Shown here in pieces: positions 1 to 49,079 of a DNA stretch of 49,079 bases. The position numbers and the translations under genes were made by a program. Below the pieces are notes generated by a model. It was not told where the DNA came from. It worked only from the letters and a program-made list of their open reading frames with translations, and searched no databases. Origin of the DNA: Streptosporangium minutum (GTDB taxonomy: Bacteria; Actinomycetota; Actinomycetes; Streptosporangiales; Streptosporangiaceae); NCBI RefSeq assembly GCF_002149035.1, contig NZ_NGFP01000036.1, positions 1 to 49,079 of the forward strand, in the 5' to 3' direction. Position 1 is the first letter of the stretch. Each line of letters begins with the position of its first letter.

Positions 1-807
1 GTCCGGGGGCGGAGGGGCGGGAGGCTCGCGTCCGGACGGGGCGGAAGGCGGCAGCGTGCCGCTCAGCGACAGCAGGGAGGCCAGCCGCCGGTCCTTCATC
101 CGGCCCAGGCCGTACAGGGCGACCCCGGCGAGCTCGTACTCCTCCCTGGAGGTGTGATCCCGCGTGCGCGGCGGCAGAGCCCCCTCCTCGCGGTGGCGCA
201 GGCGATAGTGGGCCAGCGCGGCCTGTCCCAGGCGCGTGGGCTCGGCCCGCGCGCCGTCGCCGGTGACGGCCAGTCCCAGCTCCTCCAGGCGGCCGGTCAG
301 CGCGGCGACCGCGGGGCCGCGGACAACCGCCGCCTTGACCTCCCAGACCGGCGGGCCGTCGCTCCCGGCCCCGAGCAGGGCGAGGACCTCGGCCTCCAGC
401 GGATGCGGGGAGCGTTCCGGAACTCCTCCGGCCCCCAACGACTCCGGCGGCCGCTCCGGGACCCCCGCCTCCAGCGGCTCCGGCGGCTGTTCCCCGATCT
501 CGGCCTCCAGCGGATGCGGGGAGCGTTCCGGAATCCCCGCCTCCAGCGGCTCCGGCGACCGCTCCGGCCCGGGACCCGCCGGGGTCAGCCGCCCGTCGCG
601 CGAGGCCCTGAGAGCCCCTCTGGCGGCCAGGGAGGCCAGGACGGTGTTCGCCACCCGGAACCGGCCGCCCGCCAGCTGAGCCAGCTCGTAGGGGTCCAGG
701 GCGGGCCCTCGGTAGATCTTGGGGGAGTGCATGGCCAGCCTCAGCGCGACCAGACCGGCCACCGTCACCAGTGCGACCGTCATGACGACGATCAGAGTGG
801 TCAGCAT
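1..807 (-). CDS. TIGR04222-like membrane protein, C-terminus cut by window edge
   Basis: The reading frame is open from an ATG at 807 to base 1 with no stop, so the C-terminus is missing. A GGAGG sits 5 bases before the ATG. The first ~25 residues form one membrane segment, followed by 'PYELAQLAGG' and 'RVANTVLASLAARGAL', which align with 'PYELAYLSGG' and 'RVVNTALGVLARGGAI' of the protein at 2187-3155; a later 'VALYGLGRMKD' matches 'VALYGLGELGD'. The two are therefore paralogues. Residues ~82-140 are tandem Pro/Glu-rich repeats (units such as 'ERSPHPLEAE'), absent from the paralogue. The end visible here is Pro-rich rather than Cys/Gly-rich. It is the last gene of an operon with a DUF692 enzyme, 28 bases after its neighbour. 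Function unknown; family assignment is by resemblance. Confidence 0.75.
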   Translation of the reverse strand, partial: MLTTLIVVMTVALVTVAGLVALRLAMHSPKIYRGPALDPYELAQLAGGRFRVANTVLASLAARGALRASRDGRLTPAGPGPERSPEPLEAGIPERSPHPLEAEIGEQPPEPLEAGVPERPPESLGAGGVPERSPHPLEAEVLALLGAGSDGPPVWEVKAAVVRGPAVAALTGRLEELGLAVTGDGARAEPTRLGQAALAHYRLRHREEGALPPRTRDHTSREEYELAGVALYGLGRMKDRRLASLLSLSGTLPPSAPSGREPPAPPPPD

Positions 808-835
808 GACGACCTCCGCCCCCGAGAAGGTGCCC

Positions 836-1345
836 TCACCCAGTCGGACGAACGGCGCCCGAGAGAAGTTTCACGACCCTCCGGAAGGGCCGGAGCCATC
901 GGGAGGCCCCGGCGGCCGTCTCCGGCTCCGGCGGCAGCCGTCCCGCCGCCCTGAGCCGGTCAGCGAAGTCCCGGGCGTCGGCGCGGGAGCCGCCGGGCGG
1001 CTTGGGACGGCCCCGCGCGTAGGCCTCGAACTCCCGCGCGAAGTCACCGCCGAGCAGTGCGACCAGGTCGGGCCGGACCCGGGCCACCGTCCCGCGCCGC
1101 TTGGAGATCAGGCTGGCGGCCTGGATCCGCAGCCGCCCCTCGTCGAACCCCGGGGGCGCCTCACCGCCCGCGACCAGAGCGGCCAGCAGTACGGCCTGCG
1201 CGCCCGCCAACGCCTCCCGCGCACCGGCCGGCACGTCCCCCGCGCCGTCCAGGACGCTCCCGCCCGCAGCCGCGTCCCGCGCGCCGGGCGGCGTCTCCCG
1301 GGCGTGGTCGTCGGACACGGGCCGTCGCCCCACGGATTCAGACAC
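836..1345 (-). CDS. Putative partner protein of the DUF692 enzyme (HvfC/BufC-like or SCO6045-C-like)
   Basis: A ~169-residue protein whose likely GTG start at 1345 overlaps the end of the DUF692 gene by 8 bases (other GTGs at 1333 and 1318 are possible). After an Ala/Gly-rich leader it carries '[14 protein letters not shown]', then '[13 protein letters not shown]' and 'YARGRP'. This order (Arg-rich helix, L-x-G-x-x-F, then a P-containing turn) resembles the N-terminal domain of HvfC/BufC-type partners that work with DUF692 enzymes, and I recall a similar C-terminal extension fused to DUF692 in some Streptomyces proteins (SCO6045-like). Translational overlap implies a fixed ratio with the enzyme. 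A substrate-recognition or partner role is inference; no catalytic motif is visible. Confidence 0.7.
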
Positions 1346-2150
1346 GGGCCATCGCGCCGCGGACGCGGCCGAGCTCCGCTTCGAGCGCGGCGTCGCTGGG
1401 ATAGTCGTCGTCCCATTCGAGCAGCACACCGGGCGGGTCGACCCGGGCGCAGAGCTCGGACAGGATGTCCAGCACCTCGCCGGGGACGTGGGCGGTGTGG
1501 GTGTCGTGCCAGACCCCGTGATGGGAGTGCCCTCCGGCGACGTGCACGTAGGCGAGCTCGGACAGCGGCAGGCCGTCCAGCGCGCCGGTGGCCGACAGGC
1601 CCAGGTTGACCTGGTTGGTGTAGAGGTTGGCCACGTCGACCAGGAGCCCGACCCCGGTCATCTCCACCAGCTCGCCGAGGAACTGCGCCTCGGTCATCTC
1701 GTCCTCCGGCCAGCCGAACAGGGCCGCCACGTTCTCCAGGGCCAGCGGGACGGGCAGCGCCGCCTGCGCCCGCCGTACGTTCGCGGCGACCACCGAGAGC
1801 GCGGCCCGGGTGCGCGGGACCGGGAGCAGGTGACCGGCCTCCATGCCGCCGGCGCGCACGAAGGCCAGGTGCTCGCTGACCAGCGGCGCGTCCAGGGCCT
1901 GCGCGCAGGCCGCCAGGTGCGCCAGCCGGGCCGGGTCCGGCGGCTCCGCGCCGCCCACGCCCAGCCCGACCCCGTGCGGGATCACCGGCACCCCGCGGGC
2001 GCGGAGCACCCGCAGCGACTCGGGGAGCCGCTCGGGGCGCACGTTCTCGGCGACTACCTCGACGAAGTCCACGCCGGGCAGGCGCTCGACCGTCAGGTCG
2101 ATCTCCGGGCGCCAGCCGATGCCCACGCCCAGCGACCCGGATCCGGCCAT
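1338..2150 (-). CDS. DUF692 (MNIO-type) non-heme iron enzyme
   Basis: A ~270-residue TIM-barrel protein of the DUF692 family, now called MNIO (multinuclear non-heme iron oxidative) enzymes; characterised members (MbnB, TglH, bufferin enzymes) modify cysteines in ribosomal peptides together with a partner protein. Counting from the GTG at 2156, family-type metal ligands are visible: H61 in 'IPHGVGL', H96 in 'SEHLAF', E141 in 'ALENVA', D174 in 'DVANLYTN', H205/H210 in 'YVHVAGGH', D218/H220 in 'HDTH', and E247 in 'LLEWDDD'. Start is ATG 2150 or GTG 2156; a GGAGG lies 10 or 4 bases before them. It is the second gene of the operon, 30 bases after a membrane protein with a Cys-rich tail and overlapping its putative partner. 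Family assignment is firm; the substrate is inferred. Confidence 0.9.
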
Positions 2151-2186
2151 CGTCACGCCACCTCCCCGCTCACCGCGGCGGACCGC

Positions 2187-3155
2187 TCAGCCGCCGCCAC
2201 CGCATCCCCCTCCGCAGCCGCCACCGCCGCAGCTCGACCCGCCGCCCGAGTCTCCTCCGCCCGAGTCTCCTCCGCCCCAGCCGCCGGAGCCGAAGTCTCC
2301 GCCACCGCCATAGGAGGCGTCCGAACCGGAGGAGCCTCCTCCGCAGGAGCCGCCGGCGCAACCGGCGTTCTGCGTACTGCTCCGCTTCAGCTCCTCCTCC
2401 AGGCCCGGGTCGCCCAGCTCGCCGAGGCCGTACAGGGCCACCGGGACGGCGACGGCGAAGGCCAGGTCCGGGGCCATCGGGCGGGCACCGCGCACATGGA
2501 CCCTGCGGGCGGAGGCGAGCACGTCGTGGCCCGCCTTGCTGAGAAGCCCGCGCAGCGCGCGCCTCTGCCTGAAGTAGGTGACCAGGCCGACGGCCACGGT
2601 GAGGAAGCCGATCAACACCGCGGCCGCGCCGTAGAACCCCCGGACGGGGACGGCCAGGAAGGCGCCGATCACGAAGACGACGGAGAGCAGCGTCAGCAGC
2701 AGCAGCCGGCTCAGCAGCCGCGTGGCCCCGGTGAGCGCGCCGTCGGGCACCAGCAGGCCCATGCCCAGCAGGCGGTAGCGCAGGCCGCTCATGGCCTGGC
2801 CGTCGGCCGTCGTACGGCGCAGCTCCCCCACGGAGCAGGAGTTGCCCCGGGCGCGCAGGGCGTCGAGGACGGCCTGCTCGATCGGCTCGGGGGAAGGCGG
2901 GGCTCCGAGCACGAGGCTGACCTGGCCGCCCCGGGACACCCGGATGGCCCCGCCCCTGGCCAGCACGCCGAGGGCGGTGTTGACCACCCGCAGCGGCCCG
3001 CCGGACAGGTAGGCGAGCTCGTAGGGGGTCGGCTGCGCGCCGTGATGGCCGGCCGCGGCCGAGCGGACCCGGCGGTGCTCGCCGCGTAGCGCCGCGGCCG
3101 TGAGGTTGACCACGAGCGCGAGGACGAGGGCTGTGACGAACAGTACGGATTCCAT
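2187..3155 (-). CDS. TIGR04222 domain membrane protein with Cys/Gly-rich tail
   Basis: A 322-residue protein starting at ATG 3155 behind a GGAGG 5 bases away; the frame extends further upstream but without a ribosome site. Residues 1-20 ('MESVLFVTALVLALVVN') are a membrane segment, followed by the 'PYELAYLSGG...RVVNTAL' block, a winged-helix-like cytoplasmic region, two further membrane helices around residues 140-190, and 'VALYGLGELGDPGLEEEL'. The last 64 residues are low complexity, almost only Gly, Ser, Asp and Cys, with five cysteines (266, 271, 309, 314, 318) and the terminus 'CGGGGCGGGCGGGG'. It is the first gene of the operon with the DUF692 enzyme, so its tail is the obvious candidate substrate. 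TIGR04222 membership is by recognition; biochemical function is unknown. Confidence 0.85.
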   Translation of the reverse strand: MESVLFVTALVLALVVNLTAAALRGEHRRVRSAAAGHHGAQPTPYELAYLSGGPLRVVNTALGVLARGGAIRVSRGGQVSLVLGAPPSPEPIEQAVLDALRARGNSCSVGELRRTTADGQAMSGLRYRLLGMGLLVPDGALTGATRLLSRLLLLTLLSVVFVIGAFLAVPVRGFYGAAAVLIGFLTVAVGLVTYFRQRRALRGLLSKAGHDVLASARRVHVRGARPMAPDLAFAVAVPVALYGLGELGDPGLEEELKRSSTQNAGCAGGSCGGGSSGSDASYGGGGDFGSGGWGGGDSGGGDSGGGSSCGGGGCGGGCGGGG

Positions 3156-3241
3156 GTCCGCCTCCGGGGGGGAAGGCGGGGCGTGTGCCCCGTTGTCATG
3201 TAGACGCACGGGGCCGCACGGAAGTTGCAGCTGTCAGTGCC

Positions 3242-5065
3242 TCAGTTCGGGCGAGTGCCGGAGTCCTGGTTCAGACGGTCGACCAGCGCCTCGTACTCCT
3301 CCCAGAGCTCCTTGGGGAAGTGGTCGCCGAAGGTCTCGAAGAAGGCCGGGATCAGTGACGCCTCCTCCTTCCACACCTCCCTGTCCACGCTCAGCAGGGT
3401 CCGCAGGTCCTCGTCGGAGATGTCGAGGCCGTCGGTGTCGAGCTCGGCGGGGAGCAGGCCGATCGGCGTCCGCACCGCCTCGGCCTCGCCGTTGAGACGG
3501 TCGACGACCCACTTGAGCACGCGGCTGTTCTCCCCGAAGCCGGGCCAGATGAATGCGCCGTCGTCGTTCTTGCGGAACCAGTTCACGTAGTAGATGCGCG
3601 GCAGCCGGACGTCCTCACGCTGGCCGACCTTGATCCAGTGGGCGAAGTAGTCGCCCATGTTGTATCCGCAGAACGGCAGCATCGCGAACGGGTCGCGGCG
3701 CAGCTCGCCGACCTTGCCCTCGGCGGCGGCGGTCTTCTCCGAGGCGATGTTGGCCCCGGTGAAGACACCGTGCTGCCAGCTCAGCGACTCGGTCACCAGG
3801 GGGACCGCGGTGGCGCGGCGTCCGCCGAACAGGATCGCCGAGATCGGCACGCCCCTGGGGTCCTGCCACTCGGGGGCGATCGTCGGGCACTGCGCGGCGG
3901 GCACCGCGAAGCGGGCGTTGGGGTGCGCGGCGGGCTCCTGGCTGTCCGGGGTCCAGGAGCGGCCCTTCCAGTCGGTCAGGTGTGCCGGGGGCTGGTCGGT
4001 GAGCCCCTCCCACCACACGTCGCCGTCGTCGGTGAGCGCGACGTTGGTGAAGATGCTGTTGCCCCAGAGCGTCTTGATCGCGTTGGCGTTGGTGGACTCG
4101 CCGGTGCCGGGCGCCACGCCGAAGAAGCCGGCCTCGGGGTTGATGGCGTACAGACGGCCGTCGGCTCCGAAACGCATCCAGGCGATGTCGTCGCCGACCG
4201 TCTCGACCTTCCATCCCGGGATGGTCGGCTGGAGCATGGCCAGGTTGGTCTTGCCGCAGGCGCTCGGGAACGCCGCCGCGACGTAGCGGGTCTCCCCGGA
4301 CGGCGGGGTGAGCTTGAGGATGAGCATGTGCTCGGCCAGCCAGCCCTCGTCGCGGGCCATCGTGCTGGCGATGCGCAGCGCGTAGCACTTCTTGCCGAGC
4401 AGCGCGTTGCCGCCGTAGCCCGAGCCGTAGGACCAGATCTCCCGCGTCTCGGGGAAGTGGCTGATGTATTTGGTGGGGTTGCACGGCCACGGCACGTCGG
4501 CCTGGCCCTGCTCCAGCGGGGAGCCTACCGAGTGGACGGCCTTGACGTAGCCGCCGCGCTCCTCGATGAGCCGCAGCGCCCGCTCGCCCATGCGCGTCAT
4601 GACGCGCATGGAGACGACCACGTACGGCGAGTCGGTGATCTCGACGCCGAGCTGGGAGATGTCGCCGCCCAGCGGGCCCATGCAGAAGGGCACGACGTAC
4701 ATGGTGCGGCCGCGCATGCTGCCCCTGAAGATCTCGCCGAAGGTCCGGCGCATCTCGGCGGGGGCGATCCAGTTGTTGGTCGGACCGGCGTCCTCTTCGC
4801 GCTCGGAGCAGATGTACGTGCGGTCCTCGACGCGGGCGACGTCACTCGGGTCCGAGGCGGCGTAGAAGCTGTTCTGCCGTTTGGCCAGGCGCTTGAATGT
4901 TCCCTGCTTCACCAGCAGGTTCGTCAGGCGTGTCCACTCGGCCTCCGAGCCGTCGCACCATTCGATCCGGTCGGGCTGAGTCAGCTCGGCGATCTCCTTG
5001 ACCCATGCGGCCAGCTCCGGGTGGCTGGTCGGGCTGGGGGCGGTTACGTCTGCGATAACGGACAC
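3242..5065 (-). CDS. pckG: Phosphoenolpyruvate carboxykinase (GTP)
   Basis: Converts oxaloacetate and GTP to phosphoenolpyruvate, GDP and CO2, the entry step of gluconeogenesis; cytoplasmic. The 607-residue protein has the usual length of the GTP-dependent family. Visible motifs are the oxaloacetate/substrate region '[15 protein letters not shown]' near residue 213, the P-loop '[12 protein letters not shown]' at 266-277 with the reactive cysteine C270, and the metal-binding 'VGDDIAWM' at 290-297. The start is GTG 5065 with AAGGAG about 10 bases before it. The gene is monocistronic: its upstream 290-base spacer is AT-rich compared with its neighbours and holds three candidate GntR/DasR-type operators. 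Identification is very secure. Confidence 0.97.
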
Positions 5066-5131
5066 TGCTGCGGCTCCTTACGCTTCTCAGGGCCAAAACA
5101 TCATTGACAGAGAAACCGCATTTAATCCAAT

Positions 5132-5143
5132 TGGCGTAGACCA
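5132..5143. promoter_or_regulatory. Candidate GntR/DasR (dre-like) operator, pckG-proximal
   Basis: TGGCGTAGACCA on the plus strand differs at two positions from the core TGGTCTAGACCA of the Streptomyces DasR element as I remember it. It lies about 70 bases upstream of the pckG start, a position where a bound repressor could block a promoter. No direct evidence of binding. Confidence 0.4.
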
Positions 5144-5292
5144 GTGAATGTGTGCGGCCGGACGTCGTGGCATCCTCGATGCGCCTGCCCCGTTCGGCAT
5201 ACGAGCTGGCAGAGGCCCCGACGTTCTGAGTGACGTACCCAAAAGAAGAGAAACTAAAGAAAGCCGTACCGGCAGTGGTATAGGCCAATCAC

Positions 5293-5330
5293 AGAGGTCT
5301 AAACCAATCACTGAACAGGTTCAGACCAAT
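5293..5330. promoter_or_regulatory. Pair of candidate GntR/DasR-like operators upstream of pckG
   Basis: Two imperfect palindromes, AGGTCTAAACCA (5295-5306) and AGGTTCAGACCA (5317-5328), have centres 22 bases apart, i.e. two helical turns. Read on the minus strand they are TGGTTTAGACCT and TGGTCTGAACCT, both close to a TGGTCTAGACCA core. They sit ~235-260 bases before pckG and just after the end of the gene at 5356. Confidence 0.4.
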
Positions 5331-5355
5331 TTCGGACTGTTTTCCCTGACCAGCC

Positions 5356-5883
5356 TCAGGAGTTCAGGTCGGGCCCCGAGGCCCGTACCCGGTCGACGTG
5401 CTGGAGCGCGTCCCGCAGATCGGTCAGCCAGGTGTCGGTGTTCTTGCCCACCAGGCGCACACACCAGGCCAGCGCGTCACTCCGGCTGCGGGCGACCCCG
5501 GCGGCCACGAGAGTGTCGAGGACCCGCCGCTCCGACTGGCGCAGCCGGGTCATGACCGGCACCGACAGTGTGGTGAACATCACCGTCTCGTCACCGACGG
5601 CGACCCCCCAGGAGACCTTCCGGCGGAAGCGGTGCTCCGCCTCCAGCGCGATCTCGATGCGGCGCTCCCTGGTCTCCTCACGGAAACGCTGCACGCCGCC
5701 CTCCACCGCGGCGGCCCGCTCCACCTCGGAGACGTCGTCGCCGAGCGCGGGCGCCTGAAGCCTGCCGACGACCGCGATCTCCTCGCGGTCCAGCACGATC
5801 TCCGGCTGTCCCTCGAACCACTCCTCGGGCAGCCGGCCGGAGAACCAGCCCCGGAGCTTCTTCACTGCTTCGTCATTTTCCAT
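5356..5883 (-). CDS. Unknown protein, divergent from a TetR regulator
   Basis: A 175-residue acidic, soluble protein beginning 'MENDEAVKKLRGWFSGRLPEEWFEG'-like at ATG 5883; a TTG at 5907 would add eight residues but gives no better site. No Shine-Dalgarno precedes the ATG, and the last bases of a palindrome (5882-5899) overlap it, so the mRNA may be leaderless. The centre reads 'RRKVSWGVAVGDETVMFTTLSVP' in pieces typical of a beta-rich domain; the C-terminus 'SRSDALAWCVRLVGKN' looks like a short helical, ribbon-helix-helix-like segment. I do not recognise the family. It is transcribed away from the TetR gene at 5974, which may regulate it. Confidence 0.65.
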   Translation of the reverse strand: MENDEAVKKLRGWFSGRLPEEWFEGQPEIVLDREEIAVVGRLQAPALGDDVSEVERAAAVEGGVQRFREETRERRIEIALEAEHRFRRKVSWGVAVGDETVMFTTLSVPVMTRLRQSERRVLDTLVAAGVARSRSDALAWCVRLVGKNTDTWLTDLRDALQHVDRVRASGPDLNS

Positions 5884-5899
5884 GTAATCGAGATTACAT
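5882..5899. promoter_or_regulatory. Palindromic operator candidate between divergent genes
   Basis: ATGTAATC and GATTACAT form perfect 8-base arms around a 2-base centre. The site covers the start codon of the gene at 5356-5883 and lies 75 bases before the TetR gene at 5974. Its low GC content contrasts with the surroundings. It would suit binding by the TetR protein or autoregulation by the 175-residue protein. Confidence 0.5.
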
Positions 5900-5973
5900 C
5901 GCCTCAATCGGAGAAGCCAGGACCCATGCCGGGACGCGGTTCAGGCCAGTCGCCGAGACGCGAGAATCGACGC

Positions 5974-6573
5974 ATGAGCTCACCTCCGCGCGCTGAGGGC
6001 CTGCGCGAACGCAAGAAGGCCAGGACCCGGCGGACGATCCAGGAGCACGCCATGCGGTTGTTCACCGAGCAGGGGTACGAGGCCACGACGGTCGAGCAGA
6101 TCGCGGAGGCGGCGGAGATCTCACCCAGCACCTTCTTCCGCTACTTCCCCGTGAAGGAGGACGTCGTCCTCCAGGACGACTACGACCCCGTCCTGATGGC
6201 GATGCTGGCCGCTCAGCCGGCGGACCTGGAGCCGGTCCCGGCGCTGCGCGCCACCGTGCGCGGAGCGTTCGAGCACCTCCCTCCGGACGAGGAGCGGCAG
6301 ATCCTCGCCCGTACCCGGCTGCGGCTCAGCCATGCCGCCCTGCGCGCCAGGGCCGCGGACCACATGATCAGCACGATCGACACGCTCGCCGAGGGCATCG
6401 CCCGGCGCCGGGGACTCGACGCCCCCGACGCGCTGAGCCGTACGACCGCCGGAGCCGTGGTGGGCGCGCTGCTCCCTGCCCTGTTCGGCTGGGCCCGGTC
6501 CGACGGCGCCAGACGGCTCGCCGACGTCGCCGACGAGGCCCTGGGCCTGCTGGAGTCGGGCCTGCACCCCTGA
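5974..6573 (+). CDS. TetR-family transcriptional regulator
   Basis: A 199-residue repressor-type protein. The N-terminal helix-turn-helix is clear: 'KKARTRRTIQEHAMRLFTEQ' then 'ATTVEQIAEAAEISPSTFFR' followed by 'YFPVKEDVV', the hallmark TetR sequence. The C-terminal ligand domain resembles the MftR/acyl-CoA-type group ('RTRLRLSHAALRARAADHM'). The start is ATG 5974; an upstream in-frame extension exists but reads antisense to the divergent gene and is unlikely. No strong ribosome site is visible, so a leaderless transcript is possible. Likely target is the divergent gene and itself through the palindrome at 5882-5899. The ligand cannot be read from the sequence. Confidence 0.92.
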   Translation: MSSPPRAEGLRERKKARTRRTIQEHAMRLFTEQGYEATTVEQIAEAAEISPSTFFRYFPVKEDVVLQDDYDPVLMAMLAAQPADLEPVPALRATVRGAFEHLPPDEERQILARTRLRLSHAALRARAADHMISTIDTLAEGIARRRGLDAPDALSRTTAGAVVGALLPALFGWARSDGARRLADVADEALGLLESGLHP

Positions 6574-6640
6574 TCGGCGCGACTTCAGCGGGCTGGACAT
6601 GGACGAAGGCGCTGTCGGGCCTGCGCCCCTGAGCGGCGCG
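6555..6640. repeat. Direct repeat duplicating the end of the TetR gene
   Basis: The 27 bases at 6555-6581, which include the TetR stop codon, recur at 6614-6640 with 25 matches, 59 bases downstream. The second copy carries TGA in the same place. The copy lies in the 84-base spacer between convergent genes. Confidence 0.7.
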
Positions 6641-6657
6641 CCTCCGGTCGCGGCGCG

Positions 6658-7908
6658 TCAGCGGACCCGGGCCGCGACCCCCGGGCTGATCCGCACGGCG
6701 CCGGCGAAGTTGCGGGTGCTGACCGGGACGATCTTCACCACGTCTCCGGTCCTGGGGGCGTGCAGCATCTTGCCGTTGCCCCAGTAGATCGCCACGTGCG
6801 AGACGTAGCCGGGGTTGGTCGGGTCGTGCCGCCAGAACAGCAGGTCCCCCGGCTGGGCCTGGGCGAGCGGGATCTGCGGGCCCGAGACGAACTGCTGGTG
6901 CGTCACGCGGGGCACCCTGATGCCCGCCTGGGCGTAGGCCCACTGGACCAGGCCGGAGCAGTCGAAGGTGTCCGGCCCCTCCGCTCCCCACACGTAGGGA
7001 CGGCCTAGCTTGCCGATCGCCGCGGTGAGGGCGGTCTTGATCTGGGGCGCGGTCATGAAGGCGCCCGCCGACCAGGTCGTCCGCCGGGGAACCGCCAGCA
7101 CCGGATTGATCGTGGCGACCTGGCTGCCCCGGGGGAGGATCCGCAGCAGGGCGCGGCGCAGCTTGGCCGAGTCGGCCTTCGGAGCGCTGATCACCAGCGC
7201 GTTGTTCTCCGGAATGCCCAGCGCACGCGCGGTCTGCCGGGAGACCACGGCGTCGATGCCCCCCATGCCCATTGTCGCGTAGGCGCCCACGCGCAGGGAC
7301 CGCCCGGCCGTGGTGACCGACCTGCCCAGCGACAGGCCGCCGTCGTTGCCGAGGACGAAGGAGACGGCGACCTCACCGGCGGAGACGTTGCGCCAGAGCC
7401 TGTCGGACCGCGCGGTCGGCTTGGGGGTGTAGGCGCGGAACGTCGAGGGGTTGACCCCCAGGGTCTGCACCCGCTTGCCGTCCATGCCCACCTCCGCCGC
7501 GTCGGCGCGCTCCACCGCCCGCACCCCGGCGACCTGCGCGATCTTCGCCACCACGGCCGGGCGCAGCGGCTTGGCGGCGACGACGAAGAGGTTCGGCCGG
7601 CGGATGGAGGTCAGCGGGGCCACGGCGGGCGGAGGCGTCTGCGTGGGCTGGACCGCGGGCGCCTGCTCCCGGAGGGGCTGCCTGGTGACGGGCTGGCGCA
7701 GGGCGACCGTCTCCCCGGTCTGCTCCGGCAGCTGGGTGACGACCACCACTCCCGTGGTCAGCGCGGCGACGAGGACGAGCACGACGACGGGGACGGCCTG
7801 CCTGGGCAGGCGGGCGCGGCGGGGACCGTAGCGGATGCGGGGGCGGTAGGCGAGGTCCTGCCGGGCCTCGTGGATCAGGCCGGAGACGCGTGTCCGACGA
7901 TCCAACAC
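6658..7908 (-). CDS. Secreted/anchored NlpC/P60 peptidoglycan hydrolase
   Basis: A ~416-residue cell-wall hydrolase starting at GTG 7908, behind AGGGGA; longer starts lack a site. A positively charged N-terminus is followed by one membrane segment near residues 40-60 ('AVPVVVLVLVAALTTGVVVV') that anchors the protein, a Pro/Thr/Gln-rich linker, a ~170-residue middle domain of unknown type, and a C-terminal NlpC/P60 domain. Catalytic Cys is C317 in 'DTFDCSGLVQWAYAQAG'; the His is in 'SHVAIYWGNG' and the pocket motif 'QPGDLLFW' is present. Such enzymes cut gamma-D-Glu-diaminopimelate-type peptide bonds. It is monocistronic and convergent with the TetR gene. Confidence 0.9.
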   Translation of the reverse strand: MLDRRTRVSGLIHEARQDLAYRPRIRYGPRRARLPRQAVPVVVLVLVAALTTGVVVVTQLPEQTGETVALRQPVTRQPLREQAPAVQPTQTPPPAVAPLTSIRRPNLFVVAAKPLRPAVVAKIAQVAGVRAVERADAAEVGMDGKRVQTLGVNPSTFRAYTPKPTARSDRLWRNVSAGEVAVSFVLGNDGGLSLGRSVTTAGRSLRVGAYATMGMGGIDAVVSRQTARALGIPENNALVISAPKADSAKLRRALLRILPRGSQVATINPVLAVPRRTTWSAGAFMTAPQIKTALTAAIGKLGRPYVWGAEGPDTFDCSGLVQWAYAQAGIRVPRVTHQQFVSGPQIPLAQAQPGDLLFWRHDPTNPGYVSHVAIYWGNGKMLHAPRTGDVVKIVPVSTRNFAGAVRISPGVAARVR

Positions 7909-8192
7909 GATGTGTCCCCTTCCCCGTTGGGATCCAGCCCTAAGAGAGTGCCGTACACCGCGCCACGATGCACGCGAACCCGCCAAAACACTCTGTTATC
8001 TATGACACGGTCGCAAGCCGGACAACATGCCTCGGACACCCATCATCGGGCGTGCCGAGCGGCACGGCCCTCCGGTACACGTCCCCACATGTCTCCGCAT
8101 GCCCTGCGTGTCTCCGCACGCCCTCAGGAACGCGGCGATCCGCCGGGACGGCATCCCGGCGGATCAACTGGTGTCGGCTGGTTCGGACGAGG

Positions 8193-8693
8193 TCAGTTGC
8201 CGATGTAGGGCACGGCCTCAAGGATCTCGACCGTGTTGGAGCGGCCGTTCGGCATCGTGTAAGTGGCCTTCTCCCCGATCTTCTTGCCGTTGATCGCCGA
8301 ACCCAGCGGCGACTTGGGCGAGTAGACGTCGATCGGGGCGCCGCTCTCCTCACGGGAGGCCAGCAGGAAGGCGACCTCTTCGTCGTCGCCCTCGAAGCGG
8401 ACGGTGACGGTCATGCCGGGACCGACCACGCCCTCGGTGCGCGGCGCCTCCCCCACCCTGGCACTGTCGATGATCTGGCGGAGATGGAAGATGCGCGCCT
8501 CCATCTTGCCCTGCTCGTCCTTGGCGGCGTGGTAGCCGCCGTTCTCCTTCAGGTCGCCCTCTTCGCGGGCGGCTTCGATCTTCTTCGCGATATCGACGCG
8601 CCCGGGCCCCGAGAGGTATTCGAACTCCGCCTTCAGGCGGTCGTACGCCTCCTGAGTGAGCCAGGTGACGCTCTCGTTGTGGGAGTCGGCCAC
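8193..8693 (-). CDS. greA: Transcription elongation factor GreA
   Basis: Rescues backtracked RNA polymerase by stimulating cleavage of the nascent RNA. The 166-residue protein has the standard two parts: an N-terminal coiled coil ('WLTQEAYDRLKAEFEYL', then 'REEGDLKENGGYHAAKDEQ' carrying the acidic tip residues) and a C-terminal FKBP-like domain with 'YSPKSPLGSAINGKKIGEKA'. The start is GTG 8693 with AAGGAG 7 bases before it; the upstream ATG lacks this. It lies downstream of the DUF4307 gene on the same strand, the order also seen in Mycobacterium (greA, DUF4307, mca), so co-transcription is plausible. The 105-base spacer contains a small AT-rich hairpin at 8792-8810. Confidence 0.96.
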   Translation of the reverse strand: MADSHNESVTWLTQEAYDRLKAEFEYLSGPGRVDIAKKIEAAREEGDLKENGGYHAAKDEQGKMEARIFHLRQIIDSARVGEAPRTEGVVGPGMTVTVRFEGDDEEVAFLLASREESGAPIDVYSPKSPLGSAINGKKIGEKATYTMPNGRSNTVEILEAVPYIGN

Positions 8694-8791
8694 GGGTTCT
8701 CCTTGCATCCTCTATGGGGGCTTCGTACTTGGGTAGCTGTCGTTCGAATTTCGAAAGGCTAACAAGTTAACCGCCCGAACGCTTCCCCAAA

Positions 8792-8810
8792 TATCTCACT
8801 ATACGAGATA
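8792..8810 (-). terminator. Small AT-rich hairpin at the end of the DUF4307 gene
   Basis: TATCTC and GAGATA pair around a 7-base loop that contains the stop codon of the DUF4307 gene, and the transcript continues with a short T run. It could be a weak terminator or attenuator between DUF4307 and greA. The stem is short, so confidence is low. Confidence 0.3.
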
Positions 8811-9227
8811 GCAGTAGTGGACGGCGCCGGAAGTGGCCTGGGCACTGGTCTCTAGCCGCTCAGTAAGCCGGACATATCCCTCACCAGCCGGAATACTGAC
8901 CTCACGGCTCCCGACTTCAACGTGAGCCACATCCATGGCCCGCAGCCGGCAGAGGGCGGCGCGATCGGATGGCTTGACCACTTCGAAGGTGATCTGAATA
9001 GAATCGCCGCGGCTGGCGTCAAAAGCGATGACCTGGTCGATGACCTCGGTGTTGCCCTTGGACGCCCACATCACGTAACCCCAGCCGCCCGCGCACACCG
9101 CGCACAGGATCGCGATCACGACGTGTACGACGAAGCGACCCCTGCGCTCCGGACGGTCCGGGAAGTCGCTCGGGGTACCGAGGATCGGACCGGTCTGCCG
9201 GCCCTCCTCGGCCTCGCTGGTGGCCAT
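8799..9227 (-). CDS. DUF4307 family membrane protein
   Basis: A 142-residue single-pass membrane protein starting at ATG 9227 behind AGGGAGA. Residues ~1-30 are hydrophilic, then 'RRGRFVVHVVIAILCAVCAGGWGYVMW' in two stretches gives one transmembrane helix, and the outside domain has an immunoglobulin-like beta pattern ending 'SGAVHYCYLV'. Two cysteines in that domain ('AALCRLRAM' and 'VHYCYLV') may pair. DUF4307 proteins are typical actinobacterial neighbours of mca and greA (Rv1081c in M. tuberculosis); their role is unknown. It is divergent from mca across a 230-base spacer. Confidence 0.85.
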   Translation of the reverse strand: MATSEAEEGRQTGPILGTPSDFPDRPERRGRFVVHVVIAILCAVCAGGWGYVMWASKGNTEVIDQVIAFDASRGDSIQITFEVVKPSDRAALCRLRAMDVAHVEVGSREVSIPAGEGYVRLTERLETSAQATSGAVHYCYLV

Positions 9228-9457
9228 GACGGAATCTCCCTGCACTACCTCGGCGTTATCCGAGACAATTGTCCCTCGCGGGGGCCTCGCCCTCGCGACC
9301 GCCATAAGAGAAACTAACCTCTCTCTAGAGTGACCCAGGCCAACCTAGGGAGCGGCGCGGCATCGGAACGAGCAGGGTGGACGGGCACGGCGGAGCCGGC
9401 CGGGCCCCAGACGAGCGAAGATCTGAGCGCGACCTATCAAGAGGAGACATCGAGCCC

Positions 9458-10342
9458 GTGAGTGCACCGCTGAGGCTGATGGCCGTTCACGCGCACCCTG
9501 ACGACGAGTCGAGCAAGGGCGCCGCCACGATGGCGCGCTACGTCGCGGAAGGCGTGGAGGTGCTGGTCTGCACCCTCACGGGTGGAGAACGTGGCTCGAT
9601 CCTGAACCCCAAGATGGACCGTCCCGAGATCCTTGAGAACATCGGCGAGGTGCGGCGCCTGGAGATGGAGCGCGCGCGGGAGATCCTCGGCGTGCGGCAG
9701 CGTTTCATGGGGTTCGTCGACTCGGGCCTGCCGGACGACGAGAGCGAGCCGCTGCCTGAGGGCTGCTTCGCCCTGCAGCCGATCGAGGTCGCCTCGGCGC
9801 CGCTGGTCGCCGCCGTGCGCGAGTTCAGGCCGCACGTCATCCTCACCTACGACGACGACGGCGGCTACCCGCACCCGGACCACATCATGACCAACCGCGT
9901 CTCGGTGGAGGCCTTCGAGGCCGCGGGCGACCCCGACCGCTACCCCGAGGCCGGGGAGCCCTGGCAGCCGCTCAAGCTCTACTACCAGATGGGCTTCACC
10001 AAGGAGCGGTTCGAGGCGCTGCACGAGGCGATGAACGCCCGCGACATGGGCTCCCCCTACGCCGACTGGATCTCCCGTTGGGAGGACCGCCCGCAGAAGT
10101 GGCCGGTCACCACCCGCATCCCCTGCGGCGACTACTTCGAGGTCCGCGACGAGGCGCTGCTCGCCCACGCCACCCAGGTCGACCCCGACGGTTTCTGGTT
10201 CGTCTGCCCGCGTGACCTGCAGCGTGAGATCTGGCCGACCGAGGACTACCACCTGGCCCGTTCCCTCGTGGACACCGAGCTTCCCGAGAACGACCTGTTC
10301 ACCGGCATCCACGCCGAAGAGGTGTCGCCCGCCTGCCACTGA
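9458..10342 (+). CDS. mca: Mycothiol S-conjugate amidase
   Basis: Zinc amidase that cleaves mycothiol S-conjugates to release a mercapturic acid and GlcN-Ins, the detoxification arm of the mycothiol pathway; cytoplasmic. The 294-residue protein belongs to the PIG-L/LmbE family: metal motif 'HAHPDDE' at 11-17, and 'YPHPDHIMTNR' with the distal histidine. The full-length C-terminal part with 'YYQMGFTKERF' and 'THATQVDPDGFWF'-like sequence fits Mca rather than MshB. Start is GTG 9458 with GAGGAG about 10 bases before it; earlier in-frame codons lack a site. Divergent from DUF4307/greA and followed by the conserved small membrane gene, as in Mycobacterium. Confidence 0.93.
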   Translation: MSAPLRLMAVHAHPDDESSKGAATMARYVAEGVEVLVCTLTGGERGSILNPKMDRPEILENIGEVRRLEMERAREILGVRQRFMGFVDSGLPDDESEPLPEGCFALQPIEVASAPLVAAVREFRPHVILTYDDDGGYPHPDHIMTNRVSVEAFEAAGDPDRYPEAGEPWQPLKLYYQMGFTKERFEALHEAMNARDMGSPYADWISRWEDRPQKWPVTTRIPCGDYFEVRDEALLAHATQVDPDGFWFVCPRDLQREIWPTEDYHLARSLVDTELPENDLFTGIHAEEVSPACH

Positions 10343-10376
10343 CACGACCGCGGGGGGGCGGTGGCAGACTTGAAGT

Positions 10377-10556
10377 GTGATTGCACTCGACACCTTCGCC
10401 AAAAATGACGTCAGCCCGGGTCTCGTGGGATTCCTCGTCGTCGCGGCGCTGGGGCTCGCGCTGTTCCTGCTCGTCAAGTCGATGAAGAAGCAGATCTCCA
10501 GGATCGAGGTCCCGTCCGAGGCCGAGCTGAGGGAGAAGCGGAACCCGACCGCCTGA
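10377..10556 (+). CDS. Small single-pass membrane protein downstream of mca
   Basis: A 59-residue ORF from GTG 10377: a short N-terminus, one transmembrane helix ('GLVGFLVVAALGLALFLLV'), then a basic and charged tail ('KSMKKQISRIEVPSEAE'). It begins 34 bases after mca. Although short, the layout is right for a real gene: the same position after mca is occupied by a short membrane protein in M. tuberculosis (Rv1083, from memory). Function unknown. The 180 bases after it, up to 10736, hold no recognised feature. Confidence 0.75.
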   Translation: MIALDTFAKNDVSPGLVGFLVVAALGLALFLLVKSMKKQISRIEVPSEAELREKRNPTA

Positions 10557-10736
10557 CCGGACCGCCCCCTGCCGGCTCCCCGGTGACCCCGCCGCCCGGC
10601 CGGCCCGTCCGGCGGGCTCCCGGTGTGCCCCGGCCCAGTCCGGCGTCCAGCCGGACACCCGGGACCCGGTAGGACCACCCTCGACGCGTCCCCGTCCAAG
10701 CCCGGCCGCCCCCGCCCGGGCCCCTCCGTAGACTCC

Positions 10737-11882
10737 TCAGCCCGCCGACCAGGCCCGTTCCAGCGCCTTGGGCAGGCCCCAGCGGCCCAGCGGGGTGAGC
10801 ACCTCGGTCTTGTCCACGATGCCCAGGCAGGCCCAGAGCGGCGTGACCGAGCTGAACAGCGTCTCGGCCGCCTCCAGATCCTCCGGCTCGTCCATCTGGA
10901 CGTCGATGTCCTCGGACTCTGCGATCAGCCGGGCGATCCGCTCGGGCGAGGCCAGCACCCCCGGACCCCGCCTCGCAAGCGCGGCCACCACGGCCAGCCA
11001 GTCGGCGTGGTGGATCGCGCACAGCGCGGCCAGCACCGAGTCCTCGTGGCTGAGCTCGCCCTCCATGTCGGAGAAGTCCTCGGGCGTGTCGTCGTCCTCG
11101 GGCAGGTCCGAGATCGGCCCGGCGATCCCCGCCGTGACGGTCAGCCAGAGCTCCTCGTCGTCGGCGGGCAGCGGCTCCCCGTCGTAACCGGCGCACGCCC
11201 GCAGCACGTTGCCCGGGTAGCCCGGGTCGGCCAGCACCTCACGCAGCCGGGCGCACGCGGCCCGCAGGTCCCCGGCGGGCCGCTCGGGCTCGGGCAGCTC
11301 GGCCAGGATGCGCCGCAGCTCGCTGAGCGCGAAGGCCTCCTCCTCGTCCCAGGCCGCGAACAGCTCCTCGTCCTGCTCGTCGCTGACCGCGACCCCGGGC
11401 ACCCGCCCGTCGGGCAGCGGGCTGTTGAGCCAGCGCTCCTGCAGGTCCTCGTAGACCTCCCTGGCCCCCTCGTCCCCCCGCGCGAGCGCGTCCGGGTCGA
11501 CCTCTCCGGCCATGACCCGCCCCTCCAGGTAGGAGACCAGGCCGCTGAACATCTCCTCGGCGACCGGCCCCCGTTCGTCCTCCTCGGGCCAGACGAAGAA
11601 GCTCCGGGTGAGCAGGAGCGGCTCGGTCCCGGTGGACTCCAGCCACCTCTGCACGTCTCCCACGGTCGCGCCACCGGACTCGATCTCCCGCAGCGTCGCC
11701 TTGGCGGACTCCCAGAAGGGCAGGGACAGCGGGTTGCCCGCTGCCATCAGCGCCCGGCGCAGGTCGGGGAGGGCCACCAGCGCCATCCCCGACGGCACCG
11801 CGAGCAGGGCGAGGGCCACATCACGGCGGGTCAGCTCGGAGGCTGCCCGTCCGGCGTGCACACAGACGAAGTCGAGATCCAC
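10737..11882 (-). CDS. Unknown acidic protein
   Basis: A ~381-residue, strongly acidic protein. The chosen start is GTG 11882 ('VDLDFVCVHAGRAASEL'); the frame extends upstream to 12047 through a low-GC promoter-like stretch, which is unlikely to be coding. Recurrent Asp/Glu patches ('LPEDDDTPEDFSDMEGE', 'AWDEEEAF') and a final winged-helix-like 'TEVLTPLGRWGLPKALERAW' are visible; there are no membrane segments or catalytic motifs I recognise. The C-terminal segment resembles the short helix-turn-helix ends of proteins of the 'plasmid pRiA4b ORF-3-like' kind, but I cannot assign it. It sits between the mca block and the M4 protease, breaking otherwise conserved order. Confidence 0.75.
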   Translation of the reverse strand: MDLDFVCVHAGRAASELTRRDVALALLAVPSGMALVALPDLRRALMAAGNPLSLPFWESAKATLREIESGGATVGDVQRWLESTGTEPLLLTRSFFVWPEEDERGPVAEEMFSGLVSYLEGRVMAGEVDPDALARGDEGAREVYEDLQERWLNSPLPDGRVPGVAVSDEQDEELFAAWDEEEAFALSELRRILAELPEPERPAGDLRAACARLREVLADPGYPGNVLRACAGYDGEPLPADDEELWLTVTAGIAGPISDLPEDDDTPEDFSDMEGELSHEDSVLAALCAIHHADWLAVVAALARRGPGVLASPERIARLIAESEDIDVQMDEPEDLEAAETLFSSVTPLWACLGIVDKTEVLTPLGRWGLPKALERAWSAG

Positions 11883-12077
11883 GCCCAGTGAGCCTACGCC
11901 CGAAGCCGCATGAGCACATCTCCCGCCTCGCGGTCGCCGCCCCTGTCCGGTGCGGATCACAAGGAACGCGACACGCAAACGAGAAATAGAGAATTCCCTC
12001 TTTATCGTGCCTTTAGTTATCACACAATGAATCTGACCAACAGTCATGATTTTTTATCATTCTCCTGTTGAATCGTA

Positions 12078-12111
12078 ACGATCGCCTTTTTGGATGAGTC
12101 TCGGCGATCGT
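12078..12111 (+). promoter_or_regulatory. Leader inverted repeat before the M4 protease
   Basis: ACGATCGCC (12078-12086) and GGCGATCGT (12103-12111) are perfect 9-base arms around a 16-base spacer. The right arm ends 10 bases before the AGGAGG of the protease gene. It may be an operator or a leader hairpin controlling translation. The region just upstream (11960-12070) is notably AT-rich and probably contains the promoter. Confidence 0.45.
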
Positions 12112-12132
12112 CCGAGACGACAGGAGGATTCC

Positions 12133-14802
12133 TTGTTACGACCCCCCGCCCTTCTCGCCGTGGCGGCGACCCTGACCACGGCGCTCTCCCTCGTGACAGG
12201 CGGTCCCGCCCAGGCCGCCGATCCGCCTCCGGCCCAGGTGGAGACCCGTACCGGGACGGCTGCCCCGGCTCTCGTGAGCGGCCTCGCCGAGGCGCCCAGG
12301 AGCGGTGACCCCGTCACCGTCGCCCGGGGCCATCTGCGCGGCGGACGGTACGGGATAAAGAATGTGGACACCGATCTGGCTCCACTCGGCGTCGTCCGCG
12401 ACGGCGCCGACGAGACCGTGCGATTCGAGCAGCGTCACCAAGGCGTCCGCGTGTTCGGCGCCCACTATCTGGTGCGGATGAGCAAGGAGGGCGACGCCCA
12501 CAAGGTCACCGGGGCGGGCGGCCGATTCCTCACCGGCCTGAGCGTCTCGACCACGCCGAGGTTCCCCCAACAGCTCGCGCTGAACGTCGCGCGGTCCCGG
12601 GTGGCCGCCGAGAGCGGCGGCGACGGGGCCGGCCTCACCGCGGAGCCCGGCGGGCTCACCGTCGTCCCGGTGGGCAAGGGCCTGCTGGCCTGGCAGGTCA
12701 CCGTCCGCGGCACGGACGCGCGGAAACGGCTGCCGCTGCTCGCCGACGTCTACGTCGACGCCCGGACCGGCGCGCCGCTGTTCGCCTCCAACCGGATCCG
12801 CACGGTGGCCGAGGGCCCGGTCGTCACCTCGGGCACGACGGTCCGGGGCAGGAGCGTGCCGCTGAACGCCCACCAGAGGGCCGACGGGAAGTACGAGCTG
12901 CGTGACCGCGCGCGGGCGATGTGGAACGGCACCACGGGCGAGATCCTCACCTACGACGGCCAGGGGCGCGACGTCTTCGAGTTCCTGGGCGACCTCCCGG
13001 CCGGCACCCCCGTCGTCGACTCCGACACCCCCGCCTTCACCGGCAAGGCCTCCGAGATCGGCGCGGTGGACGCGCACTGGGGCGCCGGCCAGGTCTACGA
13101 GTACTACCGGCGGCTCGGCCGGAACGGCCTCGACGACGAGGGCGGCTCGATGAGCTCGGTCGTCAACGTCACCGACTCCGGGCGGCCCTTCGTCAACGCC
13201 TTCTGGGACGGCACGAAGATGGTGTACGGCGGAGGCGGGGACGACGCCTACTCGCTGGCCTCGGCGCTCGACGTGGTCGGCCACGAGATGACCCACGGCG
13301 TGGTCGAGCACACCGCCGGCCTGGTGTACTTCGGCCAGTCGGGCGCGATGAACGAGGGCCTGGCCGACTACTTCGGCAACGCCGTACAGGCGGAGGTCGA
13401 GGGGATCGACCTCGCCGACCCCGACGCGGGCCTGCTGGGCGAGGCGTACTGCCGCACCCTCCCGCCACGCGAGTGCGCGCTCCGCGACCTCAACGACGGC
13501 CGCACCGGGCCCGCCGACTACGTGGGCGCCACCGGCCGCATCGACAGCGCGGGCGTCCACCTGAACTCGACGATCTTCAGCGGCGCGCTGTGGGACATCC
13601 GCGAGAAGCTGGGACCCAGGACCGACAAGATCGCGTACAAGGCGCTGTCGGAGTACATGACCCCGCTCGACGACTTCACCGACGGCCGGCGCGCGGTGCT
13701 GGCGGCCGCCGCGCGGATGCGGCTGGGCGCCGGGGACCTGCTGACGATCGCGCGCGCCTTCGACGCCCACGGCATCAAGGCGGGCTGGGAGCGTCGCATC
13801 CCCACCGACCACGACGTCCTGCTGCGCGGCATCACCGACATCTACGCCCAGCCCGACGCGGCCGGCGACCGTTACGTGATCACCAACTCCTCGGCCGACC
13901 TGTCGGCGCCCCCGGCCGTCTACACCGGCCGGGTGCGCGGCGGCAAGGCCGAGCTGCTCTCCGCCCCGGACGGGCAGTACAACTTCGAGCCGGCCACGGA
14001 CGGCAGGACCGGCGCCTGGGTGACCTACGCCGACACGGGGAGCGGGTGGAAGATCCAGGTGTGGAGCCGGCCGCTGGACCGCTCACGGCCGCCCACGCTG
14101 GTGCACGAGGGCGACGAGGACGTCCTCAACGTGGCGGTGGAGGGCGACACGGTCGCCTACTCGCTCTGGGACCCCGCGACGGGCGGCTACGACCTGTGGG
14201 TCAGAAGAGGCGCCGCCGCACCGGTCAACCTGACGCCCCAGGAGGGGGTGTTCGGCAGGGCGCCGTCGATCCGGAACGGCCGGATCGCCTACGTCAAGCT
14301 GTACCTGCGGGAGGGCCCCCGCCGGATGCTGATCGCCACCCGCGACCTCGCCTCGGGGCAGGAGACCGACCTGCCCGCCCCGCAGAGCCCGCCCGACGTG
14401 ATCGGGCTCACCGCCGCCCCCGTGCTGACCGGCTCCCACCTGGTCTGGGTGCAGGACGCCCAGCAGGACGGCAGGGCGGGCATCATGCGCGCGAGGGCGG
14501 ACGGCGGCGCCCCGGCGGCGGTGGTCCCCGACGACGCCTCCGCGCTGGAGCTCATGGACATGGACGCCACGGACACCACCATCACCTACAGCGTCTACCC
14601 CGACCTGTCGGTGCCCGCCAACGAGAACATGCCCAAGATCACCCAGATGCCGGCGACGGGCGGCACGCCGGTGCGGGTCACGTGCAACCGGGGCGAGCAG
14701 GCCCAGTTCGCGGCGGTCGAGGGCACCCGCGTGGTCTGGGTGGACGGCACCGCCGCCCACGTCGACCTGGCCACCCGGGCACGGCCGAGAGGGGGCTGCT
14801 GA
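12133..14802 (+). CDS. Secreted M4 (thermolysin-type) metalloprotease with C-terminal propeller-like region
   Basis: An 889-residue secreted zinc endopeptidase. The start is TTG 12133, 5 bases after AGGAGG; an ATG at 12094 lies before the ribosome site and is rejected. Residues 1-28 form a signal peptide ending 'GGPAQA'. A propeptide (FTP/PepSY-type) spans to about residue 220. The catalytic domain has 'GHEMTH' (H384, H388), third ligand E408 in '[11 protein letters not shown]', and '[16 protein letters not shown]' supplying the transition-state histidine; spacing equals thermolysin. Residues ~560-889 are repeating beta units ('[13 protein letters not shown]', '[12 protein letters not shown]', '[12 protein letters not shown]', '[11 protein letters not shown]') suggesting a TolB-like propeller instead of the usual P domain. 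Confidence 0.92.
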
Positions 14803-14822
14803 GGTCGCGGCGTCCCGTTCGC

Positions 14823-14849
14823 CCCGCCGGGTGGACACCACCCGGCGGG
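14823..14849 (+). terminator. Strong hairpin terminator after the M4 protease
   Basis: CCCGCCGGGTGG (14823-14834) and CCACCCGGCGGG (14838-14849) form a perfect 12-base stem with a 3-base loop, 20 bases after the protease stop codon. There is no T run, as is common in high-GC actinomycetes. Confidence 0.7.
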
Positions 14850-14959
14850 ACGGGCGGCGGGCCGCCCGATGACCTTCAGGATGTGCGTCGGCGAGCGACC
14901 CTGCCGCCGGCGCACGCTCAAAACCCCTCCCTCCGCCGGACTACTGTGGGTAGGACCGT

Positions 14960-15013
14960 GCGACGCGCGGAGCGCGCGTCGCTCGCGCGAGGCGAACGTA
15001 CGCACCGCGTACG
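14960..15013 (+). promoter_or_regulatory. Two leader hairpins before the DUF255 gene
   Basis: GCGACGCGC (14960-14968) pairs with GCGCGTCGC (14974-14982) over a 5-base loop, and CGTACGC (14997-15003) pairs with GCGTACG (15007-15013) over a 3-base loop. The second stem ends just before the GGGGGAGGG ribosome site of the gene at 15027. They could act as operators or as a translational leader structure. Confidence 0.4.
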
Positions 15014-15026
15014 CAGGGGGAGGGTC

Positions 15027-17027
<2,001 letters not shown>

Positions 17028-17037
17028 GGGGCACCGA

Positions 17038-19239
17038 CTAGCGGCCCGGCGGCCTCTGGGAGAACTCCTCCGGAGGCCGGGTCTGGTCGCGGGGACCGTT
17101 GCCCGTGCCATCGCCCATCCCGTCACCGCTGCCGGTCCCGTCGTCCATACCGTCGCCCGTGCCGTCACCGGTCCCGTCTCCCGTGCCGTCCGGGGACGGG
17201 GTCTGCTGGTCGGGGACCTCGCCGGTCGTCCCGTCGGGGAGCGGGGTGGGCGGGAGGTCCTGACGGTCGCCGCCGCCGTCGTCGTAGTCGCCGTAGTCGT
17301 CGTCGGAGCCGTAGTCGTCGTCGGAGCGGTAGCCGTTGTCGTAGTAGGTGGAGTAGCCGTAGTTGGACGGCTCGGCGAACTCCTTGACCGGCTTGCCGGA
17401 CATCGCCTCGGTCATGAAGGCGCGCCAGATCTGCGCCGGGTAGGTCCCGCCGTACTGGGCGCTGCCGTTGACGACCACCGGCTTGTTGTCGTCGCGGAAC
17501 ATGTTCACCGCGACCGCCATCTGCGGGGTGAACCCGGCGAACCACACGGCCGCCGACTTGTCGGTGGTGCCGGTCTTGCCGGCCACCGGCCGGTCGTAGA
17601 GGCGGGCGGCCGAACCGGTGCCCGCCTCCACGACCTGGGTCATCGCGTAGGTGGCGTCGATGGCGGCCTGCTCGGTGAAGGCCCGCTCGCCCTTGACCTT
17701 GACCTTCGTGGTCCTGCCCTTGGCGTCGGTGACCGATCGGATCACGTGGGCGTCGCGGTGGACGCCTCCGGCGGCGAACGCGGCGAAGCCGGAGGCGTTC
17801 TGCACGGCGCTCACGGATGCCACGCCCAGCGGCAGCGTGGCGGCGGACCGGTGCGGGGCGAGCTGGTCGGCGGGGATGCCGGCCCCCTCGGCGACGTTGA
17901 CCACCTTGCCGAGGCCGACCTTCTGCCCGAGGTCGACGAACGCGGTGTTCACCGAGCTCTGGGTCGCCTTGACCAGGTTGATCTCACCGTAGGAGTAGCC
18001 CCCCGAGTTGGGGATCCCCTTGTCGTCCGAGGCGATGTGCAGGGGCGAGTTGCCGTCCACCCGGGTGTCGAGGCCGAAGCCGTTGTTCAGCGCGGCGGCC
18101 AGCGTGTAGGCCTTGAAGGTGGAGCCGGCCTGCACCTTGGCCGAGAAGGAGTTGTCGAACTTGTTGGCCTCGTAGCTGGGGCCGCCGTAGAAGGCCACGA
18201 CCTCCCCGGTGCGGGGGGCGACGGCGGCCAGGCCGGTGCGGACCTTCTTCGACGTGCCCTCGGGCAGGACCGAGGTGACGGCCCGCTGCGCGGCGGCCAT
18301 CAGCCCCTTGTCGAAGGTGGATACGATCTTCAGGCCGCCCTGGTTGATGGCCTCGTCGGTGTAGCCCATGCGCTTGAGCTCGGCCGCCACCTGGTCGAGC
18401 ATGTAGCCCTCCTGGCCCTTGGGCGCGAAGATCGCCCTGGGCTTCTTGAGGGTGGGGAACGTGGTCGCGGCGGCCTGCTCGGAGGTCAGGGCCCCGGTCT
18501 GCACCATGCCGTCGAGCACCGACTGCCAGCGGGCCCTGGCCGCCTCCAGGTCGGCGCCCCGGGGGTCGGCGAACCGGGACGGCTGCTGGATCACCGCGGC
18601 GAGGTAGGCGCCCTCGGCGACGGTCAGCTTGCCGACGTCCTTGCGGAAGTAGGCGTCGGCCGCCGCCTGGATCCCGTCGGCGCCCCGGCCGAAGTAGATC
18701 GTGTTGAGGTACTGCTCCAGCACCCAGTCCTTGGACTTCGACTGGTCCACCTTCAAGGAGATCATGACCTCCTTGAGCTTGCGGACGACGGAGCGTTCCT
18801 GGCTGAGGCCGCTGTAGTAGTTGCGGACCATCTGCTGGGTGATCGTGGACCCGCCCTGGAGCTGCTGGCCGGTGACCGTGGACCACATGGCGCGGAAGGT
18901 GCCCTTGAGGGAGACGCCCTTGTCCTCGTAGAAGGAGCGGTTCTCGGCCGCGATGACCGCGTTCCTGACGCTCTCCGGGATCTGCGCCAGGACCACGCTC
19001 CTGCGGTTCACTCCCTGTTTGGCCAGCACGGTCTTGCCGTCCCGGTAGTAGATCACCGAACCCTGCGCGGTGGCCCTGGGCTGGGTGCTGTCGGGGATCG
19101 GCGTCATGAGCCACGCCACTCCGAAGAAGCCGATCATCGAGACCGCGGCGACGCCGAAGACGATGAGCGTGATCCGCAGGAGTCTCCTCCTGGGTCTGCC
19201 CTTCTCTCCGCCCTTCAGCACGCCCGAACCCCCATCCAC
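17038..19239 (-). CDS. Class A penicillin-binding protein (transglycosylase/transpeptidase)
   Basis: Bifunctional 733-residue enzyme that polymerises glycan strands and cross-links peptides in the periplasm-side cell wall. One N-terminal membrane anchor at ~22-46. The GT51 domain shows E99 in 'AENRSFYEDKGV' (Asn replaces the usual Asp after the catalytic Glu) and 'GGSTITQQMVRNYY' at 129-142. The transpeptidase domain has 'AGSTFKAY' (SxxK, near residue 375), 'SSVNTAF' (SxN) and 'KTGTTD'. The last ~120 residues are low complexity: a Tyr/Asp-rich stretch, a Pro-rich stretch, then 'DGTGDGTGDG' repeats encoded at ~17100-17210. Convergent with the DUF255 gene, only 10 bases apart. Confidence 0.95.
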   Translation of the reverse strand: MDGGSGVLKGGEKGRPRRRLLRITLIVFGVAAVSMIGFFGVAWLMTPIPDSTQPRATAQGSVIYYRDGKTVLAKQGVNRRSVVLAQIPESVRNAVIAAENRSFYEDKGVSLKGTFRAMWSTVTGQQLQGGSTITQQMVRNYYSGLSQERSVVRKLKEVMISLKVDQSKSKDWVLEQYLNTIYFGRGADGIQAAADAYFRKDVGKLTVAEGAYLAAVIQQPSRFADPRGADLEAARARWQSVLDGMVQTGALTSEQAAATTFPTLKKPRAIFAPKGQEGYMLDQVAAELKRMGYTDEAINQGGLKIVSTFDKGLMAAAQRAVTSVLPEGTSKKVRTGLAAVAPRTGEVVAFYGGPSYEANKFDNSFSAKVQAGSTFKAYTLAAALNNGFGLDTRVDGNSPLHIASDDKGIPNSGGYSYGEINLVKATQSSVNTAFVDLGQKVGLGKVVNVAEGAGIPADQLAPHRSAATLPLGVASVSAVQNASGFAAFAAGGVHRDAHVIRSVTDAKGRTTKVKVKGERAFTEQAAIDATYAMTQVVEAGTGSAARLYDRPVAGKTGTTDKSAAVWFAGFTPQMAVAVNMFRDDNKPVVVNGSAQYGGTYPAQIWRAFMTEAMSGKPVKEFAEPSNYGYSTYYDNGYRSDDDYGSDDDYGDYDDGGGDRQDLPPTPLPDGTTGEVPDQQTPSPDGTGDGTGDGTGDGMDDGTGSGDGMGDGTGNGPRDQTRPPEEFSQRPPGR

Positions 19240-19323
19240 TCCGCATTCACCCCCCGTGAGCAGTGCGGACCGTAAGGGTAAACGATGGATAACGGTGTCT
19301 GAACCCCGCTTGGGATAGTACGG

Positions 19324-19803
19324 CTAGCTCTTCCCCTGGCGCGGTACATCGGCCACCAAAGGAAGGACCCGGTATGGCACGGGGGTGTCCAGCGCGATCA
19401 CCGATGAGGTCCTCACCACACCGTGAACGTCAACGATCAGGTCAATGACCCTCTGCAGATCGGCATTGCTGCGCGCCACGACCCGGCAGTGCATGTCGTC
19501 GCCTCCGGTGATCGTGTGCACCTCCAGGACCTGGGGGATTCCGGCGAGCTGGTCGGCGACCGGATCGTGCCCGCTGACCTGGCGGATCTGCAGGGTGACG
19601 AACGCGGTCACGTCGTATCCGAGCGCGGCGGGGTCGATGTCGGGGCCGTAGCCGGTGATCACCCCTCTGGCGGCCAGCCGGTCGAGGCGGGCCTGCACGG
19701 TCCCCCTGGCCACACCGAGCCTCCGGGAGCACTCCAGCACGCCGAGTTTGGGCTCGGCCGCCAGCAGGGCGATGAGCCGGGCGTCGAGTTGATCAATCGT
19801 CAT
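19324..19803 (-). CDS. Lrp/AsnC-family regulator, probable regulator of hppD
   Basis: A 159-residue regulator. The N-terminal winged helix is 'DQLDARLIALLAAEPKLGVL' followed by 'CSRRLGVARGTVQARLDRLA' and 'ARGVITGYGPDID'; the C-terminal RAM/ligand domain has 'HTITGGDDMHCRVVARSNADL'. Start ATG 19803 is behind GCAGGAG 12 bases away; the long in-frame extension upstream is antisense to hppD and not real. It is divergent from hppD with a 102-base spacer containing a palindrome, the classic layout of a local Lrp-type regulator and its target. Ligand likely an aromatic amino acid or its keto acid; this is inference. Confidence 0.92.
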   Translation of the reverse strand: MTIDQLDARLIALLAAEPKLGVLECSRRLGVARGTVQARLDRLAARGVITGYGPDIDPAALGYDVTAFVTLQIRQVSGHDPVADQLAGIPQVLEVHTITGGDDMHCRVVARSNADLQRVIDLIVDVHGVVRTSSVIALDTPVPYRVLPLVADVPRQGKS

Positions 19804-19840
19804 GATGTACAGGCACTCCTGCGGAATATGCGGACAGGTA

Positions 19841-19851
19841 GACAAATTGTC
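19841..19851. promoter_or_regulatory. Candidate Lrp/AsnC operator in the hppD divergent region
   Basis: GACAAATTGTC is a perfect 11-base palindrome centred between the two divergent starts (19803 and 19906), with related flanks (TA before, CA after). It is a suitable position for autoregulation and hppD control. Confidence 0.4.
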
Positions 19852-19866
19852 CACTAATCCAAGTGA

Positions 19867-21015
<1,149 letters not shown>

Positions 21016-21060
21016 CAGCTCTTGGCTTTGCGCGGGTGAGTCCCTGGTGATCAAAAGCTC

Positions 21061-21591
21061 ATGGGGACATCGCCGCCACCGCCGCCACCGCCGGACGACT
21101 CGGGACCGTATCCCTGGTCGGCCCCGCCCCCCGGGCAGGGCCGCGGCGGTGGCGGGCAGGTGGCCGGGAGGCTCGGCGGCCGCTGGCGCCGTCTGTTCGC
21201 GGGCATCCTCGACATCGTCATCGTGGGCATCATCTCCTCGCCGTTCACGTACGAGTCGTTCAGCACGGTGTGGGACGCCGACAAGGACATCTTCGTACGG
21301 GTCCCCATCCAGCACACCTTCCTGGCGGCCCTCGTGGGCTTCCTCTACTACTGGCTGCTGACCGCCTTCTGGAACGGGCAGACGCTGGGCAAGAAGCTGT
21401 TCGGCCTGCGCGTGGTCGACATCGGCTGGGGCAGGGTCGGGGTGGGGCAGGCCGCGGTCCGCGAGCTGGTGGCGTGGCTGCTGTACGCCACCTGCTGCCT
21501 GGGCTGGATCAACCTCGCCTTCATCCTTTTCACCAGCCGAAAACAGGCCATCCACGACATCGCCGCCAGGACACTCGTCGTAGATACCTGA
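21061..21591 (+). CDS. RDD family membrane protein
   Basis: A 176-residue integral membrane protein. The N-terminal ~35 residues are Pro/Gly-rich and cytoplasmic. The RDD signature begins 'RWRRLFAGILDIVIVGII' (Arg and Asp in the first helix), followed by a second helix 'FLAALVGFLYYWLLTAFW' with 'NGQTLGKKLFGLRVVD', and a third helix before 'FTSRKQAIHDIAARTLVVD' carrying the last Asp. RDD proteins are of largely unknown function; some are cation/proton antiporters. It follows hppD by 45 bases on the same strand, but there is no functional link in the sequence. Confidence 0.87.
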   Translation: MGTSPPPPPPPDDSGPYPWSAPPPGQGRGGGGQVAGRLGGRWRRLFAGILDIVIVGIISSPFTYESFSTVWDADKDIFVRVPIQHTFLAALVGFLYYWLLTAFWNGQTLGKKLFGLRVVDIGWGRVGVGQAAVRELVAWLLYATCCLGWINLAFILFTSRKQAIHDIAARTLVVDT

Positions 21592-21676
21592 TCACCCCAG
21601 GTCACCACCCCCTTCTCGCGTAGTCTGCGATCCAGGTGGCCCGGCACGGCCGGGCTCGGAAAGGGGATTCAGGGGC

Positions 21677-23131
21677 ATGGCGTCCGGTCGGCTGGCTATC
21701 GCGGCAACCGCCACTTTTCTCGGCATTCTCGGTACGGTCGCCTGCTCGGCGTCGAGCGGTGAGAGCGCCCTTGCCGGGGACGTGCCGCCCACGGCCGCCG
21801 GTTCCGCGCCGGCGCACGCTCCGGGCAGGATCGGCGCCCCCGGGATCGGCGACCCCGACTTCCCCACCGACGGCAACGGCGGCTACGACGTCGACCGCTA
21901 CCGGCTCAAAATCGACTACGACCCCGCCGCCAAGCACCTTTCCGGCGTGACCGCGATCGAGGCGAGGGCCACCCAGGACCTGGCCAAGTTCAACCTGGAC
22001 CTGCGGGGGTTCGAGGTCAGCCGGATCACCGTGGACGGCAGCCCCGCGGGATTCGAGCGGTTCAAGGACGAGCTCGTCATCGCCCCGGCCAAGACGATCG
22101 CCGACAAGGCCCGGTTCACCGTCGAGGTCACCTACGCCGGAGAGCCCAAGCCGGTCAGAGGCTCCTCCAACCTGGGCACCTACGGGTTCATCCCGACCGA
22201 GGACGGCGCGTTCGTCGCATGTGAGCCCAACGGCGCCAAGACCTGGTTCCCGAGCAACGACCACCCCGCCGACAAGGCCCGCTACGACTTCGAGATCACC
22301 GTCCCCGAGGGGCTGACCGCGCTGGCCAACGGCGAGCTCGTCGGCCGGCCCAAGTCCGCCCGTGGCAAGACGACCTTCGTCTGGCGGGAGAGCCACCCGA
22401 TGGTGAGCTACCTGGCCACCGCGACCCTCGGCAAGTTCGAGCTGCGCCAGGGCAGGACCGCGACGGGGATCCCGAACCTGGCGGCCGTGGACCCGCGCTA
22501 CCGCGCCGCCCTCGACGACCTCTACACGCAGTCGGCGAAGGCGACCGACTACTGGACCACGGTGTTCGGCCCCTACCCGTTCTCCTCCACCGGCGGCGTG
22601 ATCGACGACTTCTCCGCGGGCTACGCGCTGGAGAACCAGACCAAGCCCATGTACGGCGGGTTCACCCCGGACGGGAGCATCATCGCCCACGAGCTGGCCC
22701 ACCAGTGGTTCGGCAACAGCCTGAGCATCAAGCGCTGGCGGGACCTCTGGCTCAACGAGGGCTTCGCGACCTACGCCGAGTGGCTGTGGTCGGAGCACAA
22801 CGGCGAGTCCACCGTCGAGAAGATCTTCCGAGGCCACTACGCGGCCGGCCCGGACGCCGCCATCTGGAAGTACGCCCCCGGCCGCGCCAAGCCGGAGGAC
22901 CTGTTCAACAGCTCGGTCTACAACCGCGGCGGCATGACGCTGCACGCGCTCAGGCAGCGGATCGGCGACCCGGTGTTCTTCAAGCTGCTGAAGACCTGGA
23001 ACGCCGAGCACAAGTACGGATACGTGACCACCGACGAGTTCGTGGCGCTCGCCGAGAAGCTCTCCGGCAAGCAGCTCGACAAGCTCTTCGAGGCCTGGCT
23101 GTTCGCCGACCGCAAGCCCACGGAATGGTGA
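21677..23131 (+). CDS. M1 family metallopeptidase, probable lipoprotein
   Basis: A 484-residue zinc aminopeptidase-like protein exported as a lipoprotein: the signal 'LAIAATATFLGILGTVACS' ends in a lipobox-like 'TVAC'. A beta-sandwich N-terminal domain precedes the gluzincin core. Zinc site: H338, E339 and H342 in 'HELAHQWFGN', third ligand E361 in 'LWLNEGFATYAEW'. The substrate motif usually GxMEN is 'GYALENQTKPMY', as in actinobacterial short M1 members lacking the ERAP C-terminal domain. The start ATG 21677 follows 'GGGGATTCAGGGGC'. Its end is convergent with ilvA across a tandem-repeat spacer. Confidence 0.93.
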   Translation: MASGRLAIAATATFLGILGTVACSASSGESALAGDVPPTAAGSAPAHAPGRIGAPGIGDPDFPTDGNGGYDVDRYRLKIDYDPAAKHLSGVTAIEARATQDLAKFNLDLRGFEVSRITVDGSPAGFERFKDELVIAPAKTIADKARFTVEVTYAGEPKPVRGSSNLGTYGFIPTEDGAFVACEPNGAKTWFPSNDHPADKARYDFEITVPEGLTALANGELVGRPKSARGKTTFVWRESHPMVSYLATATLGKFELRQGRTATGIPNLAAVDPRYRAALDDLYTQSAKATDYWTTVFGPYPFSSTGGVIDDFSAGYALENQTKPMYGGFTPDGSIIAHELAHQWFGNSLSIKRWRDLWLNEGFATYAEWLWSEHNGESTVEKIFRGHYAAGPDAAIWKYAPGRAKPEDLFNSSVYNRGGMTLHALRQRIGDPVFFKLLKTWNAEHKYGYVTTDEFVALAEKLSGKQLDKLFEAWLFADRKPTEW

Positions 23132-23139
23132 CACCCCGG

Positions 23140-23259
23140 CGCGCGGCACGGCGCCGTCCGAAGGCGCACGGCGCGGGTCACCCGAAGCCGGGCGGCACGG
23201 GTCGTCCCAAAACACGCGGCGCAGATCGCCCGGAGACGCACGGCGCGGGTCACCCGAAG
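23140..23259. repeat. Five 24-base degenerate tandem repeats overlapping the ilvA stop
   Basis: Units start at 23140, 23164, 23188, 23212 and 23236. Units 2 and 5 share 22 identical bases (23166-23187 and 23238-23259); units 1, 3 and 4 have diverged. The last unit contains the final codons and stop codon of ilvA, so the array appears to have grown out of that gene end. It fills the whole spacer between the convergent M1 peptidase and ilvA genes. Confidence 0.8.
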
Positions 23260-24458
23260 ATGAGCCGGTAGCCCTCCTTGCGCAGCGACGCGAGCACCTC
23301 GTCGGAGTGGGCGGGGCCCTTGGTCTCCAGCTGGAGCTGGACCTCGACCTCGCCCAGGTGCACGCCGAGCCGCTCGTGCACGATGTCGAGGACGTTCGCG
23401 CCGAGCCCGGCCAGTTTGGTCAGGAGCACGGCCAGCGCGCCCGGCCGGTCGGGCAGCGGCACCCGCAGGGTCAGGTAGCGTCCCGCCGCCGCCAGGCCGT
23501 GCCGGAGGACCTTGGCCAGCAGCAGCGGGTCGATGTTGCCGCCGGAGAGCACAGCCACCACCGGCGGCTCGAAGACCTGCGGCTGGGCCAGGATCGCGGC
23601 GACCCCCGCCACCCCGGCGGGCTCGACGACCTGCTTGGCGCGTTCGAGGCAGAGCACCAGCGCCCGGGAGATGTCGCTCTCGGTGACCGTCACGACGCTG
23701 TCGACCAGGTAGTGGATCAGCTCGAACGGCAGCTCCCCCGGACGGCCCACCGCGATGCCGTCAGCCATCGTCGAGGTGGGCTGGACCATGACCGGATGCC
23801 CCGCCGCCAGCGAGGCCGGGTAGGCGGCGGCCCGCTCGGCCTGCACGCCGACGATCCGCACGCCCGGCCGGAGCGACTTGACCGCGAGCGCGACCCCCGC
23901 GGTGAGCCCGCCGCCGCCGAGCGACATCACGATCGTGCCGACCTCGGGGAGCTGCTCCAGGATCTCCAGCCCGATCGTGCCCTGCCCGGCGATGACGTCC
24001 GGGTGGTCGAAGGGGTGGATGAACACCGCCCCGGTCCGCTCGGCGTGCTCCTTGGCCTGGGCCAGCGCGACGTCCACGGTGTGGCCGGCGAAGACCACCT
24101 CGGCGCCGTAGGAGCGGGTCGCGGCCACCTTGGGCAGCGGCGCCCCCTCCGGCATGTAGACCGTCGACCTGGCCCCGACCAGGCCCGAGCCGAGCGCCAC
24201 CCCCTGCGCGTGGTTGCCGGCGCTGGCCGCCACCACGCCCCGGCCCCGCTCCTCCTCGGTCAGCCCGGCGATCCTCACGTAGGCCCCGCGCACCTTGAAC
24301 GACCCGGAGCGCTGCAGGTTCTCGCACTTGAGGTGGACCGGCCCGCCGATGGCGTCCGACAGCACGTGCGAGTGCAGGAGCGGCGTCCGCAGGGCCACGT
24401 CGGCCAGGAGCTCACGGGCGGCGACCACGTCGTCGTAGGTCACCTCGGCATCTGACAT
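23250..24458 (-). CDS. ilvA: Threonine ammonia-lyase (threonine dehydratase) with ACT domain
   Basis: PLP enzyme converting threonine to 2-oxobutanoate and ammonia, either feeding isoleucine synthesis or degrading threonine. The 402-residue protein has PLP lysine K55 in 'RSGSFKVRGAY', the phosphate loop 'SLGGGGLTAG', and an ACT domain from about residue 325 ('RVPLPDRPGALAVLLTKLA'). Its length and single ACT domain fit the shorter, catabolic-type/TdcB-like actinobacterial form rather than E. coli IlvA with two ACT repeats. Start ATG 24458 has AAGGAT before it; ATG 24467 is an alternative. The 3' end is embedded in the tandem repeat at 23140-23259. Confidence 0.93.
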   Translation of the reverse strand: MSDAEVTYDDVVAARELLADVALRTPLLHSHVLSDAIGGPVHLKCENLQRSGSFKVRGAYVRIAGLTEEERGRGVVAASAGNHAQGVALGSGLVGARSTVYMPEGAPLPKVAATRSYGAEVVFAGHTVDVALAQAKEHAERTGAVFIHPFDHPDVIAGQGTIGLEILEQLPEVGTIVMSLGGGGLTAGVALAVKSLRPGVRIVGVQAERAAAYPASLAAGHPVMVQPTSTMADGIAVGRPGELPFELIHYLVDSVVTVTESDISRALVLCLERAKQVVEPAGVAGVAAILAQPQVFEPPVVAVLSGGNIDPLLLAKVLRHGLAAAGRYLTLRVPLPDRPGALAVLLTKLAGLGANVLDIVHERLGVHLGEVEVQLQLETKGPAHSDEVLASLRKEGYRLIFG

Positions 24459-24499
24459 GCGGCTCATCCTTCCACCCCGGCGCGGTACGGCACGCGGAC

Positions 24500-24573
24500 G
24501 CCCGGCCCGGCAGGGCGCGCACATGCCCGGCCCGGCTCGGTGGGGCGCGCACGCCCGGCCCGGCAGGGCGCGT
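24500..24573. repeat. Three degenerate repeats upstream of ilvA
   Basis: The core GCCCGGCCCGG recurs at 24500, 24525 and 24553, each followed by a variant of CAGGGCGCG. The array lies in the spacer between the divergent ilvA and PadR genes, on the ilvA side. Confidence 0.65.
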
Positions 24574-24612
24574 GGACGGCGTATCGGGCAAGCCTCGCGG
24601 GGCATCCGTGTT

Positions 24613-24641
24613 GACCATACTTCGTCCGGCGAAGTATGGTC
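24613..24641. promoter_or_regulatory. Perfect inverted repeat, probable PadR operator
   Basis: GACCATACTTCG (24613-24624) and CGAAGTATGGTC (24630-24641) are perfect 12-base arms with a 5-base centre TCCGG. The repeat ends 6 bases before the PadR start codon at 24648, so a bound protein would block the promoter or start of that gene. An ATG inside the right arm (24636) is in frame but is more simply part of the operator. Confidence 0.7.
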
Positions 24642-24647
24642 TCCCGC

Positions 24648-24989
24648 ATGGCTAAAGGATCACCCACGGTCAGTGAGCCGACCTACTTCATCCTCGCCTC
24701 GCTGCTCGACGGCCCTCTGCACGGGCACGGAATCATCAAGCAGACCCTGGAGCTCTCGGAGAACCGGGTGAGGCTGCCGGTCGGCACGCTCTACGGCGCG
24801 CTCGACCGGCTGGCCGCCGCCGGCCTGATCGCCGTGGACCGCGAGGAGGTCGTCGACGGGCGGCCGCGGAGGTATTTCCAGCTCACCGACCAGGGACGGG
24901 CCCTGGTATCGGCCGAGGCCCTACGCATGCAGCAGGCCGCCTCGGTCGTGACCAAACGGATCCTCCGCCCCGGATCGGCGTTCTCGTGA
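24648..24989 (+). CDS. PadR-family transcriptional regulator
   Basis: A 113-residue winged-helix protein of the short PadR type: 'PTYFILASLLDGPLHGHGII' and 'VRLPVGTLYGALDRLAAAGL' with the wing 'DGRPRRYFQLTDQGRAL'. The start is ATG 24648; ATG 24636 would add 'MVSR' but lies inside the inverted repeat. No ribosome site is visible, consistent with a leaderless mRNA. Its stop codon overlaps the next gene by a GTGA, so the two are translationally coupled; PadR/membrane-protein pairs like this are common in actinomycetes, with the regulator usually repressing its own operon. Confidence 0.92.
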   Translation: MAKGSPTVSEPTYFILASLLDGPLHGHGIIKQTLELSENRVRLPVGTLYGALDRLAAAGLIAVDREEVVDGRPRRYFQLTDQGRALVSAEALRMQQAASVVTKRILRPGSAFS

Positions 24990-25918
24990 CCGTCGTGACA
25001 GAACACCGCGCCGACACAGGGGCCGGCACGGGAGTTCTGGAGCGGCGCTACCGGCGGCTGCTGCTGGGTTACCCTCGCGCCTACCGGTCCGGGTACGGCG
25101 GCGAGCTCATCGCCACCCTGCTCGACACCGCGGAGCCGGGGCGCACCGTGCCCTCGGCCCGCGAGTCGTTCGCGCTGGTCGTCGGCGGGCTGCGGACACG
25201 GGTGATCCATGCCACGGAGCGGCCCGCCTGGGTCGACGGGGTCCATCTCGGAGTCCTGGCCCTGTCGGTCGCCCAGCTCGCCATGCTGGTGCCGTACGCG
25301 ACCACCGTCCCGCTCTGGGCGGGCCTGTCGGCGCTCGCCGTCCTGCTGATCATGCGTGGCCTGGTACGGCTCGCGCTGCCGGTGGTGGTGCTGGTCGCGG
25401 TGAAGGTGTGCGCGATCACGCTGGGGCTGCCCTGGCTGGACCGGACCCTGCTGCCCGTCGATCCCGACCGGTTCTGGGGCGGCGGGTCGCTCTACGGGGG
25501 CGGCGGACCGGTGGCACCGATGATCGGCTACGCGCTGGCCGTCCTCGGCCTGCTGGTACTGACCGCCCACGGCAGGCGGCTCGGCACCCGCTCGTGGTTC
25601 TGGCTGCCGGCGGCCTCGCTGCTCGCCGGCGCGGACCCGGCGGGACTGGACTTCCCCGCGGCCGGCGGATCACACGCCATGGCCAGGGTCGCGCTGGAGA
25701 TCGGGGTGCTCCTGCTCGCCGTCTGGGCCGGTCACGTGGCGCACGACCTGCGCTGGGCGGCCGCCGCCGCCGTCTACCTGATACCGGTGCTGGCGGTGTA
25801 CGCCGAGAACCTCGGCATGCACTCCGAGCGGGACGTGGCCCACCTGGCCGTGCTGGTCCTCCTCACCGCGTCCGCCGCGGCGGTGCCGTACCGCGCGAAA
25901 CGGCACGTCCTCCTGTGA
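24986..25918 (+). CDS. Multi-pass membrane protein coupled to PadR
   Basis: A 310-residue protein starting at GTG 24986, overlapping the PadR stop by 4 bases. An N-terminal basic segment 'LERRYRRLLLGYPRAYRSGYGGELIATLLD' (read in parts) is the motif that opens many actinobacterial PadR-partner membrane proteins; it is followed by about seven hydrophobic helices from residue ~85 to the end. No transporter or enzyme motif is visible. Probably the structural gene controlled by the PadR repressor; function unknown. Confidence 0.8.
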   Translation: MTVVTEHRADTGAGTGVLERRYRRLLLGYPRAYRSGYGGELIATLLDTAEPGRTVPSARESFALVVGGLRTRVIHATERPAWVDGVHLGVLALSVAQLAMLVPYATTVPLWAGLSALAVLLIMRGLVRLALPVVVLVAVKVCAITLGLPWLDRTLLPVDPDRFWGGGSLYGGGGPVAPMIGYALAVLGLLVLTAHGRRLGTRSWFWLPAASLLAGADPAGLDFPAAGGSHAMARVALEIGVLLLAVWAGHVAHDLRWAAAAAVYLIPVLAVYAENLGMHSERDVAHLAVLVLLTASAAAVPYRAKRHVLL

Positions 25919-26028
25919 CCTCTCCGCCCTTTTAACTCTTCAATCCTTCCACCCGGAAGTCCTTTCTCTCCTTGGGCGGCGCCACCGCCTCTCGCGAGCA
26001 TGCCCGCACATCGAAACGGGGTCACCTG

Positions 26029-26910
26029 ATGTCACGAGTTCTCACCGCCATGCCTGCGGCCGCCCTGGCCCTGGCCGTACTCGCCGGATGCGGCGCGGAG
26101 GCGCCGGCCGCCGCGCCCCCCGAGGGAAAGGCGTCCACGACCGCCGACCCACGGAGCAAGCGCCGCCAGATGGAGGCCATGCGCGCCGACTGCATGAAGG
26201 GCAAGGGTTTCAAATACGCGGCCAACGTGCCCGCGCCGGTGCGACGCACGCCGGAGGAGATCAAAGCGCGCACCGGCGACTACGACGCGATGGCGAAGGA
26301 GCGCGAGAAGTACGGCTTCGGGGTCTTCGCCGGACACGTCTATCCGGAGCGCAAGGATGTCGGCATGCGCGCCGACCCCAACGAGCCGATCGCGATGGCG
26401 CTGTCGGAGACCCAGCGGAAGGTATGGCTCGCGGCCGACGAGACCTGCTACATCCAGGCGTACTCGAAGTTCAGCGGCCGCAAGGTGACTTCCGGCATAG
26501 ACGCCTTCAATCAGATGAACACCATGTCGAAGCAGCTCAGGGGCCGCGAGCTGAACGGTGACGCGGAGCTCGTCCGGCTCGCCGGCGCATTCGGTGAATG
26601 TCTCAGGAACAAGGGGGTCAAGGTCACCTCGCTCAAGCCGACCGATATCTCCTGGAGCGGCCAGGAGGCCTACGAGGCCATGGCCACGAAAATCGGCAAG
26701 GAGCAGAACCCGGACGCCAAGGGCCAGCTCGTCATCCCCGACCTGACCGCCGAACAGGCCAGGCCGTACCTGACCAGGGAGATCAAATCCGCCCTGCTGG
26801 ACCTGGAGTGCGGAAAGGACTTCTACCCCGTCTACAAGTCCAAGGAGTGGGCGATCAGCCAGAAGGTCGACGCCGCGTTCGGCGTGGACGAGGGGTTGTT
26901 CGGCTCATGA
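26029..26910 (+). CDS. Lipoprotein of unknown function, first of a tandem pair
   Basis: A 293-residue lipoprotein: 'MSRVLTAMPAAALALAVLAGCG' in parts gives a signal with lipobox 'LAGC'. The mature part has 'QMEAMRADCMKGKGFKY', 'REKYGFGVFAGHVYPERK', 'FGECLRNKGVKVTSLKP' and 'LDLECGKDF', with four well-spaced cysteines that could form two disulfides. The next gene encodes a paralogue with the same four blocks, and both precede a MacB-like efflux set, so a role with the adaptor or permease is possible. Start ATG 26029 is chosen because the signal begins there. I do not recognise a named family. Confidence 0.8.
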   Translation: MSRVLTAMPAAALALAVLAGCGAEAPAAAPPEGKASTTADPRSKRRQMEAMRADCMKGKGFKYAANVPAPVRRTPEEIKARTGDYDAMAKEREKYGFGVFAGHVYPERKDVGMRADPNEPIAMALSETQRKVWLAADETCYIQAYSKFSGRKVTSGIDAFNQMNTMSKQLRGRELNGDAELVRLAGAFGECLRNKGVKVTSLKPTDISWSGQEAYEAMATKIGKEQNPDAKGQLVIPDLTAEQARPYLTREIKSALLDLECGKDFYPVYKSKEWAISQKVDAAFGVDEGLFGS

Positions 26911-27824
26911 GACCCACGGCTCGGACGCTCCTGTCACTCGTCCTGCTCACCGGGTGCGCCGCCGAACCGGCGGCCCCCGTGGACCTGGCCGCCCCCTCAC
27001 AGGACAGGTACCGCCAGATGGAGGCGGCGATCGGGGACTGCATGAAGCAGAAGGGCTTCAAATACAACCCGGACACGGCGCCCTCGGGCCAGAAGACCGA
27101 CGAGGAGACCAGGCGGGAGGCGGGCGACTACGAGGCGCTGAGGAAACACCGGGAGAAGTACGGCTTCGGGATTTACACCGGATATGTGTATCCCGGGGAC
27201 AAGCAGGCCGGAGGTGTTGACTTCGGCAAGCAGGACCCGAACAACCCGATCATGATGGCGCTCTCCCGGGTCCAGCTGGAGTCCTGGCGGGCCACCCGGG
27301 ACACCTGCTACTCGGCGGCCGTCAAAGAGTTCACCGGCAAGACCGTGCGCTCGGAGTCCGACCTGTACGAGCAGGCCGAGGCGGCGCGCGAACGGGTCCA
27401 GGCCCGCGAGCTCGACGGCGACGCGCGGCTCCTGGATCTGGCCGCGGAGTTCGGCGACTGCCTCAGGACCAAGGGCGTCAAGGTCCGCTCGCTCAAACCC
27501 ACCGCGGTCGCCTCCGCCAACGAGACGGCTCTCCGTGAGGAGATGTACGCCCTCGGCGAGAAGCAGCGTACCGACAGGGGAGTCAACCTTCCCGAGCGCA
27601 TAAGAACCCTCGCCGAAGAGCAGGGCGGCACCGGCGGTACCGTCCGTCTGCTGCCGAGCCTGTCTCCCGGCGAGGCCAGGCCGTACCTGGCCCGGGAGGT
27701 CAAGATCGCACTCGACGACCTGGAGTGCGGCAGGGACTTCTACGCCGCCTTCAAACCCCGGCAGCGGCAGATCTACGACAGGGTGAACCGGGAGTTCGGC
27801 CGCGGCGACGGGCCGGGGTCATGA
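26907..27824 (+). CDS. Lipoprotein of unknown function, second of a tandem pair
   Basis: A 305-residue lipoprotein with a very short signal ('TARTLLSLVLLTGCA', lipobox 'LTGC'). It overlaps the previous gene by ATGA (26907-26910). The blocks 'QMEAAIGDCMKQKGFKY', 'REKYGFGIYTGYVYPGD', 'FGDCLRTKGVKVRSLKP', 'EARPYLAREVKIALDDLECGRDF' (in pieces) match the upstream paralogue, with all four cysteines kept. It differs by a longer insert before the last block. The next gene starts 7 bases after its stop with GAGGG overlapping the stop, so the five genes up to 31908 look like one operon. Confidence 0.82.
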   Translation: MRPTARTLLSLVLLTGCAAEPAAPVDLAAPSQDRYRQMEAAIGDCMKQKGFKYNPDTAPSGQKTDEETRREAGDYEALRKHREKYGFGIYTGYVYPGDKQAGGVDFGKQDPNNPIMMALSRVQLESWRATRDTCYSAAVKEFTGKTVRSESDLYEQAEAARERVQARELDGDARLLDLAAEFGDCLRTKGVKVRSLKPTAVASANETALREEMYALGEKQRTDRGVNLPERIRTLAEEQGGTGGTVRLLPSLSPGEARPYLAREVKIALDDLECGRDFYAAFKPRQRQIYDRVNREFGRGDGPGS

Positions 27825-27831
27825 GGGCGGC

Positions 27832-29654
27832 ATGGCCGGCACTCCCGGTGAACAAGCCGCGGTTCCCGACGGGCGCGCCATGGTGAGGTCGAGGCGCCGC
27901 GTGCTGAGCGGCATCGTGGCCGGGGTCGTCGTGATCGCCGGCGCCGGGTGGGCGGTCGGCACGCGGTTGCGCTCCCCCGCCGACGAGGCCGCGCTGCGAC
28001 AGCCGCCCAAGCCGTCGCTGATCACCTCACCCGTCGTACGGCAGAAGCTGACCAGCACGATCGCCGTCAGCGGCACCCTGGCGTACGGCTCGCCGCTGCC
28101 CGTCAGCCTCGCCGGGGTGGTCGGCGGCACCGCCGAGGCCCAGCGGGTCACCCGGGCCCCGCGCCCCGGGAAAATCGTCGAGGGCTCAGTGTTGATGGAG
28201 GTCAACGGCCGCCCGGTGTTCGCCCTGCGCGGCAAGGTCCCCATGCACCGGACCATGGCCCCGGGCACCACCGGCGCCGACGTCAGGCAGCTCCAGACGG
28301 CGCTGCGCCGCCTCGGGTTCGGCGCGCCGGTCACCGGCGTCTTCGACTCCGCCACCACGGCCGCCGTCCAGCGCTGGTACGCCAAGCGGGGATATGCGGC
28401 CCAGGAGCCCGACCTCACCGCCAAGCAGACCAGGGAGCAGCTCCGCCAGGCCGTGCAGACCGCCGAGGAGGCCCTGCTCACCGACCGTAAGACCCTCGAC
28501 GCCGGGCGTGACGTCATGCCGCTGAAGCTCAAGCTCGACAACGCCCGCAAGGACCTGCGGACCGCCGAAGGAGCGCTGGAGGGAGCCGACACCACAGACC
28601 TCACCCCGGAGGAGACGCGGCAGCTGGAGACCCTGCGCCAGGCCGTACGGACCGCCGAGGAGGAGGTGCTCGCCGCCGAGCAGGCCCTCACCGCGGCCAG
28701 GTCCTCGCCGGTTCCCCCCACGTCCAAGCCCGAGCAGACCCCCCGTCCCGGCCAAGCCCGAGGCCGACACGCGGCTGCTGGAGATGAAGGTCTCCAACGC
28801 CCGGCAGAACCTGGAATCCGCGCGCGCCGCTCTGGCGGCTTTCGGGGACGAGGCGGGCGTGGGCAAGGAGAAACGCCTTGAGGAGCTGCGCAAGGCCGTA
28901 CGGCTGGCACAGGAGGCCGTGGTCGCCGCCGAGCAGGCGCTGCGCCAGGCCCGCCAGGACTCCCCGCTCCGGCTGAAGATCGCCAACGGACGCCGGAACG
29001 TGGCGAGCGCCAAGGCGATCCTGGGCGAATACATGAAGACCTACGGCATCGCGATCCCGCCCGGCGAGCTCGCCTTCCTCCCCACGCTCCCGGCCCGGCT
29101 GGACAAGGCGTCGGTCAAGCCCGGCGACACCATCGAGGACAAGGTCGCCACGGTGACCAGCTCGGCCTTCGCGGTGACCGGCTCGGTGGACAGCAAGGAG
29201 GCCAAACTCCTGCGCAAGGGCATGAAGGCGACGATGGAGACCACCGACGGCGCGAAGTTCCCGGCCGTGCTGAGCGCGACCGGGGAGGCGGCCAGGCCGG
29301 CTGAGGAAGAGGAGGACGAGAAGGGTCAGGGCGCCGGGGCGTCCGACAAGGATCTGGGCTCGGTGCCGGTGCTGCTCACCCCGGCGGTCACCAAGGGCCT
29401 GCGGGAGCTGGTCGGCGTGCCGGTCACCGTGCGGATCTCCGTCGGCGCCACCGGGGGCGCCGTGCTCACCGTGCCGGTGGCCGCGGTCGTCACCTCGGCC
29501 GACGGCCGGCCACGGGTCCAGGTGGAGGTGCCCGGCGGCGGCGACAAGGTCCGCGACGTGGAGGTCAGGACCGGCCTCACCGCCGACGGCGACGTCGAGG
29601 TGACGCCCGTGAAGCCCGACGGGCTGAAAGAGGGCGACCGGGTGGTGGTCAGCG

Positions 29655-29665
<11 letters not shown>
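27832..29665 (+). pseudogene. Efflux membrane-fusion (adaptor) protein with peptidoglycan-binding domain, frameshifted
   Basis: Two overlapping frames encode one protein. The first (27832-~28738) starts 'MAGTPGEQAAVPDG', has a membrane anchor ('VLSGIVAGVVVIAGAGWAV'), a PG_binding_1 segment ('TTGADVRQLQTALRRLGFG') and coiled coil; the second (~28742-29665) continues the coiled coil ('LLEMKVSNARQNLESARAAL') and the beta-barrel part ending 'DGLKEGDRVVVSGDS'. The switch falls in a C6 run at 28739-28744; reading one base less restores a single ~610-residue adaptor. After the shift the first frame runs on as nonsense to 28881. Either a true inactivating +1 change or a sequencing error. It should link the ATPase/permease downstream to the cell envelope. 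Confidence 0.85.
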
Positions 29666-30530
<865 letters not shown>

Positions 30531-30532
30531 TC

Positions 30533-30713
30533 ATGCGCCCTCGTCCCCTCCGCAACGCGGCCGTCCACCATGACAAGACCACCGCGTCCCGTACGCTCCG
30601 TCCCCTCCACGGCACGGCCGTCCACCGTGCCGAGACCGTCCCGTCCCGTCCCCTCCATGGCACGGCCGTCCACCATGACAAGACCACCGCGTCCCGCGCG
30701 CTCCGTCCCCTCC
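30533..30713 (+). repeat. Three ~60-base repeats between ATPase and permease genes
   Basis: ACGGCCGTCCAC recurs near 30559, 30620 and 30664, and 'GACAAGACCACCGCGTCCCG' occurs twice (copies 1 and 3). The stretch is open as a 63-codon frame (ATG 30533 to TGA 30724), coding three copies of a 'RPLHGTAVHHDKTTASR'-like peptide. It is flanked by near-identical junctions, GAGGAGTGATCATG (30522-30535) and AAGGAGTGACCATG (30716-30729). Confidence 0.75.
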
Positions 30714-30726
30714 GGAAGGAGTGACC

Positions 30727-31908
30727 ATGGACATCCGCGATCTCTGGGCCGAGGCCCTCGCCGGCATGCTCGCCCGCCCCGTCCGCTCCGCGCTGACCAC
30801 GCTCGGCACCGTCCTCGGCATCACCACCCTGGTCATCACCCTGGGCGTCGCCGCCACCGCCGGGAACCAGATCGTCGGCCGGTTCGACGAGCTGACCGCC
30901 ACCGCGATCACCGTCGAGGTCCCCGACAAGGCCGACCCGCTGGTCACCTGGGACGCCCCGGCCGCCCTCACCCGGCTGCGCGGGGTCACCTCGGCCGCCG
31001 CGCTCGCCCAGACCGACGAGAGCTCCAACCTCCAGGTCGCCTCCAACACCCTGGTGGACCCGGCCAGGGTCACCGACCAGACCCTGGCCGTGGTGGCCAC
31101 CGGGCCCGAACTCCCGCAGGCGGTCCGGGGCCGGATGACCGAGGGCCGCTTCTTCGACGCCGGCCACGTCGGGCGCCGCGACCGCGTGGTGGTCCTCGGT
31201 GACCAGGCCGCCAGGATGCTCGGCGTCACCCGGCTGACGAGCGCCCCCGCCGTCTTCATCGAGGACCGCGCCTACACGGTGATCGGCATCCTGGGCGACC
31301 TGCGCCGCGAGCAGATCCTGTCCACCGCCGTGATCGTGCCGCCCACGATCGGCGCCGACTTCGGCCTGAAGAACGTCACCCGCGTCCTGGTCAACACCAC
31401 CCTCGGCGCCGCCGACCTGATCGCCGGTCAGGCCCCCGTCGCGCTGAGCCCCAACCATCCCGACGAGCTCCAGGTGATCGCCCCACCCAGTCCCACGCGC
31501 GCCCGCGACGGCGTCCAGGACGACGTCAACGGCCTGTTCCTGATCCTCGGCCTGGTGTCCCTGGTGGTCGGTGCGGTCGGCATCGCCAACGTCACGCTGG
31601 TCACCGTGATGGAGCGCGTCGCCGAGATCGGCCTGCGCCGCTCCCTGGGCGCCGCGCGCCGCCACATCGCCGCCCAGTTCCTGCTGGAGTCCACCCTGAT
31701 CGGCATGACGGGCGGCGTGATCGGCGCCGGTCTCGGCCTGGTCTCCGTCGTCGCCATCTCCGCCGCCAAGGAGTGGACCCCCGTCCTCGACGCCCGCCTG
31801 GCCCTGGCGGCCCCCGTCGCCGGCGCCCTGGTGGGCCTCCTCGCGGGCCTCTATCCGTCCCTGCGAGCCGCCCGCATGGAACCCGTGGACGCCCTGCGGT
31901 CAACTTGA
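30727..31908 (+). CDS. MacB-like ABC transporter permease (FtsX domain)
   Basis: A 393-residue permease. Start is ATG 30727, 6 bases after GGAAGGAG; GTG 30721 overlaps the ribosome site. Topology is the MacB/FtsX one: N-terminal helix ('ALTTLGTVLGITTLVITLGV'), a ~200-residue periplasmic-side MacB_PCD domain, then three helices near residues 275-385 with the FtsX signature 'VGIANVTLVTVMERVAEIGLR' (two parts) and 'RRSLGAARRHI'. The terminal 'EPVDALRST' ends exactly where an IS200/IS605 end begins, so the natural C-terminus may be altered by a residue or two. Forms an efflux or lipoprotein-type transporter with the preceding genes. Confidence 0.93.
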   Translation: MDIRDLWAEALAGMLARPVRSALTTLGTVLGITTLVITLGVAATAGNQIVGRFDELTATAITVEVPDKADPLVTWDAPAALTRLRGVTSAAALAQTDESSNLQVASNTLVDPARVTDQTLAVVATGPELPQAVRGRMTEGRFFDAGHVGRRDRVVVLGDQAARMLGVTRLTSAPAVFIEDRAYTVIGILGDLRREQILSTAVIVPPTIGADFGLKNVTRVLVNTTLGAADLIAGQAPVALSPNHPDELQVIAPPSPTRARDGVQDDVNGLFLILGLVSLVVGAVGIANVTLVTVMERVAEIGLRRSLGAARRHIAAQFLLESTLIGMTGGVIGAGLGLVSVVAISAAKEWTPVLDARLALAAPVAGALVGLLAGLYPSLRAARMEPVDALRST

Positions 31909-31966
31909 CCTGGCCCTGAAGGGCCGGGCTTGGAGGTAGGGCACCACTGGCTGTGGTGTGGCCTCC
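31909..31966 (-). ncRNA. Right-end structured RNA (omega-RNA-like) of an IS200/IS605 remnant
   Basis: Hairpin GGCCC/GGGCC (31912-31925, loop TGAA) lies next to a nested stem, CACCAC (31942-31947) with GTGGTG (31953-31958), closed by GGAGG (31932-31936) with CCTCC (31962-31966). The position just downstream of the tnpB 3' end matches where TnpB guide (omega) RNAs and the element's right end lie. If processed, a guide would read into the end of the permease gene. Almost certainly non-functional because TnpB is deleted. Confidence 0.35.
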
Positions 31967-31980
31967 TCCGTCCAGACCAC

Positions 31981-32311
31981 CTACGGGGCGGCCGGGACGC
32001 GTGACTCACGCCCCGCAATCCACGCAGCCTCGCCGCGTGCGGCGATGTTGCGGGAGGCATTCCGGTCGGCATGGGCAACGACCCCGCAGTTCCGGCAGAT
32101 GAAGAGGGCCTGTCAACTCGGCGTAAGTGTGCTTACGCAGCTCGTACTCACGCGGCACGCCGTGCGCGAATGCCACGGCCGACACCCAGTTCGCGGCGTC
32201 GTTGACCGCGTGCAGGGTCGCCGACAGCGCGGGGGCCTGATCGGCCTCCGGCATCAGCTTCACCTGCACGACGATCTTCACATGGAAGGTTTTACCGGTG
32301 ATCCATGTCAC
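31981..32311 (-). pseudogene. tnpB: tnpB (IS200/IS605 OrfB) with large internal deletion
   Basis: The N-terminus 'VKIVVQVKLMPEADQAPAL' and 'NDAANWVSAVAFAHGV', 'LRKHTYAEL' matches TnpB starts (GTG near 32311). The C-terminus is present in another frame: 'QALFICRNCGVVAHADRNAS' 'RNIAARGEAAW', i.e. one CxxC of the zinc ribbon and the last RuvC Asp region, ending at TAG 31981. The join is near 32112; about 300 residues in between, including most of RuvC, are missing. The gene is dead. It is head-to-head with the tnpA fragment, as in intact elements. Confidence 0.8.
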
Positions 32312-32480
32312 CACGCTGGGAGTCGAACCCGATACTGGCAGGAGCCGTACGGTCGTCTGCACCCTCCACGCGCACGTGGTCTTCACCCCCGGATACCGGC
32401 GCGGACCGTTCACCGACGACATTCTCACGCGGTACGAAGAAATCATGCGGGCTGTCTGCGCCCACGCCCCTGGCATACGG
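32305..32480 (+). pseudogene. tnpA: tnpA (IS200 Y1 transposase) N-terminal fragment
   Basis: 'MSPRWESNP' at ATG 32305, then after a frameshift 'TVVCTLHAHVVFTPGYRRG' 'PFTDDILTRYEEIMRAVCA', matching the start of IS200-type Y1 transposases. The HUH motif and catalytic tyrosine are missing: the sequence stops near 32480 and continues as an unrelated antitoxin-like end. Starts of tnpA and tnpB overlap by a few bases. Inactive. Confidence 0.75.
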
Positions 32481-32482
32481 GG

Positions 32483-32576
32483 GGGAACCTCAGTCCTGGA
32501 TCGATATGTCGCCGCGCTCGGAGGCACCCTCAAACTGATCGCCGACTTCGGCGACGAGCAGCTCAAGGTCAGCTGA
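32483..32576 (+). pseudogene. C-terminal fragment of a HTH (XRE/HigA-like) antitoxin gene
   Basis: 'SVLDRYVAALGGTLKLIADFGDEQLKVS' (read in two parts, ending at TGA 32576) resembles the closing segment of XRE-type antitoxin/regulator proteins ('LxRYVxALGGxLxLxADFGDxxL'). The DNA-binding helices that should precede it are absent; the tnpA fragment joins it in frame, giving a 92-codon chimera. No toxin partner was found in the 165 bases up to 32740, which hold nothing else I can identify. Confidence 0.55.
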
Positions 32577-32740
32577 TCGTTCGACGGCTTTCGCCCGATG
32601 GCCGGCACTATGGCGCCGGCTCTTCCAGTCGCATGAACGACCACACGGTGGGCCCGTCGGCGGGACGGCGCTCCATGCGGCCCTGCCCCGTACGGCGAGG
32701 CGCGCCAAGCGTGCGAAGCCGTACAGGGGCGGACGGGCCG

Positions 32741-33877
32741 TCAGTGGCTCCAGTAGCGGTCGGCGGCGAGGATCAGGGCGGCGGCGCCGACCAGGCCGGC
32801 GTCCTGGCCGAGGGAGGCCGGGACGACCCGGACCCGCTGGGCGAACTCCATCCGGGTGTGGTCCCGCAGAGCCGCCTCCAGCGGATCGAACAGCAGCGGA
32901 CCGGCCTGGGAGAGGCCGCCGCCGATGGTGACGACGTCGAGGTCGCACAGATTGGTGGCCGAGGCGATGGCCAGGCCCAGTGCCTGTCCGGCGCGGCTCA
33001 TGGCGGCGAGGGCGATCTGGTCGCCCGCCTCCGCGTCCAGGGCGAGCTGCCGCCCGCTGGCCGTCGCCGCCTCCACATAAGCAGGACCGGCGCCCGGCGC
33101 CCCGGGCTCGCCGCTGAAGGCGCCGCTCCCCCCACCGGAGGTCTCGGCCGTACCACCGGAGGTCGATGGCCCGTCACCGGAGATCGATGGCCCGTCGCCG
33201 GACCGGGCGGTCGCGGCGGCGGGCGGGCCGGCGGCGCCGGGGTGCCAGCCCTGCTCGACCGCCCAGGCGGCCAGGCCCGGGCCGCGGGCGATCGCCTCCA
33301 GGCAGCCCCGGCCGCCGCATCCGCAGGGGGGCCCGCCGGGGTCGACCACGATGTGCCCGATGTGCCCGGCGTTCCCGCTGCCGCCGTCGATCAGTCGGCC
33401 GCCCAGGATCAGCCCACCGCCCACCCCCGTGGACACGACCATGCCGAGCATGTTGGCGCTGCCCCGCCCGGCACCCCGCCAGTGTTCGGCGACGGCCAGG
33501 CAGACGGCGTCGTTGTGGAGGCGGACCGGCACGCCGGGGAACCGCTCGGCGAGCCTCGCCCGCAGCGGGAAGCCGCGCCAGCCCGGCATGTTCAGCGGGG
33601 AGACGGCCCCCTCCGGCCAGGTCATCGGGCCGCCGCAGCCGATTCCGACACCGTCGACCACGCCGCCCGCGGTGGTGTCGCCGTTGATCAGGCCGTCGGC
33701 CGCGGCGCCGTCCAACAGGGCGTCGATCAGCTCGCCGAGCGCCGTCCACAGGGTCCGCGCGTCGCCGCCCGGCGGTGTCGCCGCCCGGCGGGCCGCCCGC
33801 ACGTTCCCGTCGGGGTCCACCAGGGCGACGGCGAACTTCGTCCCGCCGATGTCGACAGCAAGCACTGATCCGGACAT
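32741..33877 (-). CDS. ROK-family sugar kinase (glucokinase-like) with low-complexity insertion
   Basis: A 378-residue sugar kinase; ROK glucokinases phosphorylate glucose or related sugars with ATP. ATP site 'VDIGGTKFAVALVD' 8-21, substrate/catalytic 'HNDAVCLAVAEHW' (D123), H171 with the zinc motif 'CGCGGRGCLE' (C185, C187, C192), and 'TIGGGLSQAG' near the end. Typical members are ~310-320 residues; about 55 extra Gly/Ser/Pro residues (211-266) with 'SGDGPSISGDGPSTSGG' repeats sit after 'AAWAVEQGW'. The ATG 33877 directly abuts the stop of the FIST gene, so they form an operon. Substrate not determined by sequence. Confidence 0.9.
   Translation of the reverse strand: MSGSVLAVDIGGTKFAVALVDPDGNVRAARRAATPPGGDARTLWTALGELIDALLDGAAADGLINGDTTAGGVVDGVGIGCGGPMTWPEGAVSPLNMPGWRGFPLRARLAERFPGVPVRLHNDAVCLAVAEHWRGAGRGSANMLGMVVSTGVGGGLILGGRLIDGGSGNAGHIGHIVVDPGGPPCGCGGRGCLEAIARGPGLAAWAVEQGWHPGAAGPPAAATARSGDGPSISGDGPSTSGGTAETSGGGSGAFSGEPGAPGAGPAYVEAATASGRQLALDAEAGDQIALAAMSRAGQALGLAIASATNLCDLDVVTIGGGLSQAGPLLFDPLEAALRDHTRMEFAQRVRVVPASLGQDAGLVGAAALILAADRYWSH
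33080..33247 (-). repeat. Low-complexity insertion in the ROK kinase gene
   Basis: Encodes residues ~211-266 of the ROK kinase; includes near-identical units 'GGAGATCGATGGCCCGTC' and 'GGAGGTCGATGGCCCGTC' on the plus strand (around 33158-33197). Absent from typical family members; keeps the frame. Confidence 0.6.
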
Positions 33878-35077
33878 CTAGTGATCGTAAGGCCGATCCG
33901 CGGCCGGATGGGAGGAGAAGACCAGGACAGAGGCGGTGAATCCGTGCACGTGGTTGTGCCCGCCGACCGGGCCGACCTCCCCGGCCGCGAAGAAACCGGC
34001 CACGCTGATGGGACCGAGCGTGTCGCGGAGCGCGACCGCGTCGTGGTCGGCGGTGCCGAACATGGCCGAGCCCCGGCCGTTGCAGGAGAACAGCAGGGCG
34101 CCGTCCACCCGGCCGAACTCCTCGCGGTGCGCGTCGAGCAGCTCGTAGAGGTCCTCGTCGGCGGTGGCGGCGTCGCGGACCTGGAAGCGGACGGTACGGC
34201 CGATCTCGACGACGTCGCCGATGGCCACGGCCTCCCGCTCGGGGTCGATGCCGAGCACCCCTCTGATCAGGAAGTCACCGCGCTCGTGCCGCTCGGCGTA
34301 TTCGTCCATGGCGACGCCGATCTGCAGCCCCGACGCGACCAGGTCGCGGTCGTCCTCGTCCAGCGCGCTGACGATCTCCTCCAGCCGGGCCAGGGCCGGC
34401 TGGCCGGCGAGTTCGAGGAGCAGGTTGTCCTCGACCGCGGTGACGGCCATCGTCGGCCCGATGGGGCGGCACCCCTGGCTGACCACGGTGCTGACGTTGA
34501 CGGGGCCGCTGAGCAGCACGCCGACGGCGCCCTCGGGGTAGATCTCCCCGTCGGCGAACAGCCGGACCGCGCCGCGCCCCTGGATCGCGTTGGCCATCCC
34601 GCCGATCAGCGGGAGGTCGCCCAGCACCTCCTGGGAGCGCTCGACGAAGCCGTCGGTCGGGAAGCTGTAGGGATCGGCGAACAGGATCGCCGCGTGGTCG
34701 TCGGGGCCGCGTTCGGGCAGGCCGACCACGACGAAACGGTCATCGGTCCGCAGCGTGTCCAGCGCGAAGGTGGTCAGCCGGGCGCCCTCCAGCGTGGCGG
34801 CCCAGACGCTCACCGAAGGGGTGACCTCGATCCCCTGGCCGTCGCCGATCACCCCGGTGGCGCTGCAGCCGATCACCGAGGCGTCGGGGGCCATGTTCAT
34901 CACCCGCAGTCCCGCGCGGGAGACGTCGTCGGGATCCTCGCCGCATATGAAGAAACAGACCAGGTCAGGCGGTGCGGACAGGCCTGACAGGGCCTGGCGG
35001 ACCGCGGTCTCGGCATTGGTGACCAGATCGGATCCCACGGCGAGACCGTCGGCGAAACGACTTGTCAGAAGCACCAC
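33878..35077 (-). CDS. FIST N/C domain sensory protein
   Basis: A ~399-residue cytoplasmic protein with FIST N-terminal ('SVIGCSATGVIGDGQGIEVTPS' in parts, 'PYSFPTDGFVERS', 'LIGGMANA') and FIST C-terminal ('VASGLQIGVAMDEYAE', 'GDFLIRGVLGIDPER', 'DGALLFSCNGRGSAMFG') domains. FIST domains are predicted to bind small ligands such as amino acids; the invariant 'SCNGRG' is present. Start GTG 35077 follows AAGGAG by 6 bases. No kinase or cyclase domain is attached, so any signal must pass to a partner. It is the first gene of a pair with the ROK kinase and is divergent from the MoxR gene across an inverted repeat. Confidence 0.88.
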   Translation of the reverse strand: MVLLTSRFADGLAVGSDLVTNAETAVRQALSGLSAPPDLVCFFICGEDPDDVSRAGLRVMNMAPDASVIGCSATGVIGDGQGIEVTPSVSVWAATLEGARLTTFALDTLRTDDRFVVVGLPERGPDDHAAILFADPYSFPTDGFVERSQEVLGDLPLIGGMANAIQGRGAVRLFADGEIYPEGAVGVLLSGPVNVSTVVSQGCRPIGPTMAVTAVEDNLLLELAGQPALARLEEIVSALDEDDRDLVASGLQIGVAMDEYAERHERGDFLIRGVLGIDPEREAVAIGDVVEIGRTVRFQVRDAATADEDLYELLDAHREEFGRVDGALLFSCNGRGSAMFGTADHDAVALRDTLGPISVAGFFAAGEVGPVGGHNHVHGFTASVLVFSSHPAADRPYDH

Positions 35078-35176
35078 TCGCCTCGCCTCTCCTTCTTCTC
35101 CGAAACCTTGTCCTGGAGCGATTCTCCCCACTGTGGGAACAAGCACGCGCACCGACCGTCACCCAATGAGCAAGAT

Positions 35177-35206
35177 CCGAAACCGGGATAAGAGTGCCGG
35201 TTTCGG
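35177..35206. promoter_or_regulatory. Perfect inverted repeat in FIST/MoxR divergent spacer
   Basis: CCGAAACCGG (35177-35186) and CCGGTTTCGG (35197-35206) are perfect 10-base arms separated by GATAAGAGTG. It lies 25 bases before the MoxR start and ~100 before the FIST start, so it could regulate both. Which protein binds it is unknown; no regulator gene is adjacent. Confidence 0.55.
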
Positions 35207-35230
35207 CTCCGGGGACGTAGGCTCGATCCC

Positions 35231-36628
35231 GTGCCTCAAATCCCAGAGCCACGTACTCTGCGCGAGCTACGCGCGAGCGGCCATATCCACCGTACGGTAA
35301 AGGCCGAGATCCGCGAGAACCTCCTGGCCCGCCTCAGGGCCGGAGAGCCGCGGTTCCCCGGCATCGTGGGCTTCGACGACACCGTCCTCCCTCATCTGGA
35401 ACGAGCCCTGCTCGCCGGGCACGACCTGGTCCTGCTGGGCGAGCGCGGCCAGGGCAAGACCCGGCTCATCCGCACCGTCACCGGCCTGCTCGACGAGTGG
35501 ACGCCGGTCGTCGACGGCTGCGAGATCAACGACCACCCCTACGAGCCCTCCTGCGTCCGCTGCCGCCGCCTGGCCGGCGAGACGGGCGAGGAGCTGCCGA
35601 TCTCCTGGAAGCACCGGGACGAGCGGTACGGCGAGAAGCTCGCCACTCCCGACACCTCCGTCGGCGACCTGATCGGCGACATCGACCCGATCAAGATCGC
35701 GGAAGGGCGCACGCTCGGCGACCCGGAGACCGTCCACTACGGCCTGGTCCCGCGGAGCAACCGGGGTGTCTTCTCCGTCAACGAGCTGCCCGACCTGGCC
35801 GAGCGGATCCAGGTGTCGCTGCTCAACGTGCTGGAGGAGCGCGACATCCAGGTCCGCGGCTACAACCTGCGGCTTCCGCTGGACATCCTGCTGATCGCCA
35901 GCGCCAACCCCGAGGACTACACCAACCGCGGCCGGATCATCACTCCGCTGAAGGACCGCTTCGGCGCGGAGATCCGCACCCACTACCCGCTCTCGATCGA
36001 GGCCGAGCTCACGCTCATCCGCCAGGAGGCGGCTCTCGACCAGGTGGGCGCCGACCTCCCCGACCACCTGGTCGAGGTGATCGCCCGCTTCACCCGGCTG
36101 GTCCGCGAGTCCACGGCGGTCGACGCCCGTTCCGGGGTGTCGGCCCGCTTCTCCATCGCCGCGGCCGAGACCGCCGCGGCCTCCGCCGTACGGCGTGCGG
36201 CCCTGACCGGCGAGGAGCACGCGGTCACCCGGGTGGCCGACCTGCCGGGCATCGTGCACACGCTGCGCGGCAAGGTGGAGTTCGAGGTCAGCGAGGAGGG
36301 CCGGGAGACCGAGGTCCTCGCCCACCTGCTCCGCCGGGCCGTGGCCGAGACGTTCCGGGGCACGCTCGGGGGCGCGGACCTGAACGCGCTGCTGGAGCGG
36401 TTCTCCGAGGGCGTCCAGGTCGAGTCCGGGCCCATGATCCCCGCCGCCGAGCTGCTGCGCAGGATCGGCCCCGTGCCCGGCCTAGCCAAGATCATGTCGA
36501 GGCTCGGCATCGGCGACGAGTCCCCGGGACACGCCGCGGCCGCGCTGGAGTTCGCCCTGGAGGGGCTCTACCTCCTGCGCCGCCTGTCCAAGGACGAAGT
36601 GGACGGCACGGCGGTCTACCGCACCTGA
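35231..36628 (+). CDS. MoxR-type AAA+ ATPase / magnesium-chelatase-like
   Basis: A 465-residue AAA+ protein. Walker A 'GERGQGKTR' at 70-78, Walker B region 'NRGVFSVNELPDLAERIQ', sensor 1 'DILLIASANPEDYTNRGRI' and the arginine-containing 'PLKDRFGAEIRTHYP' place it with MoxR/BchI-like ATPases. A CxxC-containing insert ('PYEPSCVRCRRLAGETGE', C107/C110) after Walker A is distinctive of this subgroup. GTG 35231 has no clear ribosome site, suggesting a leaderless mRNA. The following VWA gene starts 10 bases later; MoxR/VWA pairs act as chaperone-like modules for protein or metal-centre maturation, target unknown here. Confidence 0.92.
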   Translation: MPQIPEPRTLRELRASGHIHRTVKAEIRENLLARLRAGEPRFPGIVGFDDTVLPHLERALLAGHDLVLLGERGQGKTRLIRTVTGLLDEWTPVVDGCEINDHPYEPSCVRCRRLAGETGEELPISWKHRDERYGEKLATPDTSVGDLIGDIDPIKIAEGRTLGDPETVHYGLVPRSNRGVFSVNELPDLAERIQVSLLNVLEERDIQVRGYNLRLPLDILLIASANPEDYTNRGRIITPLKDRFGAEIRTHYPLSIEAELTLIRQEAALDQVGADLPDHLVEVIARFTRLVRESTAVDARSGVSARFSIAAAETAAASAVRRAALTGEEHAVTRVADLPGIVHTLRGKVEFEVSEEGRETEVLAHLLRRAVAETFRGTLGGADLNALLERFSEGVQVESGPMIPAAELLRRIGPVPGLAKIMSRLGIGDESPGHAAAALEFALEGLYLLRRLSKDEVDGTAVYRT

Positions 36629-36637
36629 GGTGTCAGC

Positions 36638-38581
36638 ATGAGCTATCGCTATGGCGAATACCGGGACGGGCCCGACCCGCTCGCCCCGCCGTACGACGTC
36701 CGTTCGGCGCTCGACCAGATGGGCGACGCCGTCCTGTCCGGCTCCAACCCCGGCCACGCCCTGCGTGACCTGCTCAAGCAGGGCCTGCCGGGGGCACAGG
36801 ACCGGCGCGGGCTGGACGACCTGCTCCGCGAGGTACGGCGGCGCCGGCGCGAGCTGCGTGAGCGCGGCCGGCTCGACGGCACGCTGGAGCGGGCCAGGGC
36901 CCTGCTGGACAAGGCGATCGGCCAGGAGCGGAGCGAGCTGTTCCCCGACCCGTCGGACGACGCCCGGCTGCGCGAGTCGGAGCTCGACGGCCTCTCCGAC
37001 GACACGGCGAGCGCGATCCAGGAGCTGAGCACCTACCAGTGGCGCTCGGCCGCCGCCCGGCAGACCTTCGAGGAGCTGCGCGGCCTGCTGCGCAGGGAGG
37101 TGCTCGACAGCCAGTTCCGCGGCATGCGGGAGGCGCTGGCCAACCCCGACCCCGCCGCGATGGAGCGGGTCCGGGAGATGATGTCCGAGCTGAACGACAT
37201 GCTCGACCGGGACGCCCGGGGCGAGCACACGCAGGATGACTTCGAGAATTTCATGTCGAAATATGAAGACATGTTCCCGGAGTCGCCGCGGAACCTGGAG
37301 GAGCTGGTCGACACCCTCGCGCGCCGGGCCGCCGCGACCCAGCGCCTGCTGGCCTCGCTCACCCCCCGCCAGCGCGAGGAGCTCAACGCGCTGATCAACC
37401 AGACGCTGGAGCAGGCCGGGATGGGCGAGCAGATGCGCCGCCTGGGCGAGTCGCTCTACTCCCGCCGCCCCGACCTCGCCTGGAACACCCCGGAACGGCT
37501 GACCGGCGACGACCCCATGGGGATGGGCGACGCGGTGACGGCCCTCGACGAGCTCGCCGACCTGACCCAGCTGGAGGCCGCGCTCCGCCAGGACTACCCC
37601 GGCGCGCGGCTGGACGACATCGACGAGGGGGCGATCCGCCGCGCGCTGGGCCGCGCGGCCGTCGACGACCTGGAGGCGCTCCGGCAGATCGAGCGGGAGC
37701 TGGAGCAGCAGGGCTACCTCCGCCGCCAGCGGGGCAAGCTGGAGCTCACCCCCAAGGCCGTCCGCCGCCTGGGCGAGACCGCCCTGCGCCGCGTCTTCGC
37801 CTCGCTCGAATCGGGCCGCCGCGGCGACCACGACCAGGTCGACGCCGGTGCCGCCGGAGAGCTCACCGGCTCCTCCCGGCCCTGGCGGTTCGGCGACGAG
37901 CAGCCCATCGACGTGGTGCGCACGGTGGTCAACGGCGTACGGCGCGGCGGGCGCGGCGCGGTCACCCTGTCGGTCGACGACTTCGAGGTGGCGGAGACCG
38001 AGCGGCGCACGGCCGCGGCGGTGTGCCTGCTGGTGGATCTGTCCTACTCGATGGCCCTGCGCGGCACCTGGGCCGCGGCCAAGCAGACCGCGATGGCCCT
38101 GCAGGCGCTCGTCGCCTCGAAGTTCCCCCAGGACTCGGTGCAGATCATCGGCTTCTCCAACTACGCCCGCGTCCTGCAGCCCGACGAGCTGGCCGGGCTG
38201 GAGTGGGACATGGTCCAGGGCACGAACCTGCACCACGCCCTGCTGATCGCCGGCCGCCACCTGGACCGGCACCCCGACTTCGAACCGGTCGTGCTCGTGG
38301 TCACCGACGGCGAACCGACCGCCCACCTGCGGCGCAACGGTTCGGCGGCCTTCGAGTGGCCGCCCACGCAGGAGACGCTGGAGCTGACGCTCGCCGAGGT
38401 CGACAAGATGACCCGGCGCCGGGCGACGCTCAACGTGTTCATGCTCGCCGAGGACGAGCGGCTGAAGGAGTTCGTGAACGAGGTCGCCCGGCGCAACGGC
38501 GGCCGGGTGTTCTCCTCCAGCGCCGACCGGCTGGGCGAATACGTCGTCAGCGACTTCCTGCGGACCCGCCGGGCGCGCTGA
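36638..38581 (+). CDS. VWA-domain protein, partner of the MoxR ATPase
   Basis: A 647-residue cytoplasmic protein. The first ~430 residues are charged and helical ('REVRRRRRELRERGRLDGTL', 'LTPRQREELNALINQTLEQ'), with no known catalytic site. The C-terminal von Willebrand A domain has the MIDAS 'DLSYSM' at D467, 'GTNLHHAL' (threonine) and 'VTDGEPTAH' (last Asp), so metal-dependent ligand binding is expected. Starts 10 bases after the MoxR stop. Together they match the common MoxR/VWA pair of actinomycetes. Confidence 0.92.
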   Translation: MSYRYGEYRDGPDPLAPPYDVRSALDQMGDAVLSGSNPGHALRDLLKQGLPGAQDRRGLDDLLREVRRRRRELRERGRLDGTLERARALLDKAIGQERSELFPDPSDDARLRESELDGLSDDTASAIQELSTYQWRSAAARQTFEELRGLLRREVLDSQFRGMREALANPDPAAMERVREMMSELNDMLDRDARGEHTQDDFENFMSKYEDMFPESPRNLEELVDTLARRAAATQRLLASLTPRQREELNALINQTLEQAGMGEQMRRLGESLYSRRPDLAWNTPERLTGDDPMGMGDAVTALDELADLTQLEAALRQDYPGARLDDIDEGAIRRALGRAAVDDLEALRQIERELEQQGYLRRQRGKLELTPKAVRRLGETALRRVFASLESGRRGDHDQVDAGAAGELTGSSRPWRFGDEQPIDVVRTVVNGVRRGGRGAVTLSVDDFEVAETERRTAAAVCLLVDLSYSMALRGTWAAAKQTAMALQALVASKFPQDSVQIIGFSNYARVLQPDELAGLEWDMVQGTNLHHALLIAGRHLDRHPDFEPVVLVVTDGEPTAHLRRNGSAAFEWPPTQETLELTLAEVDKMTRRRATLNVFMLAEDERLKEFVNEVARRNGGRVFSSSADRLGEYVVSDFLRTRRAR

Positions 38582-38598
38582 CCGCGGGCGGCCTCATC

Positions 38599-39021
38599 TC
38601 ACGCTTCGGCGTAGGCGTGGTAGCCGTTGAGTGCGAGGTCGAAGCCGTCGCGGTAGTGGCGGTAGGAGCGGTAGCAGGGCCGCCAGGCCGTGCTGTTGCC
38701 GACGCCCGCCCGGGCGTCGGCGATGGCGGAGGGGACACGCTCCGGACGGAGCAGCAGACCACCGCCGAGATAGCGGGCCTCGGCGAGCACCGTGCAGGCC
38801 TCACGGTCGCCGGACACATAGCGGCCGCGGCGCCAGCCGCTCTCCTCGTCCCATACCAGCGCGTCGCCGCCGGTCAGGAGGATGGTGACGGCGCGCGGGT
38901 CGCAGGGACCCTCCCACCAGTCGGTGGCCTCGGCGCCCAGCGCCTCGACGACGCGGCTCACGTAGAGAGCCGGCTGCCGCAGCCACTCCTCGGTGTACGG
39001 CTCGACATGTCTCACACCCAC
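38599..39021 (-). CDS. DUF6292-like protein
   Basis: A ~140-residue soluble protein. Start GTG 39021 is 8 bases after AAGGGAG; GTG 39030 overlaps that site. 'YVSRVVEALGAEATDWWEGPCDP' (in parts), 'ALVWDEESGWRRGRYVSGD' and 'ARYLGGGLLLRPERV' match my recollection of the actinobacterial DUF6292 family, often found near ATP-binding regulator (anti-sigma) proteins. Function unknown. Convergent with the VWA gene, 17 bases apart. Confidence 0.7.
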   Translation of the reverse strand: MGVRHVEPYTEEWLRQPALYVSRVVEALGAEATDWWEGPCDPRAVTILLTGGDALVWDEESGWRRGRYVSGDREACTVLAEARYLGGGLLLRPERVPSAIADARAGVGNSTAWRPCYRSYRHYRDGFDLALNGYHAYAEA

Positions 39022-39258
39022 AGCGGGCACTCCCTTGTGCCGTCGTGCACGATCCGGTTCAATGCTCGCCCGGCACGACCGCGATCTCACCACCGACGGT
39101 CCCATCACACGGGAACGAGCTCGCCAGTGATCCTACTCACTCCACCGGGGTGCTCAGGGCCGAAATGCGAAGATCTACCATCGCACGCGACCCGAAAGCC
39201 ATGACATCCACAATGTGATGTTTTCGTGACAACCACTTATCTGTCCGCTCTGTCTCTC

Positions 39259-39284
39259 TCACTGACGGCAGACGCCGTCAGTGA
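39259..39284. promoter_or_regulatory. Perfect inverted repeat upstream of small membrane gene
   Basis: TCACTGACGGC (39259-39269) and GCCGTCAGTGA (39274-39284) are perfect 11-base arms with a 4-base loop AGAC, ending 19 bases before the ATG at 39304. Symmetry and position suit a TetR-type operator; as RNA it would also form a hairpin in the leader. Confidence 0.55.
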
Positions 39285-39303
39285 ACGAAAGTGAGGCAGT
39301 CCG

Positions 39304-39546
39304 ATGGTCGCGGCGATTCTCGTGGCACTGACGCTGGTCGCCGGTGTGTGTTACGAGCTGTTCATGCTTTCACGCACCCGCGACAGGCAGTTCCCGCCAC
39401 ACGCGACGGGCGGGACGTCCCCGGTACGGAGTGACCGGGACCCCTCTCCCGACACGGCGACATCCGGAGAGGGCGCGGAGACATCCGGAGAACTTGCGCG
39501 CGCCATACCCAGCCGAGATCACCGGGGGCTAATGTCTGGCGCATGA
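39304..39546 (+). CDS. Small single-pass membrane protein, unknown
   Basis: An 80-residue ORF with one N-terminal helix ('MVAAILVALTLVAGVCYELF') and a hydrophilic, Pro/Ser/Thr-rich tail containing a short repeat ('TATSGEGAETSGE'). GAGG precedes the ATG by 9 bases, and the stop overlaps the next ATG (ATGA at 39543-39546), which supports a genuine coupled gene. Unknown function; it could be a leader peptide for the next gene. Confidence 0.5.
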   Translation: MVAAILVALTLVAGVCYELFMLSRTRDRQFPPHATGGTSPVRSDRDPSPDTATSGEGAETSGELARAIPSRDHRGLMSGA

Positions 39547-39968
39547 CAGACCTGTTGCTCTGGCTGCACATCGGTTTCGCGATCTTCGCCCTGGGGCCGG
39601 TCACCGCAGCCACCATGTCCACTCCCAGGTTCATCCGCGCCAAGGACGTCAACGTCCTGCGCTACCTGCACAAGACCACGCGCGTCTACGCCATCGCGGC
39701 CATCGGCGTGTTCCTGTTCGGCCTGATACTGGGCCGCGAATACCTGGGCAAACCCTATTTGTCGATCTCCATGACCCTGTTCATCGTCGCCGCGGTGCTC
39801 CTGGTCATCGTGGACCGGGACCAGATCACCGCCATCCGGGTCCTCAGCAACGAGAACCCGGACGACGACGCGAAGGTGCAGACCGGGCGGATCGCCGCGC
39901 TCTCCGGCATTATGACCCTGATCTGGCTGGTCATCCTGGTGCTGATGGTCTGGGGCGACCCGTACTGA
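39543..39968 (+). CDS. Four-helix membrane protein, DUF2269-like
   Basis: A 141-residue integral membrane protein with four helices: 'LLLWLHIGFAIFALGPV', 'VYAIAAIGVFLFGLIL', 'ISMTLFIVAAVLLVIV' and 'SGIMTLIWLVILVLMVW'. A histidine in helix 1 ('WLHIGFA') and the layout resemble DUF2269/CopD-like membrane proteins, but no metal motif is complete. Its last codons, stop included, form the first unit of the tandem repeat at 39959-40078. Confidence 0.8.
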   Translation: MTDLLLWLHIGFAIFALGPVTAATMSTPRFIRAKDVNVLRYLHKTTRVYAIAAIGVFLFGLILGREYLGKPYLSISMTLFIVAAVLLVIVDRDQITAIRVLSNENPDDDAKVQTGRIAALSGIMTLIWLVILVLMVWGDPY

Positions 39969-40078
39969 TGCGGCCCGTACTGACGCTGCCCGTGCTGATG
40001 CGGCCCGTACTGACGTGACCCGTGCTGATGCGGCCCGTACTGACGCTGCCCGTGCTGACGTGACCCGTGCTGACGCTG
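39959..40078. repeat. Eight 15-base tandem repeats containing the stop codon of the preceding gene
   Basis: Units of type CCCGTACTGATGCGG start at 39959 and every 15 bases to 40064. Positions vary A/G and the last five bases alternate among ATGCGG, ACGCTG and ACGTGA endings. Unit 1 covers the final 'Pro-Tyr-stop' of the membrane protein, so the TGA is copied in frame in every unit. No spacers exist, so it is not a CRISPR array. Confidence 0.9.
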
Positions 40079-40105
40079 CCGCCGCCCCGGTGCCGGCGGG
40101 CCCGG

Positions 40106-40168
40106 GCCGCTCCGGGCCGCCCCGGGCCGCTCCGGGCCGCCCCGGGCCGGGGTGACCGATCACCCCGG
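40106..40168. terminator. GC-rich repeat and bidirectional hairpin between convergent genes
   Basis: A 20-base unit (GGGCCGCTCCGGGCCGCCCC) is repeated twice from 40106, followed by a perfect stem: CCGGGGTGA (40147-40155) with TCACCCCGG (40160-40168) and loop CCGA. It lies between the convergent membrane gene and metB, so it could terminate both. Confidence 0.55.
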
Positions 40169-40201
40169 TGCCGGGCGGCCCGTACCGGGCGGCGGGAGCC
40201 G

Positions 40202-41341
40202 CTAGCCCAGCGCCTGGCTCAGGTCGGCGAGCAGGTCGTCGATCGACTCGATGCCGACCGACAGGCGGACCAGGTCGCCGGGGACCTCCAGCGGCGAGCC
40301 CGCCGCCGAGGCGTGCGTCATCCGGCCGGGGTGCTCGATCAGCGACTCGACACCGCCGAGCGACTCGCCCAGGGTGAACAGCTTGGCGCGGTTGCACACC
40401 TCGACCGCCTCGGCCTCCCCTCCGGCCACCCGGAAGGAGACCATGCCTCCGAAGCGCCTCATCTGCTTGGCCGCGACCTCGTGGCCGGGGTGGTCGGGCA
40501 TTCCCGGGTAGAGCACCGAGGTCACCCGCGGGTGGGCGAGCAGGAGGTCGACCACGCGCTCGGCGTTGTCGCAGTGGCGGTCCATCCGCACCCCGAGCGT
40601 CTTGAGACCGCGCAGCGTCAGCCACGCGTCGAACGGCCCCGCCACCGCACCCATCGCGTTCTGGTGGAAGGCGAGCTCCGCGCCCAGCTCGGCGTCGGCC
40701 GTGACCAGCGCGCCGCCGACCACGTCCGAGTGGCCGCCCACGTACTTGGTGGTGGAGTGCACCACGATGTCGGCGCCCAGCGACAGCGGCTGCTGGAGGT
40801 AGGGCGAAGCGAAGGTGTTGTCGACCACCAGCAGGGCGCCGTTGTCGTGCGCGAGCTGGGCCAGGGCCGCGATGTCCGCGATGCCGAGCAGCGGGTTGGT
40901 GGGCGTCTCCACCCAGACGATCCTGGTCTTCTGGGTCATGGCGGCCGCGACGGCGCGCAGGTCGCCGAGCGGCGCCGGGTCGTAGTGCAGCCCCCAGCGC
41001 GCGTGGACCTTGGAGAACAGCCGGTAGGTGCCGCCGTAGGCGTCGTTCGGGATGATGACGTGGTCATCGGGCTTGCAGACCGTGCGGAGCACGGCGTCCT
41101 CGGCCGCCAGGCCGGAGGCGAAGGCAAGGCCCCGGGTGCCGCCCTCGACGGCGGCCATCGCCTCCTCCAGCGCGGTCCTGGTCGGGTTGGCCGACCGGCT
41201 GTACTCATATCCGGCGCGCAGCCCGCCCACGCCGTCCTGCTTGTACGTCGACACCGCGTAGATCGGAGGAACGACGGCCCCGGTGTGGGGGTCAGGCTCC
41301 TGACCTGCGTGGATGGCAAGCGTCTCGAATCCTTCACTCAT
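40202..41341 (-). CDS. metB: Cystathionine gamma-synthase
   Basis: PLP enzyme of the Cys/Met metabolism fold that joins an O-acyl-homoserine with cysteine to give cystathionine. The 379-residue protein starts at ATG 41341 ('MSEGFETLAIHAG'); longer frames upstream run through repeats. PLP lysine K199 is in 'HSTTKYVGGHSDV', with 'YSRSANPTR' and 'SLGGVESLIEHP' typical of the family. Cystathionine gamma-lyase or O-acetylhomoserine sulfhydrylase are related possibilities; the E-x-S-type terminal residues fit MetB/lyase. cbs lies 2 kb away, which supports a transsulfuration role. Confidence 0.9.
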   Translation of the reverse strand: MSEGFETLAIHAGQEPDPHTGAVVPPIYAVSTYKQDGVGGLRAGYEYSRSANPTRTALEEAMAAVEGGTRGLAFASGLAAEDAVLRTVCKPDDHVIIPNDAYGGTYRLFSKVHARWGLHYDPAPLGDLRAVAAAMTQKTRIVWVETPTNPLLGIADIAALAQLAHDNGALLVVDNTFASPYLQQPLSLGADIVVHSTTKYVGGHSDVVGGALVTADAELGAELAFHQNAMGAVAGPFDAWLTLRGLKTLGVRMDRHCDNAERVVDLLLAHPRVTSVLYPGMPDHPGHEVAAKQMRRFGGMVSFRVAGGEAEAVEVCNRAKLFTLGESLGGVESLIEHPGRMTHASAAGSPLEVPGDLVRLSVGIESIDDLLADLSQALG

Positions 41342-41389
41342 ACGGCCAACGCTACTCGCAAAAGCGCCGGCGCCATGCGGCAGCATGAC

Positions 41390-41480
41390 GGGGCCGCACG
41401 CCGTACGCCGGCGGTCACCCGACTGCTCGTCACGACGGCGATCACGGGACCGCACGCGTCACACGACGGCGATCAGGAAA
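41390..41480. repeat. Imperfect repeats upstream of metB
   Basis: CACGACGGCGATCA occurs at ~41430 and CACGACGGCGATCA again at ~41461, within imperfect ~31-base units. The stretch sits between metB and the small membrane gene, both transcribed leftwards. Confidence 0.5.
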
Positions 41481-41494
41481 CGGCACGTCACCCC

Positions 41495-41707
41495 TCAGGC
41501 CGCCTGAGGCTCGTGGTCCTCCACGAGACGCGGCCGCAGCCGCACGACCTCCCCGCCCGCGCCCACCGGCGGGGCCTGGATGTGGCGGCCGCTGGCGCCC
41601 TCGGCGGGCTCCCCGTTGATACGCGACAGCAGGACGGGGTCCGCGAGTGTCAGAGACACCGCGACCACGAGTCCGACGGCCAGCAACACGATCCCGATGA
41701 CGGTCAT
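41495..41707 (-). CDS. Small single-pass membrane protein
   Basis: A 70-residue protein with a strong ribosome site (GAGGAGAAGGAA directly before ATG 41707), one N-terminal helix ('VIGIVLLAVGLVVAVSLTLAD') and a short hydrophilic tail. The excellent ribosome site makes it a real gene. Function unknown; divergent from the sensor kinase gene at 41846. Confidence 0.7.
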   Translation of the reverse strand: MTVIGIVLLAVGLVVAVSLTLADPVLLSRINGEPAEGASGRHIQAPPVGAGGEVVRLRPRLVEDHEPQAA

Positions 41708-41845
41708 TTCCTTCTCCTCTTCGACACCTCAAGCATCGACGGCAGGCACCCCGCCCCGCCTCCACTGAAGGATCGGTTCACGGAGGCACCGATCAGCCGA
41801 ACGGCTGATATTTCATGTCAGCCGTGAGGCCTAGGCTCAGGGGCC

Positions 41846-43069
41846 GTGGGAGAAACACATCGCGTCGTCTACTGGATCCAACGGCTCAGCGAGTTCGCGC
41901 TCATCGGCTGGCTCTCCCTGCTGCTTCTGATCGACCTCGCGATCGCGGCGTCGAACGACGAATGGGCGGCGTGGCTGAATGCCCTGTGCGGCGTCGTCGG
42001 CGTCCTGGCCGTGCTGTGGCGCCGCACCCGGCGGATCGGCGGGTTCGCCGTCCTGCTGGTGATGTCGTTCGTCCTCACCCTGGTCATCGAGACCCTCGGC
42101 GGCCGGGGAGGGCCGGGTCTGGCCGAGACGGGGTCGCTGCTGATCCTGACCATCGGCGGGCTGCGCTGGATCGAGCCGATCAGGCGGGCCGCGCTGTTCT
42201 CCGCGGCGTCGATGATCGTGCTGGAGACCGCGGCGGGGCGCCTCCCCCAGAGCAGCATGGCTCTCGGCACCGGCTTCCTCGTCTTCGTCGGCTGGTCCTT
42301 CGCCGCCGCGGTCGGCGCGTATCTCCGCTTCCAGCTGGAGCGCCGCAAGGAGGCGGTGAGCTCCGTACGGCGGGCCGAACGCCTGGAGCTCGCCAGGGAG
42401 CTGCATGACCTGGTCGCCCACCACATCACCGGGATCGTCGTCCAGGCGCAGGCAGCCAAGATCGTCGCCGAGCAGAAGCCGGAGGCCGTGGTCCCCTCGC
42501 TGGAGGCGATCGCCAGCGCCGGCGCCGACGCGCTGACCTCGATGCGCCGCCTGGTGAGCGTGCTGCGGGCGGAGGACGAGGCCGCCCGGACCCCCGGCAG
42601 CAGGCTCGCGGACATGCGGATCATGGTGGAGCGCTTCTCCGCCGGCGGCCCCAGGGTCGCCTTCGACATCGGCCAGGGCATCACCGACGAGACCCTGGCT
42701 CCGGAGGTGATGACCACCCTCCACCGGGTCCTGCAGGAATCCCTGACCAATGTCCGCCGGCACGCCCCGGGCACCGGTTGGGTGGAGGCGGACCTGCGGC
42801 TCTTCGCCGACTCCGGCGGGCAGGACGGGCCCGACCGGCGCGCCTCGAACGGCAGGCAGACCCCGCGGAACCCGCCGGGCCGCGCGATGGGCACGGTACG
42901 GCTGCGCGTGCGCAACTACGGCTCGGCGGCCGACGTCAGGGTCTCCCGCCTGGGAGGTGGATTCGGCCTGGTGGGCATGGCCGAGCGCGTCGAGGCGCTC
43001 GGCGGCCGTCTTGTCGCCGGCCCCACCCCGGAGGGTGCCTGGGAGGTGCTGGCGGAGTTCGCCGTCTGA
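41846..43069 (+). CDS. Orphan NarL-type sensor histidine kinase
   Basis: A 407-residue kinase from GTG 41846. Four to five N-terminal membrane helices (residues 16-160) form the sensor. The HisKA_3 box 'ELARELHDLVAHHITGIVVQ' has the phospho-acceptor H187; the ATPase domain has the N box 'LQESLTNVRRHAPG', a degenerate D-like box 'VRNYGSA' and the G box 'GGGFGLVGMAERV'. About 27 extra residues (321-347, Gly/Arg/Pro-rich) interrupt the ATPase domain between two beta strands. No response regulator follows: the next gene is cbs on the other strand, after a tandem-repeat spacer. Signal unknown. Confidence 0.92.
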   Translation: MGETHRVVYWIQRLSEFALIGWLSLLLLIDLAIAASNDEWAAWLNALCGVVGVLAVLWRRTRRIGGFAVLLVMSFVLTLVIETLGGRGGPGLAETGSLLILTIGGLRWIEPIRRAALFSAASMIVLETAAGRLPQSSMALGTGFLVFVGWSFAAAVGAYLRFQLERRKEAVSSVRRAERLELARELHDLVAHHITGIVVQAQAAKIVAEQKPEAVVPSLEAIASAGADALTSMRRLVSVLRAEDEAARTPGSRLADMRIMVERFSAGGPRVAFDIGQGITDETLAPEVMTTLHRVLQESLTNVRRHAPGTGWVEADLRLFADSGGQDGPDRRASNGRQTPRNPPGRAMGTVRLRVRNYGSAADVRVSRLGGGFGLVGMAERVEALGGRLVAGPTPEGAWEVLAEFAV

Positions 43070-43318
43070 CCTGCCGACCGGCGGCCCACCGACCTTTCGA
43101 CCTTCCGGCCCCCCGACTCACCGACCTCCTGACCTCCCGGCCCTCCGACTCACCGGCCTTTCGATCTTCCGACCTTCCGGCCACTGGCCCACCGGCCTTC
43201 CGGCCGACCGGTCCTCTGGCCTTCCGACCCTCCGGCTCACCAGCCTTTCGATCTTCCGGTCTTTCACCCCACCGACCTTTCGATCTCCCGGCCTTTCGAC
43301 CGGCGGGCCGGTGAGCGA
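43070..43318. repeat. ~250-base degenerate 9-base-period repeat between kinase and cbs
   Basis: The stretch consists of variants of CCTTTCGAT, CTTCCGACC and TTCCGGCC; longer units such as 'CTCACCGGCCTTTCGATCTT' recur (near 43151 and, with changes, 43223). It fills the entire spacer between the convergent kinase and cbs genes and has no coding conservation. Confidence 0.8.
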
Positions 43319-43323
43319 GGCGG

Positions 43324-44694
43324 CTAGTGGTTGGCGAGGAAGGCCAGCAGGTCCTGGCGGGTGACCAGGCCGACGGGCTTGCCGTCGTCGAGGACGACCG
43401 CGGCGTCGGCCTTCTCCAGCGCCTCGACCGCGATGGAGACCGGCTCGCCCGCACCGATCATGGGCAGCGGCTGGGACATATGGTCGGCCAGCGGGTCGGT
43501 CGGCCGCACCCGGCCGCGGTAGAGGGCGTCGAGCAGGTCGCGCTCCAGGATCGAGCCGACCACCTCGGCGGCCATGACCGGCGGCTCCTCCTTCATCACC
43601 GGAAGCTGCGACACGCCGTACTCCCGCATGATGGAGATGGCCGTGTCCACCGACTCGTGCGGGTGGGTGTGCACGAACTCCGGCATGCCGGAGCCCTTGC
43701 GGGTCAGCACGTCCTTGACCAGGCCCTCGTCGCTGGAGGTGGTCAGGAAGCCGTAGTCGGCCATCCAGTCGTCGTTGAAGATCTTCGACAGGTAGCCCCG
43801 GCCGCCGTCGGGCAGCAGCACCACGACCACGTCGTCCGGGCCGGCCTGCTTGGCCACGCGCAGCGCCGCGACCACCGCCATGCCGCAGGAGCCGCCCACC
43901 AGCAGCGCCTCCTCGCGGGCCAGGCGGCGGGTCATGCCGAAGGAGTCCTTGTCGGAGACGGCGATGATCTCGTCGCAGATCGCGGTGTCGTAGGTGGCCG
44001 GCCAGATGTCCTCGCCGACGCCCTCCACCAGATAGGGCCGCCCGCTGCCGCCGGAGTAGACCGAACCCTCCGGGTCCGCTCCGATGACCTTCACCCGGCC
44101 GTCGGAGACCTCCTTGAGGTAGCGGCCGACGCCGCTGATCGTGCCGCCCGTGCCGACACCCGCCACGAAGTGGGTGATCCGGCCCTCGGTCTGCTCCCAG
44201 AGCTCCGGACCGGTGGAGTGGTAGTGGCTGTCGGGGTTGTTCGGGTTGGAGTACTGGTCCGGCTTCCAGGCGTTCGGCGTCTCCCGGGCCAGCCGGTCGG
44301 AGACGGAGTAGTAGGAGCTCGGGTGGTCGGGAGAGACCGCGGTCGGGCAGACCACGACCTCCGCGCCATAGGCGCGCAGGACCGCGATCTTGTCCTGGGC
44401 GACCTTGTCGGGCACCACGAACAGGCACTTGTAGCCCCGCTGCTGGGCCACGATGGCCAGCCCGATCCCGGTGTTGCCCGACGTGGGCTCCACGATCGTG
44501 CCGCCGGGGCGCAGCGCGCCCGACTTCTCGGCGGCATCGATCATCCGTACCGCGATCCGGTCTTTCACCGAGCCGCCAGGATTGAAATACTCCACCTTGG
44601 CCAGCACTTGAGCCGGCAGCCCCGCCGTCACCTTGTGCAGCCGGACGAGTGGAGTGTTGCCCATCAGCTCCACGAGTGAGTCATGTACGCGCAC
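43324..44694 (-). CDS. cbs: Cystathionine beta-synthase
   Basis: PLP enzyme condensing serine with homocysteine to cystathionine (the first step of reverse transsulfuration). The 456-residue protein starts at GTG 44694 with GAGGTG 7 bases before it. PLP lysine K44 is in 'NPGGSVKDRIAVRMI', the loop 'EPTSGNTGIG' follows, 'GVGTGGTISGVGRYLKE' binds the phosphate, and two C-terminal CBS domains ('SIMREYGVSQLPVM', 'KADAAVVLDDGKPVGLVT') give the regulatory Bateman module. No heme-binding N-terminus. Pairs with metB at 40202. Confidence 0.95.
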   Translation of the reverse strand: MRVHDSLVELMGNTPLVRLHKVTAGLPAQVLAKVEYFNPGGSVKDRIAVRMIDAAEKSGALRPGGTIVEPTSGNTGIGLAIVAQQRGYKCLFVVPDKVAQDKIAVLRAYGAEVVVCPTAVSPDHPSSYYSVSDRLARETPNAWKPDQYSNPNNPDSHYHSTGPELWEQTEGRITHFVAGVGTGGTISGVGRYLKEVSDGRVKVIGADPEGSVYSGGSGRPYLVEGVGEDIWPATYDTAICDEIIAVSDKDSFGMTRRLAREEALLVGGSCGMAVVAALRVAKQAGPDDVVVVLLPDGGRGYLSKIFNDDWMADYGFLTTSSDEGLVKDVLTRKGSGMPEFVHTHPHESVDTAISIMREYGVSQLPVMKEEPPVMAAEVVGSILERDLLDALYRGRVRPTDPLADHMSQPLPMIGAGEPVSIAVEALEKADAAVVLDDGKPVGLVTRQDLLAFLANH

Positions 44695-44828
44695 CGGATG
44701 ATCACCTCGAAATACCAAAGCTTTGTCAGCTTGTTGTGTTGAACGCCCGGGTCCCCTGGGGGTGGACGGGACTCGGCTACTTTTCAAGGCAACGCTACCG
44801 CCGCGCCGTATCGAGGGAGCAACGCCAC

Positions 44829-45803
44829 GTGACCTGGACACCGGGGGCGGTACGGACCGCCCGGCGCATCGCGGCCGCCGCGGCCGTGGGCGGAGGCGGG
44901 ATCACCGCGCTCGGGGCGGCCACCTACGGGCTGCTGCTGGCCGAGGCCCTGCTGGCCCGCCGGATCGTCGGCCGTCCGCACGGCATGGAGGGGCCTCCGT
45001 CGGACGGGGTCTACGGCGACTTCGACGGTGAGCCGATCCGGATGGTCATGCTCGGCGACTCCACCTCGGTCGGCCTGGGCACCAACGACCCCGCGGAGAC
45101 CCCGGCCGTGCTGATCGCCTCGGGACTGTCCGTCGTCGCCGAGCGTCCGGTGCACCTGACCGTGCTCGGCAAGTCCGGGGCGGCCTCCGTCGAGCTCGCC
45201 GACCAGGTGGACCTGGCGCTCGAAGCCATGCCCGAGATCGCGGTCATCTTCATCGGCGCCAACGACGTCACCACGCAGACGCTGCCCGCGCAGGCCGTAC
45301 GGCATCTGCAGAAGGCGGTGCGGCGGCTGCGCGAGGCCGGGGCCGAGGTCGTCGTGGGCACCTGCCCCGACCTCGGCACGGTCCGGCCGATCGTGCAGCC
45401 GCTGCGCTGGGTGACCCGGCGCTGGAGCCGTCAGCTCGCCGCCGCGCAGACGGTGGCCGTGGTCGAGGCGGGCGGGCGGACGGTGGCCTTCGCCGACCTG
45501 CTGGGAGAGGAATTCACTGCAAACCCGGGCGAAATGTTCGGACCGGATCGTTTCCATCCATCTGTCCAAGGTTATCTACAGGTTGCTTACGCGGTGCTAC
45601 CTTCTGTAGGCAGTGCGCTGGGACTGTGGCCCGAACCACGGCGCCAGCGCAGTGAGTCGATCTACCTCGCGGCGGCTATGGCCGCGGAGGAACCCGGCAC
45701 CGAGGTGTCCGCGACTCGCGTCGCCGGCCGAGCAACCGGACCCCACGGACGGTGGGTGACGATGTTCCGCCGGAGGCCCGGGGCGCCGCCTCACGATGCC
45801 TGA
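44829..45803 (+). CDS. SGNH/GDSL hydrolase, membrane-anchored
   Basis: A 324-residue esterase-type hydrolase. GTG 44829 follows GGGAG by 9 bases; longer starts are unsupported. An N-terminal hydrophobic stretch ('RIAAAAAVGGGGITALGA' then 'TYGLLLAEALL') anchors or exports it. Catalytic blocks: Ser78 in 'MLGDSTSVGLG', Gly in 'LGKSGAAS', Asn in 'FIGANDVT', and Asp/His in 'GPDRFHPSVQGY'. A ~55-residue tail is unlike the core. Substrate unknown; actinobacterial members act on acetyl or acyl esters of cell-envelope glycans. Divergent from cbs across 134 bases. Confidence 0.9.
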   Translation: MTWTPGAVRTARRIAAAAAVGGGGITALGAATYGLLLAEALLARRIVGRPHGMEGPPSDGVYGDFDGEPIRMVMLGDSTSVGLGTNDPAETPAVLIASGLSVVAERPVHLTVLGKSGAASVELADQVDLALEAMPEIAVIFIGANDVTTQTLPAQAVRHLQKAVRRLREAGAEVVVGTCPDLGTVRPIVQPLRWVTRRWSRQLAAAQTVAVVEAGGRTVAFADLLGEEFTANPGEMFGPDRFHPSVQGYLQVAYAVLPSVGSALGLWPEPRRQRSESIYLAAAMAAEEPGTEVSATRVAGRATGPHGRWVTMFRRRPGAPPHDA

Positions 45804-45856
45804 ACACGGTTACCCTCCGCGGCGAAGTCGTGACGTCTCGCCCCCATTGGAGTGGA

Positions 45857-47206
45857 ATGCCCGTGATCTGGCCCCACGCGAAACCGGCACTGGTGCTCGC
45901 CGGAGCCCTGGCCCTGACTGGCTGCTCCGGCAGTGAAGCGGCCACACCGGCCCATCCCACCTGGCACAACACCGAGGTGAACGCGGTCAGCCGCACCACC
46001 GCCGCCGGTGGCGTGGCCATGACGACCTCCATGAGGCCGGACGGCGCGCTGGAGACGGTGGCCGTCGACCTCTCCTCGGGCAAGAAGCTGTGGGCCCATC
46101 CCGCGGCCATGGCGGGCCGCCTGCCGGGGATGGGGGTCCCGGCTCCGGCGATCGTCGAGACCGGCGGGGGCCAGGCCGTCGCGGTGGCGGTCGACCCGAC
46201 CAGGCAGGGCCGGTGGAACGCCACGCTCATCGCCCGCGACGCGAGGACCGGGGCGCAGAAGTGGACCCGGCCGGTGCACTCCACGTTCGGCCCGCAGAGG
46301 TGCGGGGCGTTCGTGTGCATGTCCGAACAGACCGCCCTGGCCACGGCGCGGGTCGTCGTGCTCGACCCCGCCACCGGCGAGCTGATGTGGAAGCTCCCCG
46401 GCATCGCCGAGGTCGAGTGGTCCGACGCCTCCCGCGTCGTGTTCCTGCGCCTGGCCCGGCACCCGGTCCTGGAGGCCTACGACCTGAGGACCGGCAAGGC
46501 GGGCTGGCGACTGCCGGTCGAGCAGCCCCTCGGCACGGGGGTCGACATGTCGGGCGGCTGGTCGTTCGGCGCGACGGCCGACAACCTCATCGGCTACGTC
46601 GCCCCCTACACCGACCCGCGGACGAAGAAGGTCTCCGCCTTCGGCCTGTTCTCCCTCAAGCTCGCCGACGGCACGGTCAACTGGATACGCCCCTCGGTCG
46701 TGCGCGTCTACCCCAGCGGCAGCCCCGGCTTCGCGCCGGTGGTCCGCCCGGTCGACCAGCAGGGCCAGTACGGCGGCTTCGCCCGCCTGGACGCCGAGAG
46801 CGGCCGGGTCCTCGGCCAGATCCCCGCCACCCAGGTCCCCGGCTCGGGCTGGTGGCTGGCCTTCCCCGACCGGATGGAGAAGCTCGGCTTCCTCAAGCCC
46901 GGCAAGCCCGGCAGCGCCTTCGACCTGACCACCGGCCAGAACGCCGAGATCAAGGGCGAGCGGGGCTGGTCCTTCTGCGTCACCGATCCCAAGCCCCTCG
47001 CGATCAAGGGTCAGAGTCCGGGCTTCTACTCGGTCGCCTCGCTGTGCGAGTTCGAGCTGGCCGAGGGCAGGAAGGTCGCCGGCTCCGACGCCCCGCCCGC
47101 CTGGTTCACCGGCAGCCAGGACGGCTGGCGGACATGGCGCGACGAGCGGGGCGGCCTGCACGGGATCAAGGACGGCACCGGCACCTCGCCGGGCATGTAC
47201 GGCTGA
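45857..47206 (+). CDS. PQQ-like beta-propeller lipoprotein
   Basis: A 449-residue lipoprotein. ATG 45857 is preceded by TTGGAG; the signal 'ALVLAGALALTGCS' ends in lipobox 'LTGC'. The mature protein is a beta-propeller of PQQ-like repeats: 'ETVAVDLSSGKKLWAHP', 'IARDARTGAQKWTRP', 'VVLDPATGELMWKLP', 'EAYDLRTGKAGWRLP'. It lacks dehydrogenase residues, so a binding or scaffolding role outside the cell is more likely. A strong hairpin terminator follows. Confidence 0.88.
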   Translation: MPVIWPHAKPALVLAGALALTGCSGSEAATPAHPTWHNTEVNAVSRTTAAGGVAMTTSMRPDGALETVAVDLSSGKKLWAHPAAMAGRLPGMGVPAPAIVETGGGQAVAVAVDPTRQGRWNATLIARDARTGAQKWTRPVHSTFGPQRCGAFVCMSEQTALATARVVVLDPATGELMWKLPGIAEVEWSDASRVVFLRLARHPVLEAYDLRTGKAGWRLPVEQPLGTGVDMSGGWSFGATADNLIGYVAPYTDPRTKKVSAFGLFSLKLADGTVNWIRPSVVRVYPSGSPGFAPVVRPVDQQGQYGGFARLDAESGRVLGQIPATQVPGSGWWLAFPDRMEKLGFLKPGKPGSAFDLTTGQNAEIKGERGWSFCVTDPKPLAIKGQSPGFYSVASLCEFELAEGRKVAGSDAPPAWFTGSQDGWRTWRDERGGLHGIKDGTGTSPGMYG

Positions 47207-47218
47207 CCCGGACACGAC

Positions 47219-47246
47219 AGGGGCCCGCCTCCGGGCAGGGCCCCTT
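47219..47246 (+). terminator. Hairpin terminator after the PQQ lipoprotein
   Basis: AGGGGCCC (47219-47226) pairs with GGGCCCCT (47238-47245), with an inner GCC/GGC stem, followed by TTGTG. Twelve bases after the stop codon. Confidence 0.7.
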
Positions 47247-47353
47247 GTGCGCGCCGTACAAAGTTCTGTTTCGTTCCGCCCCGGGTCGTGGCATCTGGGC
47301 TACCGCGCGGTAACCTCCGCATGAGGAGCAGCCAACCAACCCAGGAGAGCCAC

Positions 47354-48574
47354 ATGCCCGAGGCAGTCATCGTCGCAACCGCGCGCTCGCCGATCGGACG
47401 CGCCTTCAAGGGATCCCTCAAGGACATCCGTCCCGACGACCTGACCGCACAGATGATCAAGGCCGCGCTGGCCAAGGTCCCCCAGCTCGACCCCGCCACC
47501 ATCGACGACCTGATGCTGGGCTGCGGCCTGCCGGGCGGCGAGCAGGGGTTCAACATGGCCCGCGTGGTCTCCACGCTGCTCGGACTGGACACCGTGCCCG
47601 GCACCACCGTCACCCGCTACTGCTCGTCCTCGCTGCAGACCACCAGGATGGCGATGCACGCGATCAGGGCGGGCGAGGGCGACGTGTTCGTCTCGGCCGG
47701 CGTGGAGTGCGTCTCCCGCTTCGCCAAGGGCAACTCCGACTCGCTGCCCGACACGCAGAACACGCTGTTCGACGAGGCCCGAGGCCGTTCGGCCAAGGCC
47801 GCCGAGGGCGGCGGCGAGGTCTGGCACGACCCGCGGGAGGACGGCGCCGTGCCCGACGTCTACATCGCGATGGGCCAGACCGCGGAGAACCTCGCCGGGC
47901 TGAAGGGCGTCTCCCGCCGGGAACAGGACGAGTTCGGCGTCCGGTCCCAGAACCTGGCCGAGAAGGCGATCGCCAACGGCTTCTGGGAGACCGACATCAC
48001 CCCGGTCACCCTGCCCGACGGGACCGTGGTCAGCAAGGACGACGGTCCCCGCGCGGGCACCACCTACGACGCGGTCTCGCAGCTCAAGCCGGTCTTCCGG
48101 CCGGACGGGACGGTCACCGCCGGTAACTGCTGCGCGCTGAACGACGGCGCCGCCGCGGTGATCGTGATGAGCGACACCAGGGCCGCCGAGCTGGGCATCA
48201 CCCCCATCGCCCGGATCGTCTCCACCGGCGTGACCGGCCTGTCCCCCGAGATCATGGGCCTGGGCCCGGTCGAGGCCTCCAGGCAGGCCCTGGCGCGGGC
48301 CGGCATGTCGATCGGCGACGTGGACCTCGTCGAGATCAACGAGGCCTTCGCCGCCCAGGTCATCCCGTCCTACCAGGATCTCGGCATCGACCTCGACCGG
48401 CTCAACGTCAACGGCGGCGCCATCGCGGTGGGCCACCCGTTCGGCATGACGGGCGCCCGGATCACCTCAACGCTGATCAACAGCCTCCGGTTCCACGACC
48501 GGTCGATCGGCCTGGAGACCATGTGCGTGGGCGGCGGTCAGGGCATGGCCATGGTCCTGGAGCGCCTCAGCTAG
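47354..48574 (+). CDS. Acetyl-CoA C-acyltransferase (thiolase)
   Basis: Thiolase of fatty-acid breakdown or acetoacetyl-CoA formation; 406 residues, cytoplasmic. Start ATG 47354 follows AGGAGA. The nucleophile is C90 in 'VTRYCSSSLQT' (family 'CxSGL'-like, here CSSSL), with 'NEAFAAQVIPSY', 'NVNGGAIAVGHPFGMTGAR' (His) and 'MCVGGGQGMAMV' (second Cys). It fits FadA/PaaJ-type members; the acyl-chain length cannot be read. No fatty-acid gene adjoins it here. Convergent with the next gene, stop to stop with no gap. Confidence 0.93.
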   Translation: MPEAVIVATARSPIGRAFKGSLKDIRPDDLTAQMIKAALAKVPQLDPATIDDLMLGCGLPGGEQGFNMARVVSTLLGLDTVPGTTVTRYCSSSLQTTRMAMHAIRAGEGDVFVSAGVECVSRFAKGNSDSLPDTQNTLFDEARGRSAKAAEGGGEVWHDPREDGAVPDVYIAMGQTAENLAGLKGVSRREQDEFGVRSQNLAEKAIANGFWETDITPVTLPDGTVVSKDDGPRAGTTYDAVSQLKPVFRPDGTVTAGNCCALNDGAAAVIVMSDTRAAELGITPIARIVSTGVTGLSPEIMGLGPVEASRQALARAGMSIGDVDLVEINEAFAAQVIPSYQDLGIDLDRLNVNGGAIAVGHPFGMTGARITSTLINSLRFHDRSIGLETMCVGGGQGMAMVLERLS

Positions 48575-48985
48575 TCAGCCGTGGACGTCGGGGCCGGCAC
48601 GGGTGAGCTCGATTCTCAGGATCACCCGCCGGTCCCGCTCCATGGCCGCCCGGTAGTCGTCCCAGTCGGGGTGCTCGCCGGAGATGTCACGGTAGTAGTT
48701 CACCAGCGGTTCCATCGCCTCGGGCAACGAGACGACCTCCGCGGTGCCCTCGATCTGGATCCACTCGCCGTAGAAGGCGTCAGTCGTCACGCAGAGCGCC
48801 ACCTGGGGATCCCTGCGGAGGTTGCGGACCTTCGCGGCGGTCTCCCGGGTGCTGACGATCGCGTACCCCTCGCCGTCCAGCCCGACGGTGACGGGGGACA
48901 TCTGCGGCCGCCCGTCGGCGTGCCGGGTCAGCAGGACCGCGCGATGGTTGTCGCGGATGAAGTTACGTGCCTTGTCGAGATCCAT
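48575..48985 (-). CDS. PPOX-class split-barrel (F420/FMN-binding) protein
   Basis: A 136-residue split-barrel flavin- or F420-binding protein. Start ATG 48985 ('MDLDKARNFIRDNHRAVL'); an in-frame extension to 49057 is unlikely. Family blocks are 'LLTRHADGRPQMSPVTVGLD', 'STRETAAKVRNLRRDPQVAL' and 'YGEWIQIEGTAEVV'. Such proteins reduce or bind quinones, biliverdin or related compounds through F420 in actinomycetes. No ribosome site is visible, so it may be leaderless. The last 94 bases of the window hold no recognisable feature. Confidence 0.85.
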   Translation of the reverse strand: MDLDKARNFIRDNHRAVLLTRHADGRPQMSPVTVGLDGEGYAIVSTRETAAKVRNLRRDPQVALCVTTDAFYGEWIQIEGTAEVVSLPEAMEPLVNYYRDISGEHPDWDDYRAAMERDRRVILRIELTRAGPDVHG

Positions 48986-49079
48986 GGCACCATCATGGCC
49001 GGTGAGGGCACTGCCGTGTTTTATCCGGCGGGCGAATCGCTCTCCTTCGGTGGTCACGCCGTCCGGAACGGTCTGGGCT

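Follow-up and report, generated by a model that had tools for sequence, protein, structure and literature searches.

Among the systems described so far, the TIGR04222-MNIO clusters reported by Antoine et al. 2025 (Microb Genom, PMC12452194) are the closest to the locus presented here. In the accessible sections of that paper, these clusters are characterized by PME-type 2 partners and a Gly/Ser/Cys tail, and MNIO is proposed to modify some of the TIGR04222 membrane proteins. The tail was placed in the periplasm on the basis of the predicted topology of the membrane segments, and the association between TIGR04222 and MNIO was called loose, with 490 of 1372 genomes lacking MNIO. In the oxazolin system, the cysteines in the EGKCG repeats of HvfA are converted to 5-thiooxazoles, for which a partner is needed (available part of PMC13419390). 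A preliminary description of the DNA studied here stated that the TIGR04222/DUF692 arrangement has no described product, which agrees with the open-licence literature searched. The arrangement itself is not new, since both it and the hypothesis are found in PMC12452194, where this cassette variant was first proposed in print. The conserved cassette is real, and cassettes of its type have been published before as candidates; this analysis adds the topology of the tail, a relationship of fold, the coupling of Cys tail and enzyme, and the C-terminus of the partner.

The window, that is the whole stretch of DNA that was analysed, is the entire contig NZ_NGFP01000036.1 of Streptosporangium minutum, with a length of 49,079 nucleotides. 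The locus lies at its beginning and comprises the following features:

1-807, minus strand: second TIGR04222 protein, here protein B, without cysteines and without TM2-TM3 (NCBIfam TIGR04222)
836-1345, minus strand: MNIO partner protein, 169 residues from the GTG at 1345, with 8 bases shared with the MNIO gene
1338-2156, minus strand: MNIO (DUF692) enzyme, 272 residues (Pfam PF05114)
2187-3155, minus strand: TIGR04222 membrane protein, here protein A, 322 residues from the ATG at 3155 (NCBIfam TIGR04222)
2190-2369, minus strand: DNA of the Cys tail of protein A, residues 263-322, the presumed modification site, with the pattern CAGGSC ... SSCGGGGCGGGCGGGG (read from the sequence)

The cassette of TIGR04222 protein, MNIO and partner is present on the minus strand as initially stated. 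The low-complexity Gly/Ser/Cys end of protein A, with its five cysteines, is seen as a tail of about residues 263-322, and the start and stop codons confirm that a partner of about 169 residues overlaps the MNIO gene. Protein B, which the preliminary description did not cover, is a fourth gene of the locus; it has no Cys tail, and its last C-terminal residues are missing because the gene runs off the contig end. Both TIGR04222 proteins are members of the family, with 143.4 bits for protein A and 85.6 bits for protein B against a curated NCBIfam cut-off of 43. An alternative start of protein A is the upstream GTG at 3209, which would give 340 residues. The nearest named relative listed is the MNIO of S. 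subroseum (Streptosporangium), with 94% identity. PADLOC defence-system models gave no match at E 0.01, and a scan of positions 1-3600 for sigma-70 promoters and terminators, which is uninformative at this GC content, found none.

The MNIO belongs to PF05114 (266.1 bits, gathering cut-off 25). Its profile matches TglH (8hci, 1e-35), 3bww (1e-35) and MbnB (1e-11), and its metal-ligand positions align with those of TglH and 3bww. H61, H96, E141, D174, N177, H205, D218, H220 and E247 are invariant in alignment A5, made up of all 24 MNIO relatives and the MNIO of the window, and the metal-ligand positions are indeed intact. Which of these positions bind iron, apart from N177, D218 and H220, is an assignment that we presume. 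By reading of the alignment, the latter three seem to correspond to N175, D242 and H244 of HvfB, which are essential (PMC13419390, available part). Among the NCBIfam MNIO models, BufB scores best, with 191 bits against an equivalog cut-off of 310, by which membership in this equivalog is ruled out; HvfB (141.7 bits, cut-off 360), ApyH (120.8, 400), ChrH (58.2, 600) and MbnB (37.4, 325) were also rejected. Because the enzyme scores below all of these cut-offs, its chemistry cannot be named. In a quick tree of 55 rows, which has long branches on the non-TIGR04222 side, the TIGR04222-linked and partner-fused MNIOs form one side of a branch against the other sampled actinobacterial MNIOs (SH-aLRT 98).

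The partner gene adjoins the MNIO gene without a DUF2063 signature, and by this definition it encodes a PME-type 2 partner: the open reading frame at 836-1429 has no Pfam or NCBIfam match at E 1, nor has the form of 169 residues a Pfam match. DUF2063 was weakly detected in 7 of 52 aligned members. The AlphaFold2 model (pLDDT 79.2) has a four-helix core that may be DUF2063-like, followed by a basic, Trp-containing C-terminal helix, and displays no RRE or other peptide-recognition domain. In VIA-align, the MNIO-partner chains MbnC and TglI are the top rows, at low Z; Foldseek gave no match of the model to the PDB at E 0.001 or better, and comparison of the partner profile with PDB sequences yielded two chance-level rows. 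MNIO and partner are fused in loci of Plantactinospora, Mycolicibacterium, Mycobacterium and Kutzneria and in six further genomes. In alignment A4, which holds 51 of 53 partners besides that of the window (L069 and L105 were omitted), the sequence beyond the core contains Trp and a net charge of at least +3 in 32 of the 46 members that are long enough. The last 25 residues combine Trp with a net charge of at least +4 in 30 of 52 partners versus 0 of 25 MNIOs. The C-terminus of the partner is often a Trp/Arg-rich peptide, which may have a role at the membrane.

When named genomes were queried with the MNIO, 142 relatives were obtained, and the analysis was continued with the best 80 loci. Of these 80, 75 have a complete TIGR04222 gene no more than 4 kb from the MNIO gene; among the remaining five, four are truncated by a contig end, whereas L100 is a genuine exception. 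All 75 loci encode at least one TIGR04222 protein with at least two cysteines in its last 70 residues, and 74 of them one with at least three. The TIGR04222 gene is located upstream of the MNIO gene in 72 of the best 80 loci and only downstream in three, while a partner, separate or fused, is present in 78, the remaining two being cut. The cassette goes beyond chance, as the tail is enriched in cysteine and the same set of genes is found again across the best 80 MNIO loci.

A survey of the co-occurrence of TIGR04222 and DUF692 had been proposed beforehand as a test. Combined surveys for TIGR04222 and PF05114 in 61, 198 and 246 genomes, partly overlapping, yielded 110 rows of TIGR04222 proteins over the cut-off in 86 genomes, not counting four fragments at contig ends in G073 and G088. 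As had been anticipated, genomes with a Cys-tailed TIGR04222 protein also encode MNIO in 47 of 48 cases. In the exception, G323, the TIGR04222 domain match begins at 510 bp from the end of the contig, in the direction in which the MNIO gene would be expected. In contrast, only 13 of the 38 genomes that solely have Cys-less TIGR04222 proteins carry MNIO (p 4e-11, without kinship correction). The rule used at the genome level is slightly looser than the gene-level rule and includes incomplete rows. This count includes G289, in which the cysteines precede the very end and the MNIO match is partial; G418, with a Ser-rich end and no Gly tail, was set aside by hand, and its inclusion would give 47 of 49. 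At the gene level, 45 of 60 complete MNIO-linked proteins have a Cys tail by the rule applied versus 7 of 45 unlinked ones (p 1e-9); this rule misses G028:C7, a protein with three tail cysteines. The ambiguous G418 protein is one of the seven. An earlier count of 44 complete proteins under another rule (23 of 26 versus 0 of 18) is superseded. A tree-based independent-pair test, which comprised only three supported pairs, was not significant. With so few independent contrasts, the association owes its strength to a small number of evolutionary events, and it is suggestive that Cys tails track MNIO.

We assign a probability of about 0.59 to the reading that the product of the cassette is a Cys tail that is tethered to the membrane and post-translationally modified, its oxidation taking place on the inner face of the membrane without release. 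Protein A would span the membrane, its N-terminus being outside, while its winged-helix domain and its Gly/Ser/Cys tail face the cytoplasm. The partner would bind the MNIO via its DUF2063-like core, and its Trp/Arg-rich C-terminal peptide may hold the enzyme at the inner membrane face. Using an iron cluster and O2, the MNIO would oxidise the tail cysteines, which we infer to be its substrate, most likely to heterocycles of the 5-thiooxazole type, as in bufferins and oxazolins. The modified tail would stay attached to protein A, where its likeliest use may be to bind a metal, such as copper, on the cytoplasmic side of the membrane; this function, like the thiooxazole-type chemistry, is extrapolated from bufferins and oxazolins. 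Gene content, conservation, ligand positions, the Cys tail-MNIO link, the MNIO-partner fusions and the three-helix topology are the supported elements of this reading. Modification in place of a membrane-protein tail, as put forward in the preliminary description, stands as the best-supported reading and agrees with the linkage in 47 of 48 genomes; the 13 of 38 genomes in which MNIO accompanies only Cys-less proteins do not agree with it, and the modification itself is a prediction.

A second explanation, which these 13 genomes would fit, is that the tail cysteines bind metal as unmodified thiols and that the MNIO has a different target or acts on a different part of TIGR04222 proteins; the link between tail and enzyme would then reflect a shared metal or redox-stress pathway. 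Eleven of the 13 belong to one genus (code g62), which is probably Streptomyces and sits beside Kitasatospora in the MNIO tree. In three of the 13 (G188, G221 and G242), an MNIO-partner fusion is found beside a tail-less TIGR04222, and the g62 genomes G083 and G253 have such a fusion and no TIGR04222 match at all. SCO6045, a presumed Streptomyces relative, appears as one row of an RNA-seq table (PMC4991794, available part), and no argument here rests on it. The eleven g62 genomes in which the enzyme is kept with only tail-less TIGR04222 are counter-evidence to the tail as substrate, and an MNIO acting on another part of TIGR04222 would also explain why tail-less members are kept with it. A gene with a SelR domain (methionine sulfoxide reductase) near the cassette in 14 of the best 80 loci fits a redox connection as well. 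However, MNIO is encoded in 47 of the 48 Cys-tail genomes, and MbnB and HvfB are described as acting on substrate cysteines, in HvfA on six C-terminal ones (PMC13419390, available part). We regard the plain-thiol explanation as unlikely.

The side of the membrane on which the tail resides was judged from the AlphaFold2 model of protein A (pLDDT 83.8, pTM 0.76) and from hydropathy and K+R counts on 96 aligned TIGR04222 proteins. Membrane helices are predicted at about residues 2-25 (helix 2-33 in the model), 142-168 and 174-202, the other parts being a wHTH-like soluble domain (44-131), helices at 207-262 and the disordered tail (about 263-322). With positive charge behind it, the first hydrophobic segment resembles a membrane anchor. 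Among the 96 proteins, mean K+R is 0.35 before TM1 versus 3.60 after it, and 0.32 in the hairpin versus 5.17 after TM3. A fourth hydrophobic stretch is comparable to the soluble domain, with a best 19-residue mean of 1.05 versus 2.1-2.2 for the membrane helices, and the fourth helix of protein A has 12 residues in the model. Aligned with protein A and its S. subroseum counterpart, protein B lacks TM2-TM3, while it retains the wHTH domain, the C-terminal helices and the core of the fourth stretch. Taken together, the three membrane helices, the positive-inside bias, the DUF2207_C homology and the hairpin-less paralogue make it probable that the Cys tail of protein A is cytoplasmic, unlike its published periplasmic placement.

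In the extracytoplasmic placement of Antoine et al. 2025, modification of the tail would precede its translocation, after which it would function outside in the manner of a bufferin. That placement follows from a predicted topology of membrane segments, and bufferins do work in the periplasm (accessible sections of PMC12452194). Furthermore, at a loose hydropathy threshold, a fourth membrane segment would be called in 15 of the 96 members, so that some could have a fourth pass. The positive-inside pattern, the short fourth helix, the DUF2207_C homology and the persistence of the fourth-segment core in protein B without the TM pair all argue against an outside tail, which is quite unlikely.

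In profile comparison, the soluble domain of TIGR04222 is the same winged helix as that of DUF2207_C and GPP34, and it shares domain membership with them; the comparison and the model support its grouping with the DUF2207_C/GPP34 superfamily. The C-terminal part of TIGR04222 alone showed no link to DUF2207 (3.6%) or GPP34 (0.2%) in profile comparison, and DUF2207 compared directly with GPP34 gave 0.4%. Foldseek found no match of the protein A model in the PDB at E 0.001 or better. The VIA structure list for the TIGR04222 model is full of long-helix bundles with Z values equal to or higher (up to 11.2) than those of the GOLPH3 rows, and therefore the latter count only jointly with the profile comparison. 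In a crude hydropathy scan, DUF2207_C proteins seem to consist of an N-terminal signal-like segment, an ectodomain, a TM, the winged helix, a TM pair and a tail, a layout that likewise argues against an outside tail in TIGR04222 proteins. Exactly four hydrophobic segments were found in 14 of 28 DUF2207 open reading frames, the remainder having more or fewer, and some DUF2207 proteins have an extra hydrophobic segment after the TM pair, which counts against a cytoplasmic tail.

Genes surrounding the cassette were clustered over the best 80 loci, with one or two members of each cluster named by Pfam. The recurring neighbours are PEPCK (52 loci), a PhoH-like protein (49), undecaprenyl diphosphate synthase (32) and a sensor kinase (32), together with families without a Pfam match in 42, 25 and 23 loci. 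A subtilase gene and an MFS transporter gene each occur near the cassette in 9 of the 80 loci, and an NlpC/P60 gene at 3-4.7 kb in 30. Such genes could serve a conventional RiPP, with cleavage of the tail from protein A and its release as a metallophore; bufferins, oxazolins and methanobactins are all peptides (PMC12452194 and PMC13419390, available parts). However, in most loci they are not joined to the cassette, and no fixed boundary motif was seen among the homologous tails. No exporter or processing protease was found to accompany the cassette in most of the best 80 loci, which makes a released peptide less likely in general, with the subtilase loci as possible exceptions. We consider this explanation very unlikely overall.

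The composition of the tail was determined in alignment A3, which consists of 95 of 99 non-redundant TIGR04222 proteins and that of the window; L134:3422, L134:4258 and L139:3077, whose ends have 0 or 1 cysteine, and the Cys-rich L140:3368 were omitted by hand. In the 95 homologous tails, cysteine accounts for 9.2% of the residues versus 0.29% outside the tail in these proteins, and the residue following it is Gly in 394 of 469 cases. Only 3 of the 95 tails are Cys-less, a share that is slightly low because of the hand-dropped rows. Since the number and spacing of the cysteines vary among homologues, the tail appears to be conserved as a kind and not as a sequence. As a control, the Gly/Ser tails of DUF2207 proteins have no cysteine in the last 60 residues in all 24 correctly read proteins, counted from 27 loci after omission of three that were misread in a wrong frame; the DUF2207-like L151 and L160 each have one cysteine in the last 90 residues, before the Gly/Ser end. 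Although the Cys codon TGC differs by a single base from both GGC (Gly) and AGC (Ser), the notion that the tail cysteines are a meaningless by-product of GC-rich Gly/Ser low complexity is rejected as hardly credible by this control, by the difference between tail and body, and by the 38 of 45 unlinked TIGR04222 proteins that have no Cys tail by the gene-level rule.

Starting from modification in place at the inner face, a more elaborate and rather doubtful picture could be imagined. Cys-tailed TIGR04222 would then be a never-released RiPP-like protein, a GPP34/DUF2207-like membrane protein bearing a row of metal ligands of the thiooxazole type on the inner face, the partner, devoid of a recognition domain, would dock the enzyme on the membrane via its Trp/Arg-rich peptide, and the whole would act as a fixed metal buffer or sensor on the cytoplasmic side. 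If modification in place is true, MNIO chemistry would extend beyond secreted peptides to the end of a resident membrane protein. The modification would then occur on the same side of the membrane as the enzyme, by which the export puzzle of the periplasmic model would be removed. For a protein family known only by its TIGR number, the locus would provide a mapped start, with a revised topology, a superfamily assignment and a tighter link to the enzyme, and the idea on the partner is directly testable.

Finally, the locus can be compared with known systems. DUF2207 (YciQ-like) and GPP34/GOLPH3 proteins have in common with TIGR04222 the winged-helix domain, as judged by profile, and DUF2207 proteins are also Gly/Ser-tailed; they differ in having an N-terminal ectodomain and no tail cysteine in the 24 read. 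GPP34 proteins are known as soluble proteins. The oxazolin system (HvfA, HvfB and HvfC) is alike in that cysteine is mostly followed by Gly in the tails here too, but HvfA is a secreted repeat peptide, and the enzyme of the window scores below the HvfB cut-off. In the bufferin systems (Buf1/Buf2, BufB and BufC), an MNIO and a partner likewise act on cysteines, and BufB is the top-scoring model here. Bufferin precursors, however, have Sec signal peptides and DUF2063-RRE partners (accessible sections of PMC12452194), whereas here the candidate substrate is an integral membrane protein, the partner model has no RRE, and the score remains below the BufB cut-off. The clusters of Antoine et al. 2025, as described in the same sections, have the same three gene families, a Gly/Ser/Cys tail, an occurrence mostly in Actinomycetota and the same substrate proposal. 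They differ in that the tail looks cytoplasmic here and that the link to the enzyme becomes tight once the Cys-tailed proteins are separated from the others.

The chromosomal position of the cassette is fixed within this group, since its PEPCK neighbour was found again in 52 of 80 loci (L061-L140, the best 80 of 142 MNIO relatives). In the window, this gene is located immediately upstream of the cassette:

3242-5065: PEPCK gene, assigned on the basis of Pfam PEPCK_GTP

The window also contains a second TIGR04222 protein, B, the conserved parts of which are separated by a repeat array:

1-807, minus strand: protein B, without the TM hairpin and without the Cys tail
384-567, inside this minus-strand gene: about five 36-base repeats

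Upon alignment, the array was found to be missing in the counterpart from S. subroseum.

In several genomes of genus code g62, which is probably Streptomyces, MNIO and partner are fused:

L249-L254: MNIO-partner fusions

Three of these are accompanied by a tail-less TIGR04222 protein and two by none. Five of the fusions have a PTH2-like gene close by and four have a DUF4142-like gene, one gene of each type being named by Pfam and the rest by likeness.

Additional TIGR04222 paralogues occupy a middle position in Saccharothrix and Umezawaea. Their tail contains no cysteine, and an Arg-rich stretch is followed by a Trp-rich hydrophobic end:

L122, 2448-3377; L133, 3112-4044; L137, 3245-4159: middle TIGR04222 paralogues

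Among the best 80 loci, 14 have a SelR-domain gene in the cassette neighbourhood and 9 have one or two copies of a large subtilase gene there, for example:

L127, 1248-1682: SelR-domain (methionine sulfoxide reductase) gene
L130, 6813-10091: large subtilase gene

The subtilase-bearing loci belong to Saccharothrix, Umezawaea and their kin, and in loci of this type the subtilase may be a processing protease.
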